Part shown: one piece after another, positions 1 to 52,555 of the stretch
Numbering within the stretch: the stretch's first letter is position 1
How the letters are laid out: every line of letters starts with the position of its first letter
Source of the DNA: Patescibacteria group bacterium
Lineage (GTDB): Bacteria > Patescibacteriota > Patescibacteriia > Patescibacteriales > BM507
DNA length: 52,555 bases
Direction of reading: 5' to 3'
NCBI GenBank assembly: GCA_027858235.1
Contig: JAQIDC010000016.1
Coordinates: 1-52,555, forward strand
Made by a program: the position numbers and the translations under genes
Notes under the pieces: generated by a model
What the model was told of the DNA's origin: nothing
Databases searched by the model: none
What the model saw: only the letters and a program-made list of their open reading frames with translations

Positions 1-243
1 TATGAATCTGGGAAAACGAAGAGGAATATATCAAGTGTCCGAGGGCACAGTGATCTCAGAAGAGCTATCAAAACAATTGCCCTGGCTCAAATCGGCAGGA
101 GGGGGAATGAAAAAGGAAAAGCATATTTTGAGAAAAAGACAAAAGAAGGAAAAAGCAAAAAACAAGCTTTAAAATGTTTAATGAGACAGAATATTAAAAT
201 AGTGTTTAGCATGATGAAAGAGCAAAGAGAATATTATAGTTAA
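1..243 (+). mobile_element. IS110-family transposase, C-terminal fragment (cut by window edge)
   Basis: The frame is open from base 1 to a TAA at 241-243 and gives the last 80 residues of a protein. It reads ESGKTKRNISSVRGHSDLRR, then an Ala/Gln-rich helix, then a basic stretch with AYFEKKTKEGKSKKQAL. This order (SG, then G-x-x-x-LRR, then Y-F-x-x-K-x-x-x-G-K) is typical of the Tnp_20 domain that ends IS110/IS116/IS902 transposases, where the SG serine is thought to be catalytic. The N-terminal DEDD half lies outside the window, so activity cannot be judged. It belongs to the repeat-rich left end. Confidence 0.75.
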
Positions 244-290
244 AACAATTTCTACAATATCTCAAAAAAACTTGACTTAATATATCTGAC

Positions 291-410
291 CCCAATAGTT
301 CACAAAGAGGTCGTCCTTTCGGTGTTAATACATGGATAATAAAAATATCTTCAAAGTTGGGACTAAATTCCACACTTAAACCAAGAGGAAGACCAAAAAA
401 AGGTACCTGA
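291..410 (+). pseudogene. Remnant of REP-associated tyrosine (IS200/RAYT-like) transposase, C-terminus only
   Basis: A frame ending at TGA 408-410 reads RGRPFGVNTWIIKISSKLG, then PRGRPKKGT. The paired GRP-x-G and RGRPKK motifs are typical of the extreme C-terminus of REP-associated transposases. The frame is closed by TGA at 273-275, so the catalytic HUH domain is missing and only about 40 codons survive. The final codons run into the REP-like sequence at 398-417, as expected for a RAYT gene beside its own repeat. The family call is from memory of the motif. Confidence 0.6.
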
Positions 411-417
411 CCCCTTT
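398..417 (+). repeat. REP-like palindromic repeat, copy 1
   Basis: This 20-mer with core GGTACCTGACCCC is repeated perfectly in inverse orientation at 1678-1697. The ten-base core ACCTGACCCC recurs at 1824-1833, and CTGACCCC is also present at 286-293. It overlaps the stop of the RAYT remnant. Confidence 0.7.
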
Positions 418-428
418 AAATTCTCAAT

Positions 429-566
429 ATGTTTTATATATTTTTTCTAGCATTGTTTTTAGTTAATATTTTGTTTTTTGTGTTTACTCCTCACAAAGAA
501 GAAGCAGGAAAACCCGAATTCCAATTTAACAAAAGCGATGATTTTAACGGGACTCTAGGAAGATAA
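429..566 (+). CDS. Small hypothetical membrane or secreted protein (45 aa)
   Basis: An ATG-to-TAA frame encodes 45 residues. The first 19 form a hydrophobic helix (MFYIFFLALFLVNILFFVF), and a polar tail rich in K, E, D and N follows. No Shine-Dalgarno sequence is obvious, and no family is recognised. It is followed directly by the first copy of the AGGTTC-type dispersed repeat and a terminator, the same arrangement seen after other plus-strand genes in this end of the window. It may be a real short membrane peptide or a chance frame. Confidence 0.3.
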   Translation: MFYIFFLALFLVNILFFVFTPHKEEAGKPEFQFNKSDDFNGTLGR

Positions 567-567
567 A

Positions 568-600
568 CAGATTCTAACTTCCTCCAGCTCCCGGAGCTAC
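568..600 (+). repeat. Dispersed AGGTTC-type repeat, copy R1
   Basis: AGATTCTAACTTCCTCCAGC starts a ~33 bp sequence closely similar to 1619-1651 and more distantly to 4626-4658 and 5192-5224. A partial inverted counterpart lies at about 641-660: its reverse complement begins AAAAGGTTCGAGCGTTCG. R1 and that counterpart flank the terminator at 608-633. Confidence 0.55.
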
Positions 601-607
601 GAAATTT

Positions 608-633
608 AGCCCTAATACTAGGGCTATTTTTTT
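608..633 (+). terminator. Rho-independent terminator
   Basis: The hairpin arms AGCCCTA and TAGGGCT at 608-625 are followed by an A and a run of seven T. It would end transcripts from the small ORF at 429-566 and isolates the next gene. Confidence 0.7.
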
Positions 634-671
634 ATACCCCGAATCGAACGCTCGAACCTTTTGAGGTAATT

Positions 672-680
672 TGGTATAAT
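672..680 (+). promoter_or_regulatory. Extended -10 promoter (TGGTATAAT)
   Basis: TTGGTATAATTAGA carries the TGnTATAAT extended -10 consensus, with TATAAT at 675-680. No convincing -35 is seen. The start codon of the next gene is 28 bases downstream. The same motif precedes the response regulator, the M23 peptidase gene and xer. Confidence 0.6.
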
Positions 681-708
681 TAGAGTAGTTTAATAATTAA
701 ATTGGGAT

Positions 709-1590
709 ATGAAAATAATAAAAATAATTTTAGTATTATTAGTGGTATTTTTTGTGTTTGGAATTGGTTTTATACTCAAGATAGATAGTGCTATTTCTGA
801 CGGTTTTAGTAAATTTATTCAGTATTACCAGAAAGATGTTCTGCCTTTTTATATATTTCTATTGAAAATATTATCTTTGGTCTCCGGTGGATTTTTAATA
901 AGAAGTATTTTAAAAAACTATTCTTTAAGAAAATATTCGTCTTTTATAGCGATGCATTCTGTTGTATTCGTTACTGCTATTTTACTGTTTTTTCCAAATC
1001 CAATTATTAGTGATGAAATAAAAATAAAAAAATTAGGGGGAGTTACAGAGGAGTCGTGTGATAAGGGGAAATCAATTTTTCCTTGGGCAACCCATGAATA
1101 TTATTACTATCCAAGTAAATGTTTTACGTTTTATAATAAATGCGATAAAATTGATGAGGTTTTCGGTTTGAGATTTCCTGAATTTAATTGTTATAAGGAT
1201 CAAGGAGTAAAATTTGAAACTAGAGAAGATTGTGAAATATTGAATAATAAAGGTTCAAAAGAAAAGTGTCTTGCAACATTTATTTTAGCAGAAGAAGATA
1301 TTAGCAGATGTCTCTCTGGAGATTATCCCGAAAGGATAATGGGACAGGATTTTCGTAACTTTAATTCTTGTCTTATGAGCACCTTTCAGATAAGCACAAT
1401 CCTGTTGGCTTCTGACAGGGAAAAGGAGAGGCAATTAAATTTATCTCAATGCAATGAATTAACTGACATAAAAAAAGATAGCTGTTTTTCTAACATGGCA
1501 CGAATGTATGAGGAAATTGAGTTTTGTGACAAACTTTCAAGCAGTATTCCTGGTCTAAAGCAGAGGTGCTATGAGTATATAAATAAATAA
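709..1590 (+). CDS. Membrane protein with Cys-rich C-terminal domain, function unknown
   Basis: This 293-residue protein has three hydrophobic segments: about residues 3-25, 46-65 and 78-97, the last ending FFPNP. A roughly 190-residue region with about 16 cysteines follows. The last third has a repeating pattern of C, spacer, D/K-x-C, aromatic (for example CNELTDIKKDSCF, then CDKLSSSIPGLKQRCY), suggesting small disulphide-linked or metal-binding helical hairpins. Comparable Cys-pair repeats are known to me from uncharacterised CPR and archaeal proteins, but no function is known. Extended -10 promoter upstream; dispersed repeat R2 follows the stop. Confidence 0.75.
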   Translation: MKIIKIILVLLVVFFVFGIGFILKIDSAISDGFSKFIQYYQKDVLPFYIFLLKILSLVSGGFLIRSILKNYSLRKYSSFIAMHSVVFVTAILLFFPNPIISDEIKIKKLGGVTEESCDKGKSIFPWATHEYYYYPSKCFTFYNKCDKIDEVFGLRFPEFNCYKDQGVKFETREDCEILNNKGSKEKCLATFILAEEDISRCLSGDYPERIMGQDFRNFNSCLMSTFQISTILLASDREKERQLNLSQCNELTDIKKDSCFSNMARMYEEIEFCDKLSSSIPGLKQRCYEYINK

Positions 1591-1618
1591 ATTATATTAT
1601 TGGTAACTTAATATAACA

Positions 1619-1651
1619 GGTTCTAACATCGTCCAGCTCTCGGGACTATCT
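1619..1651 (+). repeat. Dispersed AGGTTC-type repeat, copy R2
   Basis: AGGTTCTAACATCGTCCAGC begins a 33 bp sequence about 80% identical to R1. It starts 28 bases after the stop of the preceding gene. Confidence 0.55.
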
Positions 1652-1677
1652 AAGAATACGAAGATAAAGGCGAAGAT

Positions 1678-1697
1678 AAAGGGGTCAGGTACCTTTT
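1678..1697 (-). repeat. REP-like palindromic repeat, inverted copy 2
   Basis: Exact reverse complement of 398-417. Its GGGGTCAGGT core also pairs with ACCTGACCCC at 1824-1833, giving an inverted pair about 150 bases apart, the layout of REP doublets (BIMEs). Confidence 0.7.
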
Positions 1698-1823
1698 ATC
1701 TCTTTGGAATATAGACTTTAAGTATAGATAGAGTTTTAGGATGGAAAATAAGAAAGATAAATATATAATAATATCGCAGTTCGATGATGAGGGACTGTGG
1801 TCAGAAGGAATGCAAAAAACAAG

Positions 1824-1873
1824 ACCTGACCCCTCTAGCTCTTGACCCCTCTAGCTCTGACCCCTCTAGCTCT
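1824..1873 (+). repeat. REP core followed by three tandem 15-16 bp units
   Basis: ACCTGACCCC at 1824-1833 runs into three tandem copies of GACCCCTCTAGCTCT (1828-1843, 1844-1858, 1859-1873; the first has one extra T). The short frame 1741-1845, which starts with an ATG (MENKKDKYIIIS), ends inside this array and may be a gene fragment cut by it. Confidence 0.75.
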
Positions 1874-2201
1874 GAAACTCTGTGGCAAAATTTTCGACCG
1901 ACAGGTTAAAGTGATTCTCCAACAGAGAAATATTGTTTTTGAAGAGTCAGGTCTTGCTATGATTCTTATGAACTTTCTATTACAACAACAAACTATAAAT
2001 TATGACAATATATTCTCAATCAAAAACAGAGCCATCCTTGTGGGGTTATTTATCCTTGTAGCATACGGTGTTTTGACTAGTGCTATAACACAATCGCAAA
2101 TCATTGTTATGTTTGCTGACGCAATAAGTGCTATTACAGTTATTTTGATTGCCGTTCTAACGTATCCATTGTTTAAACATGTAGGGAAGTCTCTTCTTTA
2201 A
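1842..2201 (+). CDS. Hypothetical membrane protein (119 aa or less)
   Basis: The frame opens with a TTG inside the tandem repeat, so its first ~11 residues (TPLAL twice) are translated repeat and probably not native. Better starts are ATG codons at 1959 or 1968. The certain part has two hydrophobic helices, about residues 64-83 and 86-112, separated by a short polar loop, and ends KHVGKSLL. No family is recognised. Its end lies one base from the end of the convergent YggT-like gene. The array may have cut off the original 5' end. Confidence 0.4.
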   Translation: MTPLALTPLALKLCGKIFDRQVKVILQQRNIVFEESGLAMILMNFLLQQQTINYDNIFSIKNRAILVGLFILVAYGVLTSAITQSQIIVMFADAISAITVILIAVLTYPLFKHVGKSLL

Positions 2202-2202
2202 T

Positions 2203-2562
2203 TTATTTATATTCTTCTTCATCCAACTTGTCTGCTGCTTCGGTGGTGGACACTGATTTACTTATAAAGAATAATCTAACGATTCCCCAAGCAATTAACC
2301 AATAAACTAACATTGCTAGTATTGTGGTCCACTCAATGACAACACTATCAACTCTAGTGATGTTAAAAACATTCATGAATGGAGCGACAAAAGGATAACT
2401 GACTTCGTAAATAAAACTACTGAAGCCAGCCGAACTATTTGCTGCCAAGAACTTTAAGATAAAGCGAAAGGCTAATACAAGCTCGAGTAGTCCGAGAATA
2501 TACCAAACTATTTGTGTCCCATGGTATAGAGACTTGGTTGTACGAGATACATGAGAGTCCAT
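2203..2562 (-). CDS. YggT-family integral membrane protein
   Basis: A 119-residue protein with hydrophobic segments at about 17-35 and 75-98. Between them is an LxFRFILKFLAANSSAGFS segment, then YPFVAPFMNVF. This LRF...ANP-like stretch followed by a P-F-x-x-P-F loop is typical of YggT/Ycf19-type proteins, which are membrane proteins linked loosely to osmotic stress or cell division. The C-terminal 20 residues are acidic and cytosolic-looking. It lies downstream of the GlsB-like gene on the same strand, with 160 bases between them. Confidence 0.65.
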   Translation of the reverse strand: MDSHVSRTTKSLYHGTQIVWYILGLLELVLAFRFILKFLAANSSAGFSSFIYEVSYPFVAPFMNVFNITRVDSVVIEWTTILAMLVYWLIAWGIVRLFFISKSVSTTEAADKLDEEEYK

Positions 2563-2722
2563 ATGTTTATATATTTAGTTAATAAAATTTATTGAAATTA
2601 GTTTTGTAAAAGTCATCGTGTCTTTATTGGTAATAAGTTATATATTTATTATATATCAAACCACCAGGGTGATTGACCCACCTTTATTTAAAAGACTAAA
2701 TTTAAACTACTCCTAGTCTCAA

Positions 2723-2968
2723 CTAAGCTTTTCTAAGTGCAATGACTATTGCTATCAAGATAACTGCTCCGAGTAGAGCCACGAGAAAGCTATAAAGATT
2801 AAATCCAGATACTCCACTGTATCCGAAAAATCCCATAACCCAACCGCCGACAACCGCGCCGACAACACCGATAACGATATTGAGTAGTAAACCTTCATTT
2901 GTGCCCATAATTATTGATGCAACCCAACCGACAATTGCACCAAGAATAATCCAAATTAAAATTCCCAT
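2723..2968 (-). CDS. GlsB/YeaQ/YmgE-family stress-response membrane protein
   Basis: An 81-residue, very hydrophobic, glycine-rich protein. It starts MGILIWIILGAIVGWVAS and carries glycine-patterned helices (IVIGVVGAVVGGWVMGFFG), ending in LRKA. This matches the transglycosylase-associated (PF04226) family in length, three-helix layout and the GAIVGW and GAVVGGW signatures. The family is induced by stress in many bacteria and its biochemical role is not settled. The AT-rich upstream stretch at 2969-3064 contains TATAAT on the minus strand. The likely transcription unit includes the YggT-like gene. Confidence 0.85.
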   Translation of the reverse strand: MGILIWIILGAIVGWVASIIMGTNEGLLLNIVIGVVGAVVGGWVMGFFGYSGVSGFNLYSFLVALLGAVILIAIVIALRKA

Positions 2969-3245
2969 AATGTTTTGTTAAATTATTATATATTTTTAAT
3001 TATATTATAATAGTATTAAAGTTAGATTAATTTTCAATAAAAGCTAACAATATAATTTAAGGAATGAATTAGTTCGAATACCTGTCTCCGAGCAAGACAA
3101 AATATAACATTAATGCTACACTTAAAATACAATATCCGTGATTAAGCGGAAAAAATTGCTCTAATTATTGAGCACGGACTCGAACTTATTCTGTCATTAG
3201 ATGCTTTCATTGGTGGCTATCTCAAGAACTCGGGTCACTAAAATT

Positions 3246-4304
3246 ATGAATAAAAATACACAACAAGGAGCTTCGAGCTTCAATGGTCTTGGAATTGCAC
3301 CAAAAATTCTAACAATTCTAACTGAGTTGGGCTATACAACTCCAACTCCTATTCAATTGAAATCGATTCCGCTTAGTCTTGAAAGAAAAGACATGGTTGG
3401 GATAGCGCAAACGGGAACAGGGAAAACCCTTGCTTTTGGCATTCCCATGATTCAACTTTTGGCTATTCACAAAGGAATGGGCTTGGTTGTTTTACCAACA
3501 CGTGAACTTGCATTGCAAGTTGATGAAAATCTAAAAACAATTGGAAAGAAAATTGGGCTAAGAACATCGGTGCTAATAGGAGGGGAGCCAATTAACAAAC
3601 AACTTAAATCATTAAAAAATAAACCACATATTTTAATTGCCACTCCTGGAAGGTTGGTCGACCACACAGAAAGACGTTCTGTAAATCTGAGCACAGTTAA
3701 GATATTGGTTTTAGATGAGGCTGATATGATGCTTGATATGGGGTTTTTGCCTCAGATAAAAGCTATTTTGAAACAAATTCCAAAGCAGAGACAAACGATG
3801 CTGTTCTCAGCCACCATGCCAACACAAATAGTACAAATAGCATCTGAATATATGTCTCTGCCAACAAGAATAGAAGTTGCTCCGGCTGGAACTTCTGCTG
3901 AAAATGTTGAGCAAGAAATAATTGTCATAAACAAAGAAGATAAAATTGAGCAAATTAAAAAAATACTATCTGAAACAAGGGGGTCAGTTTTAGTATTTAT
4001 GAGAACAAAACATACAGCTAAATCGCTTACAAGGAAAATTAATCAAGCTGGTTTTACTGCTGCTGAAATACATTCTAATAGAAGCCTACCTCAACGTAAA
4101 AAAGCATTAGAAGGATTTAAAATGGGGCAATATAGAGTATTAGTGGCAACAGATATTGCTGCCAGAGGGATAGATGTTAAGGAAATTGAGTTAGTTGTCA
4201 ATTTCGACCTTCCTGAAAAATCTGAAGATTATGTTCATCGTATTGGACGAACTGCACGAGCCGGCAAAAGCGGTAAAGCTATTTCATTTGTCATGCCTAA
4301 TTAA
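3246..4304 (+). CDS. DEAD-box RNA helicase (RhlE-like), cut by an in-frame TAA
   Basis: All ATP-dependent RNA helicase motifs are present: Q motif (PTPIQLKSIP), motif I AQTGTGKT (residues 54-61), PTRELALQ, TPGRLVD, DEAD (157-160), SAT (188-190), VATDIAARGID and HRIGRTARAG (from 331). The ATG at 3246 is chosen because residues before it look non-homologous; no clear ribosome-binding site is seen. Translation stops at TAA 4302-4304, just after motif VI. The same frame continues with IKDLRDIEKLI, the normal continuation in RhlE-type proteins. Both RecA-like lobes are intact, so the 352-residue product could still work. A lost tail, readthrough or an assembly error are all possible. Confidence 0.9.
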   Translation: MNKNTQQGASSFNGLGIAPKILTILTELGYTTPTPIQLKSIPLSLERKDMVGIAQTGTGKTLAFGIPMIQLLAIHKGMGLVVLPTRELALQVDENLKTIGKKIGLRTSVLIGGEPINKQLKSLKNKPHILIATPGRLVDHTERRSVNLSTVKILVLDEADMMLDMGFLPQIKAILKQIPKQRQTMLFSATMPTQIVQIASEYMSLPTRIEVAPAGTSAENVEQEIIVINKEDKIEQIKKILSETRGSVLVFMRTKHTAKSLTRKINQAGFTAAEIHSNRSLPQRKKALEGFKMGQYRVLVATDIAARGIDVKEIELVVNFDLPEKSEDYVHRIGRTARAGKSGKAISFVMPN

Positions 4305-4586
4305 ATAAAAGATCTTCGAGATATTGAGAAATTAATTCACAAAACTTTAAAAATAAACAAAACAAAGGAGGAATTAAATGAGTTGAAAAATTTGCCTTCA
4401 CCTAAGAAAAACTCGCAAAGAAGAAATTTTAATCCAGTGAGAAAGGAAAGAACAGCTAGAAAGCCATTCGAGGCAAAAAATAAACCAGCAGAAAAATCCA
4501 CAACTCAGGTTAAAAGAAAACCGTATAATAAACTCAATTCAAACAGAAATACTAGTTATTCACAAAGATTTAAATCATCAAAATAA
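4305..4586 (+). pseudogene. Severed basic C-terminal tail of the DEAD-box helicase
   Basis: In frame after the TAA at 4302, 93 codons run to TAA 4584-4586. They begin IKDLRDIEKLIHKTLKINK, as expected after the ISFVMP segment of the helicase, then become a Lys/Arg/Asn/Ser-rich tail (QRRNF, KRKPYN, SQRFKSSK). Such basic tails help DEAD-box proteins hold RNA. A TTG at 4383 lies downstream of AAAGGAGG at 4364-4371, so the tail could in principle be made alone, but that sequence also encodes tail residues. Best read as part of one 446-codon gene. Confidence 0.7.
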
Positions 4587-4625
4587 GGTATTTAAAAATA
4601 TTACTGATAATAATTATTTGTAAAA

Positions 4626-4658
4626 AGGTTCGAACATCGTTCAACATCCCTAGCAGAT
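4626..4658 (+). repeat. Dispersed AGGTTC-type repeat, copy R3
   Basis: AGGTTCGAACATCGTTCAAC begins this copy; it is nearly identical over ~30 bases to R4 and starts about 40 bases after the helicase tail stop. The terminator at 4665-4692 follows. Confidence 0.6.
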
Positions 4659-4664
4659 ATTGAC

Positions 4665-4692
4665 AAAAACTATAACATATGTTATAGTTTTT
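4665..4692 (+). terminator. Palindromic terminator
   Basis: A perfect palindrome ACTATAACAT/ATGTTATAGT centred at 4678/4679, preceded by A5 and followed by T-rich sequence. It could work in both directions. It ends the helicase unit before the lipoprotein gene. Confidence 0.65.
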
Positions 4693-4743
4693 TGTTGTTT
4701 GATTTTTTACATAAGTTAACAGTCTATCAAAAGGAGAAAAACC

Positions 4744-5127
4744 ATGAAATCTTTCATTATTGTGCTTGTGTCTATCCTTTGTGGGTGTTCTACTTCTTAT
4801 ATGGAGCCACGTTTGTATATCGATGAATTTGGCACAATAAATGAGGTGGAGAGGTCGCTCGAAGAAATGAACAATCCAAAAAATTGGAAATCAATCGGGC
4901 AAAATGAAGTTGTTACGATTTGTAACAAGAAAATTGAATGCCTTAATGGGTGTACTTCAGGTAAGCAGTATACAATTAAAAAGTATGTTCCCAAAAGCAT
5001 AAATATGTATAGACTAATTGTTTATAAAAATGATTTTGGGAATGAGGAGATATTCCTAGTTGAGAATCTCCCGTACGAGAATGAAGAAGAAAGGTTAATA
5101 AATATTCTTGATAGAATTGACCCGTAG
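4744..5127 (+). CDS. Small secreted lipoprotein, unknown function
   Basis: A 127-residue protein with a short hydrophobic signal (MKSFIIVLVSILCGC) and a lipobox LCGC, so Cys15 is the likely lipidated residue. The mature part is polar and acidic with four further cysteines, including ICNKKIECLNGC. No family is recognised. A strong ribosome site AAAGGAG lies 7 bases before the ATG, unlike the leaderless or SD-poor genes nearby. Terminators on both sides isolate it. In layout it resembles the two secreted-protein genes at 16836 and 17612. Confidence 0.7.
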   Translation: MKSFIIVLVSILCGCSTSYMEPRLYIDEFGTINEVERSLEEMNNPKNWKSIGQNEVVTICNKKIECLNGCTSGKQYTIKKYVPKSINMYRLIVYKNDFGNEEIFLVENLPYENEEERLINILDRIDP

Positions 5128-5148
5128 TGAACTATTAGAAAACAACAC

Positions 5149-5180
5149 GCCACCAATGCTTTATGCTGAGGTGGCTTTTT
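5149..5180 (+). terminator. Rho-independent terminator of the lipoprotein gene
   Basis: GCCACC at 5149-5154 pairs with GGTGGC at 5170-5175, followed by T5. An extra short pairing (ATGC/GCAT-like) lies in the loop. Confidence 0.8.
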
Positions 5181-5191
5181 CTTTGACTATA

Positions 5192-5224
5192 AAAAGGTTC
5201 GGACATCGTTTAACATCCCTAGCT
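5192..5224 (+). repeat. Dispersed AGGTTC-type repeat, copy R4
   Basis: AGGTTCGGACATCGTTTAAC begins this copy, differing from R3 at few positions. It lies just after the terminator of the lipoprotein gene. Confidence 0.6.
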
Positions 5225-5225
5225 A

Positions 5226-5339
5226 ATGAGAATACCGCCACATTTTGACCAGTTTTTTATAGTAATAATTATAGTACTTGTTTTATCTAGAATATTTAAA
5301 TCAAGTCAAGTCATTAAGCTTGTCAGGAGAAGTGTTTAA
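5226..5339 (+). CDS. Possible small membrane peptide (37 aa)
   Basis: An ATG-TAA frame encodes MRIPPHFDQFFIVIIIVLVL followed by a basic tail (SRIFKSSQVIKLVRRSV). It would be a single-helix membrane peptide with a positive cytosolic end. There is no ribosome site or homologue known to me. The remaining bases of the 5128-5481 interval hold only the terminator, repeat R4 and the promoter of the response regulator. Confidence 0.25.
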   Translation: MRIPPHFDQFFIVIIIVLVLSRIFKSSQVIKLVRRSV

Positions 5340-5466
5340 AATAAACTCACATTTTATAGAAATGGATAAAATTAGGTATTCTAATACGTAATTCTTTTTA
5401 TTAACATATATTTAATCAATATATAATACTATAAAAATATAAGGATTTGTTCTTTTTCCTTAAAGT

Positions 5467-5475
5467 TGGTATAAT
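5467..5475 (+). promoter_or_regulatory. Extended -10 promoter for a probably leaderless mRNA
   Basis: TTGGTATAATTTAGCTATG: TATAAT at 5470-5475 is only 6 bases from the ATG at 5482, and no Shine-Dalgarno sequence can fit. Transcription would start at or next to the start codon. Confidence 0.65.
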
Positions 5476-5481
5476 TTAGCT

Positions 5482-5883
5482 ATGAAAAAGAGATTTTTTA
5501 TTATTGAAGACGATGTCAATATTCTTTATGCCGTGCAAGCTCAGCTACGAGTAAACCGCTATGATACATTTATAGATAATGGGATTCATGGGATTGAGAC
5601 ATTGATTGACAGTATTCAAACTGAAATGCCAGATTATATAATTCTTGACTTGATATTACCTCATGTCGATGGATTTGAGTTATTGGAACAAATAAAATCA
5701 AATAATATTATTTCATCTATACCTGTTTTTATATTTACTAATCTTAGCGACGAGGATACCAAGACAATTGTGGAAAAAATGGGCGTTGACTATCATTTTA
5801 TAAAGTCAGAAATGAATGTTGAACAGTTCGTAAAAAAGATTTTAAAAATTATTCAAAATAAAGCAAAATTAAAAACGTTATGA
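5482..5883 (+). CDS. Stand-alone response regulator receiver protein
   Basis: A 133-residue CheY-like receiver domain without an output domain. Acidic pocket residues E9, D10 and D11 are present, with phospho-acceptor D56 in YIILDLILP, switch T86 in FIFTN and the conserved K108 in FIKSE. It would be phosphorylated by a sensor kinase encoded elsewhere and act by protein contact. Its TGA overlaps the ATG of the exporter adaptor (ATGA), so it is translationally coupled to the efflux operon and may regulate or sense it. It is probably translated from a leaderless message. Confidence 0.9.
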   Translation: MKKRFFIIEDDVNILYAVQAQLRVNRYDTFIDNGIHGIETLIDSIQTEMPDYIILDLILPHVDGFELLEQIKSNNIISSIPVFIFTNLSDEDTKTIVEKMGVDYHFIKSEMNVEQFVKKILKIIQNKAKLKTL

Positions 5884-7799
5884 AAAAGATGTCTGTAAAA
5901 AAAGCGGTTTTTATCCTTATTTTTGTCGCAATAATTGGCATTATTATCATTTCTGTTTTAGCAAACAAAAACAAATCGAAATTTGAATATACGACACAAA
6001 CAATTCAAAAATCAGATCTTATTCAAACTGTTTCTGAGACAGGCCTCATAAAAACAATAGATTCATTTGATATTAGTTTTGAACTTGGCGGTAATATAAA
6101 AAATGTTTTAGTGAACATAGGGGATGTTGTGAAAAAAGACCAGTTATTGTCCGAGCTTGATCATACTGATTCTGATATTAGATTGAGCCAAGCAAGCGCC
6201 AGCCTTGATATTGCTAGAGCTAATTTATCTAAACTTCAAACTGGGGCAACAAGTCAAGAAATTGCTATTTACACGGCTAATTACAATAGAGCAAAAGCTA
6301 GTTATGACTCAACCTTGGTTGACCTTCAAAAATATAAAATAACCTTAGTTGAAAATACAGCACAAGCCCAAAAGACGCTTAGTGATTTAGAGGATGATTC
6401 TCCCTATACAATTACAACTTATGAACAAGCCCTTGAAACTGCTGAATCAAATTTAAGTAACACAAAAATTACCTACCAAAAAGCTATTAACGATTCAGTT
6501 AGCATATCTCTCACTAGCTCGGAAGCCCAAGCGTCTTTAATAAATAATGCTCTTGATCAAATCAAATCAATTCTTGATAATACGGACATTGAGGATTACC
6601 TGTCTGTTATGAATAAAACATATTTAGCAGAAGCAAAACGAGCACATGAAGAAGCAGGAAAGATGCTCATCTCTGTTAATGCAAATACTGCTATAGCTAA
6701 AAATACTCCTGACAAGAACATCGTTTCATCTCTTTTGGTTGAGGTCCAAAATACTCTCAATAAAACATATCTTTCTTTGAGTAATATGTTTTCCGCATTG
6801 GAAAATTCTGTAACTTCATCTTCATTTTCTAAGACCCAGTTAGATGCTCTAAAGGCTATTGTTAACACACAAATTAGTATAATTAACACAAGCATTAGTA
6901 GTGTTCAGTCTTTAAGTCAGTCACTAGATAGTGCTATTTTAACTTACAATACAAATGTTGATGCTGCAAACAATAATCTTGCTCAAGCAAGAGCCAATTT
7001 AGATAATGCCCTAACCAGCGCTAAAAATAATTTAGCCAACGTAATAAATGGAGGAGAACAACAGTTGGCAACGATTGAGGCACGTGTCGATTCAGCTAAT
7101 CAATCTCTACTTGTATCACAGGCCGAACTAAACAGGATTAAGTCACCTGCACGAACAGAGGATTTAAGTCTTTATCAAGCACAGTTAAAACAAGCCCAAG
7201 CAGAAATTAATTCCATAGTAAATCAAATTGAAAAAAGTAAGTTAAAATCACCGGTAGACGGTATCGTTTCTAAAATTAATTTCGAAGCTGGTGAACAATA
7301 TATACTTGGAAGACCAATGGCAACGCTAATTTCAGGAAATGGTTCTGAATATAAAATTGAAGTTGATATTTCTGAGTCTGATATTCCAAAAGTAGAAATT
7401 GCTGACCAGGTTTTAATTACACTTGATGCCCTTGGAAGCGACGTAAAATTTCATGGTTCAGTCAAATTTATTGAACCTGCTGAAACTGTAATTCAAGACG
7501 TAATTTATTATAAAGTTGAGATTGTTATTGATAATAATAACGAAAATATCCATTTAGTGAAACCAGGGATGACAGCCAATACAGATATTACAACTAATGA
7601 AATGAAAGATATTATAACCATTCCAGGAAGAGCTATTATCGACAGAAATGGAGATGGAAAGTTTGTTAAAACATTTAACAACGAAATTATTGATGAAAAT
7701 AAAGTAGAAGTCGGTATAATTGGTGACGGGGGAATGGTTCAAATCATTTCTGGTCTATCTGAGGGGGATGTGGTAGTAACTTTTACAAAAGAAAAATAA
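5880..7799 (+). CDS. HlyD/MacA-family adaptor subunit of an ABC exporter
   Basis: A 639-residue protein with an N-terminal membrane anchor (about 10-28), then a beta-rich lipoyl-like half (SFELGGNIKNVLVNIGDVVKK). A very long, Ala/Asn/Ser-rich coiled coil follows (about 90-440), then the second lipoyl half (LKSPVDGIVSKINFEAGEQY) and beta-barrel regions ending in GLSEGDVVV. This is the standard order of membrane-fusion proteins. It is much longer than MacA (about 370), mainly because of the coiled coil. In a cell without an outer membrane it may bridge to the cell wall or span the envelope. It starts the overlap-coupled unit with the ATPase and permeases. Confidence 0.9.
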   Translation: MKKMSVKKAVFILIFVAIIGIIIISVLANKNKSKFEYTTQTIQKSDLIQTVSETGLIKTIDSFDISFELGGNIKNVLVNIGDVVKKDQLLSELDHTDSDIRLSQASASLDIARANLSKLQTGATSQEIAIYTANYNRAKASYDSTLVDLQKYKITLVENTAQAQKTLSDLEDDSPYTITTYEQALETAESNLSNTKITYQKAINDSVSISLTSSEAQASLINNALDQIKSILDNTDIEDYLSVMNKTYLAEAKRAHEEAGKMLISVNANTAIAKNTPDKNIVSSLLVEVQNTLNKTYLSLSNMFSALENSVTSSSFSKTQLDALKAIVNTQISIINTSISSVQSLSQSLDSAILTYNTNVDAANNNLAQARANLDNALTSAKNNLANVINGGEQQLATIEARVDSANQSLLVSQAELNRIKSPARTEDLSLYQAQLKQAQAEINSIVNQIEKSKLKSPVDGIVSKINFEAGEQYILGRPMATLISGNGSEYKIEVDISESDIPKVEIADQVLITLDALGSDVKFHGSVKFIEPAETVIQDVIYYKVEIVIDNNNENIHLVKPGMTANTDITTNEMKDIITIPGRAIIDRNGDGKFVKTFNNEIIDENKVEVGIIGDGGMVQIISGLSEGDVVVTFTKEK

Positions 7800-8513
7800 A
7801 TGCTGATTAAACTAGAAAATATAAAAAAAGAGTTTGCAAATGACGAGATTATTACAAAGGTTCTTCATGGTATTTCTTTTGAAATAGATAAGGGTGATTT
7901 TGTATCTATAATGGGACCGTCTGGCTCAGGGAAATCAACATTGATGCATATAATTGGTCTTTTGGATAAAGCTACTTCTGGCGATTATATTTTAGAAGGA
8001 GGAGATGTTACCGCTCTAGATGATGAACAGCTTGCTTTTATGCGTAACGAGAAAATAGGGTTTGTTTTTCAGTCTTTTAACTTGCTTGCAAAGTCTACAG
8101 TTTTGGAAAATGTTATGCTCCCTTTGGTGTACTCTTCTAAAAAGGGAGATGCCGAAGAAAAAGCTAGAAAAGTATTAGATCAAGTTGGTCTTTCTCACCG
8201 AGTTGATTATATGCCGAACCAAATATCTGGCGGTGAAAAACAAAGAGTAGCCATCGCTCGTGCCCTAGTAAATGAACCTTCGGTTATATTCGCTGACGAA
8301 CCAACCGGAAACCTCGATTCAAAATCAGGCATTCAGATTATGGAAATATTACAAAAACTAAACGAAGAAGGCAATACAATTATACTCGTAACACATGAAA
8401 CTTTTACAGCTGAACACGCAAAGAGAATTATATATATAAGAGACGGGCTCTTGGAGTCTGATACTTTAGTTAAAAATCGTAGACTTGCTCACGATGGCAA
8501 CACGCTCAAATAA
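7800..8513 (+). CDS. MacB/LolD-type ABC transporter ATP-binding protein
   Basis: A 237-residue nucleotide-binding domain with Walker [10 protein letters not shown] (39-47), Q-loop Gln91 in FQSFNLL, signature [13 protein letters not shown] (from 143), Walker [14 protein letters not shown] (from 162) and switch His199 in VTHE. The EPTGNLDS form is typical of the MacB/LolD/FtsE group, which powers mechanotransmission rather than classic transport. The ATG begins directly after the adaptor stop, and the next gene begins directly after this stop. It should energise the two FtsX-type permeases. Confidence 0.95.
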
Positions 8514-9764
8514 ATGATTCTTCAAATTAAACAAGCAATAAAAAGCCCTATCCAATCTCTCTTGGCCAATAAAGTCAGGAGTTTTTTAACAATCCTGGGT
8601 ATTGTTATTGGTGTGTCTGCTGTTGTAATAATTATGGCCGTTGGTTCTGGTGCTCAGAGTTTAATTTTATCTCAAATTGAAAGTCTTGGTTCTGACTTAA
8701 TTGGTGTATTACCAGGGAATTCAGGCGACGGTGCTCCAGCGAGTGCTATGGGCATCGTTGTTACCACACTAACCTATGATGATTTGCAGGCTATTAAAAA
8801 TAAAAATAATGCACCAAATATAATTGATGCGACAGCTTATGTAAAAGGATTCTCAACAGTTTCTTGGGGTTCTAATTCATACGATACAAATATTAGCGGC
8901 ACCACCGCCAGCTATTTAGACGTAGAAGGGGGAGGGGTCGAATTTGGAAGATTCTTCACTGAAGCAGAAGAAAAATCAACAAGCAAAATTGTAGTTCTTG
9001 GAAGTACTGTTGCAGAAGAAATTTTTGGATCTTCTGACCCCATAGGAAAAAAAATAAAAATAAAGAAAAAAACTTTTGAAGTTATTGGTGTTATGAAAGA
9101 AAGAGGTACTGTTGCTTTTCAAAACTTTGATGACCAAGTTTTTATACCAATAATAACAATGCAAAAATCAGTTGAAGGTATCGATCACGTTAGCATGATG
9201 AGAATGAAAATCACCAGTGAAGAAAACACTGAAATTGCAATTGAGGAAGTGAAGGCAACTCTCAGAGAACAGCATGGAATAAAAGATACTTCTGGAGTAG
9301 AAGACGATTTTACAGTAAGAGGAGCAGCTCAAGCTCTAGACATAATAACAACCATTACCGATTCATTAAAATTCTTTTTAGCAGCGATGGCTGGAATTTC
9401 TCTTGTTGTTGGTGGTATTGGTATTATGAATATAATGCTTATTAGTGTAAATGAAAGGACAAGAGAAATAGGATTGCGTAAAGCAGTCGGTGCAAATAAT
9501 AGACATATTCTAATTCAGTTTCTATTGGAATCAATTGTCTTGACCTTGCTTGGAGGTCTAATTGGTCTTGTTTTGGGAGCGGTAGTTTCTTATTTGGTCG
9601 CCATCATTGCTCGAGCACTTGATTATGATTGGGCATTTGAGGTTTCATTATTTTCAATAATTTTATCAATAACAGTATCTATGTTTATAGGTCTGGTTTT
9701 TGGAATAGTTCCTGCTAAAAGAGCATCTGAACTAGAACCAATAGAAGCTTTAAGATATGAATAA
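8514..9764 (+). CDS. MacB-like ABC permease, first copy
   Basis: A 416-residue protein with an N-terminal helix (about 20-45, FLTILGIVIGVSAVVIIM), a ~220-residue extracytoplasmic MacB_PCD domain (about 50-270, with VVLGSTVAEEIFG), and three C-terminal FtsX-type helices (about 285-400). The coupling segment NERTREIGLRKAVGAN and the ending PAKRASELEPIEALRYE are classic for this family. It pairs with the preceding ATPase. The following gene encodes a second, similar permease, so the complex may be a heterodimer. Confidence 0.93.
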   Translation: MILQIKQAIKSPIQSLLANKVRSFLTILGIVIGVSAVVIIMAVGSGAQSLILSQIESLGSDLIGVLPGNSGDGAPASAMGIVVTTLTYDDLQAIKNKNNAPNIIDATAYVKGFSTVSWGSNSYDTNISGTTASYLDVEGGGVEFGRFFTEAEEKSTSKIVVLGSTVAEEIFGSSDPIGKKIKIKKKTFEVIGVMKERGTVAFQNFDDQVFIPIITMQKSVEGIDHVSMMRMKITSEENTEIAIEEVKATLREQHGIKDTSGVEDDFTVRGAAQALDIITTITDSLKFFLAAMAGISLVVGGIGIMNIMLISVNERTREIGLRKAVGANNRHILIQFLLESIVLTLLGGLIGLVLGAVVSYLVAIIARALDYDWAFEVSLFSIILSITVSMFIGLVFGIVPAKRASELEPIEALRYE

Positions 9765-11027
9765 ATGTCATTAATAAATGATTTCAAAATTGCCACTAGT
9801 GCAATAAATAGCAATAGAAGCAGAACAGCACTAACTGTGACTGGTCTTGTTATTGGAGTTGCTAGCATCTTCATGGTATTTTCTGCTGGAGAAGGACTAG
9901 AGAGTCTTATTACGGGGCAAATTGAATCTTTTGGTACAGACTTTATCCAAACAGAAATTAAAGTTCCGACAGGAAAAACTCCAGGTAGCGCCGCTGATGA
10001 ATCTGCTAGTGGTCAAGCTATTGTTCAGGGAGTTCAGGTAACAAGTCTTACCCTGGATGACATGGAGGATATCAATAAACTTGATAATATTGTTGATTCA
10101 TACGGTGCATTAATGTCTCAAGGGATAACAACTTATAAGTCGGAGAAAGAATCAGCCACAATCTTTGGGGTAAGCTCTAGCTATATCGATATTGACGCTA
10201 GTAAAGTTGAATATGGTAGATTCTACACCAAGATGGAAGATAAGTCTCTTTCACAAGTTGTTGTTCTTGGATCAGAGCTAAAAGAAAAATTATTCGGGGA
10301 ATCAGATGCGGTAGGTAAAACAATTAAAATAAAATCCAGGAACTTCACGGTTGTAGGGGTTATGGAAGAGAGGGGGGCAGTAATGACTTTGGATTTTGAT
10401 AATTTTATTTACATCCCGGTACGTACTCTTCAGAAAAAAATGATGGGGATTGATCATGTTATGTATATGACGTCAAAGGTGCGCGACATTGACCTTTCTT
10501 ATGACACCGCAGAAGAAATGAGGTATGTGCTAAGAACGAATCACGACATTATAGATGAGACAAAAGACGACTTCCGAGTTACCACTATGGATGAAATGAT
10601 GGAAATGCTTGGTACAATTACAGGGGCTATAACACTACTTTTACTCGCAATAGTAATCATTTCCTTGATTGTTGCTGGTGTTGGTATAACGAATGTGATG
10701 TATGTTATTATTTCAGAAAGGACAACTGAGATTGGGCTAAGAAAAGCAGTGGGAGCAAATTATTATCACATTATTAGACAATTTTTGATTGAGTCCATAC
10801 TCATCACTTTACTTGGTTTTTTGTTTGGGTTTATAATAGGAGCAATCTTGTCCTTTGCTATTGCAATGGGAGCTCAATACGCTGGACTTGACTGGAAATT
10901 CAGTATTCCCTTGAAATCCATAATAACTTCTTTCTTTTTTTCACTTTTTGCTGGTGTAATTTTTGGATATTTCCCAGCAAGAAAAGCCGCTTTAATGGAA
11001 CCAGTTACTGCATTAAGAAAAGAATAA
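9765..11027 (+). CDS. MacB-like ABC permease, second copy
   Basis: A 420-residue paralogue of the preceding protein with the same layout: N-terminal helix, MacB_PCD domain (VVLGSELKEKLFG), three FtsX-type helices, SERTTEIGLRKAVGAN and the ending PARKAALMEPVTALRKE. It starts immediately after the previous stop. Two unequal permeases with one ATPase and one adaptor suggest an asymmetric MacAB/YknXYZ-like exporter. The substrate is unknown; a toxic peptide or cell-wall compound would be typical for the family. Confidence 0.93.
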   Translation: MSLINDFKIATSAINSNRSRTALTVTGLVIGVASIFMVFSAGEGLESLITGQIESFGTDFIQTEIKVPTGKTPGSAADESASGQAIVQGVQVTSLTLDDMEDINKLDNIVDSYGALMSQGITTYKSEKESATIFGVSSSYIDIDASKVEYGRFYTKMEDKSLSQVVVLGSELKEKLFGESDAVGKTIKIKSRNFTVVGVMEERGAVMTLDFDNFIYIPVRTLQKKMMGIDHVMYMTSKVRDIDLSYDTAEEMRYVLRTNHDIIDETKDDFRVTTMDEMMEMLGTITGAITLLLLAIVIISLIVAGVGITNVMYVIISERTTEIGLRKAVGANYYHIIRQFLIESILITLLGFLFGFIIGAILSFAIAMGAQYAGLDWKFSIPLKSIITSFFFSLFAGVIFGYFPARKAALMEPVTALRKE

Positions 11028-11028
11028 T

Positions 11029-12225
11029 ATGAATAAAATAAATATACTCGGAGTTAATATCACAAAAGAGGACAGCAATATAATTTTAAAAAAAATTCAT
11101 TCTTTTTTAGATGAAGATAAACCAAAATATATTGTTACACCGAACCCCGAAATTATCCTAAATGCTCACAATGACGAAGAACTATTTTATATCCTAAATC
11201 ATGCGGATATTTCTTTGGCGGATGGAATGGGATTGAAAATTGCCGGTCTTTTTATGGGTAGATATCTAAAAAGATTTACTGGGTCGGATCTAACAAATTA
11301 TTTGTTAAAATATTCGGAAGATAATAATTTTAAAATAGCAATTCTGAACTGGCGGGGAGGATTATCTCTTTCCAGCGATATTGAAAAGATTCTAAAAGAC
11401 AAATTTCCAAAACTTAAATTTTATATTCATGATATAGACAAAAAAGGAGATTTAATTAACTACCAAAAATTAAATAATTTTTCTCCTGATATTTTATTTT
11501 CCACCCTAGGTTCTCCATGGCAAGAGAAAAATATCTATCACTCAAAAAATAAAATAGACAATTTAAAATTGGCACTCGCTGTTGGTGGGAGTTTCGATTT
11601 TATTACTGGGAAAAAAGTTCGGGCTCCAAAAATATTTAGGTTACTTGGTTTTGAATGGTTATGGAGATTGTTGATTCAACCGAATAGAATAAAACGAATT
11701 TTTAATGCCACTTTTGTTTTTATGTACAATTTTCTTGTTTGGCGCTTTGTCCATCCTCATATGTATAGACCAAATGTTGCTTGTCTTCTATTTAAGAGAA
11801 AAAATAACTCAATTAAAATATTCATTGTTAATAGGAAGGGAGAGAAACATTGGCAAATTCCTCAAGGCGGAACAGATGGTGAATCCCTAGAAAAAGCTGG
11901 TGCTAGAGAGTTAAGAGAAGAGATGGGAAACAAAAATTTTAGAGCTATTAAATCTTTTAAGAATCTTTTTAAATATACCTTTAAAGCAGGCTATGTTAGT
12001 AAATTCAACGCTGATGCTAATACTATAGAGGGTTACAAGGGACAGAAGCAAGGTTTATTCATTGCTGAATTTCTCGGGAATGACGAAGATATAAAAATTA
12101 ATTTTTGGGAACATTCTGACTGGAAATGGGTAGACGTAAATAATGCTCTAAAAACTGTTCATCCCGTGAGAAAAGAAGCCTTAAAAATATATTTAAATAA
12201 ATTAAAAAAAATTTATGAAATTTAA
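11029..12225 (+). CDS. Fusion: WecG/TagA/CpsF glycosyltransferase with RppH-like NUDIX domain
   Basis: Residues 1-~235 form a WecG/TagA-type glycosyltransferase. Visible motifs are TPNPEIILNA, ADGMGLKIAG, TLGSPWQEKN, VGGSFDFITGKKVRAP and GFEWLWRLLIQPNRIKR. Members add ManNAc-type sugars to lipid carriers. Residues ~245-398 begin YRPNVACLLF and carry WQIPQGGTDGES followed by ARELREEMG, an RppH-like NUDIX box in which the G-to-E loop is one residue short. The frame is continuous, so this is a real fusion unless an assembly error joined two genes. RppH removes pyrophosphate from mRNA ends or hydrolyses dinucleoside polyphosphates; here it could act on a nucleotide sugar. The ATG lies 1 base past the permease stop. 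Confidence 0.9.
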   Translation: MNKINILGVNITKEDSNIILKKIHSFLDEDKPKYIVTPNPEIILNAHNDEELFYILNHADISLADGMGLKIAGLFMGRYLKRFTGSDLTNYLLKYSEDNNFKIAILNWRGGLSLSSDIEKILKDKFPKLKFYIHDIDKKGDLINYQKLNNFSPDILFSTLGSPWQEKNIYHSKNKIDNLKLALAVGGSFDFITGKKVRAPKIFRLLGFEWLWRLLIQPNRIKRIFNATFVFMYNFLVWRFVHPHMYRPNVACLLFKRKNNSIKIFIVNRKGEKHWQIPQGGTDGESLEKAGARELREEMGNKNFRAIKSFKNLFKYTFKAGYVSKFNADANTIEGYKGQKQGLFIAEFLGNDEDIKINFWEHSDWKWVDVNNALKTVHPVRKEALKIYLNKLKKIYEI

Positions 12226-12406
12226 ACTTAAAAAATATATATATGTTATTAATGACTTAACAAATATACTTTTAAAAAAAGACATTGAAAATTCTCAATA
12301 CAAAATAGGAGAGTTGCATAAAAGCCTTAAAATTGTTAGTATTTTCTTGGCTATTTCAGTAATAGTTAACATTATTTTATTAATTAAAGTATTTATATAT
12401 GGATAA
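12215..12406 (+). CDS. Small membrane protein (63 aa), unknown
   Basis: A frame of 63 codons overlaps the fusion gene by 11 bases and gltX by 8. A basic, amphipathic N-terminal half (KKYIYVINDLTNILLKKDIE) is followed by one strongly hydrophobic helix (about 41-61). The overlaps on both sides argue for a real, translationally coupled gene. It is not recognised; a single-span anchor or partner of a neighbouring protein is possible. Confidence 0.5.
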   Translation: MKFKLKKYIYVINDLTNILLKKDIENSQYKIGELHKSLKIVSIFLAISVIVNIILLIKVFIYG

Positions 12407-13871
12407 AAATATCAGGGTCAGATTTGCCCCCTCACCAACAGGGTTTTTGCATATAGGAAGCCTACGAACTGTATTGTTTAACTATGTTTTTGCGAAAAAA
12501 TATAAAGGGAAATTTATTTTAAGGATTGAGGATACTGATGAAAAAAGAAAAGTAGAAGGTTCTGTTGAAAATCTTATTAGTATTTTTGATTGGCTTGGTC
12601 TTGACTATGACGAAGGCCCAAACAAAGATGGAGGTTTTGGACCATATACCCAAAGTGAACGAAATCCTATTTACTTAAAATATGTTGAGCAACTTTTAGA
12701 AGAAAAAAAAGCATACAAATGTTTTTGCACAGCCGAACGTTTGCAAGAAATGCGGGAAGAACAACAAGAAAATAAAAGAGCTCCTAGATATGATGGTAAA
12801 TGTAGAGATTTAAATGATAGCGAAATTGAAGCTAATTTAGCTAATAATATTCCATTTGTAGTAAGACAAAAAATTCCAGAAAGCGGAGAAATCATTGTTC
12901 ACGATGAACTTAAAGGCGAGATAAAATTTCAAACAAGTGAATTAGATGATCATGTCTTGCTTAAAACCACAGGAACCCCAACTTATCAATTTGCAAATGT
13001 TATTGATGATCATTTAATGGAAATTTCCCATGTTATGCGTGGTGATGAATGGATACCTTCATCTCCTAAGAATGTTCTGCTTTACAAAGATTTAGGATGG
13101 GAAGCTCCAAAATTCATACACTTACCTTTGATTATGAATAAAGAAGGTGGAAAATTGAGCAAAAGACAAGGGGACGTAACCGTAGAAGCTTACAAAGAAA
13201 AAGGTTATTTGCCAGAAGCGCTAATAAATTTTAGTGCACTTCTAGGATGGCATCCAAAAGGAGATAATGAAATATTAAACCTCGAAGAGATAATAGAAAA
13301 TTTTAGTATAGATGGGATGGGAATAAGTCCCGGTGTTTTTGATATTGATAAGCTAGATTTTTTTAATTCCCACTATATGAAAGAACTTAATTCAGAAAAA
13401 CTTCTTGAATTGTCAAAACCTTATATCGTAGAAAATTTAGAGATAACTAAAAAAGATTCTAAAAAAAAGGATGACTTTTTACTGAAGGTAATTAAGACCG
13501 AAAAGGAAAGAGTGAAAAAATTATCTGATCTTGGAGAGGCTACAAAATTTTTCTTTTTTGATGACCTAGATTATGAGCCAAGTTTGTTGATTTGGAAAAG
13601 TTTAGAACAAACACAAGTTAAAGAAAATCTTGAAAAAGTTTATGAACTCGTAGACAAGATTCCAGAAGAGAACTGGACTGAAGTAAGTATTAACGACGCA
13701 GTCTATACATATATAAAATCTAGCGAGCTAAAAGTGGGGGATTATCTCTGGCCGATGAGAGTCGCTCTTTCTGGTCAAGAGAAAAGCCCTGGACCTTTTG
13801 AGATTGCAGAAGTTCTTGGAAAATCAGAAACTCTCCTCAAAATCCAAAAAGCTATTACTATTTTATCCTAA
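12399..13871 (+). CDS. gltX: Glutamyl-tRNA synthetase
   Basis: A 490-residue class I synthetase. The HIGH-type signature lies near the N-terminus (FAPSPTGFLHIGSLRT), followed by RIEDTD, and the KMSKS-type signature is KLSKRQG at about residue 251. The C-terminal anticodon-binding region has normal length. It charges tRNA-Glu, and perhaps also tRNA-Gln for later amidation; no GatCAB genes are in the window to test this. It overlaps the small membrane protein gene by 8 bases and ends the plus-strand unit before the promoter at 13924. Confidence 0.96.
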   Translation: MDKNIRVRFAPSPTGFLHIGSLRTVLFNYVFAKKYKGKFILRIEDTDEKRKVEGSVENLISIFDWLGLDYDEGPNKDGGFGPYTQSERNPIYLKYVEQLLEEKKAYKCFCTAERLQEMREEQQENKRAPRYDGKCRDLNDSEIEANLANNIPFVVRQKIPESGEIIVHDELKGEIKFQTSELDDHVLLKTTGTPTYQFANVIDDHLMEISHVMRGDEWIPSSPKNVLLYKDLGWEAPKFIHLPLIMNKEGGKLSKRQGDVTVEAYKEKGYLPEALINFSALLGWHPKGDNEILNLEEIIENFSIDGMGISPGVFDIDKLDFFNSHYMKELNSEKLLELSKPYIVENLEITKKDSKKKDDFLLKVIKTEKERVKKLSDLGEATKFFFFDDLDYEPSLLIWKSLEQTQVKENLEKVYELVDKIPEENWTEVSINDAVYTYIKSSELKVGDYLWPMRVALSGQEKSPGPFEIAEVLGKSETLLKIQKAITILS

Positions 13872-13923
13872 TATTAAAGAAAATTTGTAGATACTAAAGT
13901 GTCTTTTTCTATTGTCCAAAAAA

Positions 13924-13932
13924 TGGTATAAT
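13924..13932 (+). promoter_or_regulatory. Extended -10 promoter upstream of the M23 peptidase gene
   Basis: ATGGTATAATTAGA carries the TGnTATAAT motif, with TATAAT at 13927-13932. Transcription would start near 13939 and produce a ~100 base structured leader before the ATG at 14040. No -35 is evident. Confidence 0.6.
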
Positions 13933-13941
13933 TAGAAAAAT

Positions 13942-14039
13942 GGGGAAGAACCCCGCTCATACGTCTCTTTGAGACTAGCGGGAGACTTGCTCACCCCAAG
14001 AGCACTTTGTCGCTTCGCTCGGGCGCACACGCAAACCAT
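13942..14039 (+). repeat. Structured leader repeat A (shared with the ddl upstream region)
   Basis: The leader can fold with CCCGCT (13952-13957) pairing AGCGGG (13977-13982), enclosing an inner hairpin GTCTC/GAGAC (13963-13967, 13971-13975). A competing hairpin GGGG-AAGAA-CCCC (13942-13954) uses the same C-run. Conserved blocks GAACCCCGCT, GAGACTAGCGGGAGACTTGC, TCAC and CACGCAA-CCATATG recur, reverse-complemented, directly upstream of ddl at 20308-20391. In both places the last conserved bases contain the start codon. Confidence 0.7.
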
Positions 14040-15290
14040 ATGAAGAAAATATTATTTTTGCTAAGTTTAATATTGGTCACAGGTGTTATTGTAAAAACAT
14101 CTTCTTTTGCATACCTAGCTGAAGAGGAAGATGATTATTCCAATCCTAGGGCAGCCGCTATCAACAATGAATTAAAGACTATCAATTCTGAAATTGAGGA
14201 TAGAAAAAATAGAATGAAAAAGCTCGATGATAAAGAAAAGAGCTACACTCAAGCTATAGCCCAAAAGCAAAAAGACAAGTCTACCCTAAATAGTCAATTA
14301 GCAATTCTTGACAACAGGCTTGCTAAAGCTGAAATTGATATAGAGTCCGTTGAATTGGATATTGAAAAAGTTTCACTTGAAATTTCTAAAACCAATATCT
14401 CTATCGAAAATAAGACTGAAGAAATTGCTTCCGAAAAAGAAAAGATAGAAAAAGTAATTCAACTTTTATATAAAGAGGGGAATACCGACACTCTGCAAAT
14501 ACTTCTTTTAAATAATTCCTTATCAGACTTCCTTACTCAGGTTAAATATTTAGAAAATGTAAATCAGGCCGTAAAAGAAAGCCTCGATAATTTGATTTTT
14601 CTAAAAGACAACCTTGAAGAAGAGAAGGTGGTCCTAGGTGAAAAAAATGATGAAACTGTGTCACTGAAAGAAAGTCTTATCGACAAAAAGAAAGCACTAG
14701 AAGCTGAGCTAGGTGGAAAAGAAATACTCTTAGTTCAAGTTAATTCTTCGGAAAGTGAATATCAAAGATTGCTCGCTGCATCAAAAGCAGAACAGCAAGA
14801 AGCAGCCTCTGAGATTGCTAGCATGGAAAAACTGATTAGAGCAAAATTAGCTACTCTATCCGGAAAAGAACTTGAATTCAACGAAAATGGATTAGTTTGG
14901 CCAGTGAAAAAAAATGTTATAACTTCTTATTTTCATGATCCAGATTATCCTTATAGACATATTTTTGAGCATCCTGCTATTGATATAAGAGCTGGACAGG
15001 GGAGCACTCTAAAAGCAGCGGCCTCTGGCTATGTAGCTCGTGCAAAAAACGCTGGAATGGGATATAGCTATATTATGATAGTCCACGGTGACGGCCTCTC
15101 TACAGTCTATGGCCATGTTTCCAAGATATTGATAAACGAAGACGATTACGTCGTCCAGGGACAAACTATAGGTCTCTCAGGAGGTATGCCAGGCACACCA
15201 GGAGCTGGAAGACTTACAACAGGCCCACATCTACATTTTGAAGTTAGAAAAGACGGAATACCTGTTAATCCTTTGAATTATTTGAAGTAA
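14040..15290 (+). CDS. EnvC-like murein hydrolase: coiled coil plus M23 peptidase domain
   Basis: The start at 14040 is chosen because a signal peptide begins there (MKKILFLLSLILVTGVIVK, cleaved near SSFA); an upstream in-frame start would only translate the leader repeat. Of 416 residues, about 35-270 form a long charged coiled coil. The C-terminal part (about 290-416) is an M23 LytM domain with HPAIDIRAG, YGHVSKI and HLHFEVRKDG, so the zinc-binding His and Asp residues are present. It would cut or activate cutting of peptidoglycan cross-links during division. EnvC-type proteins often lack the metal ligands, but here they are kept, so enzymatic activity is likely. Confidence 0.9.
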   Translation: MKKILFLLSLILVTGVIVKTSSFAYLAEEEDDYSNPRAAAINNELKTINSEIEDRKNRMKKLDDKEKSYTQAIAQKQKDKSTLNSQLAILDNRLAKAEIDIESVELDIEKVSLEISKTNISIENKTEEIASEKEKIEKVIQLLYKEGNTDTLQILLLNNSLSDFLTQVKYLENVNQAVKESLDNLIFLKDNLEEEKVVLGEKNDETVSLKESLIDKKKALEAELGGKEILLVQVNSSESEYQRLLAASKAEQQEAASEIASMEKLIRAKLATLSGKELEFNENGLVWPVKKNVITSYFHDPDYPYRHIFEHPAIDIRAGQGSTLKAAASGYVARAKNAGMGYSYIMIVHGDGLSTVYGHVSKILINEDDYVVQGQTIGLSGGMPGTPGAGRLTTGPHLHFEVRKDGIPVNPLNYLK

Positions 15291-15297
15291 CTAAAAT

Positions 15298-15693
15298 ATG
15301 AAAAAATTTTTAATTATTACTATTTTTCTATTTACTTTACTATTCCCACCAGACGCTTCCATTGCGTCATCAAGCACTACTAATCTAACCGCTGATAGCC
15401 TATGGGTTCAAGATCCTTCAGTTGTACAAGCCTATGAAGAAAAGAAAGATAGAGAGAACGTCATAAACGCAATTGTGAGAAGCTTTTTTGGAATACTGCT
15501 TATTGCTTCTTTGGTTTTTTTAATTTATTCTGTTTCATTGTTAGTTTACTGTTTTTTTGCTAAAAAAAATAAGCACAAAGCACTTAAATTTATAATAATA
15601 AGTATTACTTCTATTGTATTAATCTTCTTGTCTTTGTATATGCTTTTTTATATTCAACATGCAGCATATCACTATCATAACCCCACTGCATAG
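15298..15693 (+). CDS. Hypothetical membrane protein with signal peptide
   Basis: A 131-residue protein with an N-terminal signal (MKKFLIITIFLFTLLFPPDA, then SIASSS), a short polar external part and two hydrophobic helices (about 60-83 and 95-119) separated by a KKNKHK loop. It ends in HAAYHYHNPTA. It starts 7 bases after the peptidase gene and is probably co-transcribed with it. No family is recognised. An envelope function together with the M23 protein is plausible from position only. Confidence 0.6.
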   Translation: MKKFLIITIFLFTLLFPPDASIASSSTTNLTADSLWVQDPSVVQAYEEKKDRENVINAIVRSFFGILLIASLVFLIYSVSLLVYCFFAKKNKHKALKFIIISITSIVLIFLSLYMLFYIQHAAYHYHNPTA

Positions 15694-15731
15694 TTTTTTT
15701 AAATTATTGCTATCTTGCTATTAACAACAAC

Positions 15732-16688
15732 CTAATTCTTCAAATTCTTCCCAGAGTGAAATTTTTTATGAACATCACGTAATTGTTTGTTTGTGACGTG
15801 AGTATATATTTGAGTAGTGGCTATATTTTGATGACCGAGGAATTCTTGAACTAAACGAAGATCCACACCTTGCGCTAGGAGGTCTGTGGCATATGAGTGC
15901 CTTAGAGTATGTGGTGTTGTTATTATTGGAAGACCTGCTATCTTTGTATATTTTTTAACTATTTCCTCTACACTTTTTGTTGTAAGCCTCCTCTGATTGG
16001 AGGTTTTTTCTATTCCTGGTTTATAATTAATAAATAAGGCTGGATCCATATCTGTTCTTTTATTTAGGTAAGCGCGAAGCCACATCGTAGCTCGTTCCGA
16101 GAAATAAATAGATCTCACTTTTGAACCTTTACCAATAACAGATATTTCCATATCCTTACTTTTATCGGCTATTATAAACTGCTCGGAATTTAGAGCAACT
16201 AACTCGGCCACACGAAGGCCAGTTGAAAAAAGCACTTCTAGAATAACTCTGTCTCGCAAACCAATTCTAGCTTCAATGTTTGGTGCTAATAATAATTTTT
16301 CAATTTGTCCCAGTGATAAAAAATTTACTTCTTTATCTGACTTGTCTTTTGCAAGTTTTATTTTGTCTGGAGGTAAAGAGGGGATATTGCGTTCAATAAA
16401 ATACTCTAGCAGACTTCTGAGTGCAATAAGATAATAGTTTTGAGTAGATTTTTTTAATGTTTTTTTTGTAACAGGATGAGTATTCCTAGAAAGGAAAACT
16501 CGATATTTTAAAATATGGCTATCGGTAAGTTTCTCTGGTCCAATATTTTGTAATTTATTTTCTTCCAACCACATAAAAAACTTATTCAAAAAACGTGAAT
16601 AATTCTCCTGGGTTTTAGAGGAGAGTCCTTTTTCTATCTCAAGAAAATCAAGATAGTCTGTTAAATGTTTGGATATTGCTTTTGACAT
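15732..16688 (-). CDS. xer: Tyrosine recombinase of the XerC/XerD type
   Basis: A 318-residue protein with an N-terminal SAM-like core-binding domain (about 5-105) and a C-terminal catalytic domain. The full set of active-site residues is visible: R159 (TGLRVAEL), a Lys in the beta hairpin (GKGSKVR, 187 or 190), H260 and R263 (HTLRHSYA), H286 (FLGHQ) and nucleophile Y295 (TQIYTHV). The length and compact layout fit chromosome-dimer resolution enzymes rather than phage or integron integrases. Its promoter is an extended -10 only 6 bases from the ATG, and a dif-like half-site overlaps that region. Confidence 0.92.
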   Translation of the reverse strand: MSKAISKHLTDYLDFLEIEKGLSSKTQENYSRFLNKFFMWLEENKLQNIGPEKLTDSHILKYRVFLSRNTHPVTKKTLKKSTQNYYLIALRSLLEYFIERNIPSLPPDKIKLAKDKSDKEVNFLSLGQIEKLLLAPNIEARIGLRDRVILEVLFSTGLRVAELVALNSEQFIIADKSKDMEISVIGKGSKVRSIYFSERATMWLRAYLNKRTDMDPALFINYKPGIEKTSNQRRLTTKSVEEIVKKYTKIAGLPIITTPHTLRHSYATDLLAQGVDLRLVQEFLGHQNIATTQIYTHVTNKQLRDVHKKFHSGKNLKN

Positions 16689-16694
16689 ACCCTA

Positions 16695-16703
16695 ATTATA
16701 TCA
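16695..16703 (-). promoter_or_regulatory. Extended -10 promoter of xer, probably leaderless
   Basis: On the minus strand TGATATAATTAGGGTATG places TATAAT (16700 to 16695) 6 bases before the xer ATG. There is no room for a ribosome-binding site. Confidence 0.6.
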
Positions 16704-16707
16704 TAAT

Positions 16708-16721
16708 ATTATGCGAAGTAT
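16708..16721 (-). repeat. XerC-arm-like half site next to xer
   Basis: On the minus strand ATACTTCGCATAAT is identical to 18161-18174 on the plus strand. It contains ACTTCGCATAA, close to the XerC arm of E. coli dif (GGTGCGCATAA). The rest of a 28-base dif does not match here. Confidence 0.5.
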
Positions 16722-16725
16722 ACTA

Positions 16726-16754
16726 TTGACAAAACAATCAAAACATGCTATGTT
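16726..16754 (+). promoter_or_regulatory. Sigma-70-type promoter
   Basis: TTGACA at 16726-16731, a 17-base spacer and TATGTT at 16749-16754. It drives the secreted-protein gene at 16836 with a leader of about 75 bases. Confidence 0.65.
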
Positions 16755-16835
16755 TAAGTGTTCTTTTTTAAATTGAATAATTATATATATTTTATTACAT
16801 TGAAAAAATAAACCACCAACTTAAAGGGAGAAAGA

Positions 16836-17342
16836 ATGAAGAAATCAAATTTCTTGTTAATGGCTATCGCTCTGTTCTTTTGCTTAACTCAGACACATCA
16901 AGCAAGCGCAGTTACACTAGGAATAGTTGTCCATAAAACACCTCAAAAAATCGTGAGGTTTACAGTTGGCAAAAAATATTTTGCAACTTTTCAGTCGGTC
17001 AGACCACCAAAAGAGATAAACTACAAAAAACTTACTGATGACCTCGAGAAACACTTCAATGAGGTTACAAAAAGAAAAATTACCGGGTTAATTAAGGAAG
17101 ATCAATTTGAATCTAGTGAAGAAATTGTTTTCCATATTTATGGAAAAGCTTTTTATCAAGGTATTGTAAAAATTTCTAAAGAATTTTTCAGTAAAAATGG
17201 TGAATTTAAGTACAACCTCGCCGCTTTAAGAAAAACGTTAGAACACACGCTGAACCAAGAAATAAAAGTTCTCCAGATAAAGGAGAAAGGAGATGAAAGA
17301 CATCTTAAAGTAAAAAAAGAAAACGGTTGGGTGACTATTTAG
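16836..17342 (+). CDS. Secreted protein of unknown function (168 aa)
   Basis: The signal peptide is about residues 1-25 (MKKSNFLLMAIALFFCLTQ, cleaved near ASA). The mature part is basic and mixed alpha/beta, with RFTVGKKYFATFQ early and ENGWVTI at the end. No cysteines remain after cleavage and no family is recognised. A clear ribosome site AAAGGGAG precedes the ATG. The gene is a single unit with its own consensus promoter and terminator, lying between the two ATACTTCGCATAAT sites. Confidence 0.65.
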   Translation: MKKSNFLLMAIALFFCLTQTHQASAVTLGIVVHKTPQKIVRFTVGKKYFATFQSVRPPKEINYKKLTDDLEKHFNEVTKRKITGLIKEDQFESSEEIVFHIYGKAFYQGIVKISKEFFSKNGEFKYNLAALRKTLEHTLNQEIKVLQIKEKGDERHLKVKKENGWVTI

Positions 17343-17367
17343 AAAATAGAATATATTGTTTTCAAAT

Positions 17368-17398
17368 AAGGGCAATTTCGAATGATTTTGCCCTTTTT
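17368..17398 (+). terminator. Rho-independent terminator
   Basis: AAGGGCAA at 17368-17375 pairs with TTGCCCTT at 17388-17395, followed by further T. It ends the 16836 transcript. The stretch 17399-17611 holds only AT-rich DNA with a possible -10 (TATAAT at 17553-17558). Confidence 0.8.
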
Positions 17399-17611
17399 AC
17401 TACTAATATTAGCCACTTAGCTCAAAATTGGCTTCTAAGGCGCTTAACTTGAAAATGTGATATCTATATCATCTATAATTAAATAGATTCATATGAATGT
17501 CATATATATTGAATAAGAAGCTATAAAATTAGTTTAATTGTTAAGATTGATATATAATTAGATTACAGATCTTTTAAAAAAATAACCCGTATCCAAAGAA
17601 GGGAGATTGCC

Positions 17612-18055
17612 ATGATGAAAAAATATTTATTATTTCTGGTTATTCTACTTATTCTATTGCTAGCTGGATGTGCCAAACAACTACAGGTCGTGCACAGTAA
17701 TTGTAATGAATTGTACGTTTACGATGACAATGGTTATATGGGTGAAATAAACATTCCATATGAAAATCTTTCCGAACCTGGTGTTTATAAACAAATTCTA
17801 AGATTGTGTAAAACAGTGAAGAAAGCCATTGAAGATAACTCAAACCTAAACGAGGTTAACATTCTTGTGACGACTGGACACACTGAGCGTGTACATAATA
17901 TTAAATGCCACAAGTTTAGTATTAGAGACAAGGCAGGATCATTACGTGGAACATTTTCAGTCAACAAAAAAAGACTGAAAAATAAAGAAAACATAAATTG
18001 GGATAAAGTTGCCTTAGTGACTATAAGTTCAATTTATAATGAAGAAGGGGGTTGA
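17612..18055 (+). CDS. Secreted lipoprotein of unknown function (147 aa)
   Basis: The signal and lipobox are MMKKYLLFLVILLILLLAGC, so Cys20 is the likely lipidated residue. The mature part (about 127 residues) is mixed alpha/beta with CNELYVYDDNGYMGEI near its start and DKVALVTISSIYNEEGG at the end. No family is recognised. The ribosome site AAGGGAG is 8 bases from the ATG. It stops with TGA, showing that TGA is not recoded here. It is a single-gene unit flanked by a terminator on each side. Confidence 0.65.
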   Translation: MMKKYLLFLVILLILLLAGCAKQLQVVHSNCNELYVYDDNGYMGEINIPYENLSEPGVYKQILRLCKTVKKAIEDNSNLNEVNILVTTGHTERVHNIKCHKFSIRDKAGSLRGTFSVNKKRLKNKENINWDKVALVTISSIYNEEGG

Positions 18056-18077
18056 GACTTAAGAAGGTCTTAAGCAG

Positions 18078-18107
18078 AAGGGATATCCATGCGATATCCC
18101 TTTTTTT
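18078..18107 (+). terminator. Rho-independent terminator
   Basis: A perfect 10 bp stem AAGGGATATC/GATATCCCTT (18078-18087, 18093-18102) with a 5-base loop and T7. A further small hairpin (CTTAAG/CTTAAG) lies at about 18059-18075. Confidence 0.85.
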
Positions 18108-18162
18108 AAATACAATATAGCTATAAACCTATAATAGAGCGCTATAATTAACTATTGACAAT

Positions 18163-18190
18163 ACTTCGCATAATGTAGATTAAGCAACGT
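18163..18190 (+). other. Candidate dif-like Xer recombination site
   Basis: The 28 bases divide into an 11-base arm ACTTCGCATAA, a 6-base centre TGTAGA and an 11-base arm TTAAGCAACGT. Compared by eye with E. coli dif (GGTGCGCATAA, TGTATA, TTATGTTAAAT), 19 of 28 positions match: 8 of 11 in the left arm, 5 of 6 in the centre and 6 of 11 in the right. It is intergenic, 1.5 kb from xer. Confidence 0.4.
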
Positions 18191-18238
18191 ATTATGAATA
18201 TATAAATAGTTTTTTTGTACTTTAGCTACATGCAGCGT

Positions 18239-18385
18239 TTATGCATCTGTAATAAGTATTCCCATCAAAGTTATTTCTGGAAAGAACATAAGAAGAACTT
18301 TCAAAAATAAAAGGAAAAAAGCTATTATAACTAAACAAAACACCACTATTGCTAAAAAGAAAATAAATTTGAATAATCCTTCCAT
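18239..18385 (-). CDS. Small membrane protein (48 aa) downstream of ftsQ
   Basis: An ATG-TAA frame encodes 48 residues, mostly one or two hydrophobic helices (FIFFLAIVVFCLVIIAFFLL, then FLKVLLMFF), ending ILITDA. It follows ftsQ on the same strand after 65 bases that contain two copies of a 22-base AT-rich repeat. There is no ribosome site of note and no recognised family. Confidence 0.35.
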   Translation of the reverse strand: MEGLFKFIFFLAIVVFCLVIIAFFLLFLKVLLMFFPEITLMGILITDA

Positions 18386-18401
18386 CTGATTTTATGTTAT
18401 T

Positions 18402-18453
18402 TTATGCTAATATTAGCTATTTCTATGATAATTATGCTAATATTAGTTATTTA
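18402..18453. repeat. Direct repeat, two ~22 bp copies with 30 bp period
   Basis: TTATGCTAATATTAG plus about seven further bases occurs at 18402-18423 and 18432-18453. Each copy contains the palindrome CTAATATTAG. The second copy reaches the ftsQ stop codon. Confidence 0.6.
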
Positions 18454-19335
18454 TCTATAGTATATCATGTCTCCGAACCTAAGGTCAATGTATGTCTTTG
18501 AGTATAGATCGTCACGCAACTTTTCATTTCTCAATAGAAGAAGTTTATCAGACTGAGAATTCAAATCCTCAGTAACATTAAAATAAATTTCTGGTCCGTC
18601 AAATATTTTCATTGTGATGGTGTTATCGTTTTGGGTTCCAATAATAAATTTTTCAATATTAAATATATTTGTATCCTTAAAAGTTTTGTAAAGCTCAATT
18701 GAAAATCTAAGATGTTCATTTTTATCTTGGACAGAACCATTAACAATAAGATCTCTTCCCTTGTTTTCCACTAAGGGAAAAATTTCCTTAATTTCTTCCG
18801 GAGAAACACTATTTATAACGTCCCCTTTTGGGGTAATATAAAAATATTCTTCTTGTTCTTTCCATATAAGGGCATAGGAAACCTCTCTTAAATAGATGTG
18901 CAATTTGTTTGGTAATTTTTTTTCTACTCTAATCTCTTCAAAGGCAAAATCTGTACTTAGCTTGTTATATAATTTGTTTTCATCGAAAAGGAAAATATTG
19001 TTACCGGGCAAGAAAACAAATTTTGACCGCAATTCTTCTCTGGCCATTTTTTCGATGTCGTCTTCACCGATACGTCCAATGTCATTTATTTTCTCAATAT
19101 TTATTTCTATATCATATATCAAAAAATATTTAGAGTAGAAGATTAACCAAACGATTGAAAATATAAAAATAACAATTAAGATAACTGAAATTTTGGCCTT
19201 CCAAGACATGCTTGAAACAAAAGATGATCTAGATGTTTTGTTTACATCTTTAAAATAGGGATTGTTATATGCTTTCTGACTAATATACAATTTACTCCCC
19301 TTCTTTTTCCCAATTTTGTTCTTTTTATTAAACAT
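18451..19335 (-). CDS. ftsQ: Cell division protein FtsQ/DivIB
   Basis: A 294-residue bitopic protein: a basic cytosolic head (about 1-48, KKNKIGKKKGSK), one membrane helix (about 49-67), a POTRA domain (about 72-150, FLIYDIEINIE through VEKKLPNKLHIYLREVSYAL) and the FtsQ beta domain, ending in DLRFGDMIYYR. The V-K-x-L-P-x-x-L-x-I-x-L-x-E signature is typical. It links early and late divisome proteins. It follows ddl by 23 bases, a remnant of the dcw cluster order. Confidence 0.88.
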   Translation of the reverse strand: MFNKKNKIGKKKGSKLYISQKAYNNPYFKDVNKTSRSSFVSSMSWKAKISVILIVIFIFSIVWLIFYSKYFLIYDIEINIEKINDIGRIGEDDIEKMAREELRSKFVFLPGNNIFLFDENKLYNKLSTDFAFEEIRVEKKLPNKLHIYLREVSYALIWKEQEEYFYITPKGDVINSVSPEEIKEIFPLVENKGRDLIVNGSVQDKNEHLRFSIELYKTFKDTNIFNIEKFIIGTQNDNTITMKIFDGPEIYFNVTEDLNSQSDKLLLLRNEKLRDDLYSKTYIDLRFGDMIYYR

Positions 19336-19358
19336 AATGAATATTATGTTTTAAATTG

Positions 19359-20309
19359 TTAATTCAATTTTCTATCTTCAATTGCACCTTCAATAATTCT
19401 ATCTAGTAAGGCACCGAAACTTATCCCTGCTTCTTTTGCAGCCTTCGGAAGGAGACTATTTTTTGTCATTCCTGGAATGGTATTCATTTCTATAAAATAA
19501 ATTAGTCCGGTATTAGAATCAACTATAAAGTCTCCCCTTCCCAAATCTCTGCATCCAAGTTTTTCATAAATATCTATAGCTGTTTTCTGGAGAGAGAGTC
19601 TTAGCTCATCTGGGATAACAGCTGGACAAATTTCATCAGCACCACCATCTTCATACTTTGAATTATAATCAAACCAAGAAGAAACTTTAGGAATAATTTC
19701 AATAACAGGCAGGGCGTCAGGCATCTTATTCCCCATTATAGCAACTGTAAACTCTCGTCCGGAAACATATGCTTCTAGCAAGGCGCTTGAACCATGCTCA
19801 AGAGAATTTTTCACGGCACTTTCTAGCTCTTCTTTGGTGTGGACTAAAGAAACACCTATAGAGGAACCCTGCTCCATTGGTTTTACAACTATAGGTAGCG
19901 ACAGTGAAGTGATTATGTTTCTAGTGTCAATTTGCTCACCTCTCTTAATAACTAAGTCGTTGGCAACACTAATTCCAATACTCTTAACAATTAGTTTAGA
20001 CGTATGCTTGTTCATGCAAACCGCACTACTTAGTAAGCCAGAAAAAACATATGGTACTTTCAATAAATCGAACATACCCTGCAAACTGCCGTCCTCTCCA
20101 AATGTACCATGAAGAGCTGGGAGAACTATATCAAATTTATTTGTACTGGCATCAATAAATAATTTTGTTAAATCTTCCTTCGGGTCATATTTAAATATTT
20201 CATATTTCTCTTTATCCATTGCCTCAAAAATTATATCACCTGTTTGTTTTGAAACTTCTCTCTCATGAGAGTCCCCTCCCGAAAGAAGAGCAATTTTAAT
20301 TTTTTCCAT
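19359..20309 (-). CDS. ddl: D-alanine--D-alanine ligase
   Basis: A 316-residue ATP-grasp enzyme joining two D-Ala for peptidoglycan precursors. Visible are LHGTFGEDGSLQG (substrate site), the GLLSSAVCMNKHTSK segment, KPMEQGSSIGVSLV (ATP loop), GRGDFIVD and EMNTIPGMTKNSLLPKAA (metal and D-Ala site). The length is normal. It lies between serS and ftsQ. Its start codon is at the end of leader repeat B, which it shares with the M23 peptidase gene, so two cell-wall genes carry the same upstream element. Confidence 0.95.
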   Translation of the reverse strand: MEKIKIALLSGGDSHEREVSKQTGDIIFEAMDKEKYEIFKYDPKEDLTKLFIDASTNKFDIVLPALHGTFGEDGSLQGMFDLLKVPYVFSGLLSSAVCMNKHTSKLIVKSIGISVANDLVIKRGEQIDTRNIITSLSLPIVVKPMEQGSSIGVSLVHTKEELESAVKNSLEHGSSALLEAYVSGREFTVAIMGNKMPDALPVIEIIPKVSSWFDYNSKYEDGGADEICPAVIPDELRLSLQKTAIDIYEKLGCRDLGRGDFIVDSNTGLIYFIEMNTIPGMTKNSLLPKAAKEAGISFGALLDRIIEGAIEDRKLN

Positions 20310-20391
20310 ATGGCTTGCGTGTGAGCAAGTCTCCCGCTAGTCTCGCCCGTCCTCCTTTGGCGGGAAGAAGCGTATAAGCGGGGTTCTCCTC
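20308..20391 (-). repeat. Structured leader repeat B upstream of ddl
   Basis: On the minus strand the blocks GAACCCCGCT, ATACG, GAGACTAGCGGGAGACTTGC, TCACACGCAA and CCATATG match repeat A in order. Between ATACG and GAGAC, B has about 26 extra bases with their own CCCG/CGGG hairpin, while A has about 30 extra bases after TTGCTCAC. The outer stem CCCGCT/AGCGGG is kept in both. Confidence 0.7.
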
Positions 20392-20407
20392 TTAATTTAT
20401 TTAATTA

Positions 20408-21727
20408 TTAATGTTTCGCTTTAATTATTTTAACTCCACCAGGTATATATTTATGAAGAACTTCTGGTATATTAATTGAACCATCTTCATTTTGATAGTT
20501 TTCCATTACTGCAATCATCATCCTAGGGCTCGGCATAGCTGTATTATTAAGCATATAAACAAATTTGTTTTCTCCTTCCTTGTCTCTATATTTTACATTT
20601 AATCTTCTTGACTGCCAATCAAGAAAATTTGAAGCAGACCCTGTTTCACCGTAAGCATCTCTGCTTGGAATCCAGGCCTCAATATCAAACATTTTGTATT
20701 TACCAGCACTCATGTCGCCAGTACAAATTGAAAGAATTCTATATGGTAAGCCTAAATCCTGGTGCATTTCTTTAGCAATCTCAAGCATCTCAAGATGCAG
20801 TTTATCGGCTTCTTTTGTGTTAGCTCTTGTGATACAAACCTGTTCAACTTTCATGAATTCATGAACTCTATATATCCCTTTTGTGTCCTTACCATAAGAC
20901 CCAATTTCTGACCTATAGCACTGTGAATAGCCACAAAGCTTCAATGGCAAGTCTTTATCATCAATAACTTCGCCAGAATGAAAAGCTAACAAAGAAGGTT
21001 CAGCGGTTCCAACTAAAAATTTATCTTCTTTTGCTTTTGTTCCATCTTCATTGACCTCATTATTTTCTACTTTATAAATTTCATCATTTTCTGGACTATA
21101 TTCACGTCCAGAAAAATACCCGCTTCCGAATAATGGAAATGCTTTAGTTAGAGTCGGTGGAATCATTGGTGAAAATCCTTTGGTTACTAATTTATCTAAG
21201 GCATACATCATTAGACCCATTTGAAGCATAACAGCCTCATTACGAACATAATAACCTCTATAACCAGCCACCTTAGCTCCCCTTTCTAAGTCAAGCAAAT
21301 CTAAATCACGACCTAGCTCTATATGATCTTTTAGTTTAAAATCAAAAACCCTTGGTGTCCCCCATTTTTCAATTTCGACATTTTCTGCTTCACTTTTTCC
21401 GATAGGAGTATCCTCAGAAGGAATAGTTGGAACCTTTACCATCAAGTCGAAATATTCTTTTTCAACTTCTTTCAATTTATCTTCAAGCTTGGCAGTTTTT
21501 TCTTTTGTCTTTTTCCCTTCTTCTATTTGCTCAGGGCTAGGTCTCCCCCCTTTTGCCTGTTTGGCTAAATCATTTTTCTTGGCTCTTAAGTCTTCCACTC
21601 CTTGAACAATTTCCCTTCTTTTTTTATCAATATCAAGAAGCTTGGCTACGTCAAGTTTAATGTTTTTATTATTTGCAGCTTTTTGAACTTCGTCTGCATT
21701 TTCTCGGATGTATTTTATGTCTAACAT
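20408..21727 (-). CDS. serS: Seryl-tRNA synthetase
   Basis: A 439-residue class II synthetase. The N-terminal coiled-coil arm that holds the tRNA long arm is at about 25-105 (DKKRREIVQGVEDLRAKKND). The catalytic core has motif 2 (CYRSEIGSYGKDTKGIYRVH) and motif 3 near the end (NNTAMPSPRMMIAVMENYQ). TAEPSLLAFHSGEV is the usual T-A-E-x segment. It charges tRNA-Ser. An AT-rich upstream region carries TATAAT about 40 bases before the start. ddl follows 98 bases downstream, separated by leader repeat B. Confidence 0.97.
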   Translation of the reverse strand: MLDIKYIRENADEVQKAANNKNIKLDVAKLLDIDKKRREIVQGVEDLRAKKNDLAKQAKGGRPSPEQIEEGKKTKEKTAKLEDKLKEVEKEYFDLMVKVPTIPSEDTPIGKSEAENVEIEKWGTPRVFDFKLKDHIELGRDLDLLDLERGAKVAGYRGYYVRNEAVMLQMGLMMYALDKLVTKGFSPMIPPTLTKAFPLFGSGYFSGREYSPENDEIYKVENNEVNEDGTKAKEDKFLVGTAEPSLLAFHSGEVIDDKDLPLKLCGYSQCYRSEIGSYGKDTKGIYRVHEFMKVEQVCITRANTKEADKLHLEMLEIAKEMHQDLGLPYRILSICTGDMSAGKYKMFDIEAWIPSRDAYGETGSASNFLDWQSRRLNVKYRDKEGENKFVYMLNNTAMPSPRMMIAVMENYQNEDGSINIPEVLHKYIPGGVKIIKAKH

Positions 21728-21797
21728 ATCTATTTGAATTTATATTTTATTCTCGGGTGGTGTATTATAATTGCTTAATTTACAATTTGCATACAAT

Positions 21798-22328
21798 TTA
21801 TTTCTGTAATTTATATAAAGCCCATGCTGAAAGTATGTGATTATTATCTATCTTATTGTCTACAATCATCTGGTCAATCTCGCTTTCGCTAATCCAAAAA
21901 TTCTCAATATCACCTTCCTCGAGATCTTTCTCAAGGCTATTATCTTCTACTAAATCAGTTCCTAAATAAACAAACATCTTCTGCGTTGAACGTCTATTAT
22001 TCATTAAATAATCTCCAAGAAGTTTTAAGTTCGAGGCTCTGTGTCCTGTCTCCTCGATTAATTCTCGATTCGCTCCATCTTCAGGTTTTTCTGAAAGAGG
22101 AACACCACCTCCCGGAAACTGCCAAAGAACCTCTTGAACAGGGTGAGAATATTGCTTTGATAACATTATTTTACCTTCATCGTTTTTAGCAATAATTGTT
22201 GCTGCATTTTGAGCAGCTTCAAATTTTAAATATTTTGTTTTATGTCCATTGGGTAATTCAACGTCATCTTCAAGTAATGTAATTCGTGGGTGTTCGAATA
22301 TTTTTTTTGTTGATAAAATTTTCCACAT
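21798..22328 (-). CDS. NUDIX hydrolase, ADP-ribose pyrophosphatase-like
   Basis: A 176-residue protein with a full NUDIX box in GGGVPLSEKPEDGANRELIE, continuing ETGH. The N-terminal beta strands (HPRITLLEDDVELPNGHKT) and Q-F-P-G-G before the box fit the ADP-sugar pyrophosphatase group, which hydrolyses ADP-ribose or related nucleotide sugars. The start lies 4 bases after the lysS stop, so the two are co-transcribed and probably coupled. The substrate cannot be set from sequence alone. Confidence 0.85.
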   Translation of the reverse strand: MWKILSTKKIFEHPRITLLEDDVELPNGHKTKYLKFEAAQNAATIIAKNDEGKIMLSKQYSHPVQEVLWQFPGGGVPLSEKPEDGANRELIEETGHRASNLKLLGDYLMNNRRSTQKMFVYLGTDLVEDNSLEKDLEEGDIENFWISESEIDQMIVDNKIDNNHILSAWALYKLQK

Positions 22329-22332
22329 TATT

Positions 22333-24444
22333 TTAAAGTCTTAATTTATCAGAAATTTCTTGAAGTGAATTTAAGCCTATTTCTAAAAATTCATCAGTAG
22401 ACAATCCAATCTTTTCACATTCTGAAATTATTTCTCTGTTACAATTAGCTGCAAATGCTTTTTGTTTAAATTTCTTTTTCAGTGAACTTAATTTTACACT
22501 TGCTAATTTTTTGTCTGGTTGCATTTTAGCAGAAGCAATGATTAAGCCAGTTAAGGTTTCGGCGGAAGCTAGGGCATGTTCGACTCTAGAGTTTCTTTTG
22601 TTTTCTTTAATCAAGCCGCATCCATTATCTCCAAATCCATGTGAAACTATTGTGTTAATAAGATAATCTGAAGCACCTTCATTCTTTAGAATATCGACTG
22701 CTCTGACTGTATGGTTTGCAATATCTTCCCTGGTTTCATCCCAATCAATATCGTGCAAGAGGCCTATTATCCCCCACTGTTCCTCGTCCTCACCAAAATG
22801 TTTAGCTAGGCCTCTCATTATGGCTTCAGATTCTAAGGAATGAAGTTTAGTATTTTCTTCATTTAAATATTTGTTAAAAATTTCTTGAGCTTTATTGTAG
22901 TCGATTCCTAAATCAATACTAACTCCATCATCTTTTAACTTTTTACTTTTAACTTTTAACTCATTAAGTCTTTTCATCGTTGGAAATAAAACCATGTCAC
23001 GAATATTTTCCTCTCCTTCAAGCAAAGCAAAGAATCTATCAAGACCCATCCCCCATCCTGCCATTGGTGGCATACCATATTCCATAGATTCAACGAAGTC
23101 GTGATCGAAAGGCATTGCCTCTTCGTCTCCTTCTATCACAAGCCTCTCCTGAGCTTCAAAACGTTCTCTTTGGTCTATTGGATCATTGAGCTCGTTATAC
23201 GCCTTAATCATTTCCCAAGTATTTATGACTAACTGAAAAGTAGCAACCTTTTTGGGATCATCTTCTTTTGTTTTAGCTAAGGCCATTAATTCCTTTGGAT
23301 AGTCAGTAACAAAAATAGGATTAATCAATTTATTTCTAATTGTTTTTTTATATAGCTCATCAATCTTAGCTGGCCAACCCACCTTCTCACTTAAATGAAC
23401 AATATTTTCTAGTTTATTTTCAGAAACATATTTTTCTATTTTTTCTTCCGTGTCAAAACCATCAATTCCTGCGCCTAAATTTTCTTTTAGTAGATCATCA
23501 AATGTTTTTCTTGGGTATGGAGGCTTAAAATTAATTTCATTATCTCCATATTTAACCACGTAGTTCTTGTAAACTTTCTCAACAACCTCACTGACTAAAT
23601 TTTCAGTAAAATCCATTAAAAAATTATAATCTACATATGGCCAATAGAATTCAAACATTGTAAATTCCTGCAAATGGGCTGGGCTCATTCCTTCGTTTCG
23701 AAAGCATTTCCCTATTTCAAATATTCTTTCAAATCCACCAGTAATAGTTCTTTTTAGAAACATTTCTGGGGCGATACGCAAGTAAAAATCTTGATCTAAT
23801 CCGTGGTAGTAAGTAGTAAAAGGCTTAGCATATGTTCCACCGTAAACATTTTGCAAAATAGGAGTTTCTACTTCAATAAATTTATGTTTCCACATAAATT
23901 CCCTAATAATACGAGTTGCTTCAAATCTTTTTCTAAATCTATCAAAAGCATTTCTATCTGAAACCATTTCAAGTTCCCTAAATCTTTGCTTCTTGTCTTC
24001 GTCCTTTAAACCATGATATTTCTCTGGAAGTGGTCGAATAGTTTTACTTAAGAGTCTCCACTCATTTACCATTAGTGATTTTTCATTTTTGTGTGTTAAA
24101 AAACATGTCCCCTTAACTTCAATAAAGTCACCCATGTCAATCAGTTTTACAAAATGTTTATACGAATCATCGCCAAGTGCTTTTTTTGACAAGGCAATCT
24201 GAATATTTCCACTAGAATCTTCGATATTTGAAAAAGTTAAATTACCGTGAGTCCTGTTTGTTTTTAGTCTTCCACCAACAACAAAAACCTTAGAGTTTTT
24301 AATATTTTTATCAAAATCCAAAAGTACCTCATTTATTGAGTGAGTTTTATTATTATTTGAAACATAGGGATTTATGCCCAGTTTTCTTATTTGATCTAAT
24401 TTATTTTTTCTTTCTTCTATTTCGCTAATCTTTTCATCGGACAT
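22333..24444 (-). CDS. lysS: Lysyl-tRNA synthetase (class II) fused to a C-terminal HD hydrolase domain
   Basis: Residues 1-~500 are a complete LysRS. The OB-fold anticodon domain has VFVVGGRLKTNRTHGNL; motif 2 is FRNEGMSPAHLQEF; motif 3 is GWGMGLDRFFALLEG. Residues ~506-703 form an extra HD-superfamily domain with H535, HD at 564-565, H578 and H602, then ETLTGLIIASAKMQPDKK and a KKKFKQKAFAANCNRE segment. That tail matches a family of predicted HD hydrolases (COG2316 by memory), in which a D normally occupies the place of the E in AETLTG. The frame is continuous. The fused domain might clear a nucleotide by-product or misacylated product. Confidence 0.93.
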   Translation of the reverse strand: MSDEKISEIEERKNKLDQIRKLGINPYVSNNNKTHSINEVLLDFDKNIKNSKVFVVGGRLKTNRTHGNLTFSNIEDSSGNIQIALSKKALGDDSYKHFVKLIDMGDFIEVKGTCFLTHKNEKSLMVNEWRLLSKTIRPLPEKYHGLKDEDKKQRFRELEMVSDRNAFDRFRKRFEATRIIREFMWKHKFIEVETPILQNVYGGTYAKPFTTYYHGLDQDFYLRIAPEMFLKRTITGGFERIFEIGKCFRNEGMSPAHLQEFTMFEFYWPYVDYNFLMDFTENLVSEVVEKVYKNYVVKYGDNEINFKPPYPRKTFDDLLKENLGAGIDGFDTEEKIEKYVSENKLENIVHLSEKVGWPAKIDELYKKTIRNKLINPIFVTDYPKELMALAKTKEDDPKKVATFQLVINTWEMIKAYNELNDPIDQRERFEAQERLVIEGDEEAMPFDHDFVESMEYGMPPMAGWGMGLDRFFALLEGEENIRDMVLFPTMKRLNELKVKSKKLKDDGVSIDLGIDYNKAQEIFNKYLNEENTKLHSLESEAIMRGLAKHFGEDEEQWGIIGLLHDIDWDETREDIANHTVRAVDILKNEGASDYLINTIVSHGFGDNGCGLIKENKRNSRVEHALASAETLTGLIIASAKMQPDKKLASVKLSSLKKKFKQKAFAANCNREIISECEKIGLSTDEFLEIGLNSLQEISDKLRL

Positions 24445-24525
24445 ACAATACTTAAAAATACGAACTATTGTTCGTTAATTGCTTAATTTTATACTAATAT
24501 TGTATAATATTTTGCATTATTAGTC

Positions 24526-24554
24526 AAAAAAAGACCCTCGCAAGAGAGTCTTTT
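24526..24554 (-). terminator. Rho-independent terminator of greA
   Basis: On the minus strand AAAAGACTCTC, a short loop, then GAGGGTCTTTTTTT. It lies 10 bases after the greA stop and before the lysS promoter region. Confidence 0.85.
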
Positions 24555-24563
24555 GTATCGATA

Positions 24564-25019
24564 TTATGAAATTTTTAGTATCTTATACTGAATTACACCT
24601 CGGGGTGTCTGGACGTCTACGGTATCGCCTTTGGACTTTCCTAGAAAAGCTTGGCCTATGGGAGATTCGTTAGATATCTTACCTGTTGGAGGATCAACTT
24701 CATTAAAACTAACTATCTCAAAGGTTCTCTCTTTTCCATCGGCTTTTACCGTTAGAACTGAACCGAGAGATACTTCGTCTGTTTTCTTGCTCTCTACAAC
24801 AACCACATTTTTTAACAGGCTATCTAACTCAATTATTCTTCCTTCATTTAGTGCTTGGGCGTCTTTCGCTTCTGAATATTCAGCATTTTCACTTAAATCA
24901 CCCATATCTTTTGCTTTCTGGATTCTGTCAGCAATTTCCCTTCTCTTAACTTTAACAAGCTCTTGATACTCTTCATTGAGTTTTTCGTAACCCTCTTTTG
25001 ATATAATTTGATCAGACAT
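24564..25019 (-). CDS. greA: Transcription elongation factor GreA
   Basis: The start at 25019 (MSDQIISKEGYEKL) gives 151 residues, close to the usual 158; the frame is open further upstream but that part reads through a hairpin. The N-terminal coiled-coil finger carries the acidic tip GDLSENAEYSEAKDAQ, which supplies the D and E that stimulate RNA cleavage in stalled polymerase. The C-terminal FKBP-like domain includes NESPIGQAFLGKSKGDTVDV. A terminator-like hairpin lies immediately upstream, so the gene is separate from the polysaccharide locus. Confidence 0.95.
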   Translation of the reverse strand: MSDQIISKEGYEKLNEEYQELVKVKRREIADRIQKAKDMGDLSENAEYSEAKDAQALNEGRIIELDSLLKNVVVVESKKTDEVSLGSVLTVKADGKERTFEIVSFNEVDPPTGKISNESPIGQAFLGKSKGDTVDVQTPRGVIQYKILKIS

Positions 25020-25028
25020 TTTGATTTT

Positions 25029-25056
25029 AAAAACACTTGATACTTTTTCAAGTGTT
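25029..25056 (-). terminator. Terminator-like hairpin before greA
   Basis: On the minus strand AACACTTGA, loop AAAAGTA, TCAAGTGTTTTT. It may end the polysaccharide operon, or act as an attenuator in the greA leader, since the greA ATG is only 10 bases further on. Confidence 0.6.
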
Positions 25057-25168
25057 ATATTAATAGTTTTAAATATAGTTAAAAATATACAACAATTAAT
25101 ATTATTTTTCAATACCCTTTTGATTACCTAACATTAAAAGAAATATAAAAAATAGAAATTGAAGTTTA

Positions 25169-26728
25169 TTAATTTTTAATTAGAAAATTTTCAAAAACGA
25201 TTGTAACAAAAATTAAATATCCAAAACCAAGAGGATGATTTAAGTATGGGCTAAAAAAATTAACAATAATTATAAGGAATAATCCAAGTGCGAGTGACAA
25301 GTTGAAAATTGAGTCAAAATTATTTGATATATTTTTATTGAGAAAAATACTCGACAATATTTTATAAAGAAAATACAAATAAAATAAAACTCCAAGTATG
25401 CCAAGTTTAAGCCATAGGTCTAACCATCCCCATTCAAATGCAAATGTTTCGTAAACACCGTCTGGGCTGTTTTCCAACACCCTTGGATCAGAAGATACAT
25501 ATGTGACAGTCTTTCCAAAGCCAGCTCCAACTATAGGACTCTCTTTTATTTCGTTTAAAAGAGGTTTTAGTAAAGCCCATCTAGATGATACACCAGCCTC
25601 TCCTGAGATTTGTTTAGCTCTCTCACTAAGTAGATTGGCAGTATTAAAATTACTATTTGGACTAGGAAATGGAAATTTGACTGTAGCAGTAATTAAAAAT
25701 AATGATAAAACGGAAATTAAGAAAAATGATAATAAAAATATTAGGGTTTTTTTAAATTTATAGACTATTAAGATGTATAAAAATACAATAAACAATCCGA
25801 ATAGAAGCCCGACCCAATTACTTCTTGAGAATGTAATTAAATTTATTGCCATCAAAAATGCTGAAACAAAAAACCAATAATAAGTTATTTTTTCAAGACT
25901 AGCTTTTTCTTTCTGGCTGAAAATAATAAATAACAAAATTCCCAAAAAAACAAAGAACAGTGGAAGAAAATAAATATGTGATTGAAAGAATATTCTAGAG
26001 AATCCACCATCCATCCTGGTTATTTCCCCTACTCCTGTTTTTCTTACCCAAAGATAAATAGTAGGAATAACAGATAAAATATTGTGTGAAAAAATATATA
26101 AAAGAAAAAAAGTTTTTACAGTCACCCATGTGATTGCAGCCAAAATTATTGAATATAGACTATTAATTTTTGTACTATTCTTGAAATAAACATAATAAAC
26201 AGGAAAAATATAACTCAAAAATATCCAAGCGTTAAAATCCAGAAAGATGTTTTTTATATTATTCCCTTTAATAACTGCGATAAAAAGAGAAAAGAAAACG
26301 AAAGCAAAAAGGTAAAAATAATACTTTAAAAATTGATTGTCAAATACTGACTCTTTTAGAAAAGCTTTAATTTCAACTTTACCTTTTTTAATATCTGGGA
26401 GATATTTTTTATAAAATAGCAGACTTATTTTAATAAAAAAAGCGAGCATTACAGCTAGCCAAATCCCAATTCTTATTGAGAGTGAAAAGGAAAATATACT
26501 GACATAAAATAGATAACCCTTTGAACCAATGATAAGTTCAACAAATGAAAACCAGAGCCCATATTCAATATTTTTAAGAGAGATTACAAATACAAATAAT
26601 ACTATAGCTAAGAAAACTACAACATTAAATTCACTAAATAGATAAGCGAAAAGAGAAAATACCTCAAAGAGAAATATAAAAGCAAAGGCTAGCCTAAATT
26701 TTTTATTTATTAGATTCATTGTTTTCAA
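25169..26728 (-). CDS. O-antigen ligase / polymerase-like membrane protein
   Basis: A 519-residue, very hydrophobic protein with about 11-12 predicted helices. The region after about 335 holds a large external loop with SSRWALLKPLLNEIKES, then PIVGAGFGKT and FEWGWLDLWLKLGILG. This W-x-x-A/L...P..G.G.G layout is typical of the Wzy_C (O-antigen ligase/polymerase) superfamily. Members join or polymerise lipid-linked glycans on the outer face of the membrane. It is the last gene of the five-gene polysaccharide unit and overlaps the DUF192 gene by 26 bases. Confidence 0.82.
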   Translation of the reverse strand: MKTMNLINKKFRLAFAFIFLFEVFSLFAYLFSEFNVVVFLAIVLFVFVISLKNIEYGLWFSFVELIIGSKGYLFYVSIFSFSLSIRIGIWLAVMLAFFIKISLLFYKKYLPDIKKGKVEIKAFLKESVFDNQFLKYYFYLFAFVFFSLFIAVIKGNNIKNIFLDFNAWIFLSYIFPVYYVYFKNSTKINSLYSIILAAITWVTVKTFFLLYIFSHNILSVIPTIYLWVRKTGVGEITRMDGGFSRIFFQSHIYFLPLFFVFLGILLFIIFSQKEKASLEKITYYWFFVSAFLMAINLITFSRSNWVGLLFGLFIVFLYILIVYKFKKTLIFLLSFFLISVLSLFLITATVKFPFPSPNSNFNTANLLSERAKQISGEAGVSSRWALLKPLLNEIKESPIVGAGFGKTVTYVSSDPRVLENSPDGVYETFAFEWGWLDLWLKLGILGVLFYLYFLYKILSSIFLNKNISNNFDSIFNLSLALGLFLIIIVNFFSPYLNHPLGFGYLIFVTIVFENFLIKN

Positions 26729-27152
26729 ATTTATAAACTAGAATGTCTCCAATTTCTATATTTTTTTTATCACTAAAACCAGCATTAACTTCTAAAACAT
26801 TATTAACGGGTTGGTCTGAACTATAAACATTTTTTACTTCGTGCCCTTCTGGCTGAAGATTTTTATCTATTTTTATTATTTTGTTATCATCTATCCAGAT
26901 AATATCAAGGGGAAACATCATGTCCCTCATTACAAAATTGTGTATTTTTTTACCATCAAAAGGAAAAAGCATACCACAATTCGCGCATATTGATTCCTTA
27001 AAACTTAATCCTAAATATGCCTTGTCATTATTATCCGCAATACCAATAAGATTTATCCTAGCATCATTGATTTTAATGTAATCCCCTCCGCCTGAACAAG
27101 CTGATAATATAAAGAATAGAGAGAAAAACAAAAAAATAAATTTAATTTTCAT
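26703..27152 (-). CDS. DUF192-family lipoprotein
   Basis: A 149-residue protein. Signal and lipobox: MKIKFIFLFFSLFFILSACS, with Cys19 as the lipidation site. The body matches DUF192: a GLSFKESICANCGMLFPF segment, HNFVMRDMMFPLDIIWID, and VLEVNAGFSDKKNIEIGD. DUF192 proteins are small secreted beta proteins of unknown activity. This copy has an unusual CANC insertion before GMLF, a possible metal or disulphide site. It overlaps the start of the O-antigen-ligase gene and sits 4 bases after the glycosyltransferase gene. Confidence 0.85.
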   Translation of the reverse strand: MKIKFIFLFFSLFFILSACSGGGDYIKINDARINLIGIADNNDKAYLGLSFKESICANCGMLFPFDGKKIHNFVMRDMMFPLDIIWIDDNKIIKIDKNLQPEGHEVKNVYSSDQPVNNVLEVNAGFSDKKNIEIGDILVYKFENNESNK

Positions 27153-27156
27153 ATTT

Positions 27157-27843
27157 TTATTTTAAATTATGTTTATTTTTTATAATAGCTACAGATTTTT
27201 TGTATTTTATTACTTTTGGTAAGAATGGAAATAACTTGTATGTAAAACTTGGCGTCCAAGAGCTCATTGTTCCTCCTGACTCAACTTCAAATAAAACCTC
27301 GTCAATCCAAATTCCCTTTTTCCCATTCTCAAGCATGGTTAACCATAAATCCCAATCTTGTAGTCTTTTTATATTCTCATCAAATCCTGGAAAATCATCT
27401 TTTTTAATTAAGGAAGATGTATGAATATAGGGCATTTGTTTTAACCTTGCTTCATCAAATTTCCATAAGCTAAAGTTTTTGAAACCAAACTTGTGAGAAG
27501 AATATGCGTAACTTCTGCCACTCTGTTTCAAGGCATGTAACATTTTTTCAAGAAAATCTTCTCTCAAAACGATATCAGCATCACAAAAAAGCAAGAACTC
27601 CCCTCTCGCAAATTTAAAACCATTATTTCTCGCAAAATTTGAACCTTGATTTTCTTGATTTATAATTTTGAACCTGGTAGAGAACTTTCGCTGATAGCTA
27701 TTCAAGACATCCGATATCTTATCTTTTGAACCATCATTAACAACTATTATTTCATAATGTTTGTATGTTTGCTTGATTATACTATCAAGACAATAAGATA
27801 TTTTATCAGCCTGGTTGTAGACTGGTATTATTATTGAAATCAT
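27157..27843 (-). CDS. Family 2 glycosyltransferase
   Basis: A 228-residue GT-A fold enzyme: ISIIIPVYNQADKISYCLDS at the N-terminus, IIVVNDGSKD (nucleotide-sugar binding), NFARNNGFKFARGEFLLFCD with the DxD-like DAD, and later LQDWDLWLTM, corresponding to the catalytic E/D-W region. No membrane helix is seen, so it acts at the inner membrane face on lipid-linked sugars. The ATG overlaps the stop of the preceding glycosyltransferase by 4 bases. The sugar is unknown. Confidence 0.9.
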   Translation of the reverse strand: MISIIIPVYNQADKISYCLDSIIKQTYKHYEIIVVNDGSKDKISDVLNSYQRKFSTRFKIINQENQGSNFARNNGFKFARGEFLLFCDADIVLREDFLEKMLHALKQSGRSYAYSSHKFGFKNFSLWKFDEARLKQMPYIHTSSLIKKDDFPGFDENIKRLQDWDLWLTMLENGKKGIWIDEVLFEVESGGTMSSWTPSFTYKLFPFLPKVIKYKKSVAIIKNKHNLK

Positions 27844-28913
27844 TTATTTATAATATTATATATTTTTAAAGTTTGTTTGTCCCACAAAAAGTCTTTCAAA
27901 ACTCTTTCTTTCCCGTTTTTTCCGAGCTGAGTGCCACTCTCCCTATTTTCATATAACTTTATTATAGCATCTGCTATATTTTTTGGCTTGTCATTTTCTA
28001 ATAATATTCCATTTAGTCCATCAACGACGGCATCAGAAACCCCTCCGCTATTGTTTGCTATAACCGGTAAACCGGCTAAATTTGCCTCAAGATAAACTAT
28101 TCCAAAACCCTCGAAATCACCGTCCATTTCACGTGAAGGCATAATAAAAACATTAGAATTAGAGAAATTGTTCCATTTCTCTGTGTCAGATATCCTCCCT
28201 ATAAATTCTATTCTTGAATCATCTGAAATATCTTTCAAATACTCTTCATCAGGACCAGCTCCTGCTACCCGAAACTTAATATCTGGATATTTTTTCTTAT
28301 CTACATACTTAAAAGCTTCTATTGTCTTATCAACCCCTTTTCTTTTAACAAGTCTTCCAACAAAGAATAAAACAAAATCGCGACTAATTGCATGACTAAT
28401 TTCGTGACTAACCATTGAGACGCCTGGATTTACTACTGAAATTTTTTCTGCAAATTTTGGAAAATAATTTTTCATTAATCCGTGGAGATATGAATTTCCT
28501 ACTATTATATATATTGATTTAGATAAAATAATTTTTGCCAGTATTTTTTTACGGTTCTTTTTTTGCGAAAAAGTATAATCCATGCCATGTAGGATAACGC
28601 TGTATTCGAATCCCAAAAGATACGACAAAGCCCAGACAACAGTTCCCAGGGGTAAAATTTGCCCCACTATAACATGTTTTATATTATTTTCCCTGACCAC
28701 TCTCCAAACATGATAAAAAGAGCTTAGCCAAGAAAAATATGTTGATATTAAATTTCGTCTAATTATTCTATCGCTTTCGTTTAATTTTTCGTTTGCCTTA
28801 GGGGATAAAACTAGGATTTCTTCATCCGGCCAATTCTCAAAAAGACTAGAATAGTATTCAGCTACTCCACCCTTAAATGGTTTATATTCCAATGTAACAA
28901 GTAATGTTTTCAT
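27840..28913 (-). CDS. Family 4 glycosyltransferase
   Basis: A 357-residue GT-B enzyme. The N-terminal domain has LVTLEYKPFKGGVAEYYSSL, the acceptor-side glycine loop. The C-terminal domain has LFFVGRLVKRKGVDKTIEAF and a donor-binding PSREMDGDFEGFGIVYLEAN with the EX7E pattern (EGFGIVYLE). It builds the glycan for the flippase encoded upstream; the two genes are 2 bases apart. Confidence 0.92.
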   Translation of the reverse strand: MKTLLVTLEYKPFKGGVAEYYSSLFENWPDEEILVLSPKANEKLNESDRIIRRNLISTYFSWLSSFYHVWRVVRENNIKHVIVGQILPLGTVVWALSYLLGFEYSVILHGMDYTFSQKKNRKKILAKIILSKSIYIIVGNSYLHGLMKNYFPKFAEKISVVNPGVSMVSHEISHAISRDFVLFFVGRLVKRKGVDKTIEAFKYVDKKKYPDIKFRVAGAGPDEEYLKDISDDSRIEFIGRISDTEKWNNFSNSNVFIMPSREMDGDFEGFGIVYLEANLAGLPVIANNSGGVSDAVVDGLNGILLENDKPKNIADAIIKLYENRESGTQLGKNGKERVLKDFLWDKQTLKIYNIINK

Positions 28914-28915
28914 TA

Positions 28916-30355
28916 TTATTTTTTTATAAATGAACTATAAATACTAAATATATCCTCTTTTCTAAAACCACGTAATAAATATAAACTAATAAAATAAATG
29001 AAGGCAGAAATAGTAACAACAAAAAATATATTTAAATAATCTTTGGCATAATAAACAAATATACTCATCATAAAAGACGCTAATAAAGTTTTAAGAGCAA
29101 TTTTTAACAAATTTAAAAACTTAATTTTAATAATTCCAGGTATTTGAATCATTCCCAATAAAAACATGAGCATATTTGTAAGAAGAACAGTTATGCTGGC
29201 ACCAAGAGCTTGATATTTTGGAATAAGTATTATATTCAAAATAACACTAGCTACTAATGCAACGCCCATATTAAAGGTATTTAATCTTTGCTTGTCACAA
29301 GCGTTCAGAAGCGAGCCAATTGGAAAATTTAGGAATATAAAAGGGAGTGAAAACATAATTATTATTAAAGGTAGAATTGCGTCATTATAACTAGATGAAA
29401 ATATTAAAATTATTTGCTGAGATAGAAAGGCTATGCCAAAACTAATTGGCAAGGAAATTATTAAAAGATATGAAAAGGCCCTTTCAAACGTTACCAAAAG
29501 CTGTGTCCTATCACTTTTCCAATAAGCACTCATAGCAGGATAGAGAGAAGCTGTAAAAGCCATCGGGAGGAACTGCAGAGAAAAAATAATCTTAAAAGCA
29601 ACTTGATATAGGCCAACAAAATAGTCACCGGCCATCATTTTCAAAAGAACAGAATCTAGATACAAATACAATCTTTGAAAACCAACAAAAACTCCAAAAG
29701 GCAAACTAATAATAAATATATGTTTTATAACTTTGAGTTCAATTTTTTTGAAAAACGAAATATGCCATTTTCTTTTAAGCAATGTACTAGAGTAAATAAA
29801 ATTGAAAATACTTGCGAAAACAAGCGCACTCATAACATACAAAATACTATAATCGAAAAATAAAAAATAAAAACCGAAACAGAGAACAATCAACTGAAAA
29901 ACAACAGAAGAAATACTCTCAAAAATTAAATTATGATGTCCCCTGCTAATAGCGTAGAAAGTATATGTGAAGGAGTCGAGAGTAACTGCTAATGTTGAGA
30001 GTAGAATTAAATACTTAAGAGTACCGGTGTAGCCTAGGAAAAAAATAAATAAATATATCAATATCCAAGACAAAAACATTAAAGGAATTTTAATCGCTAA
30101 AATATTTGATATAAGTTTTGACGAGGATTCTTGATCTTTAGCTATTTCTCTAGTGAGGACATTAGCAATTCCAATATCAATAATTATTCCAAAAATACTA
30201 GCGAATGAAATAGCAAAGAAATACTGACCCAAACTTTCCGGCCCCAAGAAACGCGCTAGAATTGCAAAATAAGTAAAAGAAACTACCTTTTGCAGTATAA
30301 GAGCAAAGGTAAAATATGAGGTATTTTTTGCTATGTTTTGAACTTTTCCTGCCAG
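28916..30355 (-). CDS. Wzx-type polysaccharide flippase, probable non-canonical start
   Basis: A membrane protein with about 12-14 helices of the polysaccharide-transport (MATE/MVF) superfamily; ARFLGPESLGQYFFAISFAS is the typical N-terminal motif. The first ATG/GTG/TTG is a TTG at 30247, inside this motif, which would delete helix 1. The frame is open up to a TAA at 30386-30388 and the extra residues (AGKVQNIAKNTSYFTFALIL) look exactly like the missing start of such proteins. The CTG at 30355 is the best-placed candidate start; this is inference. The protein flips lipid-linked glycan outward for the ligase-like protein. Confidence 0.82.
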   Translation of the reverse strand: MAGKVQNIAKNTSYFTFALILQKVVSFTYFAILARFLGPESLGQYFFAISFASIFGIIIDIGIANVLTREIAKDQESSSKLISNILAIKIPLMFLSWILIYLFIFFLGYTGTLKYLILLSTLAVTLDSFTYTFYAISRGHHNLIFESISSVVFQLIVLCFGFYFLFFDYSILYVMSALVFASIFNFIYSSTLLKRKWHISFFKKIELKVIKHIFIISLPFGVFVGFQRLYLYLDSVLLKMMAGDYFVGLYQVAFKIIFSLQFLPMAFTASLYPAMSAYWKSDRTQLLVTFERAFSYLLIISLPISFGIAFLSQQIILIFSSSYNDAILPLIIIMFSLPFIFLNFPIGSLLNACDKQRLNTFNMGVALVASVILNIILIPKYQALGASITVLLTNMLMFLLGMIQIPGIIKIKFLNLLKIALKTLLASFMMSIFVYYAKDYLNIFFVVTISAFIYFISLYLLRGFRKEDIFSIYSSFIKK

Positions 30356-30417
30356 ATTTTTGTAATTATTAAATAGATAACTAACTTAATTATAGTACAT
30401 TTTAACTAAAATTAAAA

Positions 30418-30450
30418 CAAAAAACTCCCCAGAAATAGGAAGTTTTTTTA
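30418..30450 (-). terminator. Terminator of the ribosomal protein operon
   Basis: On the minus strand AAAACTTCC pairs with GGGGAGTTTT around a short loop, followed by a T-run. It lies about 45 bases after the rpsI stop. Confidence 0.75.
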
Positions 30451-30495
30451 TATAAACAGAAATAGACGATTTCTGTCGTGAGTTTTGTCGAAGGA

Positions 30496-31023
30496 TTAAC
30501 GTTTTGACCATTGTGGAGCTTTTCTAGCTCTCTTTAGCCCTGGTTTCTTTCTTTCTTTTGATCTAGCATCCCTAGTCAGCCATCCTTTTGCTCTTAAGCT
30601 CGGTTTTAGTTCTACATTAATCAATAGTAATGCCCTTGAAATACCGTGTCTAGTAGCCTCTGCTTGGGCTTTTTTACCACCGCCATTAACAACTATCGAA
30701 AGATCGTAGTCAGCCATCAAACCAGCCATTTCAAGCGATTGTGTTGTGATATTTGCATAATTTTCAGTAAAATAGTCAACAAAACTCATTCCGTTAACAA
30801 GTGAATCACCGGCTCCTTTGTACAGTCTAACCTGAGCGACGGATGTTTTTCTTCTTCCAACCGCATAGGTATATCTTCCTTTAAATTTAATATCTTTAGG
30901 ATCTTTAATTTTAGTCTTTTTAGAAGTTTTTTCTTGGCTCAAGTCACTCTCTCCCTCTTCGAGATTTACTTTGTCAACGACTTCTACTTCTTCAGTTTTC
31001 TTAGTAGTGGTTTCTTTACCCAT
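30496..31023 (-). CDS. rpsI: Small ribosomal subunit protein uS9
   Basis: A 175-residue protein. The core (about 48-175) is standard uS9: GRYTYAVGRRKTSVAQVRLY, GGGKKAQAEATRHGISRALL and the ending PGLKRARKAPQWSKR, whose terminal KR reaches the P-site tRNA. An N-terminal extension of about 45 residues is acidic and Lys/Thr-rich (TTKKTEEVEVVDKVNLEEGE), absent from E. coli. It is last in the nine-gene operon, after rplM. Confidence 0.95.
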   Translation of the reverse strand: MGKETTTKKTEEVEVVDKVNLEEGESDLSQEKTSKKTKIKDPKDIKFKGRYTYAVGRRKTSVAQVRLYKGAGDSLVNGMSFVDYFTENYANITTQSLEMAGLMADYDLSIVVNGGGKKAQAEATRHGISRALLLINVELKPSLRAKGWLTRDARSKERKKPGLKRARKAPQWSKR

Positions 31024-31041
31024 ATTATAAAATTATTAAAA

Positions 31042-31398
31042 TTAACGAATAATCAATCTTCTTAACATATTATCTCTGAATTTTACTGGAGGTAGCATCT
31101 CACGAACTGCTCTTTTTAAAACTTCAGCTGGCCTAGATTTATTTAAATCTTTTAACTTTGTTTCTTTAAGTCCACCTGGATATCCAGAATATCTAAAATA
31201 TTTTTTTTGTTCTAATTTTTTACCAGTGAAGGTTAGTTCTTTGATCCCTAAAACTTCAACCATATCGCCACAATCAGTATGTGGTTCAAATTCAGGTTTA
31301 ATTTTACCTCTTAAGATAAGAGCAATCTCAGTAGCAACTCTTCCAACTGCTTTTCCTGAAACATCAATTGTGTGTTGTTTTCTTTCTATTTTAACCAT
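31042..31398 (-). CDS. rplM: Large ribosomal subunit protein uL13
   Basis: A 118-residue protein, shorter than the usual ~142 at the C-terminus. Diagnostic stretches are IDVSGKAVGRVATEIALILR, DCGDMVEVLG, SGYPGGLKETKLKDL and VKRAVREMLPP-like AVREMLPPVKFRDNMLRRL. It sits between rplQ and rpsI with short gaps (12 and 18 bases). Confidence 0.95.
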   Translation of the reverse strand: MVKIERKQHTIDVSGKAVGRVATEIALILRGKIKPEFEPHTDCGDMVEVLGIKELTFTGKKLEQKKYFRYSGYPGGLKETKLKDLNKSRPAEVLKRAVREMLPPVKFRDNMLRRLIIR

Positions 31399-31410
31399 AT
31401 ATTTATTCTC

Positions 31411-31761
31411 TTATATTAATTCAATTTGAGCAACTTGAGCACCATCACCTTGTCTAATTCCAAGCTTTACAATTCTTGTGTAACCACCTTGTCTTTCTTT
31501 ATATCTTTTTCCTAAAATATCCATAGCCTTTTTAACAGCCAATTTTTGAGGCAAAACATCAATAAGTTTTCTTCTTCCTATTAAATCACCTGTTTTAGAA
31601 GCGGTTATAAGTTTTTCAACTAAAGGTCTTACAGCCTTTGCTTTTGCTTCAGTGGTTTTTACTTTTTCGTATATCAAAATACTAGATGCAAGATTTCTTA
31701 ACATCATTTCCCTTGGGGCTTTTTTCCTATCCAAGATTTTCCCTTTTTTTCTATGTCTCAT
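31411..31761 (-). CDS. rplQ: Large ribosomal subunit protein bL17
   Basis: A 116-residue protein of normal length. It starts MRHRKKGKILDRKKAPREMM, the standard RH...LgR..xxR signature, and ends with YTRIVKLGIRQGDGAQVAQI. It lines the exit-tunnel region of the large subunit. It is directly downstream of rpoA, as in most bacteria. Confidence 0.96.
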   Translation of the reverse strand: MRHRKKGKILDRKKAPREMMLRNLASSILIYEKVKTTEAKAKAVRPLVEKLITASKTGDLIGRRKLIDVLPQKLAVKKAMDILGKRYKERQGGYTRIVKLGIRQGDGAQVAQIELI

Positions 31762-31780
31762 ATATTTATATTATAAAATC

Positions 31781-32608
31781 TTATTCAGATTTCTTAGGTC
31801 TTCCTCTTTTTTTAGTAGGTTCATCGTCATTTGCTTCCTTAGCACTATCATCATCTGTAGCGACTTCTTCCTTCACTTTATCATCAACTTCTTCTTCTTC
31901 TTTCTCTTCTGTCTTGTCTTTTTTATCTTCAGATAAAGATGAAAATTGATCAATTAAAATTTCATTAGCTTGCCTAAATGCCTCAGCAGGAGTAATGGTT
32001 CCGTCTGTTAGGATATCAATCACTAATCTATCCCAATTGGTCATTTTACCGACACGTACGTTATCAATATCAATACCAATATTCAAAACTGGTGAAAAAA
32101 TTGAGTCTATTTCAAGATAACCAATTTCTGTTGTTTTCTCTTCTCTAGCTTCAATGGTTTCATAACCGATACCTTTCTTTACAAAAATTTCCATGTTTAT
32201 GTTTCCAGCCATATCAGTAAGTGTAGCGATATTTAAATCTTTGTTTACTACTTCAACACTTGAATCAGCTTTAATATCTGATGCCTTTACAATTTTTTTA
32301 CCGGCAACACTTAATGAAAGTTTTACAACTTCATCTGTAAACATCTTTATTCTTAACTCTTTAAGATTCATCAGAATTTCAAGGATATCTTCTTTTACAT
32401 GAGCAAGTGACATAAATTCGTGATCAACACCTTCAATTTTAACTCCAACTACTGCTGCTCCCTCAAGAGAAGATAATAATACTCTTCTTAGAGAATTACC
32501 AATTGTAATACCATAACCCGGAAAACAAGGTTCAATAATAACTTGACCTTTATTTTCTTGGTCCCCTTCTTTGAGTGAGATTTTATTTGGCAAGGCAATA
32601 TTTTGCAT
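31781..32608 (-). CDS. rpoA: RNA polymerase alpha subunit lacking the usual CTD, with AT-hook-like tail
   Basis: A 275-residue protein; typical RpoA is about 315-330. Residues 1-~225 are the alpha NTD used for dimerisation and polymerase assembly (FPGYGITIGNSLRRVLLSSL, the MSLAHVKEDILEILMNLKEL region, VRVGKMTNWDRLVIDI, TDGTITPAEA). After about residue 230, instead of the helix-hairpin-helix CTD that binds UP elements and activators, there is an acidic linker (EEKEEEEVDDKVKEEVA) and the ending KKRGRPKKSE. The RGRP core is an AT-hook motif, which binds the AT-rich minor groove. The order rpsD-rpoA-rplQ is standard. Confidence 0.95.
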   Translation of the reverse strand: MQNIALPNKISLKEGDQENKGQVIIEPCFPGYGITIGNSLRRVLLSSLEGAAVVGVKIEGVDHEFMSLAHVKEDILEILMNLKELRIKMFTDEVVKLSLSVAGKKIVKASDIKADSSVEVVNKDLNIATLTDMAGNINMEIFVKKGIGYETIEAREEKTTEIGYLEIDSIFSPVLNIGIDIDNVRVGKMTNWDRLVIDILTDGTITPAEAFRQANEILIDQFSSLSEDKKDKTEEKEEEEVDDKVKEEVATDDDSAKEANDDEPTKKRGRPKKSE

Positions 32609-32644
32609 AATTTTTAAATAAATTTTTTATTATATAATAATAAA

Positions 32645-33277
32645 TTACTTTGAATAAAACTCAACAATCATCTGAGCGTTAAGCTTTGTATTAACATCTT
32701 CACGAGAAGGCTCGTGTAGTACTTTTGCTTCCATTGTCTTGATATCAAGATTTAACCAGCCTGGAATCTCAGCATTTTTTAATTTTTCTTCTACACCTTT
32801 AAAAAATCTATTATTTGAACTTGATTTTTTTATTTTAATAACATCCCCTGTTTTAACAGTGTAAGAAGGGATATTTACTTTCTTATCATTGACAGTAACA
32901 TGAGTATGACTAACAATTTGTCTAGCTTGTCCTCTTGATGAACCAATTCCAAGTCTATAGATAACGTTATCAAGTCTCAATTCTAGAAGTTTAAATAGAT
33001 TATCACCAGCGTTACCTTGTCTTTTTTGTGCTCTATCAAAAGTAATTTTAAACTGTTTTTCAAGTATTTGATAAGTCCATTTAGCCTTTTGTTTTTCAAT
33101 CAATTGAGTAGCATACTCGGTCAATCTTCTTCTGGTCTGTTTTGCCCCATGCATTCCTGGAGGGTAATTCCTTTTAACAACTGCACACTTTGCTGTATTA
33201 CAACGCTCACCTTTAAGAAAAAGCTTTTCTCCTGCTCTTCGACATTGTCTACATTTTGCGTCTAAATTTTTAGCCAT
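32645..33277 (-). CDS. rpsD: Small ribosomal subunit protein uS4
   Basis: A 210-residue protein. The N-terminus carries a four-Cys zinc motif (CRQCRRAGEKLF, then CNTAKC), the C+ form. The S4 RNA-binding domain has LELRLDNVIYRLGIGSSRGQ, ARQIVSHTHVTVNDKKVNIP, and the C-terminus ends in LNAQMIVEFYSK. It is a primary 16S rRNA binder and, in many bacteria, an autoregulator of this operon. Spacing to rpoA is 36 bases. Confidence 0.97.
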   Translation of the reverse strand: MAKNLDAKCRQCRRAGEKLFLKGERCNTAKCAVVKRNYPPGMHGAKQTRRRLTEYATQLIEKQKAKWTYQILEKQFKITFDRAQKRQGNAGDNLFKLLELRLDNVIYRLGIGSSRGQARQIVSHTHVTVNDKKVNIPSYTVKTGDVIKIKKSSSNNRFFKGVEEKLKNAEIPGWLNLDIKTMEAKVLHEPSREDVNTKLNAQMIVEFYSK

Positions 33278-33356
33278 ATTATTTTATTCACCCAGTGGAA
33301 TAATTTCTTTGAAATTTTTGTTTTACAAAATTCCACAGGGTCAAATTAAAATTTAA

Positions 33357-33971
33357 TTATACTCTTCTAGGTTTTCTTGCTCTACAACCATTGTGAGGAA
33401 CCGGAGTGATATCCTTGATTGATGTAACATTTAAACCGTTTGAGTTAAGAGCCCTAACTGCAGATTCTCTTCCTGAGCCAACACCTTTTACGAAAACAGA
33501 AACTTCTTCAAGTCCTATCTCACGAGCTTTTCCTACTGCAATTCTTGTTATAATCTGTGCTGCATATGGTGTTGATTTTTTTGGACCCTTAAAGCCGGCA
33601 ACACCAGCCGATGCCCAAGAAATAACATTACCATTCAAATCAGTTAAAGTAACGATTGTATTATTATAAGTAGCTTTAACAAAAGCTTTCCCTGAAGTAA
33701 TTTGTTTTAAAATTTTCTTTTTCTTTTTCTTGGCTTTTGATTTCTTGGCATTTTCAGCTTTTTTCTTTTCAAGCTTAATTCTGATTTCCTCAGGTAGCTC
33801 TTCTAAGCCTTTAATTCCATTAACTTCTTCTTTAGAACTTTTAGTTAAATCAATTTCATCAACATCATCCTTCTCATCTTTTTTTGTAACAGCTTCATCG
33901 TCAGTAGTTTTTTTTGGATCTTTTTCTACTACCTCGTCTTGATTTTTTGCTGTTGTTTTATCATCACTCAT
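33357..33971 (-). CDS. rpsK: Small ribosomal subunit protein uS11 with long charged N-terminal extension
   Basis: A 204-residue protein. The core begins near residue 88 ([20 protein letters not shown]) and holds [38 protein letters not shown] and [15 protein letters not shown]. The first ~87 residues are an extension rich in D, E and K ([13 protein letters not shown], then a [10 protein letters not shown] run). Typical uS11 has about 130 residues, so this extension is unusual. It sits between rpsM and rpsD. Confidence 0.95.
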
Positions 33972-34000
33972 AATTTGTTTAATATAAATATTTTTTATAA

Positions 34001-34396
34001 TTAAGTTGTTTGCGCGGTTGCTTTCTTTTGTCCACCAACAGCAACTCTTTTTCCACCACCCCTTACAGTTCTTGAGTTAGTTTTAGTCCTCTGTCCTCGT
34101 ACAGAAAGTTTTTTAGTATGTCTCAATCCTCTGTATGAATTAATTTCTTTTAATCTTTTTACATTTGAAGCAACATCTCTTCTTAAATCACCTTCAACTT
34201 TGTGTGATTTTTCAATTTCAGTCCTTAGTTTGTTGGCATCCTCTTCATTGATGTCTTTTACTCTTAAATCTGGGCTAATTTTCAATTTTTCCAATATTTT
34301 TTTTGATTTATCTGGACCAATACCATAAACATAAGTCAAAGCGACTTCTACTTTTTTGTGATTTGGAATTGTTACCCCTGAAATTCTTATTGCCAT
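34001..34396 (-). CDS. rpsM: Small ribosomal subunit protein uS13
   Basis: A 131-residue protein. It starts [20 protein letters not shown], then [14 protein letters not shown] (helix-hairpin region) and the C-terminal signature [20 protein letters not shown], ending in a basic tail that contacts P-site tRNA. The length is normal. It lies between rpmJ (33 bases) and rpsK (29 bases). Confidence 0.97.
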
Positions 34397-34429
34397 ATTT
34401 TTAAATATTGTTTACTTACTTTATAATAA

Positions 34430-34543
34430 TTAACCTTGTCTCTGTTTGTGTTTTGGATTTTCACAAATACAACAAACACGACCTTTTCTTTTAATAATTT
34501 TGCAATCTTTACAAATTTTTTTTACTGATGCTCTAACTTTCAT
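34430..34543 (-). CDS. rpmJ: Large ribosomal subunit protein bL36
   Basis: A 37-residue frame: [20 protein letters not shown], then [17 protein letters not shown]. This is the complete bL36 with the zinc ligands of the C+ form (CxxC at 11-14, a later Cys and His33). It fills the gap between infA and rpsM, the usual position in the spc/alpha boundary. Confidence 0.95.
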
Positions 34544-34618
34544 AATATTCGAAATTAAATAATTTTTGACAAAAATCCAGCCTTGAATTTCAAAACTAAA
34601 ATGTTACTTCTAACTTAA

Positions 34619-34864
34619 CTACAGTCTAAAAGTAATTCTCCCCTTACTTAAATCGTAAGGACTAATTTGAACTTTTACTTTATCTCCTGGTAGTAATCGA
34701 ATTTTAAACATTCTCATTTTTCCAGAAAGATGAGCTAAAATTTCATGATCATTTTCAAGGACAACCTTAAATGTGCCGGCTGGCCTGAGTTCAAGAATTT
34801 CTCCTCTCATTTCAATAAAGTCTTTTGAACTGTCTGTGTTGTTTTCTTTTGTATTATTTCCCAT
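34619..34864 (-). CDS. infA: Translation initiation factor IF-1
   Basis: An 81-residue OB-fold protein. [60 protein letters not shown] are the standard blocks. About 12 extra polar residues ([12 protein letters not shown]) precede the usual N-terminus. It is the first gene of the operon, about 80 bases downstream of a near-consensus promoter. Confidence 0.96.
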
Positions 34865-34945
34865 TAACTAAAACTTGGCAAAATTTAAAAAGCTTACCAA
34901 ATGATGGTAAATTCTAAATAAAGCTGAAATTTTTATTTCCTAGTA

Positions 34946-34974
34946 ATTATATAGTTATTTACATACCTTGTCAA
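34946..34974 (-). promoter_or_regulatory. Consensus sigma-70 promoter of the infA-rpsI operon
   Basis: On the minus strand TTGACA (34974-34969), a 17-base spacer and TATAAT (34951-34946), an exact match to both hexamers and optimal spacing. The leader of about 75 bases carries a small hairpin TACC...GGTA near 34896-34912. This is the strongest promoter in the window and shows that the housekeeping factor uses the classic consensus. Confidence 0.9.
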
Positions 34975-35048
34975 GTATTACAATAAACCTGATAAGTTTT
35001 ACTTTATTTTTTGTAATTTACCAATAATATTACTAATATTAGTAGTCT

Positions 35049-36986
35049 TTATTCTAAAATAGCTTTTATCCTTCTGACGCCTGCGGAGGAGCTTTCTTCC
35101 TTTTTTATTTTAAATTTACCTAATTTTGCTATATTATCAACATGAGGGCCTCCACAAATTTCTTTTGAAAAAATATCACTTTTATTGCCAATTGTATAAA
35201 CTTTTACTTTATCCGAATATTTTGAATCAAAAACTCCTGTCGCGCCACTTTCTTTAGCCACGTCCAGTGGGACTTCTTCAAAAGAAACAGACAAGCCTTT
35301 CCCAATTTGCTCGTTAATAATATCCTCAATTTTCTGTTTTTGTTCTGTCGTTAGTTTTTCGGAATGTGAAAAATCATATCGGAGTCTTTCTGCTGTTATG
35401 TTGCTTCCTTTTTGACTAACATGATCACCCAAAACTCTTCTCATTGCTTCTAAAAGCAAATGTGCGGTTGTATGTAGTTTTGTTGTCTCTTCAGATGTAT
35501 CAGCCAAGCCACCTTTAAATTTTCCAGCGCTTGCTGTTCTTGAGAGTTCTTGGTGTTTTTTCAATTCTTCCCTGAAACCCGTCATATCAACTGTTAGTCC
35601 ATTTTCTTCTGCCATTTCAACTGTCATTTCAACTGGAAATCCAAATGTCGCAAAAAGCTTAAAGGCTACATCACCTCTAATTTTTTGATTACTTGAATCA
35701 AGCAGCTTTTTTTGTTTTTCATGTTCAAAAGAAGTTAAAAGCTGTCCACTACTTTTTTTTGCAGAAACAATTTCATTAAACTCTTTTATGCCATTGATTA
35801 ATGTTTTTCTAAACCTATCTTCTTCTTTGCTTATCTCCGCAATAATCATTTCACGTTTTTCTTCCATGTCGGTGTAATAACTTCCATATTCATCGATAAC
35901 TACACTTGCAACACCTGATGTGAAATTTTCTTTTACGTCCAGGTCATAAGCAAAACGCACTGCCCTCCTAATCAATCTTCTAGTAAAATACCCCTGATCT
36001 TTATTATCAGGAATAGCACCATCACCTATCAGGAACGTAGCCCCTCTTAAATGGTCCATTATCACTCTAAAAGCGATAGTTTCTGTTTCATTTTCTCCAT
36101 ATTTTTTACCTGTAACTTCTTCGATTTTTGCTCTTAGTGTTTCAAATATATCCGACATAAAAATATCAGGAGTATCATTTACGGCGACAGCTAGTCTTTC
36201 AAGTCCTCCACCAAAATCAATATTTTGATTTTTTAATGGTTCAAAACCATCAGCAGTTTTCATAAATTGCATAAAAACATTATTTCCAATTTCAAGGAAT
36301 CTACCACAATCGCAAGCTGGATGGCATGGTTCGTCTTTCCATTTTGATTTTTCGTGAAGTTTTAATTTATCACCAAAATCCCAAAACATCTCAGAATCAG
36401 GTCCGCCAGGCTCACCTACTGGCATATTCTCAGGGACACCAACTCGTGACCACCAATTTTCTTTTTCTGGATAATAAAATATTCTGCCATCTTGCATTCC
36501 ATTAAGCTCGGCCAAATCAACAGCGTCTGCTTCTATGCCAACATTAGAAAATTCATTTTTCCAAAGACTAACAGCCTCATTGTCTTTATCCAGACCATAT
36601 TTTTCATTACCTCTGTAAACAGAAATATACAATCTTTTTGGATCCAAGCCCAAGTCTTTAGTCAAAAATTCAAACATCCAAGGAATCTGCTTTTCCTTAA
36701 AATAATCACCAAGACTCCAGTTGCCAAGCATTTCAAACATTGTAGTATGTCTATTATCACCAACATCATCAATATCCATAGCTCTAAAACATTTTTGAGA
36801 ATCAACTATTCTTACCCCTTCAGGATGAGTTTCTCCTAACAAATAATTTATCATTGGTTGCATTCCTGAGCCAGTAAAAAGTGTTGTAGGGTCATTTTCA
36901 GGCAATAAAGAAGCGCTAGGAACAATAACATGTCCTCTGTCTTTAAAAAAATCTAGATATTTTTGTCTCAATTCGCTTGCTTTCAT
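35049..36986 (-). CDS. alaS: Alanyl-tRNA synthetase, short form without C-Ala domain
   Basis: The ATG at 36986 (MKASELRQKYLDFFKDRGHV) is chosen over an upstream TTG. The 645-residue protein has the class II core (VPSASLLPENDPTTLFTGSG, NVFMQFMKTADG, GGLERLAV), the tRNA-recognition helices and the editing domain with HTTAHLLLEAMR (HxxxH) and CGGPH (CxxxH), so editing zinc ligands are present. It stops at SSSAGVRRIKAILE. E. coli AlaRS is about 876 residues; the oligomerising C-Ala domain is missing. It charges and proofreads tRNA-Ala. Confidence 0.96.
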   Translation of the reverse strand: MKASELRQKYLDFFKDRGHVIVPSASLLPENDPTTLFTGSGMQPMINYLLGETHPEGVRIVDSQKCFRAMDIDDVGDNRHTTMFEMLGNWSLGDYFKEKQIPWMFEFLTKDLGLDPKRLYISVYRGNEKYGLDKDNEAVSLWKNEFSNVGIEADAVDLAELNGMQDGRIFYYPEKENWWSRVGVPENMPVGEPGGPDSEMFWDFGDKLKLHEKSKWKDEPCHPACDCGRFLEIGNNVFMQFMKTADGFEPLKNQNIDFGGGLERLAVAVNDTPDIFMSDIFETLRAKIEEVTGKKYGENETETIAFRVIMDHLRGATFLIGDGAIPDNKDQGYFTRRLIRRAVRFAYDLDVKENFTSGVASVVIDEYGSYYTDMEEKREMIIAEISKEEDRFRKTLINGIKEFNEIVSAKKSSGQLLTSFEHEKQKKLLDSSNQKIRGDVAFKLFATFGFPVEMTVEMAEENGLTVDMTGFREELKKHQELSRTASAGKFKGGLADTSEETTKLHTTAHLLLEAMRRVLGDHVSQKGSNITAERLRYDFSHSEKLTTEQKQKIEDIINEQIGKGLSVSFEEVPLDVAKESGATGVFDSKYSDKVKVYTIGNKSDIFSKEICGGPHVDNIAKLGKFKIKKEESSSAGVRRIKAILE

Positions 36987-37054
36987 ATGTAAATATTTAT
37001 TTATCAATACTTAATAAAATACTACATTATTATTATTATTATTTCAAGAATATT

Positions 37055-38098
37055 TTAATACTTTTCCATTAACTCGGTATTATTAACACCTAAAATAAAA
37101 TATGGTTTTTGTGAATCACTTCTTTTCATTATAATCCAATAAGGCTCGTCTAAAATAAAATTTCTTGGGTCCTGAGGCTTCATTACTGCATTTCCAGGCA
37201 TCACTATAGCTGCCTCATTCTCTACTCTTGCGCCCTTCTCATCCATATCAAATTTAATATTTTCAAACATCTGTGCAATAAAATAATCTTTAAAGTTTTT
37301 ATTGTCTAGATATTTATTAATCAGTTCAACATAATCTCTATTATGGTCAAGGTGTAATTTAGGAGCCTCAAAACTATCTGCTGAACTAATGGTTTTTAAG
37401 TATTCTTTATTATTACTGTTAATTTCACTCAACACTATCTCCGGATTTGTCATATCATATCCTTTAGCTAGGATTAATTGGTCCTCCTGGTCTTCAAGGT
37501 CTATCCTAACAATAAATTTATCATCAGATTCATACTTAAGAACTCTTACATTATCTTTTTCAGCTCCTGTTTTTGCATAAAAACCTCTCAACTTTTCTCC
37601 ATTAAAAAATACTTCTTTTTCAGTAAAAATAGTTTTGTACTCAACTTCTTTCAAGAAATAGGCATATGAAATAATATCTTTTTTAGCTAGATTCATGTCT
37701 AAGTCACCAAAGCTTTTACTTGGGAATTTCTTTTTTGACTCTTTGTTTATTATGTCAACCGTTTCTTGACCGTAGCCACTTTTAATATAATAACTCTTAT
37801 CATCCAAGTCTTCTTTAGTAAAAATAGGATTATTAAGTTTTTCAATCATGGTCAAAGCTATTACATCCTCAGTCCTTAATTGCAATTTTTCATTAAGAAT
37901 ATTTTCATTTAAATCATTCCAAGCTAAATTCATTGCTCCACCCCAAACATAATTTTCCTTAAAATAACTACCAAGATAGTCGCCCGTGATACTTGCTTTA
38001 GTATCCTGAACAACATGAGGCTGTGCTGGTAATTTCTCAGAACAGGCTGTAAGTAAAAGTAGAGATGCAATTATTGGAATTATTATTAGCTTTTTCAT
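37055..38098 (-). CDS. Secreted lipoprotein, unknown function
   Basis: The start at 38098 is chosen because MKKLIIIPIIASLLLLTACS is a signal with lipobox LTAC (Cys19). The mature protein (about 329 residues) is polar and mixed alpha/beta with no cysteine pattern; it contains AYFLKEVEYKTIFTEKEVFF and near the end PQDPRNFILDEPYWIIMKRS, then PYFILGVNNTELM. The closing segment reads like a modest enzyme-inhibitor or serpin-like hydrophobic end, but no family is assigned. It follows the methyltransferase gene by 20 bases. Confidence 0.75.
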   Translation of the reverse strand: MKKLIIIPIIASLLLLTACSEKLPAQPHVVQDTKASITGDYLGSYFKENYVWGGAMNLAWNDLNENILNEKLQLRTEDVIALTMIEKLNNPIFTKEDLDDKSYYIKSGYGQETVDIINKESKKKFPSKSFGDLDMNLAKKDIISYAYFLKEVEYKTIFTEKEVFFNGEKLRGFYAKTGAEKDNVRVLKYESDDKFIVRIDLEDQEDQLILAKGYDMTNPEIVLSEINSNNKEYLKTISSADSFEAPKLHLDHNRDYVELINKYLDNKNFKDYFIAQMFENIKFDMDEKGARVENEAAIVMPGNAVMKPQDPRNFILDEPYWIIMKRSDSQKPYFILGVNNTELMEKY

Positions 38099-38118
38099 AA
38101 TATTTTGTAGTAAATTTT

Positions 38119-38808
38119 TTATAGTTTCCTTAAATAAGCTATCCAAAAGTTTCTTTTATAATTTTGTCCGGAAAATCTAGTATACCCACTTTCTTTTATT
38201 AATTTTTCTATTTTAAAATATTTTGAATACGTATTTTCAAAGTCGTCTCTAGTGAAAACTCTTTCTACAAGACCCAACACAGGCATTTTATAGGTATTTT
38301 TTTCTGGCCCAGGGTTGTTTTTAAGTAAATATTTTGCATTTTTATCACCATCCAAACACAATCCTCTTACAAAAAAATATCCGCCGGGTTTTAGACATCT
38401 TTTTACTTCACTCAAGAACACATCTCTCCCCTTCTCATCAAGTGAGTTTGAGCTTGTGACATCAATCACTAAATCGAAGGTGTTAGCTTCAAATTTTATT
38501 TTTTTTCCCAAGTCGGAAACAAAATATTCAATTTCTAGATTTTCATTTTTTGCTCTTTCTTTCGCTATTTTTATGGCAGTATTTGAAATATCCGTTGCAC
38601 TAACCCTAAAACCCATAGAGGCTAAGTGGTTTGAATTCCTCCCTGTCCCACATCCTGCATCAAAGATTTTAAAACTAGAAAAATTTTTATCAATCTGTTT
38701 TTTATAATATTTTAGAAAACGAAGAAAAGTTGCCTGGGGTTTATCGTGTTTTGTAACTAGTTTTGATTCTCCCTTGTATTCATTTTCCCAAACACTAATT
38801 TGTCCCAT
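38119..38808 (-). CDS. Class I SAM-dependent methyltransferase
   Basis: A 229-residue protein. Motif I is FDAGCGTGRNSNHLASMGF, followed by an acidic end of strand 2 (ATDISNTAI) and FDLVIDVTSSNSLDE (motif IV). CLKPGGYFFVRGL is the post-motif strand. The fold resembles TehB/UbiE-like small-molecule methyltransferases; the substrate is unknown. It is 1 base from the SpoU methyltransferase gene. Confidence 0.87.
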   Translation of the reverse strand: MGQISVWENEYKGESKLVTKHDKPQATFLRFLKYYKKQIDKNFSSFKIFDAGCGTGRNSNHLASMGFRVSATDISNTAIKIAKERAKNENLEIEYFVSDLGKKIKFEANTFDLVIDVTSSNSLDEKGRDVFLSEVKRCLKPGGYFFVRGLCLDGDKNAKYLLKNNPGPEKNTYKMPVLGLVERVFTRDDFENTYSKYFKIEKLIKESGYTRFSGQNYKRNFWIAYLRKL

Positions 38809-38809
38809 A

Positions 38810-39580
38810 TTATTTTCTTTTTATTTCATAAAGGAAAATTGCTAGTGCATTTGAAACGTTCAGTGATTCAATCTTGTCGGAGATATTTATCTTTAGGCTT
38901 GTTTTGGATAGCTCTTTTATTTCTAAATTAATTCCATGACTTTCACTACCAAAAACTAAAATGTATTTTTCCGGGAATGTAAAATCTGCAACGTCTTCAC
39001 CATCAATAGCATCAGCTGTATAGATTGGTATTTTTTTTGAATCTTCTTTAAGAAAAGATAATTTATTGTCCTTGATTATATTAAGCTTGAATATGGCATC
39101 CTTAGCAGCTGAAATTGTTTTTTGATTATAGATTTCTGCACACCCTTCATCACAAACTATATTTTCGAAACCGAAAGCAAGACATGTTCGAAGGATGGTT
39201 CCTAGATTACCGGGATCTCCCACTCCGTTTAAATATATTGACGGAAGATTCTTATTAAGCTTACTGTCTTTTATTTTATACTGGGCAATAACACCGGAAG
39301 GCGTACTCAAGTCAGAAACAAAATTATTGATTTTTTCATCAATAATAAAAATTTTAGACTCAGGTATTTCATGCTTGGATTCTTTAAACTTATTGTGTTT
39401 TAGAAAATATTCGGTAACATAAATAGCCTCCATTTCAATCCCATCAAAAAAAGCGTCTCTAATTATCACAAAATTTTCTACCAAAAATGAAGAATATTGT
39501 TTTCGATACTTTTTTTGAGTTAATTTCTTTAATTGCTTTATTTTTTGGTTTTCTATACTTCGAATCTGTTTCATATACAT
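38810..39580 (-). CDS. TrmH/SpoU-family RNA 2'-O-methyltransferase
   Basis: A 256-residue protein with the three SPOUT motifs: NGVGDPGNLGTILRTC (motif 1), ILVFGSESHGI (motif 2) and ESLNVSNALAIFLYEI (motif 3), which form the trefoil knot that binds SAM. An N-terminal ~95-residue substrate-binding domain (SIENQKIKQLKKLTQKKYRK) is typical of RlmB/TrmH-type rRNA or tRNA ribose methyltransferases. The target cannot be named. The ATG at 39580 is followed by a second ATG two codons later. Confidence 0.92.
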   Translation of the reverse strand: MYMKQIRSIENQKIKQLKKLTQKKYRKQYSSFLVENFVIIRDAFFDGIEMEAIYVTEYFLKHNKFKESKHEIPESKIFIIDEKINNFVSDLSTPSGVIAQYKIKDSKLNKNLPSIYLNGVGDPGNLGTILRTCLAFGFENIVCDEGCAEIYNQKTISAAKDAIFKLNIIKDNKLSFLKEDSKKIPIYTADAIDGEDVADFTFPEKYILVFGSESHGINLEIKELSKTSLKINISDKIESLNVSNALAIFLYEIKRK

Positions 39581-39600
39581 ATATTACTACAAATAAATAT

Positions 39601-39628
39601 AAAAAAACAGCCCCATGTAATGAGGCTG
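39601..39628 (-). terminator. Rho-independent terminator after the MFS gene
   Basis: On the minus strand CAGCCTCAT, loop, ATGGGGCTG followed by T7. It lies directly after the MFS stop and before the SpoU gene. Confidence 0.85.
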
Positions 39629-39635
39629 CAATAAG

Positions 39636-40814
39636 TTAAGTAAATATTTTTTTATATTTACTCAGAGAAAAAATTCCCACTATTAACGCAATAATTCCTA
39701 GTCCAATCATTGAATCCTCCAGTGAAACGTGGTCAAGTATTAAACCAAAAATAAATAACGAAATCATACCAGCAACAGCACTTAAGCTTGAAATTAATGA
39801 CAATACAGTTGCTCTATTTTCTGGTTTAAGATATTTATTTTTCATCTCAGAGGCTATTGTGCCTGTTATTCCTCTTAAAAAACTACTAAAAGCTAAAAAA
39901 GAGATAGCAATATTTGAGGTCAGAATTCCCATAAATATAAGAGGTAAACTCATGAACAAAACTATTGTTCCCAATACTCTAAATTCTCCAATTTTTTCTT
40001 TTATTTTATGAGAGTTTTTTGTAATAATCCAGGCAATAAAATTCATGAAGAAAAATACCCATCCATAATATTTTGGTGACAATTCTACTAGCTCAAAGTA
40101 TGGATTTACAGTAAAAAACCATATTTTTGTAACAACATACATTAGAACGAAAAAGCCGACTATCCATTTTAGTTTTTTATGATTTGCGAGAAATAAAATA
40201 CTAAATTTAATATGGTTTGCTTTTTCTTTTTCGCTGGCACTACTTTTTCGTTTAGTTTCTTTGAAGAAAAATGCAACGAAGAGAGAAAATATAACACCAG
40301 GGATAGAAATAAACATTGGTAATCTTGGATTTATAGCATACATGTATCCCGAGAGAATTGAAGTAAACATAACAACGAAATGCCTTCTTGATCTAGCCTT
40401 GGATACAACTTTTAAGTATTGATCATAGTTTCCCTCTTCCTTCATAGAATCAGCTAGGAGAGCTACATTAGTTCCTGAAATTAGAGCAAAACTTGTCATC
40501 GCTAGAATGTTCGCTATCCAAATATCCAAAGGGCAATCTGCAAACGAAAAATATGTTATACCCGCTACAGCTATAGCGGAGCCCAAAATAATAACATTCT
40601 TTCTTCCTAGTAAATCAGCCCAAGCACTAGAGTATATTTCTATAATAACTAAATATCCCAAAACGATTGACTCCATAAAATATAGCTCGCTCAGAGTCAT
40701 TCCACCTACATTAATAATATAGGAGATAATAATTGGTCCCCAAAACAAAGGATCGATAAAAATATCAAAGAGCGTAAAAAGAGCAACATTGTCCAATTTT
40801 TTAAATTTTTTCAT
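39636..40814 (-). CDS. MFS transporter
   Basis: A 392-residue protein with about 11-12 hydrophobic helices. The loop after helix 2 has SSAWADLLGRKNVIILGSAI, the G-x-x-A-D-R-x-G-R-K motif A form typical of major facilitator proteins. A basic, Ser-rich central loop (FKETKRKSSASEKEKANHIK) separates the two halves. The ribosome site AAAGGGAG is 9 bases upstream. It is a single-gene unit between two terminators. The substrate is unknown; drug or sugar export are both possible. Confidence 0.87.
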   Translation of the reverse strand: MKKFKKLDNVALFTLFDIFIDPLFWGPIIISYIINVGGMTLSELYFMESIVLGYLVIIEIYSSAWADLLGRKNVIILGSAIAVAGITYFSFADCPLDIWIANILAMTSFALISGTNVALLADSMKEEGNYDQYLKVVSKARSRRHFVVMFTSILSGYMYAINPRLPMFISIPGVIFSLFVAFFFKETKRKSSASEKEKANHIKFSILFLANHKKLKWIVGFFVLMYVVTKIWFFTVNPYFELVELSPKYYGWVFFFMNFIAWIITKNSHKIKEKIGEFRVLGTIVLFMSLPLIFMGILTSNIAISFLAFSSFLRGITGTIASEMKNKYLKPENRATVLSLISSLSAVAGMISLFIFGLILDHVSLEDSMIGLGIIALIVGIFSLSKYKKIFT

Positions 40815-40846
40815 AATTTTTCTCCCTTTCTAGTTTTTTAACACAC

Positions 40847-40871
40847 AAAAAGAGCCGACTTGTGTCGGCTC
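40847..40871 (-). terminator. Rho-independent terminator upstream of the MFS gene
   Basis: On the minus strand GAGCCGAC, loop ACAA, GTCGGCTC, then T5. It would end a transcript that comes from the 40873-41160 interval, supporting an RNA or small gene there. Confidence 0.85.
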
Positions 40872-40905
40872 CAGACTATATAATGATATTAAATATTAAC
40901 TAATA

Positions 40906-41022
40906 TTACATAAAATTAAACAAAACCAACACAAAAGAAATTTGGACAGCAGAAATAGCCGGGATATAAATATCCCCGGTCCAAAAATGTTTAGTTAAGT
41001 TTTGTTTATTTACACAATTCAT
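40906..41022 (-). ncRNA. Candidate structured RNA with nested stems (may hide a 38-codon frame)
   Basis: Three nested pairings are visible: AAACAAAAC (40918-40926) with GTTTTGTTT (40999-41007), TTTGGA (40941-40946) with TCCAAA (40980-40985), and CCGGGATAT (40959-40967) with ATATCCCCGG (40970-40979, one bulged C). A further hairpin ACTGCAAAGCAGT lies at about 41044-41056, enclosed by TACCC/GGGTT pairing. On the minus strand the region is followed by the terminator at 40847-40871. A minus-strand ATG frame (41022 to 40906, MNCVNKQNLTKHFWTGDIYI...) crosses it; no ribosome site is seen. Nothing else coding was found between 40872 and 41160. Confidence 0.45.
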
Positions 41023-41161
41023 ATTTTTTACCCCACGGCATACTGCAAAGCAGTAATTTAAAAAATTATCTCACTGGGTTAATCTATGTTTAATAATACG
41101 TAAAAACACTCTTTTTGTTACATACTTTCAACCAAATAACGTAGCATCCTCATATTTATTT

Positions 41162-41190
41162 AAAAAAGCCATTTTTTAGATGGCTTTTTA
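41162..41190 (-). terminator. Bidirectional terminator after the interrupted gene
   Basis: AAAAAGCCAT (41163-41172) pairs with ATGGCTTTTT (41080+100 to 41189), with T-runs on both strands. It directly follows the stop of the minus-strand gene at 41188. Confidence 0.85.
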
Positions 41191-41442
41191 ATTTCGTTCG
41201 AAATTTGGAAGAACAGTTAATAAACACTTATGAAGCTTGTTATAAACTACACGAAATACTATGTCTGAATACTCAACCAAATAATGACTTTTTGCATTAC
41301 TTTCTTTTAAAATGAGTCTTGCCTCTCCTGACTTAATAATTGTAACAATTTTTTCTTAATCTTTTTGAGTCAATAAAATATTGTACCTTTGCAAAGCCCT
41401 TCTCGTAACGTGACGAAATCTATTTTTTCTTATTTTTTTCAA
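41188..41442 (-). pseudogene. Small basic protein, RelE/barnase-type nuclease-like, interrupted by in-frame TAA
   Basis: A TTG start (41442) sits 7 bases after a strong AAAGGAGG. The frame reads KKIRKNRFRHVTRRALQRYN, LLTQKD, then TAA at 41356-41358, then in the same frame EKIVTIIKSGEARLILKES, HYLVEYSDIVFRVVYN, KCLLTVLPNFERN and TAA. The whole would be 84 residues. The order (HxxxRxxxRY, then IKSG, then Y-x-V-x-Y, then VVYN...TVLP) resembles small phage or plasmid proteins predicted as RelE/barnase-EndoU-ColicinE5-like RNases; this family call is weak. A terminator follows at once. A nonsense mutation, readthrough or assembly error could explain the stop. Confidence 0.5.
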
Positions 41443-41501
41443 AATTTCCTCCTTTACTAAAGAACAATTTAATATAATAAATATAGCTATTTATATTAAT
41501 C

Positions 41502-42146
41502 TTATTTTTCTATCGGTTTTGCTGTCACAACCAATCTTTGTTTGGTCGAATATATTGGAGTGCATGTAAACATAGTTAATATCTCATCATCACTTGGATC
41601 AATCACAGAAAGATCCGTATCTTCAACAACTTTTATATCATCAATTTCATAATACATCTCCTCCCCCTTCCAAACAATATAAACCAAATCACCAATCTCT
41701 AACTTATGGAAAAGATAAAAAGTAAGATTATTTGGCGGAAGATATTTAAATCTGTGCCCAGTTATAATAGTATTCCCAATCTCCCCAGGACGAGCTCCTG
41801 TGGGCATTAACCAGGCTCCGAGGGATAATCCATACGCTTCATTATCAGTTTCTACAATGGGCGCGTTAACGCCAATTTTTGAGATAATCAATCTATCAGG
41901 TGATGTCTTGTATTCACTTTTAGGAAAACCCGTTGTGACTTCAGTAATTATTTCGTTATTCTTTTTAAACTCCTCAACTATTTTTTCGGTTTCAACTTTT
42001 TGATCTATATCCTTATTACTCAATCTATATTTTACTTCAGGATAAAAGGGCAAAATTAATATATAGAAAAAAATTGCAAAGCTTAAAAGCCCTAATATAA
42101 ATATTAGGGCTTTTCTATTCTTTCTATTTTTAAGTCGAAAAATCAT
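41502..42146 (-). CDS. Sortase (class D/E-like)
   Basis: A 214-residue protein with one N-terminal membrane anchor (about 13-34). The catalytic residues are visible: H131 in ITGHRF, C195 in FTCTPIYS and R204 in KQRLVV. The AYGLSLGAWLMPTGARPGE segment and the short C-terminus after the Arg fit class D or E enzymes. It would cleave the LPATG and LAETG signals of the surface proteins encoded upstream and attach them to the cell wall or to each other. It lies 3 bases after the giant protein gene. Confidence 0.92.
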   Translation of the reverse strand: MIFRLKNRKNRKALIFILGLLSFAIFFYILILPFYPEVKYRLSNKDIDQKVETEKIVEEFKKNNEIITEVTTGFPKSEYKTSPDRLIISKIGVNAPIVETDNEAYGLSLGAWLMPTGARPGEIGNTIITGHRFKYLPPNNLTFYLFHKLEIGDLVYIVWKGEEMYYEIDDIKVVEDTDLSVIDPSDDEILTMFTCTPIYSTKQRLVVTAKPIEK

Positions 42147-42149
42147 TAT

Positions 42150-45100
42150 TTATGAAGTTTTTCTTAAGTATAGGGCTGATGCTGAGGTCATAAATAATGC
42201 AAACATCAGATAAATAAATTCAAGGAAACTAAATCCAGTTTCAGCAAGAACCATTGGTATTTCAACTTCCACACTAGCAGGAGCTGAAACTTCGGCATTG
42301 TTGTCTGCTTTCGCTGTTGCTGCAATTGAATATGTCTGAATTTCTGATGTTTCAGAAACATCAACATACATATCAATTACCACATCATCTCCAGCTGCAA
42401 TATCTCCTAATGCCCATGTTCCAGAGACTGCAGGATCATTGTAACTAAGACCATCTGGAAGAACTACTTTTAGTTCTGAATTAATAGCATCAATATTACC
42501 CATATTTGAAACTGTGATACTAAATTTAACATTTTTATCACCTGGCCTAGCAGTAGCTAATTCAGGATCAATGCTAATTCCCAAGAATGGAGCACCTTCT
42601 TCACCTTTAACAATAGGTGTCTCTTCTACATAGGTTGTTATTGGAATCCATGAAGAAGACCTTCTGCTTGATGAATGATTACTACTTCCTTCTTCATAAT
42701 TATAAAAATCTCTAAAAATAGGTTCATTCCCAACAAAATCAACTTCATATGAAGTTATTCCATCTTGAGATACCCATCCACTTCTATCTTCTTCTATTAT
42801 TTTGTATGTACCAGGTTCTACTTCAAAACAATATCCACCATCAATATCCGTGGTTGTTGATACTGTGAATGATTCATAATCCACACTTGCAACAGTAAAT
42901 TCTGCAATCCTCTCAATTTCAATCCCCCATCCTTCTTTAGGAATATTACCGTTTCCACTATCATATTTATGACCACAAACCATAGGTCTATTTACAAAGT
43001 CATTCTCAACGAATACATCTACTAGGATACTATCATCCAATGTTTGTTGGACTGCGATTGTGTAGATTGTCTCTGGTACTAAAGGAAAAGCAACTTCAAA
43101 ATAACCACTACTTGGGACAATCTGTTTCCAACCATCTTTCATTTGTTCTTTTACGATATATGTTTCATTATCACAACGAGCATCAAAGCTATAATAACCA
43201 TTCATTTCGGTTACTGTTGTTGCAATTAAATTATCACTATCATCGTAAAGCTCAATTACCCAACCTCCAGTACTCCAGTCGTCTTGACCATCCCCCATTT
43301 CTTCCCATTCTTCAAAATGTTGTTTCTTGTATCCATCAATAACATTATCACAACCACAATCTTCTATAATTTCCCATCCAGTATAATAACCATCATCAGC
43401 TGTAGTAGTTGTTAACCAGAAAAATGATTTACCATCCTCTACCCACACCTCATCATTCCCTGCATCGTAATTAGGATCTCCTAAATCAGTCGAAGTTCCA
43501 GTTTTATCAAATCCATTTTCTAGTTTATTTTCTCCTGGATATTTACTTGTATCATCGTCGCCTAGGTTTAAAATGCTAGCATTGTAAAACTCAATGTTCC
43601 CATAAACATGCTCTTTATCACCATTTTCATCATTCACATGAGAACCATATAACAAAGCTCTTACATTTCCTTCTGATCTTTCAACTGCCAAACCAGGGAC
43701 ATCTTCATATTCTGGACTTTCATCCATGGCAGAATCTTCATAAAAACCATAATTACCACTATATAAAGCAAACCAAGTTCCTTGAGGAATATGATACCAA
43801 TCTGATCCAAGATATATATCTGAGCTCATATCACTAAACTCCCCTTCAAAATTTTTGACTCCTTCATCTTCTTTAATATTAACTCGAGCTAAAACTAAAT
43901 CTGAACAATCCTGAGATCCTTCAATCGTACACTTATCAGTACATACCGCGCCTTGGTCTAATCCATCATCTCCATCACACTCTTCCCAGTCTTGATTTGC
44001 AATACCGTCTCCACAAAAAATTAATTGACAATCATCACTACATAGGTCATCGTCAATATCGCATTGTTCTCCATTATCCAATATTCCATCACCACAAAAG
44101 TTTGCGATGCAATCAATGATTTCTAATTCAACGTTATCAATAAATGTTCCAAGTTTATTAGAATCTTCACGATCACCTCCATCAGCAAATGCTATTTTTG
44201 TTACAGCTGAATCAGCCATGAAGGTGATTTCTTCTGATTCCCATACAGTATTAGTATTATTACTACCATCTTCACTATACGTTCCAGCTAATGTTCCATT
44301 TAAATACACCTCTAAAATATTAACATCAACGTTCGGCCTAGGCGAAAAATCAAAAGTCAATAAATATTCAGCACCGATAAATGTATTAACATCTTGATCT
44401 ATAACAACCGAAGCTTCTTCATCGCCATGCCCGTCTGAATCAAGCTCTGCATAATTAAAATCATTAACAGGGTCTGAGGTTGCCCAAGAATTTACACCAT
44501 ATTGGAGTTCTAATTTTGGAGTTAGTTCACTTAGATAAATCCAACTAATATTCCAATCAATTTTATCACTTACATAAACACCCCAGCCTTTAGGAAATTT
44601 TTCAACTTGATTCTCGAATGAAGGATTCAATAAAGCAACCGGCCCAATCTCACATCCACAATCTTCAATTATACTCCAATCAGCATAAAATCCATCATCA
44701 CCAGTATTTGCCCACATGTAGAAATCGACTATCGTGTCACCATCAAGTCCTAACTCATCAACACCCTCTAAAGGATTTAAAGAATCTTCCCCCCAGTCTC
44801 CTGTGTTTGCGTTATAGAATTCAAGATCTCCTCGAATATCTTCAGAATCAGATTGAGTCAAAGTGGTATGCATTACTGCCCTAACGCTCCCATCAGTTCT
44901 CTGAACCGCAAGACCTGGAACATTTTCGTACATATTAGAATCGCTAATATAATTTTCGTCTAAGTAAAGTGCAAACCAAGCGCCACCTGGAATATAATAA
45001 GAATCAGATCCTAAATAGACTCTATCATTCATTTCACCATTACCTGTATCATTAACATCCTCAACATTAACACGAGCTAAAACCAAATCTGAACAAGTGT

Positions 45101-47315
45101 TGTCTTCTACTATTTGACACATTTCATTACAGGTTAAACCACTATCAACATCGGCGCCATCACATTCCTCCCACTCTTGGTTTACAACATCGTCACCACA
45201 AAATACAAACTGACAATCATCGCCACACAAATCACCACCATCACATTGCTCCTCGTTATCTACAGTTCCGTCGCCACAAACATCTTCTGGTGCATCATTA
45301 CAATCATATCCTTCAAGTCCTAGCCAAGAAAAAGCTACCTGTCCCCAATCATCACACCAACTATTATTTGGCTCCGTAGCTACAAATTTAACCACTACTT
45401 CTCCGGTCACTCCTGGAAAACCATATTCGCTTTCCACCCAGGATTCACCTGAATTTTGTCCACCTGTATAATGACCAATTACTGAATTATTTATATAAAT
45501 ATCAAAACTATCATCAACTGCACCGTCAAGATGTTCAAAAACAATATTGTCAACATATTTATCTCCAACATCAAAAGTTATTGAAGCAGACTCATATCCA
45601 GAACCACAACCATCTCCAGGACCCATTAACAATCTGAATGATCCATCACTACTTCCTCCACCGTAAGTACCACCCCATGTCCATATATCACTCCAATCAT
45701 CTAAAATATAGGCTGATTCAGAAATACTTAAACCAATATCCACATAATTAATATATCCAGGAATAACAACAACATCATCATCTCCACAAACTTCTGCATC
45801 ACATAGAACTTCAACAGTCGCGCTAACATAATCTCCATAACCAGTTTCGGTTGACCAGTATTTAGCTTTATTTACAATCAAATCTCCACATTGAACATTT
45901 TCTGAAACTTCCATGATTAATTCAGCTGTTCCTGTTGCACCTGGCACTAAAATTCCAAAATTCCATTCAATCTGAGTGCTAGAAACATTATTAATTACTG
46001 TTACAGAGTCACCTGAATCGCTTGCACTCGAATCTACATAAATAGTATTTAAGTCAAATTCATCGGTCAACTTAACACCTCCGCCTGTACAATTCGTGTC
46101 TCCAGTATTTTCAAGTGTTAAATCATAAATAATTTCCCCTCCAGCGTAAACAGTGCTTTGTTGTGCTGTTTTTATTAATTCTAACTTACATCCAGTACCA
46201 GTATCAGAACAAACCAAATCTGAACCATCACAATCCTGATCAATTTCATCGCCGCAAATCTCTTTTTGGCCTGGATTTACAGAACTATCACCATCATCGC
46301 AATCAATCATCCCACAATCACCACCTTCAACTGAATAGCCATCATCATCGTCGTCAGCACAAACAGCAGGAATTATTTCACAAACACCGCTATCACAGAA
46401 TTCTTCATACGAACAACCAGTATCATCACTACAATAAACAGGTTCACAAGTATCATTCACAGCGCCTGGAGTTCCTAGATCTCCATCACCATAAGAACTA
46501 GTTGATTCACACCAATTATTTTTATCATCATTGTCAGAATAGTCATTCAAAAGCATTGATACACCAACACCAAAAGGCCAATTTTGATCAAATGCAACCT
46601 TATCAATTTCAACATCACCACATTCAATCAATATCTTATCTGCCGAAGTATTATTAAGATTAAAATCATCGTATTCATAATCAACTGTTACACCTCCATT
46701 TTCGCCACTGGTTCCATTTATCCCAAAAACTAAATATTCACCAGACAATATTATTAGATCATTTTCAACATAAAAATCATCGTTATCATAGTCTGTTGCT
46801 AGACAACCTTTTAAATTAAAATCTTCATTTGTAGTATTATAAATTTCAAACCATTCGCCAGAATCATCATCAACCGCATTCGGATTTGGCATTATTTCAG
46901 AAACAATAACATCACCTTCTTCTGGGGAAAAAACTCCATCACCGACACTATAAGTATCCTGCTTGTTGTTATAATTAGCCTTATAAACTCCTGACTCTCC
47001 GCTTTTAATAGTGTGTGCTAAAAAACAAAAGTTACCATCACCATCTGTATCATAGTCACCCTCAGCAACAGCGGTGTTTTTGTCAGCAGGAACAGCAGTA
47101 ATGTTCCATGAATAGCTTGAACTACTTGAGAAACCAGCACCATTTATATAAACATTATCATCAACTTCATAATGATTTACATTTTGTGGAGCACCACAAT
47201 CACTAGTGGTTGTCCAAATAGATCCAGAACTATCTGCACTAGCAAAATTAGCTCCAAAAATAAAGAATTGACTGAAGACCATATTAAACATAACGAAGTA
47301 AACCAGCCATTTCAT
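42150..47315 (-). CDS. Giant multidomain surface protein with LAETG sorting signal
   Basis: The ATG at 47315 starts a signal peptide (MKWLVYFVMFNMVFSQFFIF, ANFASA) and has an AAGGGGGA site upstream; an ATG 15 codons earlier is an alternative. Approximate layout (numbered from the earlier ATG): lamin-tail domain 150-300 (VIVSEIMPNP), MopE-like metal-binding Asp/Cys motif 334-385 (GGDCGMIDCDDGDSSVNPG), DUF11 391-515, a sugar-binding-like beta domain ~520-690, Cys-rich DUF4215-like segments (CGDGTVDNEEQCDGGDLC) near 695 and 1095, each followed by a homologous CSDLVLARVN repeat, a DUF642-like domain ~910-1090, Cna-B/SdrD-like domains ~1335-1560, a second DUF11, and LAETGF plus hydrophobic helix plus RKTS. 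It should be wall-anchored by the adjacent sortase. Confidence 0.93.
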   Translation of the reverse strand: MKWLVYFVMFNMVFSQFFIFGANFASADSSGSIWTTTSDCGAPQNVNHYEVDDNVYINGAGFSSSSSYSWNITAVPADKNTAVAEGDYDTDGDGNFCFLAHTIKSGESGVYKANYNNKQDTYSVGDGVFSPEEGDVIVSEIMPNPNAVDDDSGEWFEIYNTTNEDFNLKGCLATDYDNDDFYVENDLIILSGEYLVFGINGTSGENGGVTVDYEYDDFNLNNTSADKILIECGDVEIDKVAFDQNWPFGVGVSMLLNDYSDNDDKNNWCESTSSYGDGDLGTPGAVNDTCEPVYCSDDTGCSYEEFCDSGVCEIIPAVCADDDDDGYSVEGGDCGMIDCDDGDSSVNPGQKEICGDEIDQDCDGSDLVCSDTGTGCKLELIKTAQQSTVYAGGEIIYDLTLENTGDTNCTGGGVKLTDEFDLNTIYVDSSASDSGDSVTVINNVSSTQIEWNFGILVPGATGTAELIMEVSENVQCGDLIVNKAKYWSTETGYGDYVSATVEVLCDAEVCGDDDVVVIPGYINYVDIGLSISESAYILDDWSDIWTWGGTYGGGSSDGSFRLLMGPGDGCGSGYESASITFDVGDKYVDNIVFEHLDGAVDDSFDIYINNSVIGHYTGGQNSGESWVESEYGFPGVTGEVVVKFVATEPNNSWCDDWGQVAFSWLGLEGYDCNDAPEDVCGDGTVDNEEQCDGGDLCGDDCQFVFCGDDVVNQEWEECDGADVDSGLTCNEMCQIVEDNTCSDLVLARVNVEDVNDTGNGEMNDRVYLGSDSYYIPGGAWFALYLDENYISDSNMYENVPGLAVQRTDGSVRAVMHTTLTQSDSEDIRGDLEFYNANTGDWGEDSLNPLEGVDELGLDGDTIVDFYMWANTGDDGFYADWSIIEDCGCEIGPVALLNPSFENQVEKFPKGWGVYVSDKIDWNISWIYLSELTPKLELQYGVNSWATSDPVNDFNYAELDSDGHGDEEASVVIDQDVNTFIGAEYLLTFDFSPRPNVDVNILEVYLNGTLAGTYSEDGSNNTNTVWESEEITFMADSAVTKIAFADGGDREDSNKLGTFIDNVELEIIDCIANFCGDGILDNGEQCDIDDDLCSDDCQLIFCGDGIANQDWEECDGDDGLDQGAVCTDKCTIEGSQDCSDLVLARVNIKEDEGVKNFEGEFSDMSSDIYLGSDWYHIPQGTWFALYSGNYGFYEDSAMDESPEYEDVPGLAVERSEGNVRALLYGSHVNDENGDKEHVYGNIEFYNASILNLGDDDTSKYPGENKLENGFDKTGTSTDLGDPNYDAGNDEVWVEDGKSFFWLTTTTADDGYYTGWEIIEDCGCDNVIDGYKKQHFEEWEEMGDGQDDWSTGGWVIELYDDSDNLIATTVTEMNGYYSFDARCDNETYIVKEQMKDGWKQIVPSSGYFEVAFPLVPETIYTIAVQQTLDDSILVDVFVENDFVNRPMVCGHKYDSGNGNIPKEGWGIEIERIAEFTVASVDYESFTVSTTTDIDGGYCFEVEPGTYKIIEEDRSGWVSQDGITSYEVDFVGNEPIFRDFYNYEEGSSNHSSSRRSSSWIPITTYVEETPIVKGEEGAPFLGISIDPELATARPGDKNVKFSITVSNMGNIDAINSELKVVLPDGLSYNDPAVSGTWALGDIAAGDDVVIDMYVDVSETSEIQTYSIAATAKADNNAEVSAPASVEVEIPMVLAETGFSFLEFIYLMFALFMTSASALYLRKTS

Positions 47316-47444
47316 AAAAGAGTCCCCCTTTTTGTTTGAAAAGTTAAATTTCCCAGACATAATTTTAAATTTATTTATAATTTTTAATAAGATATTCTTA
47401 ATATTAGCAAAGATTTACTAAAAGTCAATCTGGTTTTAATAAAG

Positions 47445-48536
47445 TTACGGTAAACTTTGTAGCTGCGCATCAACTTTCCTTGCTTGTTCAAGTGCCAATT
47501 CTAATTCAACATCGCTTTCCGCTATCATCGCCTTGAAATATTGATATAAATCACAATTTAGCTTTATAAATTCATGAGGTTTTAGTTTTTGCTCTTCCTC
47601 GGCAGGAGCTCCTTGACCATAAGCATAAACCTTATTTACTACATGCCCTGTATAATCAGAGACAGACCCAGCCAAAGCTTTCATATTCTCAAGCATTAAA
47701 CCAGCGGCATGTTCAGCAGTGCTAGCTGTCATCTTTGCTACATCAGGAATTCCCCCAGCTAAAACAGAGGCCATTCGCGTTGCTCCTTCGAATATTAGCA
47801 AATTTGTCATATCAGCAAGTCCACTAAGACACTGTTTATTAGATTCAAGCATTGCGGTACTCAGCTCTAGTCTGGTGCCGTTAATGGCATTCGTAGTGTC
47901 TATCCAAAGCCTCTTTTCTGCTTCAAGTTTTGCTCTTAATTCTGCAATCGCAGCTTCATCGCGAACACAGACTCCCTCCGAGCATGTTTTTGAGACTTCT
48001 GAACCACCAAAATTTTCTATATCTGTGCTACAATCAGTATCAAAAGTTTTTACACATTCATTTTCTCTTGGATTACAACCCATTTTCCAAGCAGTTTCAC
48101 CTTCACAAATTGGATCACAATCACTATCGTATTTACAGTCACCCTCCGCTAGTTCTTCATCCTCATCATCAACCAACTCATCTATTTCATCGTATTTTAC
48201 GCATTCATTATTAAGAGCAATCTCATCATCATCACAATATGTGCACTTTCCTTTTTTGTAAATTCCCCCATCACCGTAACAATCTTCTTCAAAAATAACT
48301 CTTTCTTCTTCGACCCATTCATCATATTCCCCGTCAACATAGTCTTTTGCCTCCCCCCTGCTCATCCCAATACTTTCACAATATTCTCCATGATTAGCAC
48401 ATTTACAATATTGAAAGTTTATATGTGGTCCACAAAAATCATCTTTTTGATCTCCCCTTTCAAATTTTATAGAATCAGAGCATCCAGACAAGAAAAAAAC
48501 CAGCATAAACACAGATAACAATTTTACATACTTCAT
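47445..48536 (-). CDS. Cys-rich lipoprotein with C-terminal helical domain
   Basis: The start at 48536 gives MKYVKLLSVFMLVFFLSGCS with lipobox LSGC (Cys19). The first ~200 residues hold about 20 cysteines among acidic runs (CKCANHGEYC, CDDDEIALNNEC, DCKYDSDCDPICEGE, CSTDIE). From about 205 an Ala/Leu/Glu-rich region of helices follows (AAIAELRAKLEAEKRLWIDT ... LEQARKVDAQLQSL). No single family is recognised; the Cys part resembles the eukaryote-like Cys-rich segments in the giant neighbour. It would be a membrane-tethered component of the surface system. Confidence 0.75.
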   Translation of the reverse strand: MKYVKLLSVFMLVFFLSGCSDSIKFERGDQKDDFCGPHINFQYCKCANHGEYCESIGMSRGEAKDYVDGEYDEWVEEERVIFEEDCYGDGGIYKKGKCTYCDDDEIALNNECVKYDEIDELVDDEDEELAEGDCKYDSDCDPICEGETAWKMGCNPRENECVKTFDTDCSTDIENFGGSEVSKTCSEGVCVRDEAAIAELRAKLEAEKRLWIDTTNAINGTRLELSTAMLESNKQCLSGLADMTNLLIFEGATRMASVLAGGIPDVAKMTASTAEHAAGLMLENMKALAGSVSDYTGHVVNKVYAYGQGAPAEEEQKLKPHEFIKLNCDLYQYFKAMIAESDVELELALEQARKVDAQLQSLP

Positions 48537-48666
48537 TGTTTTGTATTTAAAAAAATTAGTGTTTTTTACTGGTGACAGCTTCGTATTATTCATAATCTAT
48601 ATATTATATATATCATTATAACATTAAAAATTCATTAAGAATTTATATGTTATTATTATAGCAAAA

Positions 48667-49710
48667 TTAACTATTCTTCTCTACATTTCTTTTAAAATAT
48701 ATCGCAAGAAAGTAAAAAGTAAAAAATGCTGAAATTAATATTAAAAATTCTGAAAATCTAAAGCCAGTCGCAGGAAGTTCATATTCTATTCCTAGAACTT
48801 TTACATTTTCAAGCTCAACTTCAACATTTGAGCTAGTTTCTATCTTTTCATGGTTCGATGCTAGAACACTGGCTACATTTGTATATATTCCAGCTGAAAC
48901 ACCATCAGAAACATCAACTAAATATGTAATAGTTTTGAATTCATCAGTATAAACATTGCCAAGATTCCATACTTTTTCATTACTTCCCGTACTTGAAAAA
49001 GAAAAACCTTCTGGCAAAGTATCATTCAAAATTACGCCGTAAGCTGCGAGATTACCTATATTTTCAATATTAATAGTATATTCGACTTGATCACCGGATT
49101 CAACAAGGTAAATTGATGATTTCTTTTCAATAAGTAATTCTGGTTCTCCCTCTTCTCCCAATACGAGCGGAAGATCTTCTTTCTGAGTAAATAGTGTTCC
49201 CCTACTTCCAGTAGAAGAAACCTTTTGGGTCTCACCTGATTCACTTACTGCAGAAATGGAAATATTAAATTCTAATGATTTACCTTGATAATCATTTCCA
49301 GTCGCATCCAGGAAACTTATTGTAGAATCATATACTTTTTTTGAACCTGCTAAAACACTGGAAAGGCTAGCTTCTCCGTCACTAAAAAATTGCTCCAAGG
49401 TTTCATCATAGTAAATATCGACACCAGAATTAATAACAATTCTCATTTGTTTTGCCAATGAGTCATCGTCCCAATAAGAATCAACTTCTACTTTTACATT
49501 TAAATCTTCTGCTTCATTGTTTTTAACACTAACCCATTTGGTACTTTCATCACCAGGTAAAATATTTAAATCACTAAACAACGGCTTACTTTCAAAAATA
49601 ATTTCAACACCACCACTCTGAGCTAAGACTTGTTGTGAAAACAAAAATACTCCCAAAAATAATATTGAGCTTATTACTGAAAATTTAATTGTATTTTTAA
49701 ATATTTTCAT
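48667..49710 (-). CDS. DUF11-type surface protein with LPATG sorting signal
   Basis: A 347-residue protein. Signal peptide about 1-30 (FSVISSILFLGVFLFSQQVL, AQS). Residues ~33-165 form a beta domain with LNILPGDESTKWVSVKNNEA, reminiscent of the camelysin/TasA group. A DUF11 domain is at ~190-300 (VESGDQVEYTINIENIGNLA, LPEGFSFSS). The C-terminus is ELPATGF, a hydrophobic helix and KRNVEKNS, a textbook sorting signal. It lies between the TasA-like gene (12 bases) and the lipoprotein gene. Confidence 0.92.
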   Translation of the reverse strand: MKIFKNTIKFSVISSILFLGVFLFSQQVLAQSGGVEIIFESKPLFSDLNILPGDESTKWVSVKNNEAEDLNVKVEVDSYWDDDSLAKQMRIVINSGVDIYYDETLEQFFSDGEASLSSVLAGSKKVYDSTISFLDATGNDYQGKSLEFNISISAVSESGETQKVSSTGSRGTLFTQKEDLPLVLGEEGEPELLIEKKSSIYLVESGDQVEYTINIENIGNLAAYGVILNDTLPEGFSFSSTGSNEKVWNLGNVYTDEFKTITYLVDVSDGVSAGIYTNVASVLASNHEKIETSSNVEVELENVKVLGIEYELPATGFRFSEFLILISAFFTFYFLAIYFKRNVEKNS

Positions 49711-49722
49711 TTTATTTAGATA

Positions 49723-51702
49723 TTATTCTACATCAACTGGTGTTGGTGGTGTTGGTTCAACAGCTTCTTCCGGTGCAGGTGCTGGTTTTTCTTCTGGGGT
49801 TTCGTCTGCCGGAGTTTGTTTTTCAGAAGTATCAGCAGGCTCCTCAGTAGATAATTTGTCTACAGGTTCTTCTATCGACGCTCCATCACCTTCTTCAGCT
49901 CCATCACCTTCTTCAACTCCTTCACCTTCTTCAACTCCTTCACCTTCGTCACCTTCGTCAGTTTCTTCACCACCTTCTATATTCCCCTCTTGAGAGGGGT
50001 GCCTAGGGGGCGGGGTGTGTTCTTCTTCATCTTCTTCACCCGTAGTTTCCTCACTCGAGGTTTCTTCTTCTGGAGTATCAGAAGGATCCTCAGTAGATAA
50101 TTCATCTGCTGGTTGTTCCTCTGCGAGTTCTTGCGATAGATTTTCCTCATCCTCTCCTTCCTCTTTTTCTTCGCCCACTGCTTCTCCCTCTTCATCTTCT
50201 TGTTTATTCTGTTCATCTTCGCCATCACCATCTACTGGAGTTTCTTCAGCTACGGGAAGTTCTACTGCTGTCTGTCTTAATAGAAGGGGCTCATAATCAT
50301 CCGCACTTGGATCATTTTTTGATAAATTAATATGTCCAGGCGTTCCACAGTTATAAAGTTGAGCGTCTACATTCCAATAAGATTGCATTGTTTCTAAATC
50401 AGTTGAAGTCATTATACTCGGGTCACATGTATGCCAACTTTCAACATCACCGCCATCACCAGGTGTCAAATTTCTCTCCATTGACCATTTTTCTCCAACC
50501 TCATTTACCCCTACTGGCCAATCACTAGATCCTGGAACAGGTGTACTATCAATAATATTTCCATCACTATCCTTCAAAACAATTTGTCCATTTTCACTAT
50601 AATCATCAATATAGTCTAGGCTAGAATTTGGTTGATTCATCGGAACTGCAATATCTGAATGATGGCTTTTCCCTGGGTGGCTTGCAATCAAGAAGTATCC
50701 ATTAGCTGGAATTCTCCTGCTGGCTGGTATCATATATGTTCTGCCCCCTGTTCTTAGCTCATCGATTTCCCATATTCCAATATTTATTTCATGATCTGTC
50801 ATATTTCGAAGCTCTATCCATTCATCACCACTGTGTTTTGTACCAGCATCATCTTCACTTCCCATCCACATAATTTCGTTTATCACAACATCTCCTTCTC
50901 CAATTTCTGGAGGAATCTCCCAAACACCACTAAGAACAATATTTGAAATAACCTCTCTATCACTAAATCCACTTACCTCTTCTTGGTCACCCGTAAAAAC
51001 AAAATCGAATTCACATGTTTTTGACCAATATATATTATCATCACTATTTATATTTACCTCAAATGAAAACGTATCGCTATCCTCTGAATTCATATTCAAA
51101 CCGTACAACTCAAAATCGGCAAGCATCCCATCATAAATAGTCAGTCCATTCATTTTCATTTCCAAATAAAGCTCACTGCACAATATTTCACTCTCATCTT
51201 CAAAATCAATACTACCCTTGTAGTCCATATCCAACTCACCGCCATTCTGAACAACTATTTCACGTTCAGTGCTCATGTCTGGGGTAACTGCTGGGAAAAA
51301 ATTGTCTTGAGAATATAGATCAAAATTTAAGTTAGCAGCTGCAATATAATTATCTTTTGATTCTTCAATATCACTAAAATAAGAAATTGTATTACCAATA
51401 TTTGATAAAGCAACCCAATTTATCGCAACCATCAAAAACATAGCTACTGTTTTTGTCATCATTCTAAAATATGCCTTAGCAACACCATGAATGAGATTTT
51501 TCATTTCTATTCCTTGATTTATGTTTGACTCTATTCTTGCAGGAATTATAATTTTTAAATCTTCGTTGTTTTTTATATGAATATTTTTCTGAACCTCCCT
51601 AGCCTCCATCAAACCACTAACTCTTTCGGAAATAGAAAACTCCAAAGTATTCAAACTTTTTCTTTTACTACAATTCAATTTTTTATTCCCGTCTACTTTC
51701 AT
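49723..51702 (-). CDS. TasA/camelysin-like protein with lamin-tail domain and long acidic tail
   Basis: A 659-residue protein. A hydrophobic signal lies at about 83-105 (TVAMFLMVAINWVALSNIGN), followed by YFSDIEESKDNYIAAANLNF, the S/D...N-x-F/L-x-A-G-x-L-D pattern of SipW-processed fibre proteins. An ATG at 51504, preceded by AAGGAA, is a likely alternative start. A lamin-tail domain is at ~270-400 (VVINEIMWMG, GDEWIELRNM). After ~470 the chain is a Pro/Glu/Asp/Thr low-complexity tail with repeated EEGEG/EEGDG and ELSTEDPSDT units. No sorting signal is present. The segment HTPPPRHPSQEGN is encoded by a palindromic repeat. The SipW-like peptidase gene is directly upstream. Confidence 0.85.
   Translation of the reverse strand: MKVDGNKKLNCSKRKSLNTLEFSISERVSGLMEAREVQKNIHIKNNEDLKIIIPARIESNINQGIEMKNLIHGVAKAYFRMMTKTVAMFLMVAINWVALSNIGNTISYFSDIEESKDNYIAAANLNFDLYSQDNFFPAVTPDMSTEREIVVQNGGELDMDYKGSIDFEDESEILCSELYLEMKMNGLTIYDGMLADFELYGLNMNSEDSDTFSFEVNINSDDNIYWSKTCEFDFVFTGDQEEVSGFSDREVISNIVLSGVWEIPPEIGEGDVVINEIMWMGSEDDAGTKHSGDEWIELRNMTDHEINIGIWEIDELRTGGRTYMIPASRRIPANGYFLIASHPGKSHHSDIAVPMNQPNSSLDYIDDYSENGQIVLKDSDGNIIDSTPVPGSSDWPVGVNEVGEKWSMERNLTPGDGGDVESWHTCDPSIMTSTDLETMQSYWNVDAQLYNCGTPGHINLSKNDPSADDYEPLLLRQTAVELPVAEETPVDGDGEDEQNKQEDEEGEAVGEEKEEGEDEENLSQELAEEQPADELSTEDPSDTPEEETSSEETTGEEDEEEHTPPPRHPSQEGNIEGGEETDEGDEGEGVEEGEGVEEGDGAEEGDGASIEEPVDKLSTEEPADTSEKQTPADETPEEKPAPAPEEAVEPTPPTPVDVE
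49981..50022. repeat. Palindromic repeat inserted in frame in the TasA-like gene
   Basis: The GC-rich block contains the hairpin CCCCTCTTGAGAGGGG (49984-49999) and ends GGGGCGGGGTGTGTTC. It differs sharply from the flanking acidic-tail codons, and the GGGGTGTGTT end recurs at 52537-52546. In the minus strand it is translated as HTPPPRHPSQEGN. Confidence 0.65.
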
Positions 51703-51721
51703 ATTCTATTTTGAATTATCT

Positions 51722-51856
51722 TTTTCATCTGAATCGCGTGAGAGCGATTCATCCGTCTCGTCTCGAAGAGACCTGGATGGATTATTCTTTTACATTTTCA
51801 TCTGAATCGCGTGAGAGCGATTCATCCGTCTCGTCTCGAAGAGACCTGGATGGATT
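51722..51856. repeat. Direct duplication of a 62 bp palindromic element
   Basis: TTTTCATCTGAATCGCGTG begins both copies, 51722-51783 and 51795-51856, which look identical over 62 bases and are separated by 11 bases (period 73). Each contains the hairpins GAATCGC/GCGATTC and GTCTC/GAGAC. The second copy encodes the end of the SipW-like peptidase; the first lies across and beyond its stop. Confidence 0.85.
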
Positions 51857-52366
51857 TTTACCTTTTCTTATTTTCTGAGCTTCTTTCCAGATCTTCTCAC
51901 CTTCTCCATAAACTATAATTAAAGCTGGTACAACTATTAAAAACAAAAAACCATAGGGCTTTTTAGCCGTACTAATAGCATACCCAAGATATGGAACATC
52001 TAAAAATACTTTTCCAATAACCTTATCTTTGGCAATTTTATTATTATCTGCTGCATTATTAGCGTCACCCTTCGTTGTATAACTTATATCTCCATCATCA
52101 TTTAATATTTCAACTATTCTGTGAGTTGTTGGAGTTTCGGTTCTTGTATTTTTCCCAAAAGTAATAATATCTCCAATTTTATAATCAGCAACTGGTTTAG
52201 CGACAATCACACTCCCAGTCTTTATCGCCGGTTCCATTGAACCAGAAAGAACCACAAACACTTTGAGGTTCCCGGTAATAGGCAAAATTGACACAAGAAG
52301 CACTACACCGATAACTACTATCAGTGAAAAAAATACTACTTGAATTGTCTTTAGAACTTTTTTCAT
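51782..52366 (-). CDS. sipW: SipW-like (ER-type) signal peptidase I
   Basis: A 194-residue protein. An N-terminal helix (about 8-30) precedes the catalytic S43 in VLSGSMEPAIKTGS. H82 in TTHRIVEI replaces the Lys of classic bacterial enzymes, and YTTKGDANNAAD carries the conserved Asp residues; this is the Ser-His-Asp ER/SipW type. A second helix is at about 138-155. It would trim TasA-like exported proteins, fitting the next gene. The last ~24 residues (NPSRSLRDETDESLSRDSDE, then NVKE) are encoded by the duplicated palindromic element. The symbol is by analogy. Confidence 0.9.
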   Translation of the reverse strand: MKKVLKTIQVVFFSLIVVIGVVLLVSILPITGNLKVFVVLSGSMEPAIKTGSVIVAKPVADYKIGDIITFGKNTRTETPTTHRIVEILNDDGDISYTTKGDANNAADNNKIAKDKVIGKVFLDVPYLGYAISTAKKPYGFLFLIVVPALIIVYGEGEKIWKEAQKIRKGKNPSRSLRDETDESLSRDSDENVKE

Positions 52367-52378
52367 AAATTATCTATT

Positions 52379-52550
52379 TGTCATCGCGAGGAGCGCTAGC
52401 GACGTGGCGATCTCCTCACCCCCCTGTCATCCTCAGCTTGACTGGGGATCCAGAATTTTCTACTCCCCTCTCGACGAGGTGAATCGACCTCGGGAGAGAG
52501 AAGGTACCCTGGGGTAGGGGTGGCAGCTTTGCTGACGGGGTGTGTTTTTC
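52379..52550. repeat. Composite cluster of palindromic repeats at the right edge
   Basis: Three distinct blocks follow one another: TGTCATCGCGAGGAGCGCTA (stem ATCGC/GCGAT), TGTCATCCTCAGCTTGACTG followed by GGGATCCAG (stem ATCC.CA/TG.GGAT), and CCCCTCTCGACGAGG ... GGTAGGGG-like sequence ending CGGGGTGTGTTTTTC. All three resemble interspersed palindromic repeats seen in many unrelated genomes, by memory. No gene is seen between 52367 and 52555. Confidence 0.65.
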
Positions 52551-52555
52551 TATTA

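Follow-up and report, generated by a model that had tools for sequence, protein, structure and literature searches.

The α subunit is a core component of nearly every bacterial RNA polymerase (RNAP), and its C-terminal domain (αCTD) is the textbook contact to upstream DNA and to activators. AT-hooks read the minor groove of AT-rich DNA and the αCTD does likewise, by different chemistry; a single AT-hook is usually a weak binder.

CTD-less α subunits are described, without class resolution, in Hodgkinia/Tremblaya, Parcubacteria and microalgal chloroplasts; the sections that treat them present plain erosion and mention no replacement tail or AT-hook (PMC8321222). A term search of the Parcubacteria paper cited there returned nothing on RpoA or RNA polymerase (PMC4508563). 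AT-hooks attached to RNAP are known from Myxococcus xanthus CarD, which combines an RNAP-β-binding domain with an acidic segment and RGRP hooks; CarD binds the AT-rich minor groove upstream of a promoter, and its hooks are needed for full activity (PMC4374960). H-NS and Ros/MucR, with AT-hook-like loops and basic arms, also read the AT-rich minor groove by a short Arg-containing segment, as predicted for the protein described here, but theirs is a QGR-type loop inside DNA-binding regulators, not on RNAP (PMC5693944).

The window, i.e., the entire 52,555-nucleotide stretch of DNA analysed, encodes an α subunit that ends in an acidic linker and one AT-hook. The features are, by coordinates and strand:

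34619..34864, minus strand: infA, head of an alpha-operon-like cluster (sequence recognition)
31781..32608, minus strand: rpoA, RNAP α subunit without αCTD, 275 aa, ATG start
31925..32608, minus strand: complete α N-terminal domain (αNTD), residues ~1-228 (PF01193/PF01000, PDB chains, pLDDT)
31814..31924, minus strand: acidic, predicted-disordered linker, residues ~229-265 (alignment of relatives, pLDDT, charge scan)
31790..31813, minus strand: AT-hook KKRGRPKK, residues 266-273, followed by SE and the stop (AT_hook profile, conservation, codon saturation)
30496..31023, minus strand: rpsI (uS9), downstream of rpoA (sequence recognition)

The plus strand of 31781-32608 carries stops throughout, and the rpoA reading frame lies on the minus strand; the first-pass annotation had left the strand unstated while giving correctly the coordinates, the full αNTD, the length of 275 residues, the acidic linker and the KKRGRPKKSE end. 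The αNTD matches PF01000 (RNA_pol_A_bac; E 7e-30) and PF01193 (RNA_pol_L; E 2e-18), and 60 PDB α chains align to RpoA over residues ~18-246. In the AlphaFold model, residues 10-225 mostly have a pLDDT of ~90, whereas residues 229-275 stay below 50. With both αNTD families present and an alpha-operon setting, RpoA still counts as an α subunit through its NTD, though a CTD-less one: PF03118 (αCTD) has no match in RpoA, nor anywhere in its own genome (1.43 Mb, 95.6% complete). The C-terminal sequence reads ...DDDSAKEANDDEPTKKRGRPKKSE, in which an acidic stretch beginning around residue 228 leads to the very end, TKKRGRPKKSE. Against the Pfam AT_hook profile (PF02178; cut-off 17.4 bits), this tail scores 14.0 bits, under the cut-off, in a whole-protein hmmscan and 19.2 bits, above it, in a scan of its own genome, which holds no other match above the cut-off. 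Other RGRPK strings in that genome are tails of transposase-like ORFs or short frames, and the idea of the hook as a common proteome-wide tail was rejected there; among 235 sampled ORFs of the same genome, RpoA alone has a basic C-terminal tail joined to a strongly acidic stretch, with a net charge of -9 over 20 residues.

The gene order is that of a canonical alpha operon, infA ... uS13, uS11, uS4, rpoA, bL17, uL13, uS9 (names by sequence recognition). A TTGACA-17-TATAAT promoter without TG lies ~60-115 bases upstream of infA on the minus strand. Both uS11 and uS9 of the window bear long charged N-terminal extensions; that of uS11 (33357-33971, minus strand) comprises ~85 D/E/K-rich residues, and that of uS9 lacks the RGRP found in some class members.

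Canonical bacterial α and the α of the window share the αNTD, the operon context and a flexible C-terminal extension, which here too would be placed toward AT-rich upstream DNA, but in the window's α the αCTD fold is missing and a single 8-residue AT-hook sits on a long acidic linker. The RGRP core and basic flanks are those of eukaryotic HMGA and the Pfam AT_hook family, here as one hook at the C-terminus of an enzyme subunit. The likeness to CarD is an RNAP-attached, disordered, HMGA-like tail in which an acidic segment precedes RGRP; CarD differs in being a separate factor on RNAP-β with four hooks, whereas the single hook here is part of core α. RpoA contains no CarD_CdnL_TRCF domain, and the Pfam scan gives only the αNTD families and AT_hook at meaningful scores. 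By analogy, then, the RpoA tail would work like CarD, and it is not a member of the CarD family. While αCTD loss in Parcubacteria is already published in the sections of PMC8321222 noted above, the AT-hook tail on α appears to be new: no description of it was found in the literature searched, which was mostly open-access and did not extend to bioRxiv preprints.

Absence of the αCTD extends to the whole class. The window is placed in a Parcubacteria/ABY1-type class; the named lineages that the tree places in it are Falkowbacteria, Uhrbacteria, Kuenenbacteria, Veblenbacteria, Buchananbacteria and Magasanikbacteria, which we take to be the ABY1 group. A model of the CTD derived from relatives that retain it finds the αCTD in 0/163 class RpoA (53 from the window's order and 110 from the wider class). 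Outside the class it is mostly kept: PF03118 is present in 235 of at most 262 sampled Patescibacteria genomes, and the CTD is seen directly in RpoA of Nomura-, Kaiser-, Moran- and Azambacteria. The αCTD was lost in the ancestry of the class, and absence of the domain in relatives, which the first-pass annotation had named as a check, was borne out. Truncation by assembly error or frameshift was rejected because the CTD is missing from every class RpoA, each of which is closed by a stop codon. Further CTD-less lineages exist outside the class (eight CTD-state changes on the tree) and their tails are mostly lysine-rich; one CTD-less RpoA among them (G457, L305) has a hook, carrying EAPKKKRGRPKKVKLVE. 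None of 51 CTD-bearing named RpoA of related Patescibacteria has a hook, and a basic tail occurs in 37/50 CTD-less versus 1/51 CTD-bearing RpoA; this association rests on few independent losses, too few for a phylogenetic sign test, with eight pairs on all branches and two on supported ones.

The hook is widespread and recurrent across the class, not universal. The 163 tails divide into 44 strict hooks, 22 hook-like, 60 poly-basic, 24 acidic or other, and 13 with no tail; the strict RGRP form is present in 20/53 RpoA of the window's order, in several family groups, and in 24/110 of the wider class. RpoA of a same-genus genome (PKTH01000003.1, Parcubacteria bacterium BM507) also ends in KKRGRPKKSE, and most RpoA of the order that lack a strict hook end in poly-lysine. 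Neighbours show decayed hooks (KKRGKAKKA, KKRGRLKKS, KKRASKKKA), few beside the intact ones; sister lineages exchange tail forms, and the linker is hypervariable between aligned relatives, keeping its charge and not its sequence. Conservation of an RGRP tail in CTD-less relatives, the check first proposed, was borne out in part: the CTD is absent throughout the class but the tail varies, so the tail cannot be an obligatory stand-in for the CTD. The tree requires ~10 hook changes, to which an ancestral hook with losses and repeated gains fit alike; we favour an ancestral hook that was repeatedly lost.

Where present, the hook has a sharply bounded consensus, K[K/R]RGRP[K/R]K, in 48 RpoA; the effective number is slightly lower, since a few genomes entered twice by way of two collections (e.g., L002/L100, L078/L103, L128/L205). 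These were selected solely by RGRP near the C-terminus, so that the invariance of RGRP is not evidence. The flanks were not selected: K/R stands at -2, -1, +4 and +5 in 47, 48, 48 and 47 of the 48 hooks, whereas -3 and +6 are freely variable; RGRP lies 3-5 residues from the C-terminus in 41/48. Silent positions are saturated, with hook Pro codons spread as CCT13/CCG12/CCA12/CCC11 and six Arg codons in use. In one congener pair (L001/L002), the last ten codons differ by five silent and no replacement changes while the linker has been rewritten. Near-invariance of flanks that played no part in the choice, over saturated synonymous codons, points to purifying selection on the hook.

We propose that the selected AT-hook is a tether that adds a contact of RNAP to AT-rich DNA and is at most a partial substitute for the αCTD, a reading to which we give about an even chance. 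The α of many lineages, the window's included, carries one AT-hook on a disordered acidic linker of ~40 residues; with two α per RNAP, two hooks would hang on long flexible leashes by the upstream face. The location of the hook, its DNA binding and any effect on transcription are inferred. One possible role of the acidic linker is to keep non-specific sticking down, and the hook would provide a minimal αCTD-like contact to DNA only, leaving activator docking unreplaced. Because sister lineages lost the hook or never had it, it would be helpful rather than essential. The tail had been put forward as a minimal substitute for upstream promoter contacts: class-wide CTD absence and the selected hook speak for this, but not for an obligatory or promoter-specific role.

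Upstream regions in 267 kb of the window's own genome bear on that role. TTGACA occurs 17 times (3.5 expected), TATAAT 52 times (28.7 expected) and the extended -10 TGnTATAAT 11 times (1.4 expected). The suggested reliance on extended -10 elements is seen as enrichment, but TTGACA, a normal -35, is used as well, so nothing here points to a weaker recognition of upstream elements. At 29 strong promoters, chosen by a score that itself rewards TG, the DNA upstream of -35 is no richer in AT (0.701 versus 0.712), while A/T runs of at least 5, one of two measures tried, occur there in 45% versus 29% (resampling fraction 0.049, n=29). The excess of A-tracts, which an upstream contact would predict, is marginal, and base composition is unchanged.

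The main rival is a generic basic tether to nucleic acids or the nucleoid, on DNA or RNA, not directed to promoters and with RGRP exchangeable with poly-lysine, which we consider a real possibility though short of probable. The 60/163 poly-basic tails without RGRP and the swapping of forms between sister lineages fit it, as do the charged extensions on uS11 and uS9 of the window and the spread of the motif to other proteins. Yet a precisely bounded hook, whose flanks hardly vary while its codons are saturated, goes beyond what a merely basic tail would require, and RpoA hosts it far more often than any other protein. AT_hook matches number 15 in 111 genomes of the window's order, 12 of them at the RpoA C-terminus, and 42 in 191 class genomes, of which 18 fall in RpoA and six in N-terminal extensions of uS9, the remainder being scattered (a tally by hand, with some hosts assigned by coordinates); outside the class, five genomes have matches. 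RpoA is the most frequent host in order and class alike. Since the motif also occurs on uS9, which is RNA-bound, and on RecA, FtsK and PBP, it is no proof of a promoter function and is not promoter-specific.

The uS9 hooks are of the KRGRPRK/KRGRPKK type (L280, L285, L292, L293, L295, L301), and in some of these six genomes they co-occur with an RpoA hook. By eye, the other hosts include a RecA-like protein with KKKRGRPKK at its C-terminus (L307), an FtsK-like protein with AKRGRPRK at its N-terminus (L291) and a PBP-like protein with RKRGRPRK near its N-terminus (L306). Two class members (L276, L283) encode proteins of >1000 aa whose N-terminal part bears 4-5 spaced AT-hooks; no further Pfam domains were found in the scanned part of the L276 protein. 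Transposase-like ORFs, REP-associated by eye, end in RSRGRPKKGT or KPRGRPKKGT, an AT-hook at the C-terminus (window 384-398, plus strand; L058/L329).

A protein-docking or self-regulating tail, with no part for DNA, that folds onto its own linker or binds a partner such as sigma, NusA/NusG or a ribosomal protein would account for a basic tip beside an acidic linker in the same chain; this we regard as unlikely, as the linker keeps charge and not sequence, and RGRP is no generic basic patch but the core that defines minor-groove binding to DNA. A tail without function, left over from CTD loss as low-complexity sequence, agrees with its widely varying length and composition and with tail-less relatives, but is very improbable given flank invariance with codon saturation and the small number of decayed variants relative to intact hooks.

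A wider scenario, which we hold to be less likely than not, is a class-wide swap of the folded upstream-binding CTD for an AT-hook on α as a minimal upstream-contact device; many lineages would since have lost the hook or let it decay, and it would have arisen too in at least one further lineage of CTD-less Patescibacteria. A class without the CTD, in many members of which a selected AT-hook occupies the same end, is a natural experiment on the minimal task of the CTD. Lineages with poly-lysine, bare and CTD-bearing α form a ready comparison series, and the hypothesis is directly testable, through two arginines, for transcription in uncultured, genome-reduced bacteria.

A separate CTD gene in the window's own genome was rejected, as the genome scan found none, and the tail reading, for which the first-pass annotation had named such a gene as contrary evidence, stands on this point. 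Orphan PF03118 domains occur in 13/111 genomes of the order; the congener (G001) has one such αCTD-like gene, which is sporadic and absent from the window's own genome. Five orphan-CTD proteins that were scanned (L060:1231-2367, L062:658-1698, L065:1465-2532, L064, L066) have no αNTD match, and two (L060, L062) contain Sigma70_r4 above the cut-off; the orphans are possibly trans-acting regulators. On contig C10 of the window's own genome, a 401-aa protein (L315:16339-17541) with Sigma70_r4 and HARE-HTH resembles a sigma/delta-type regulator.
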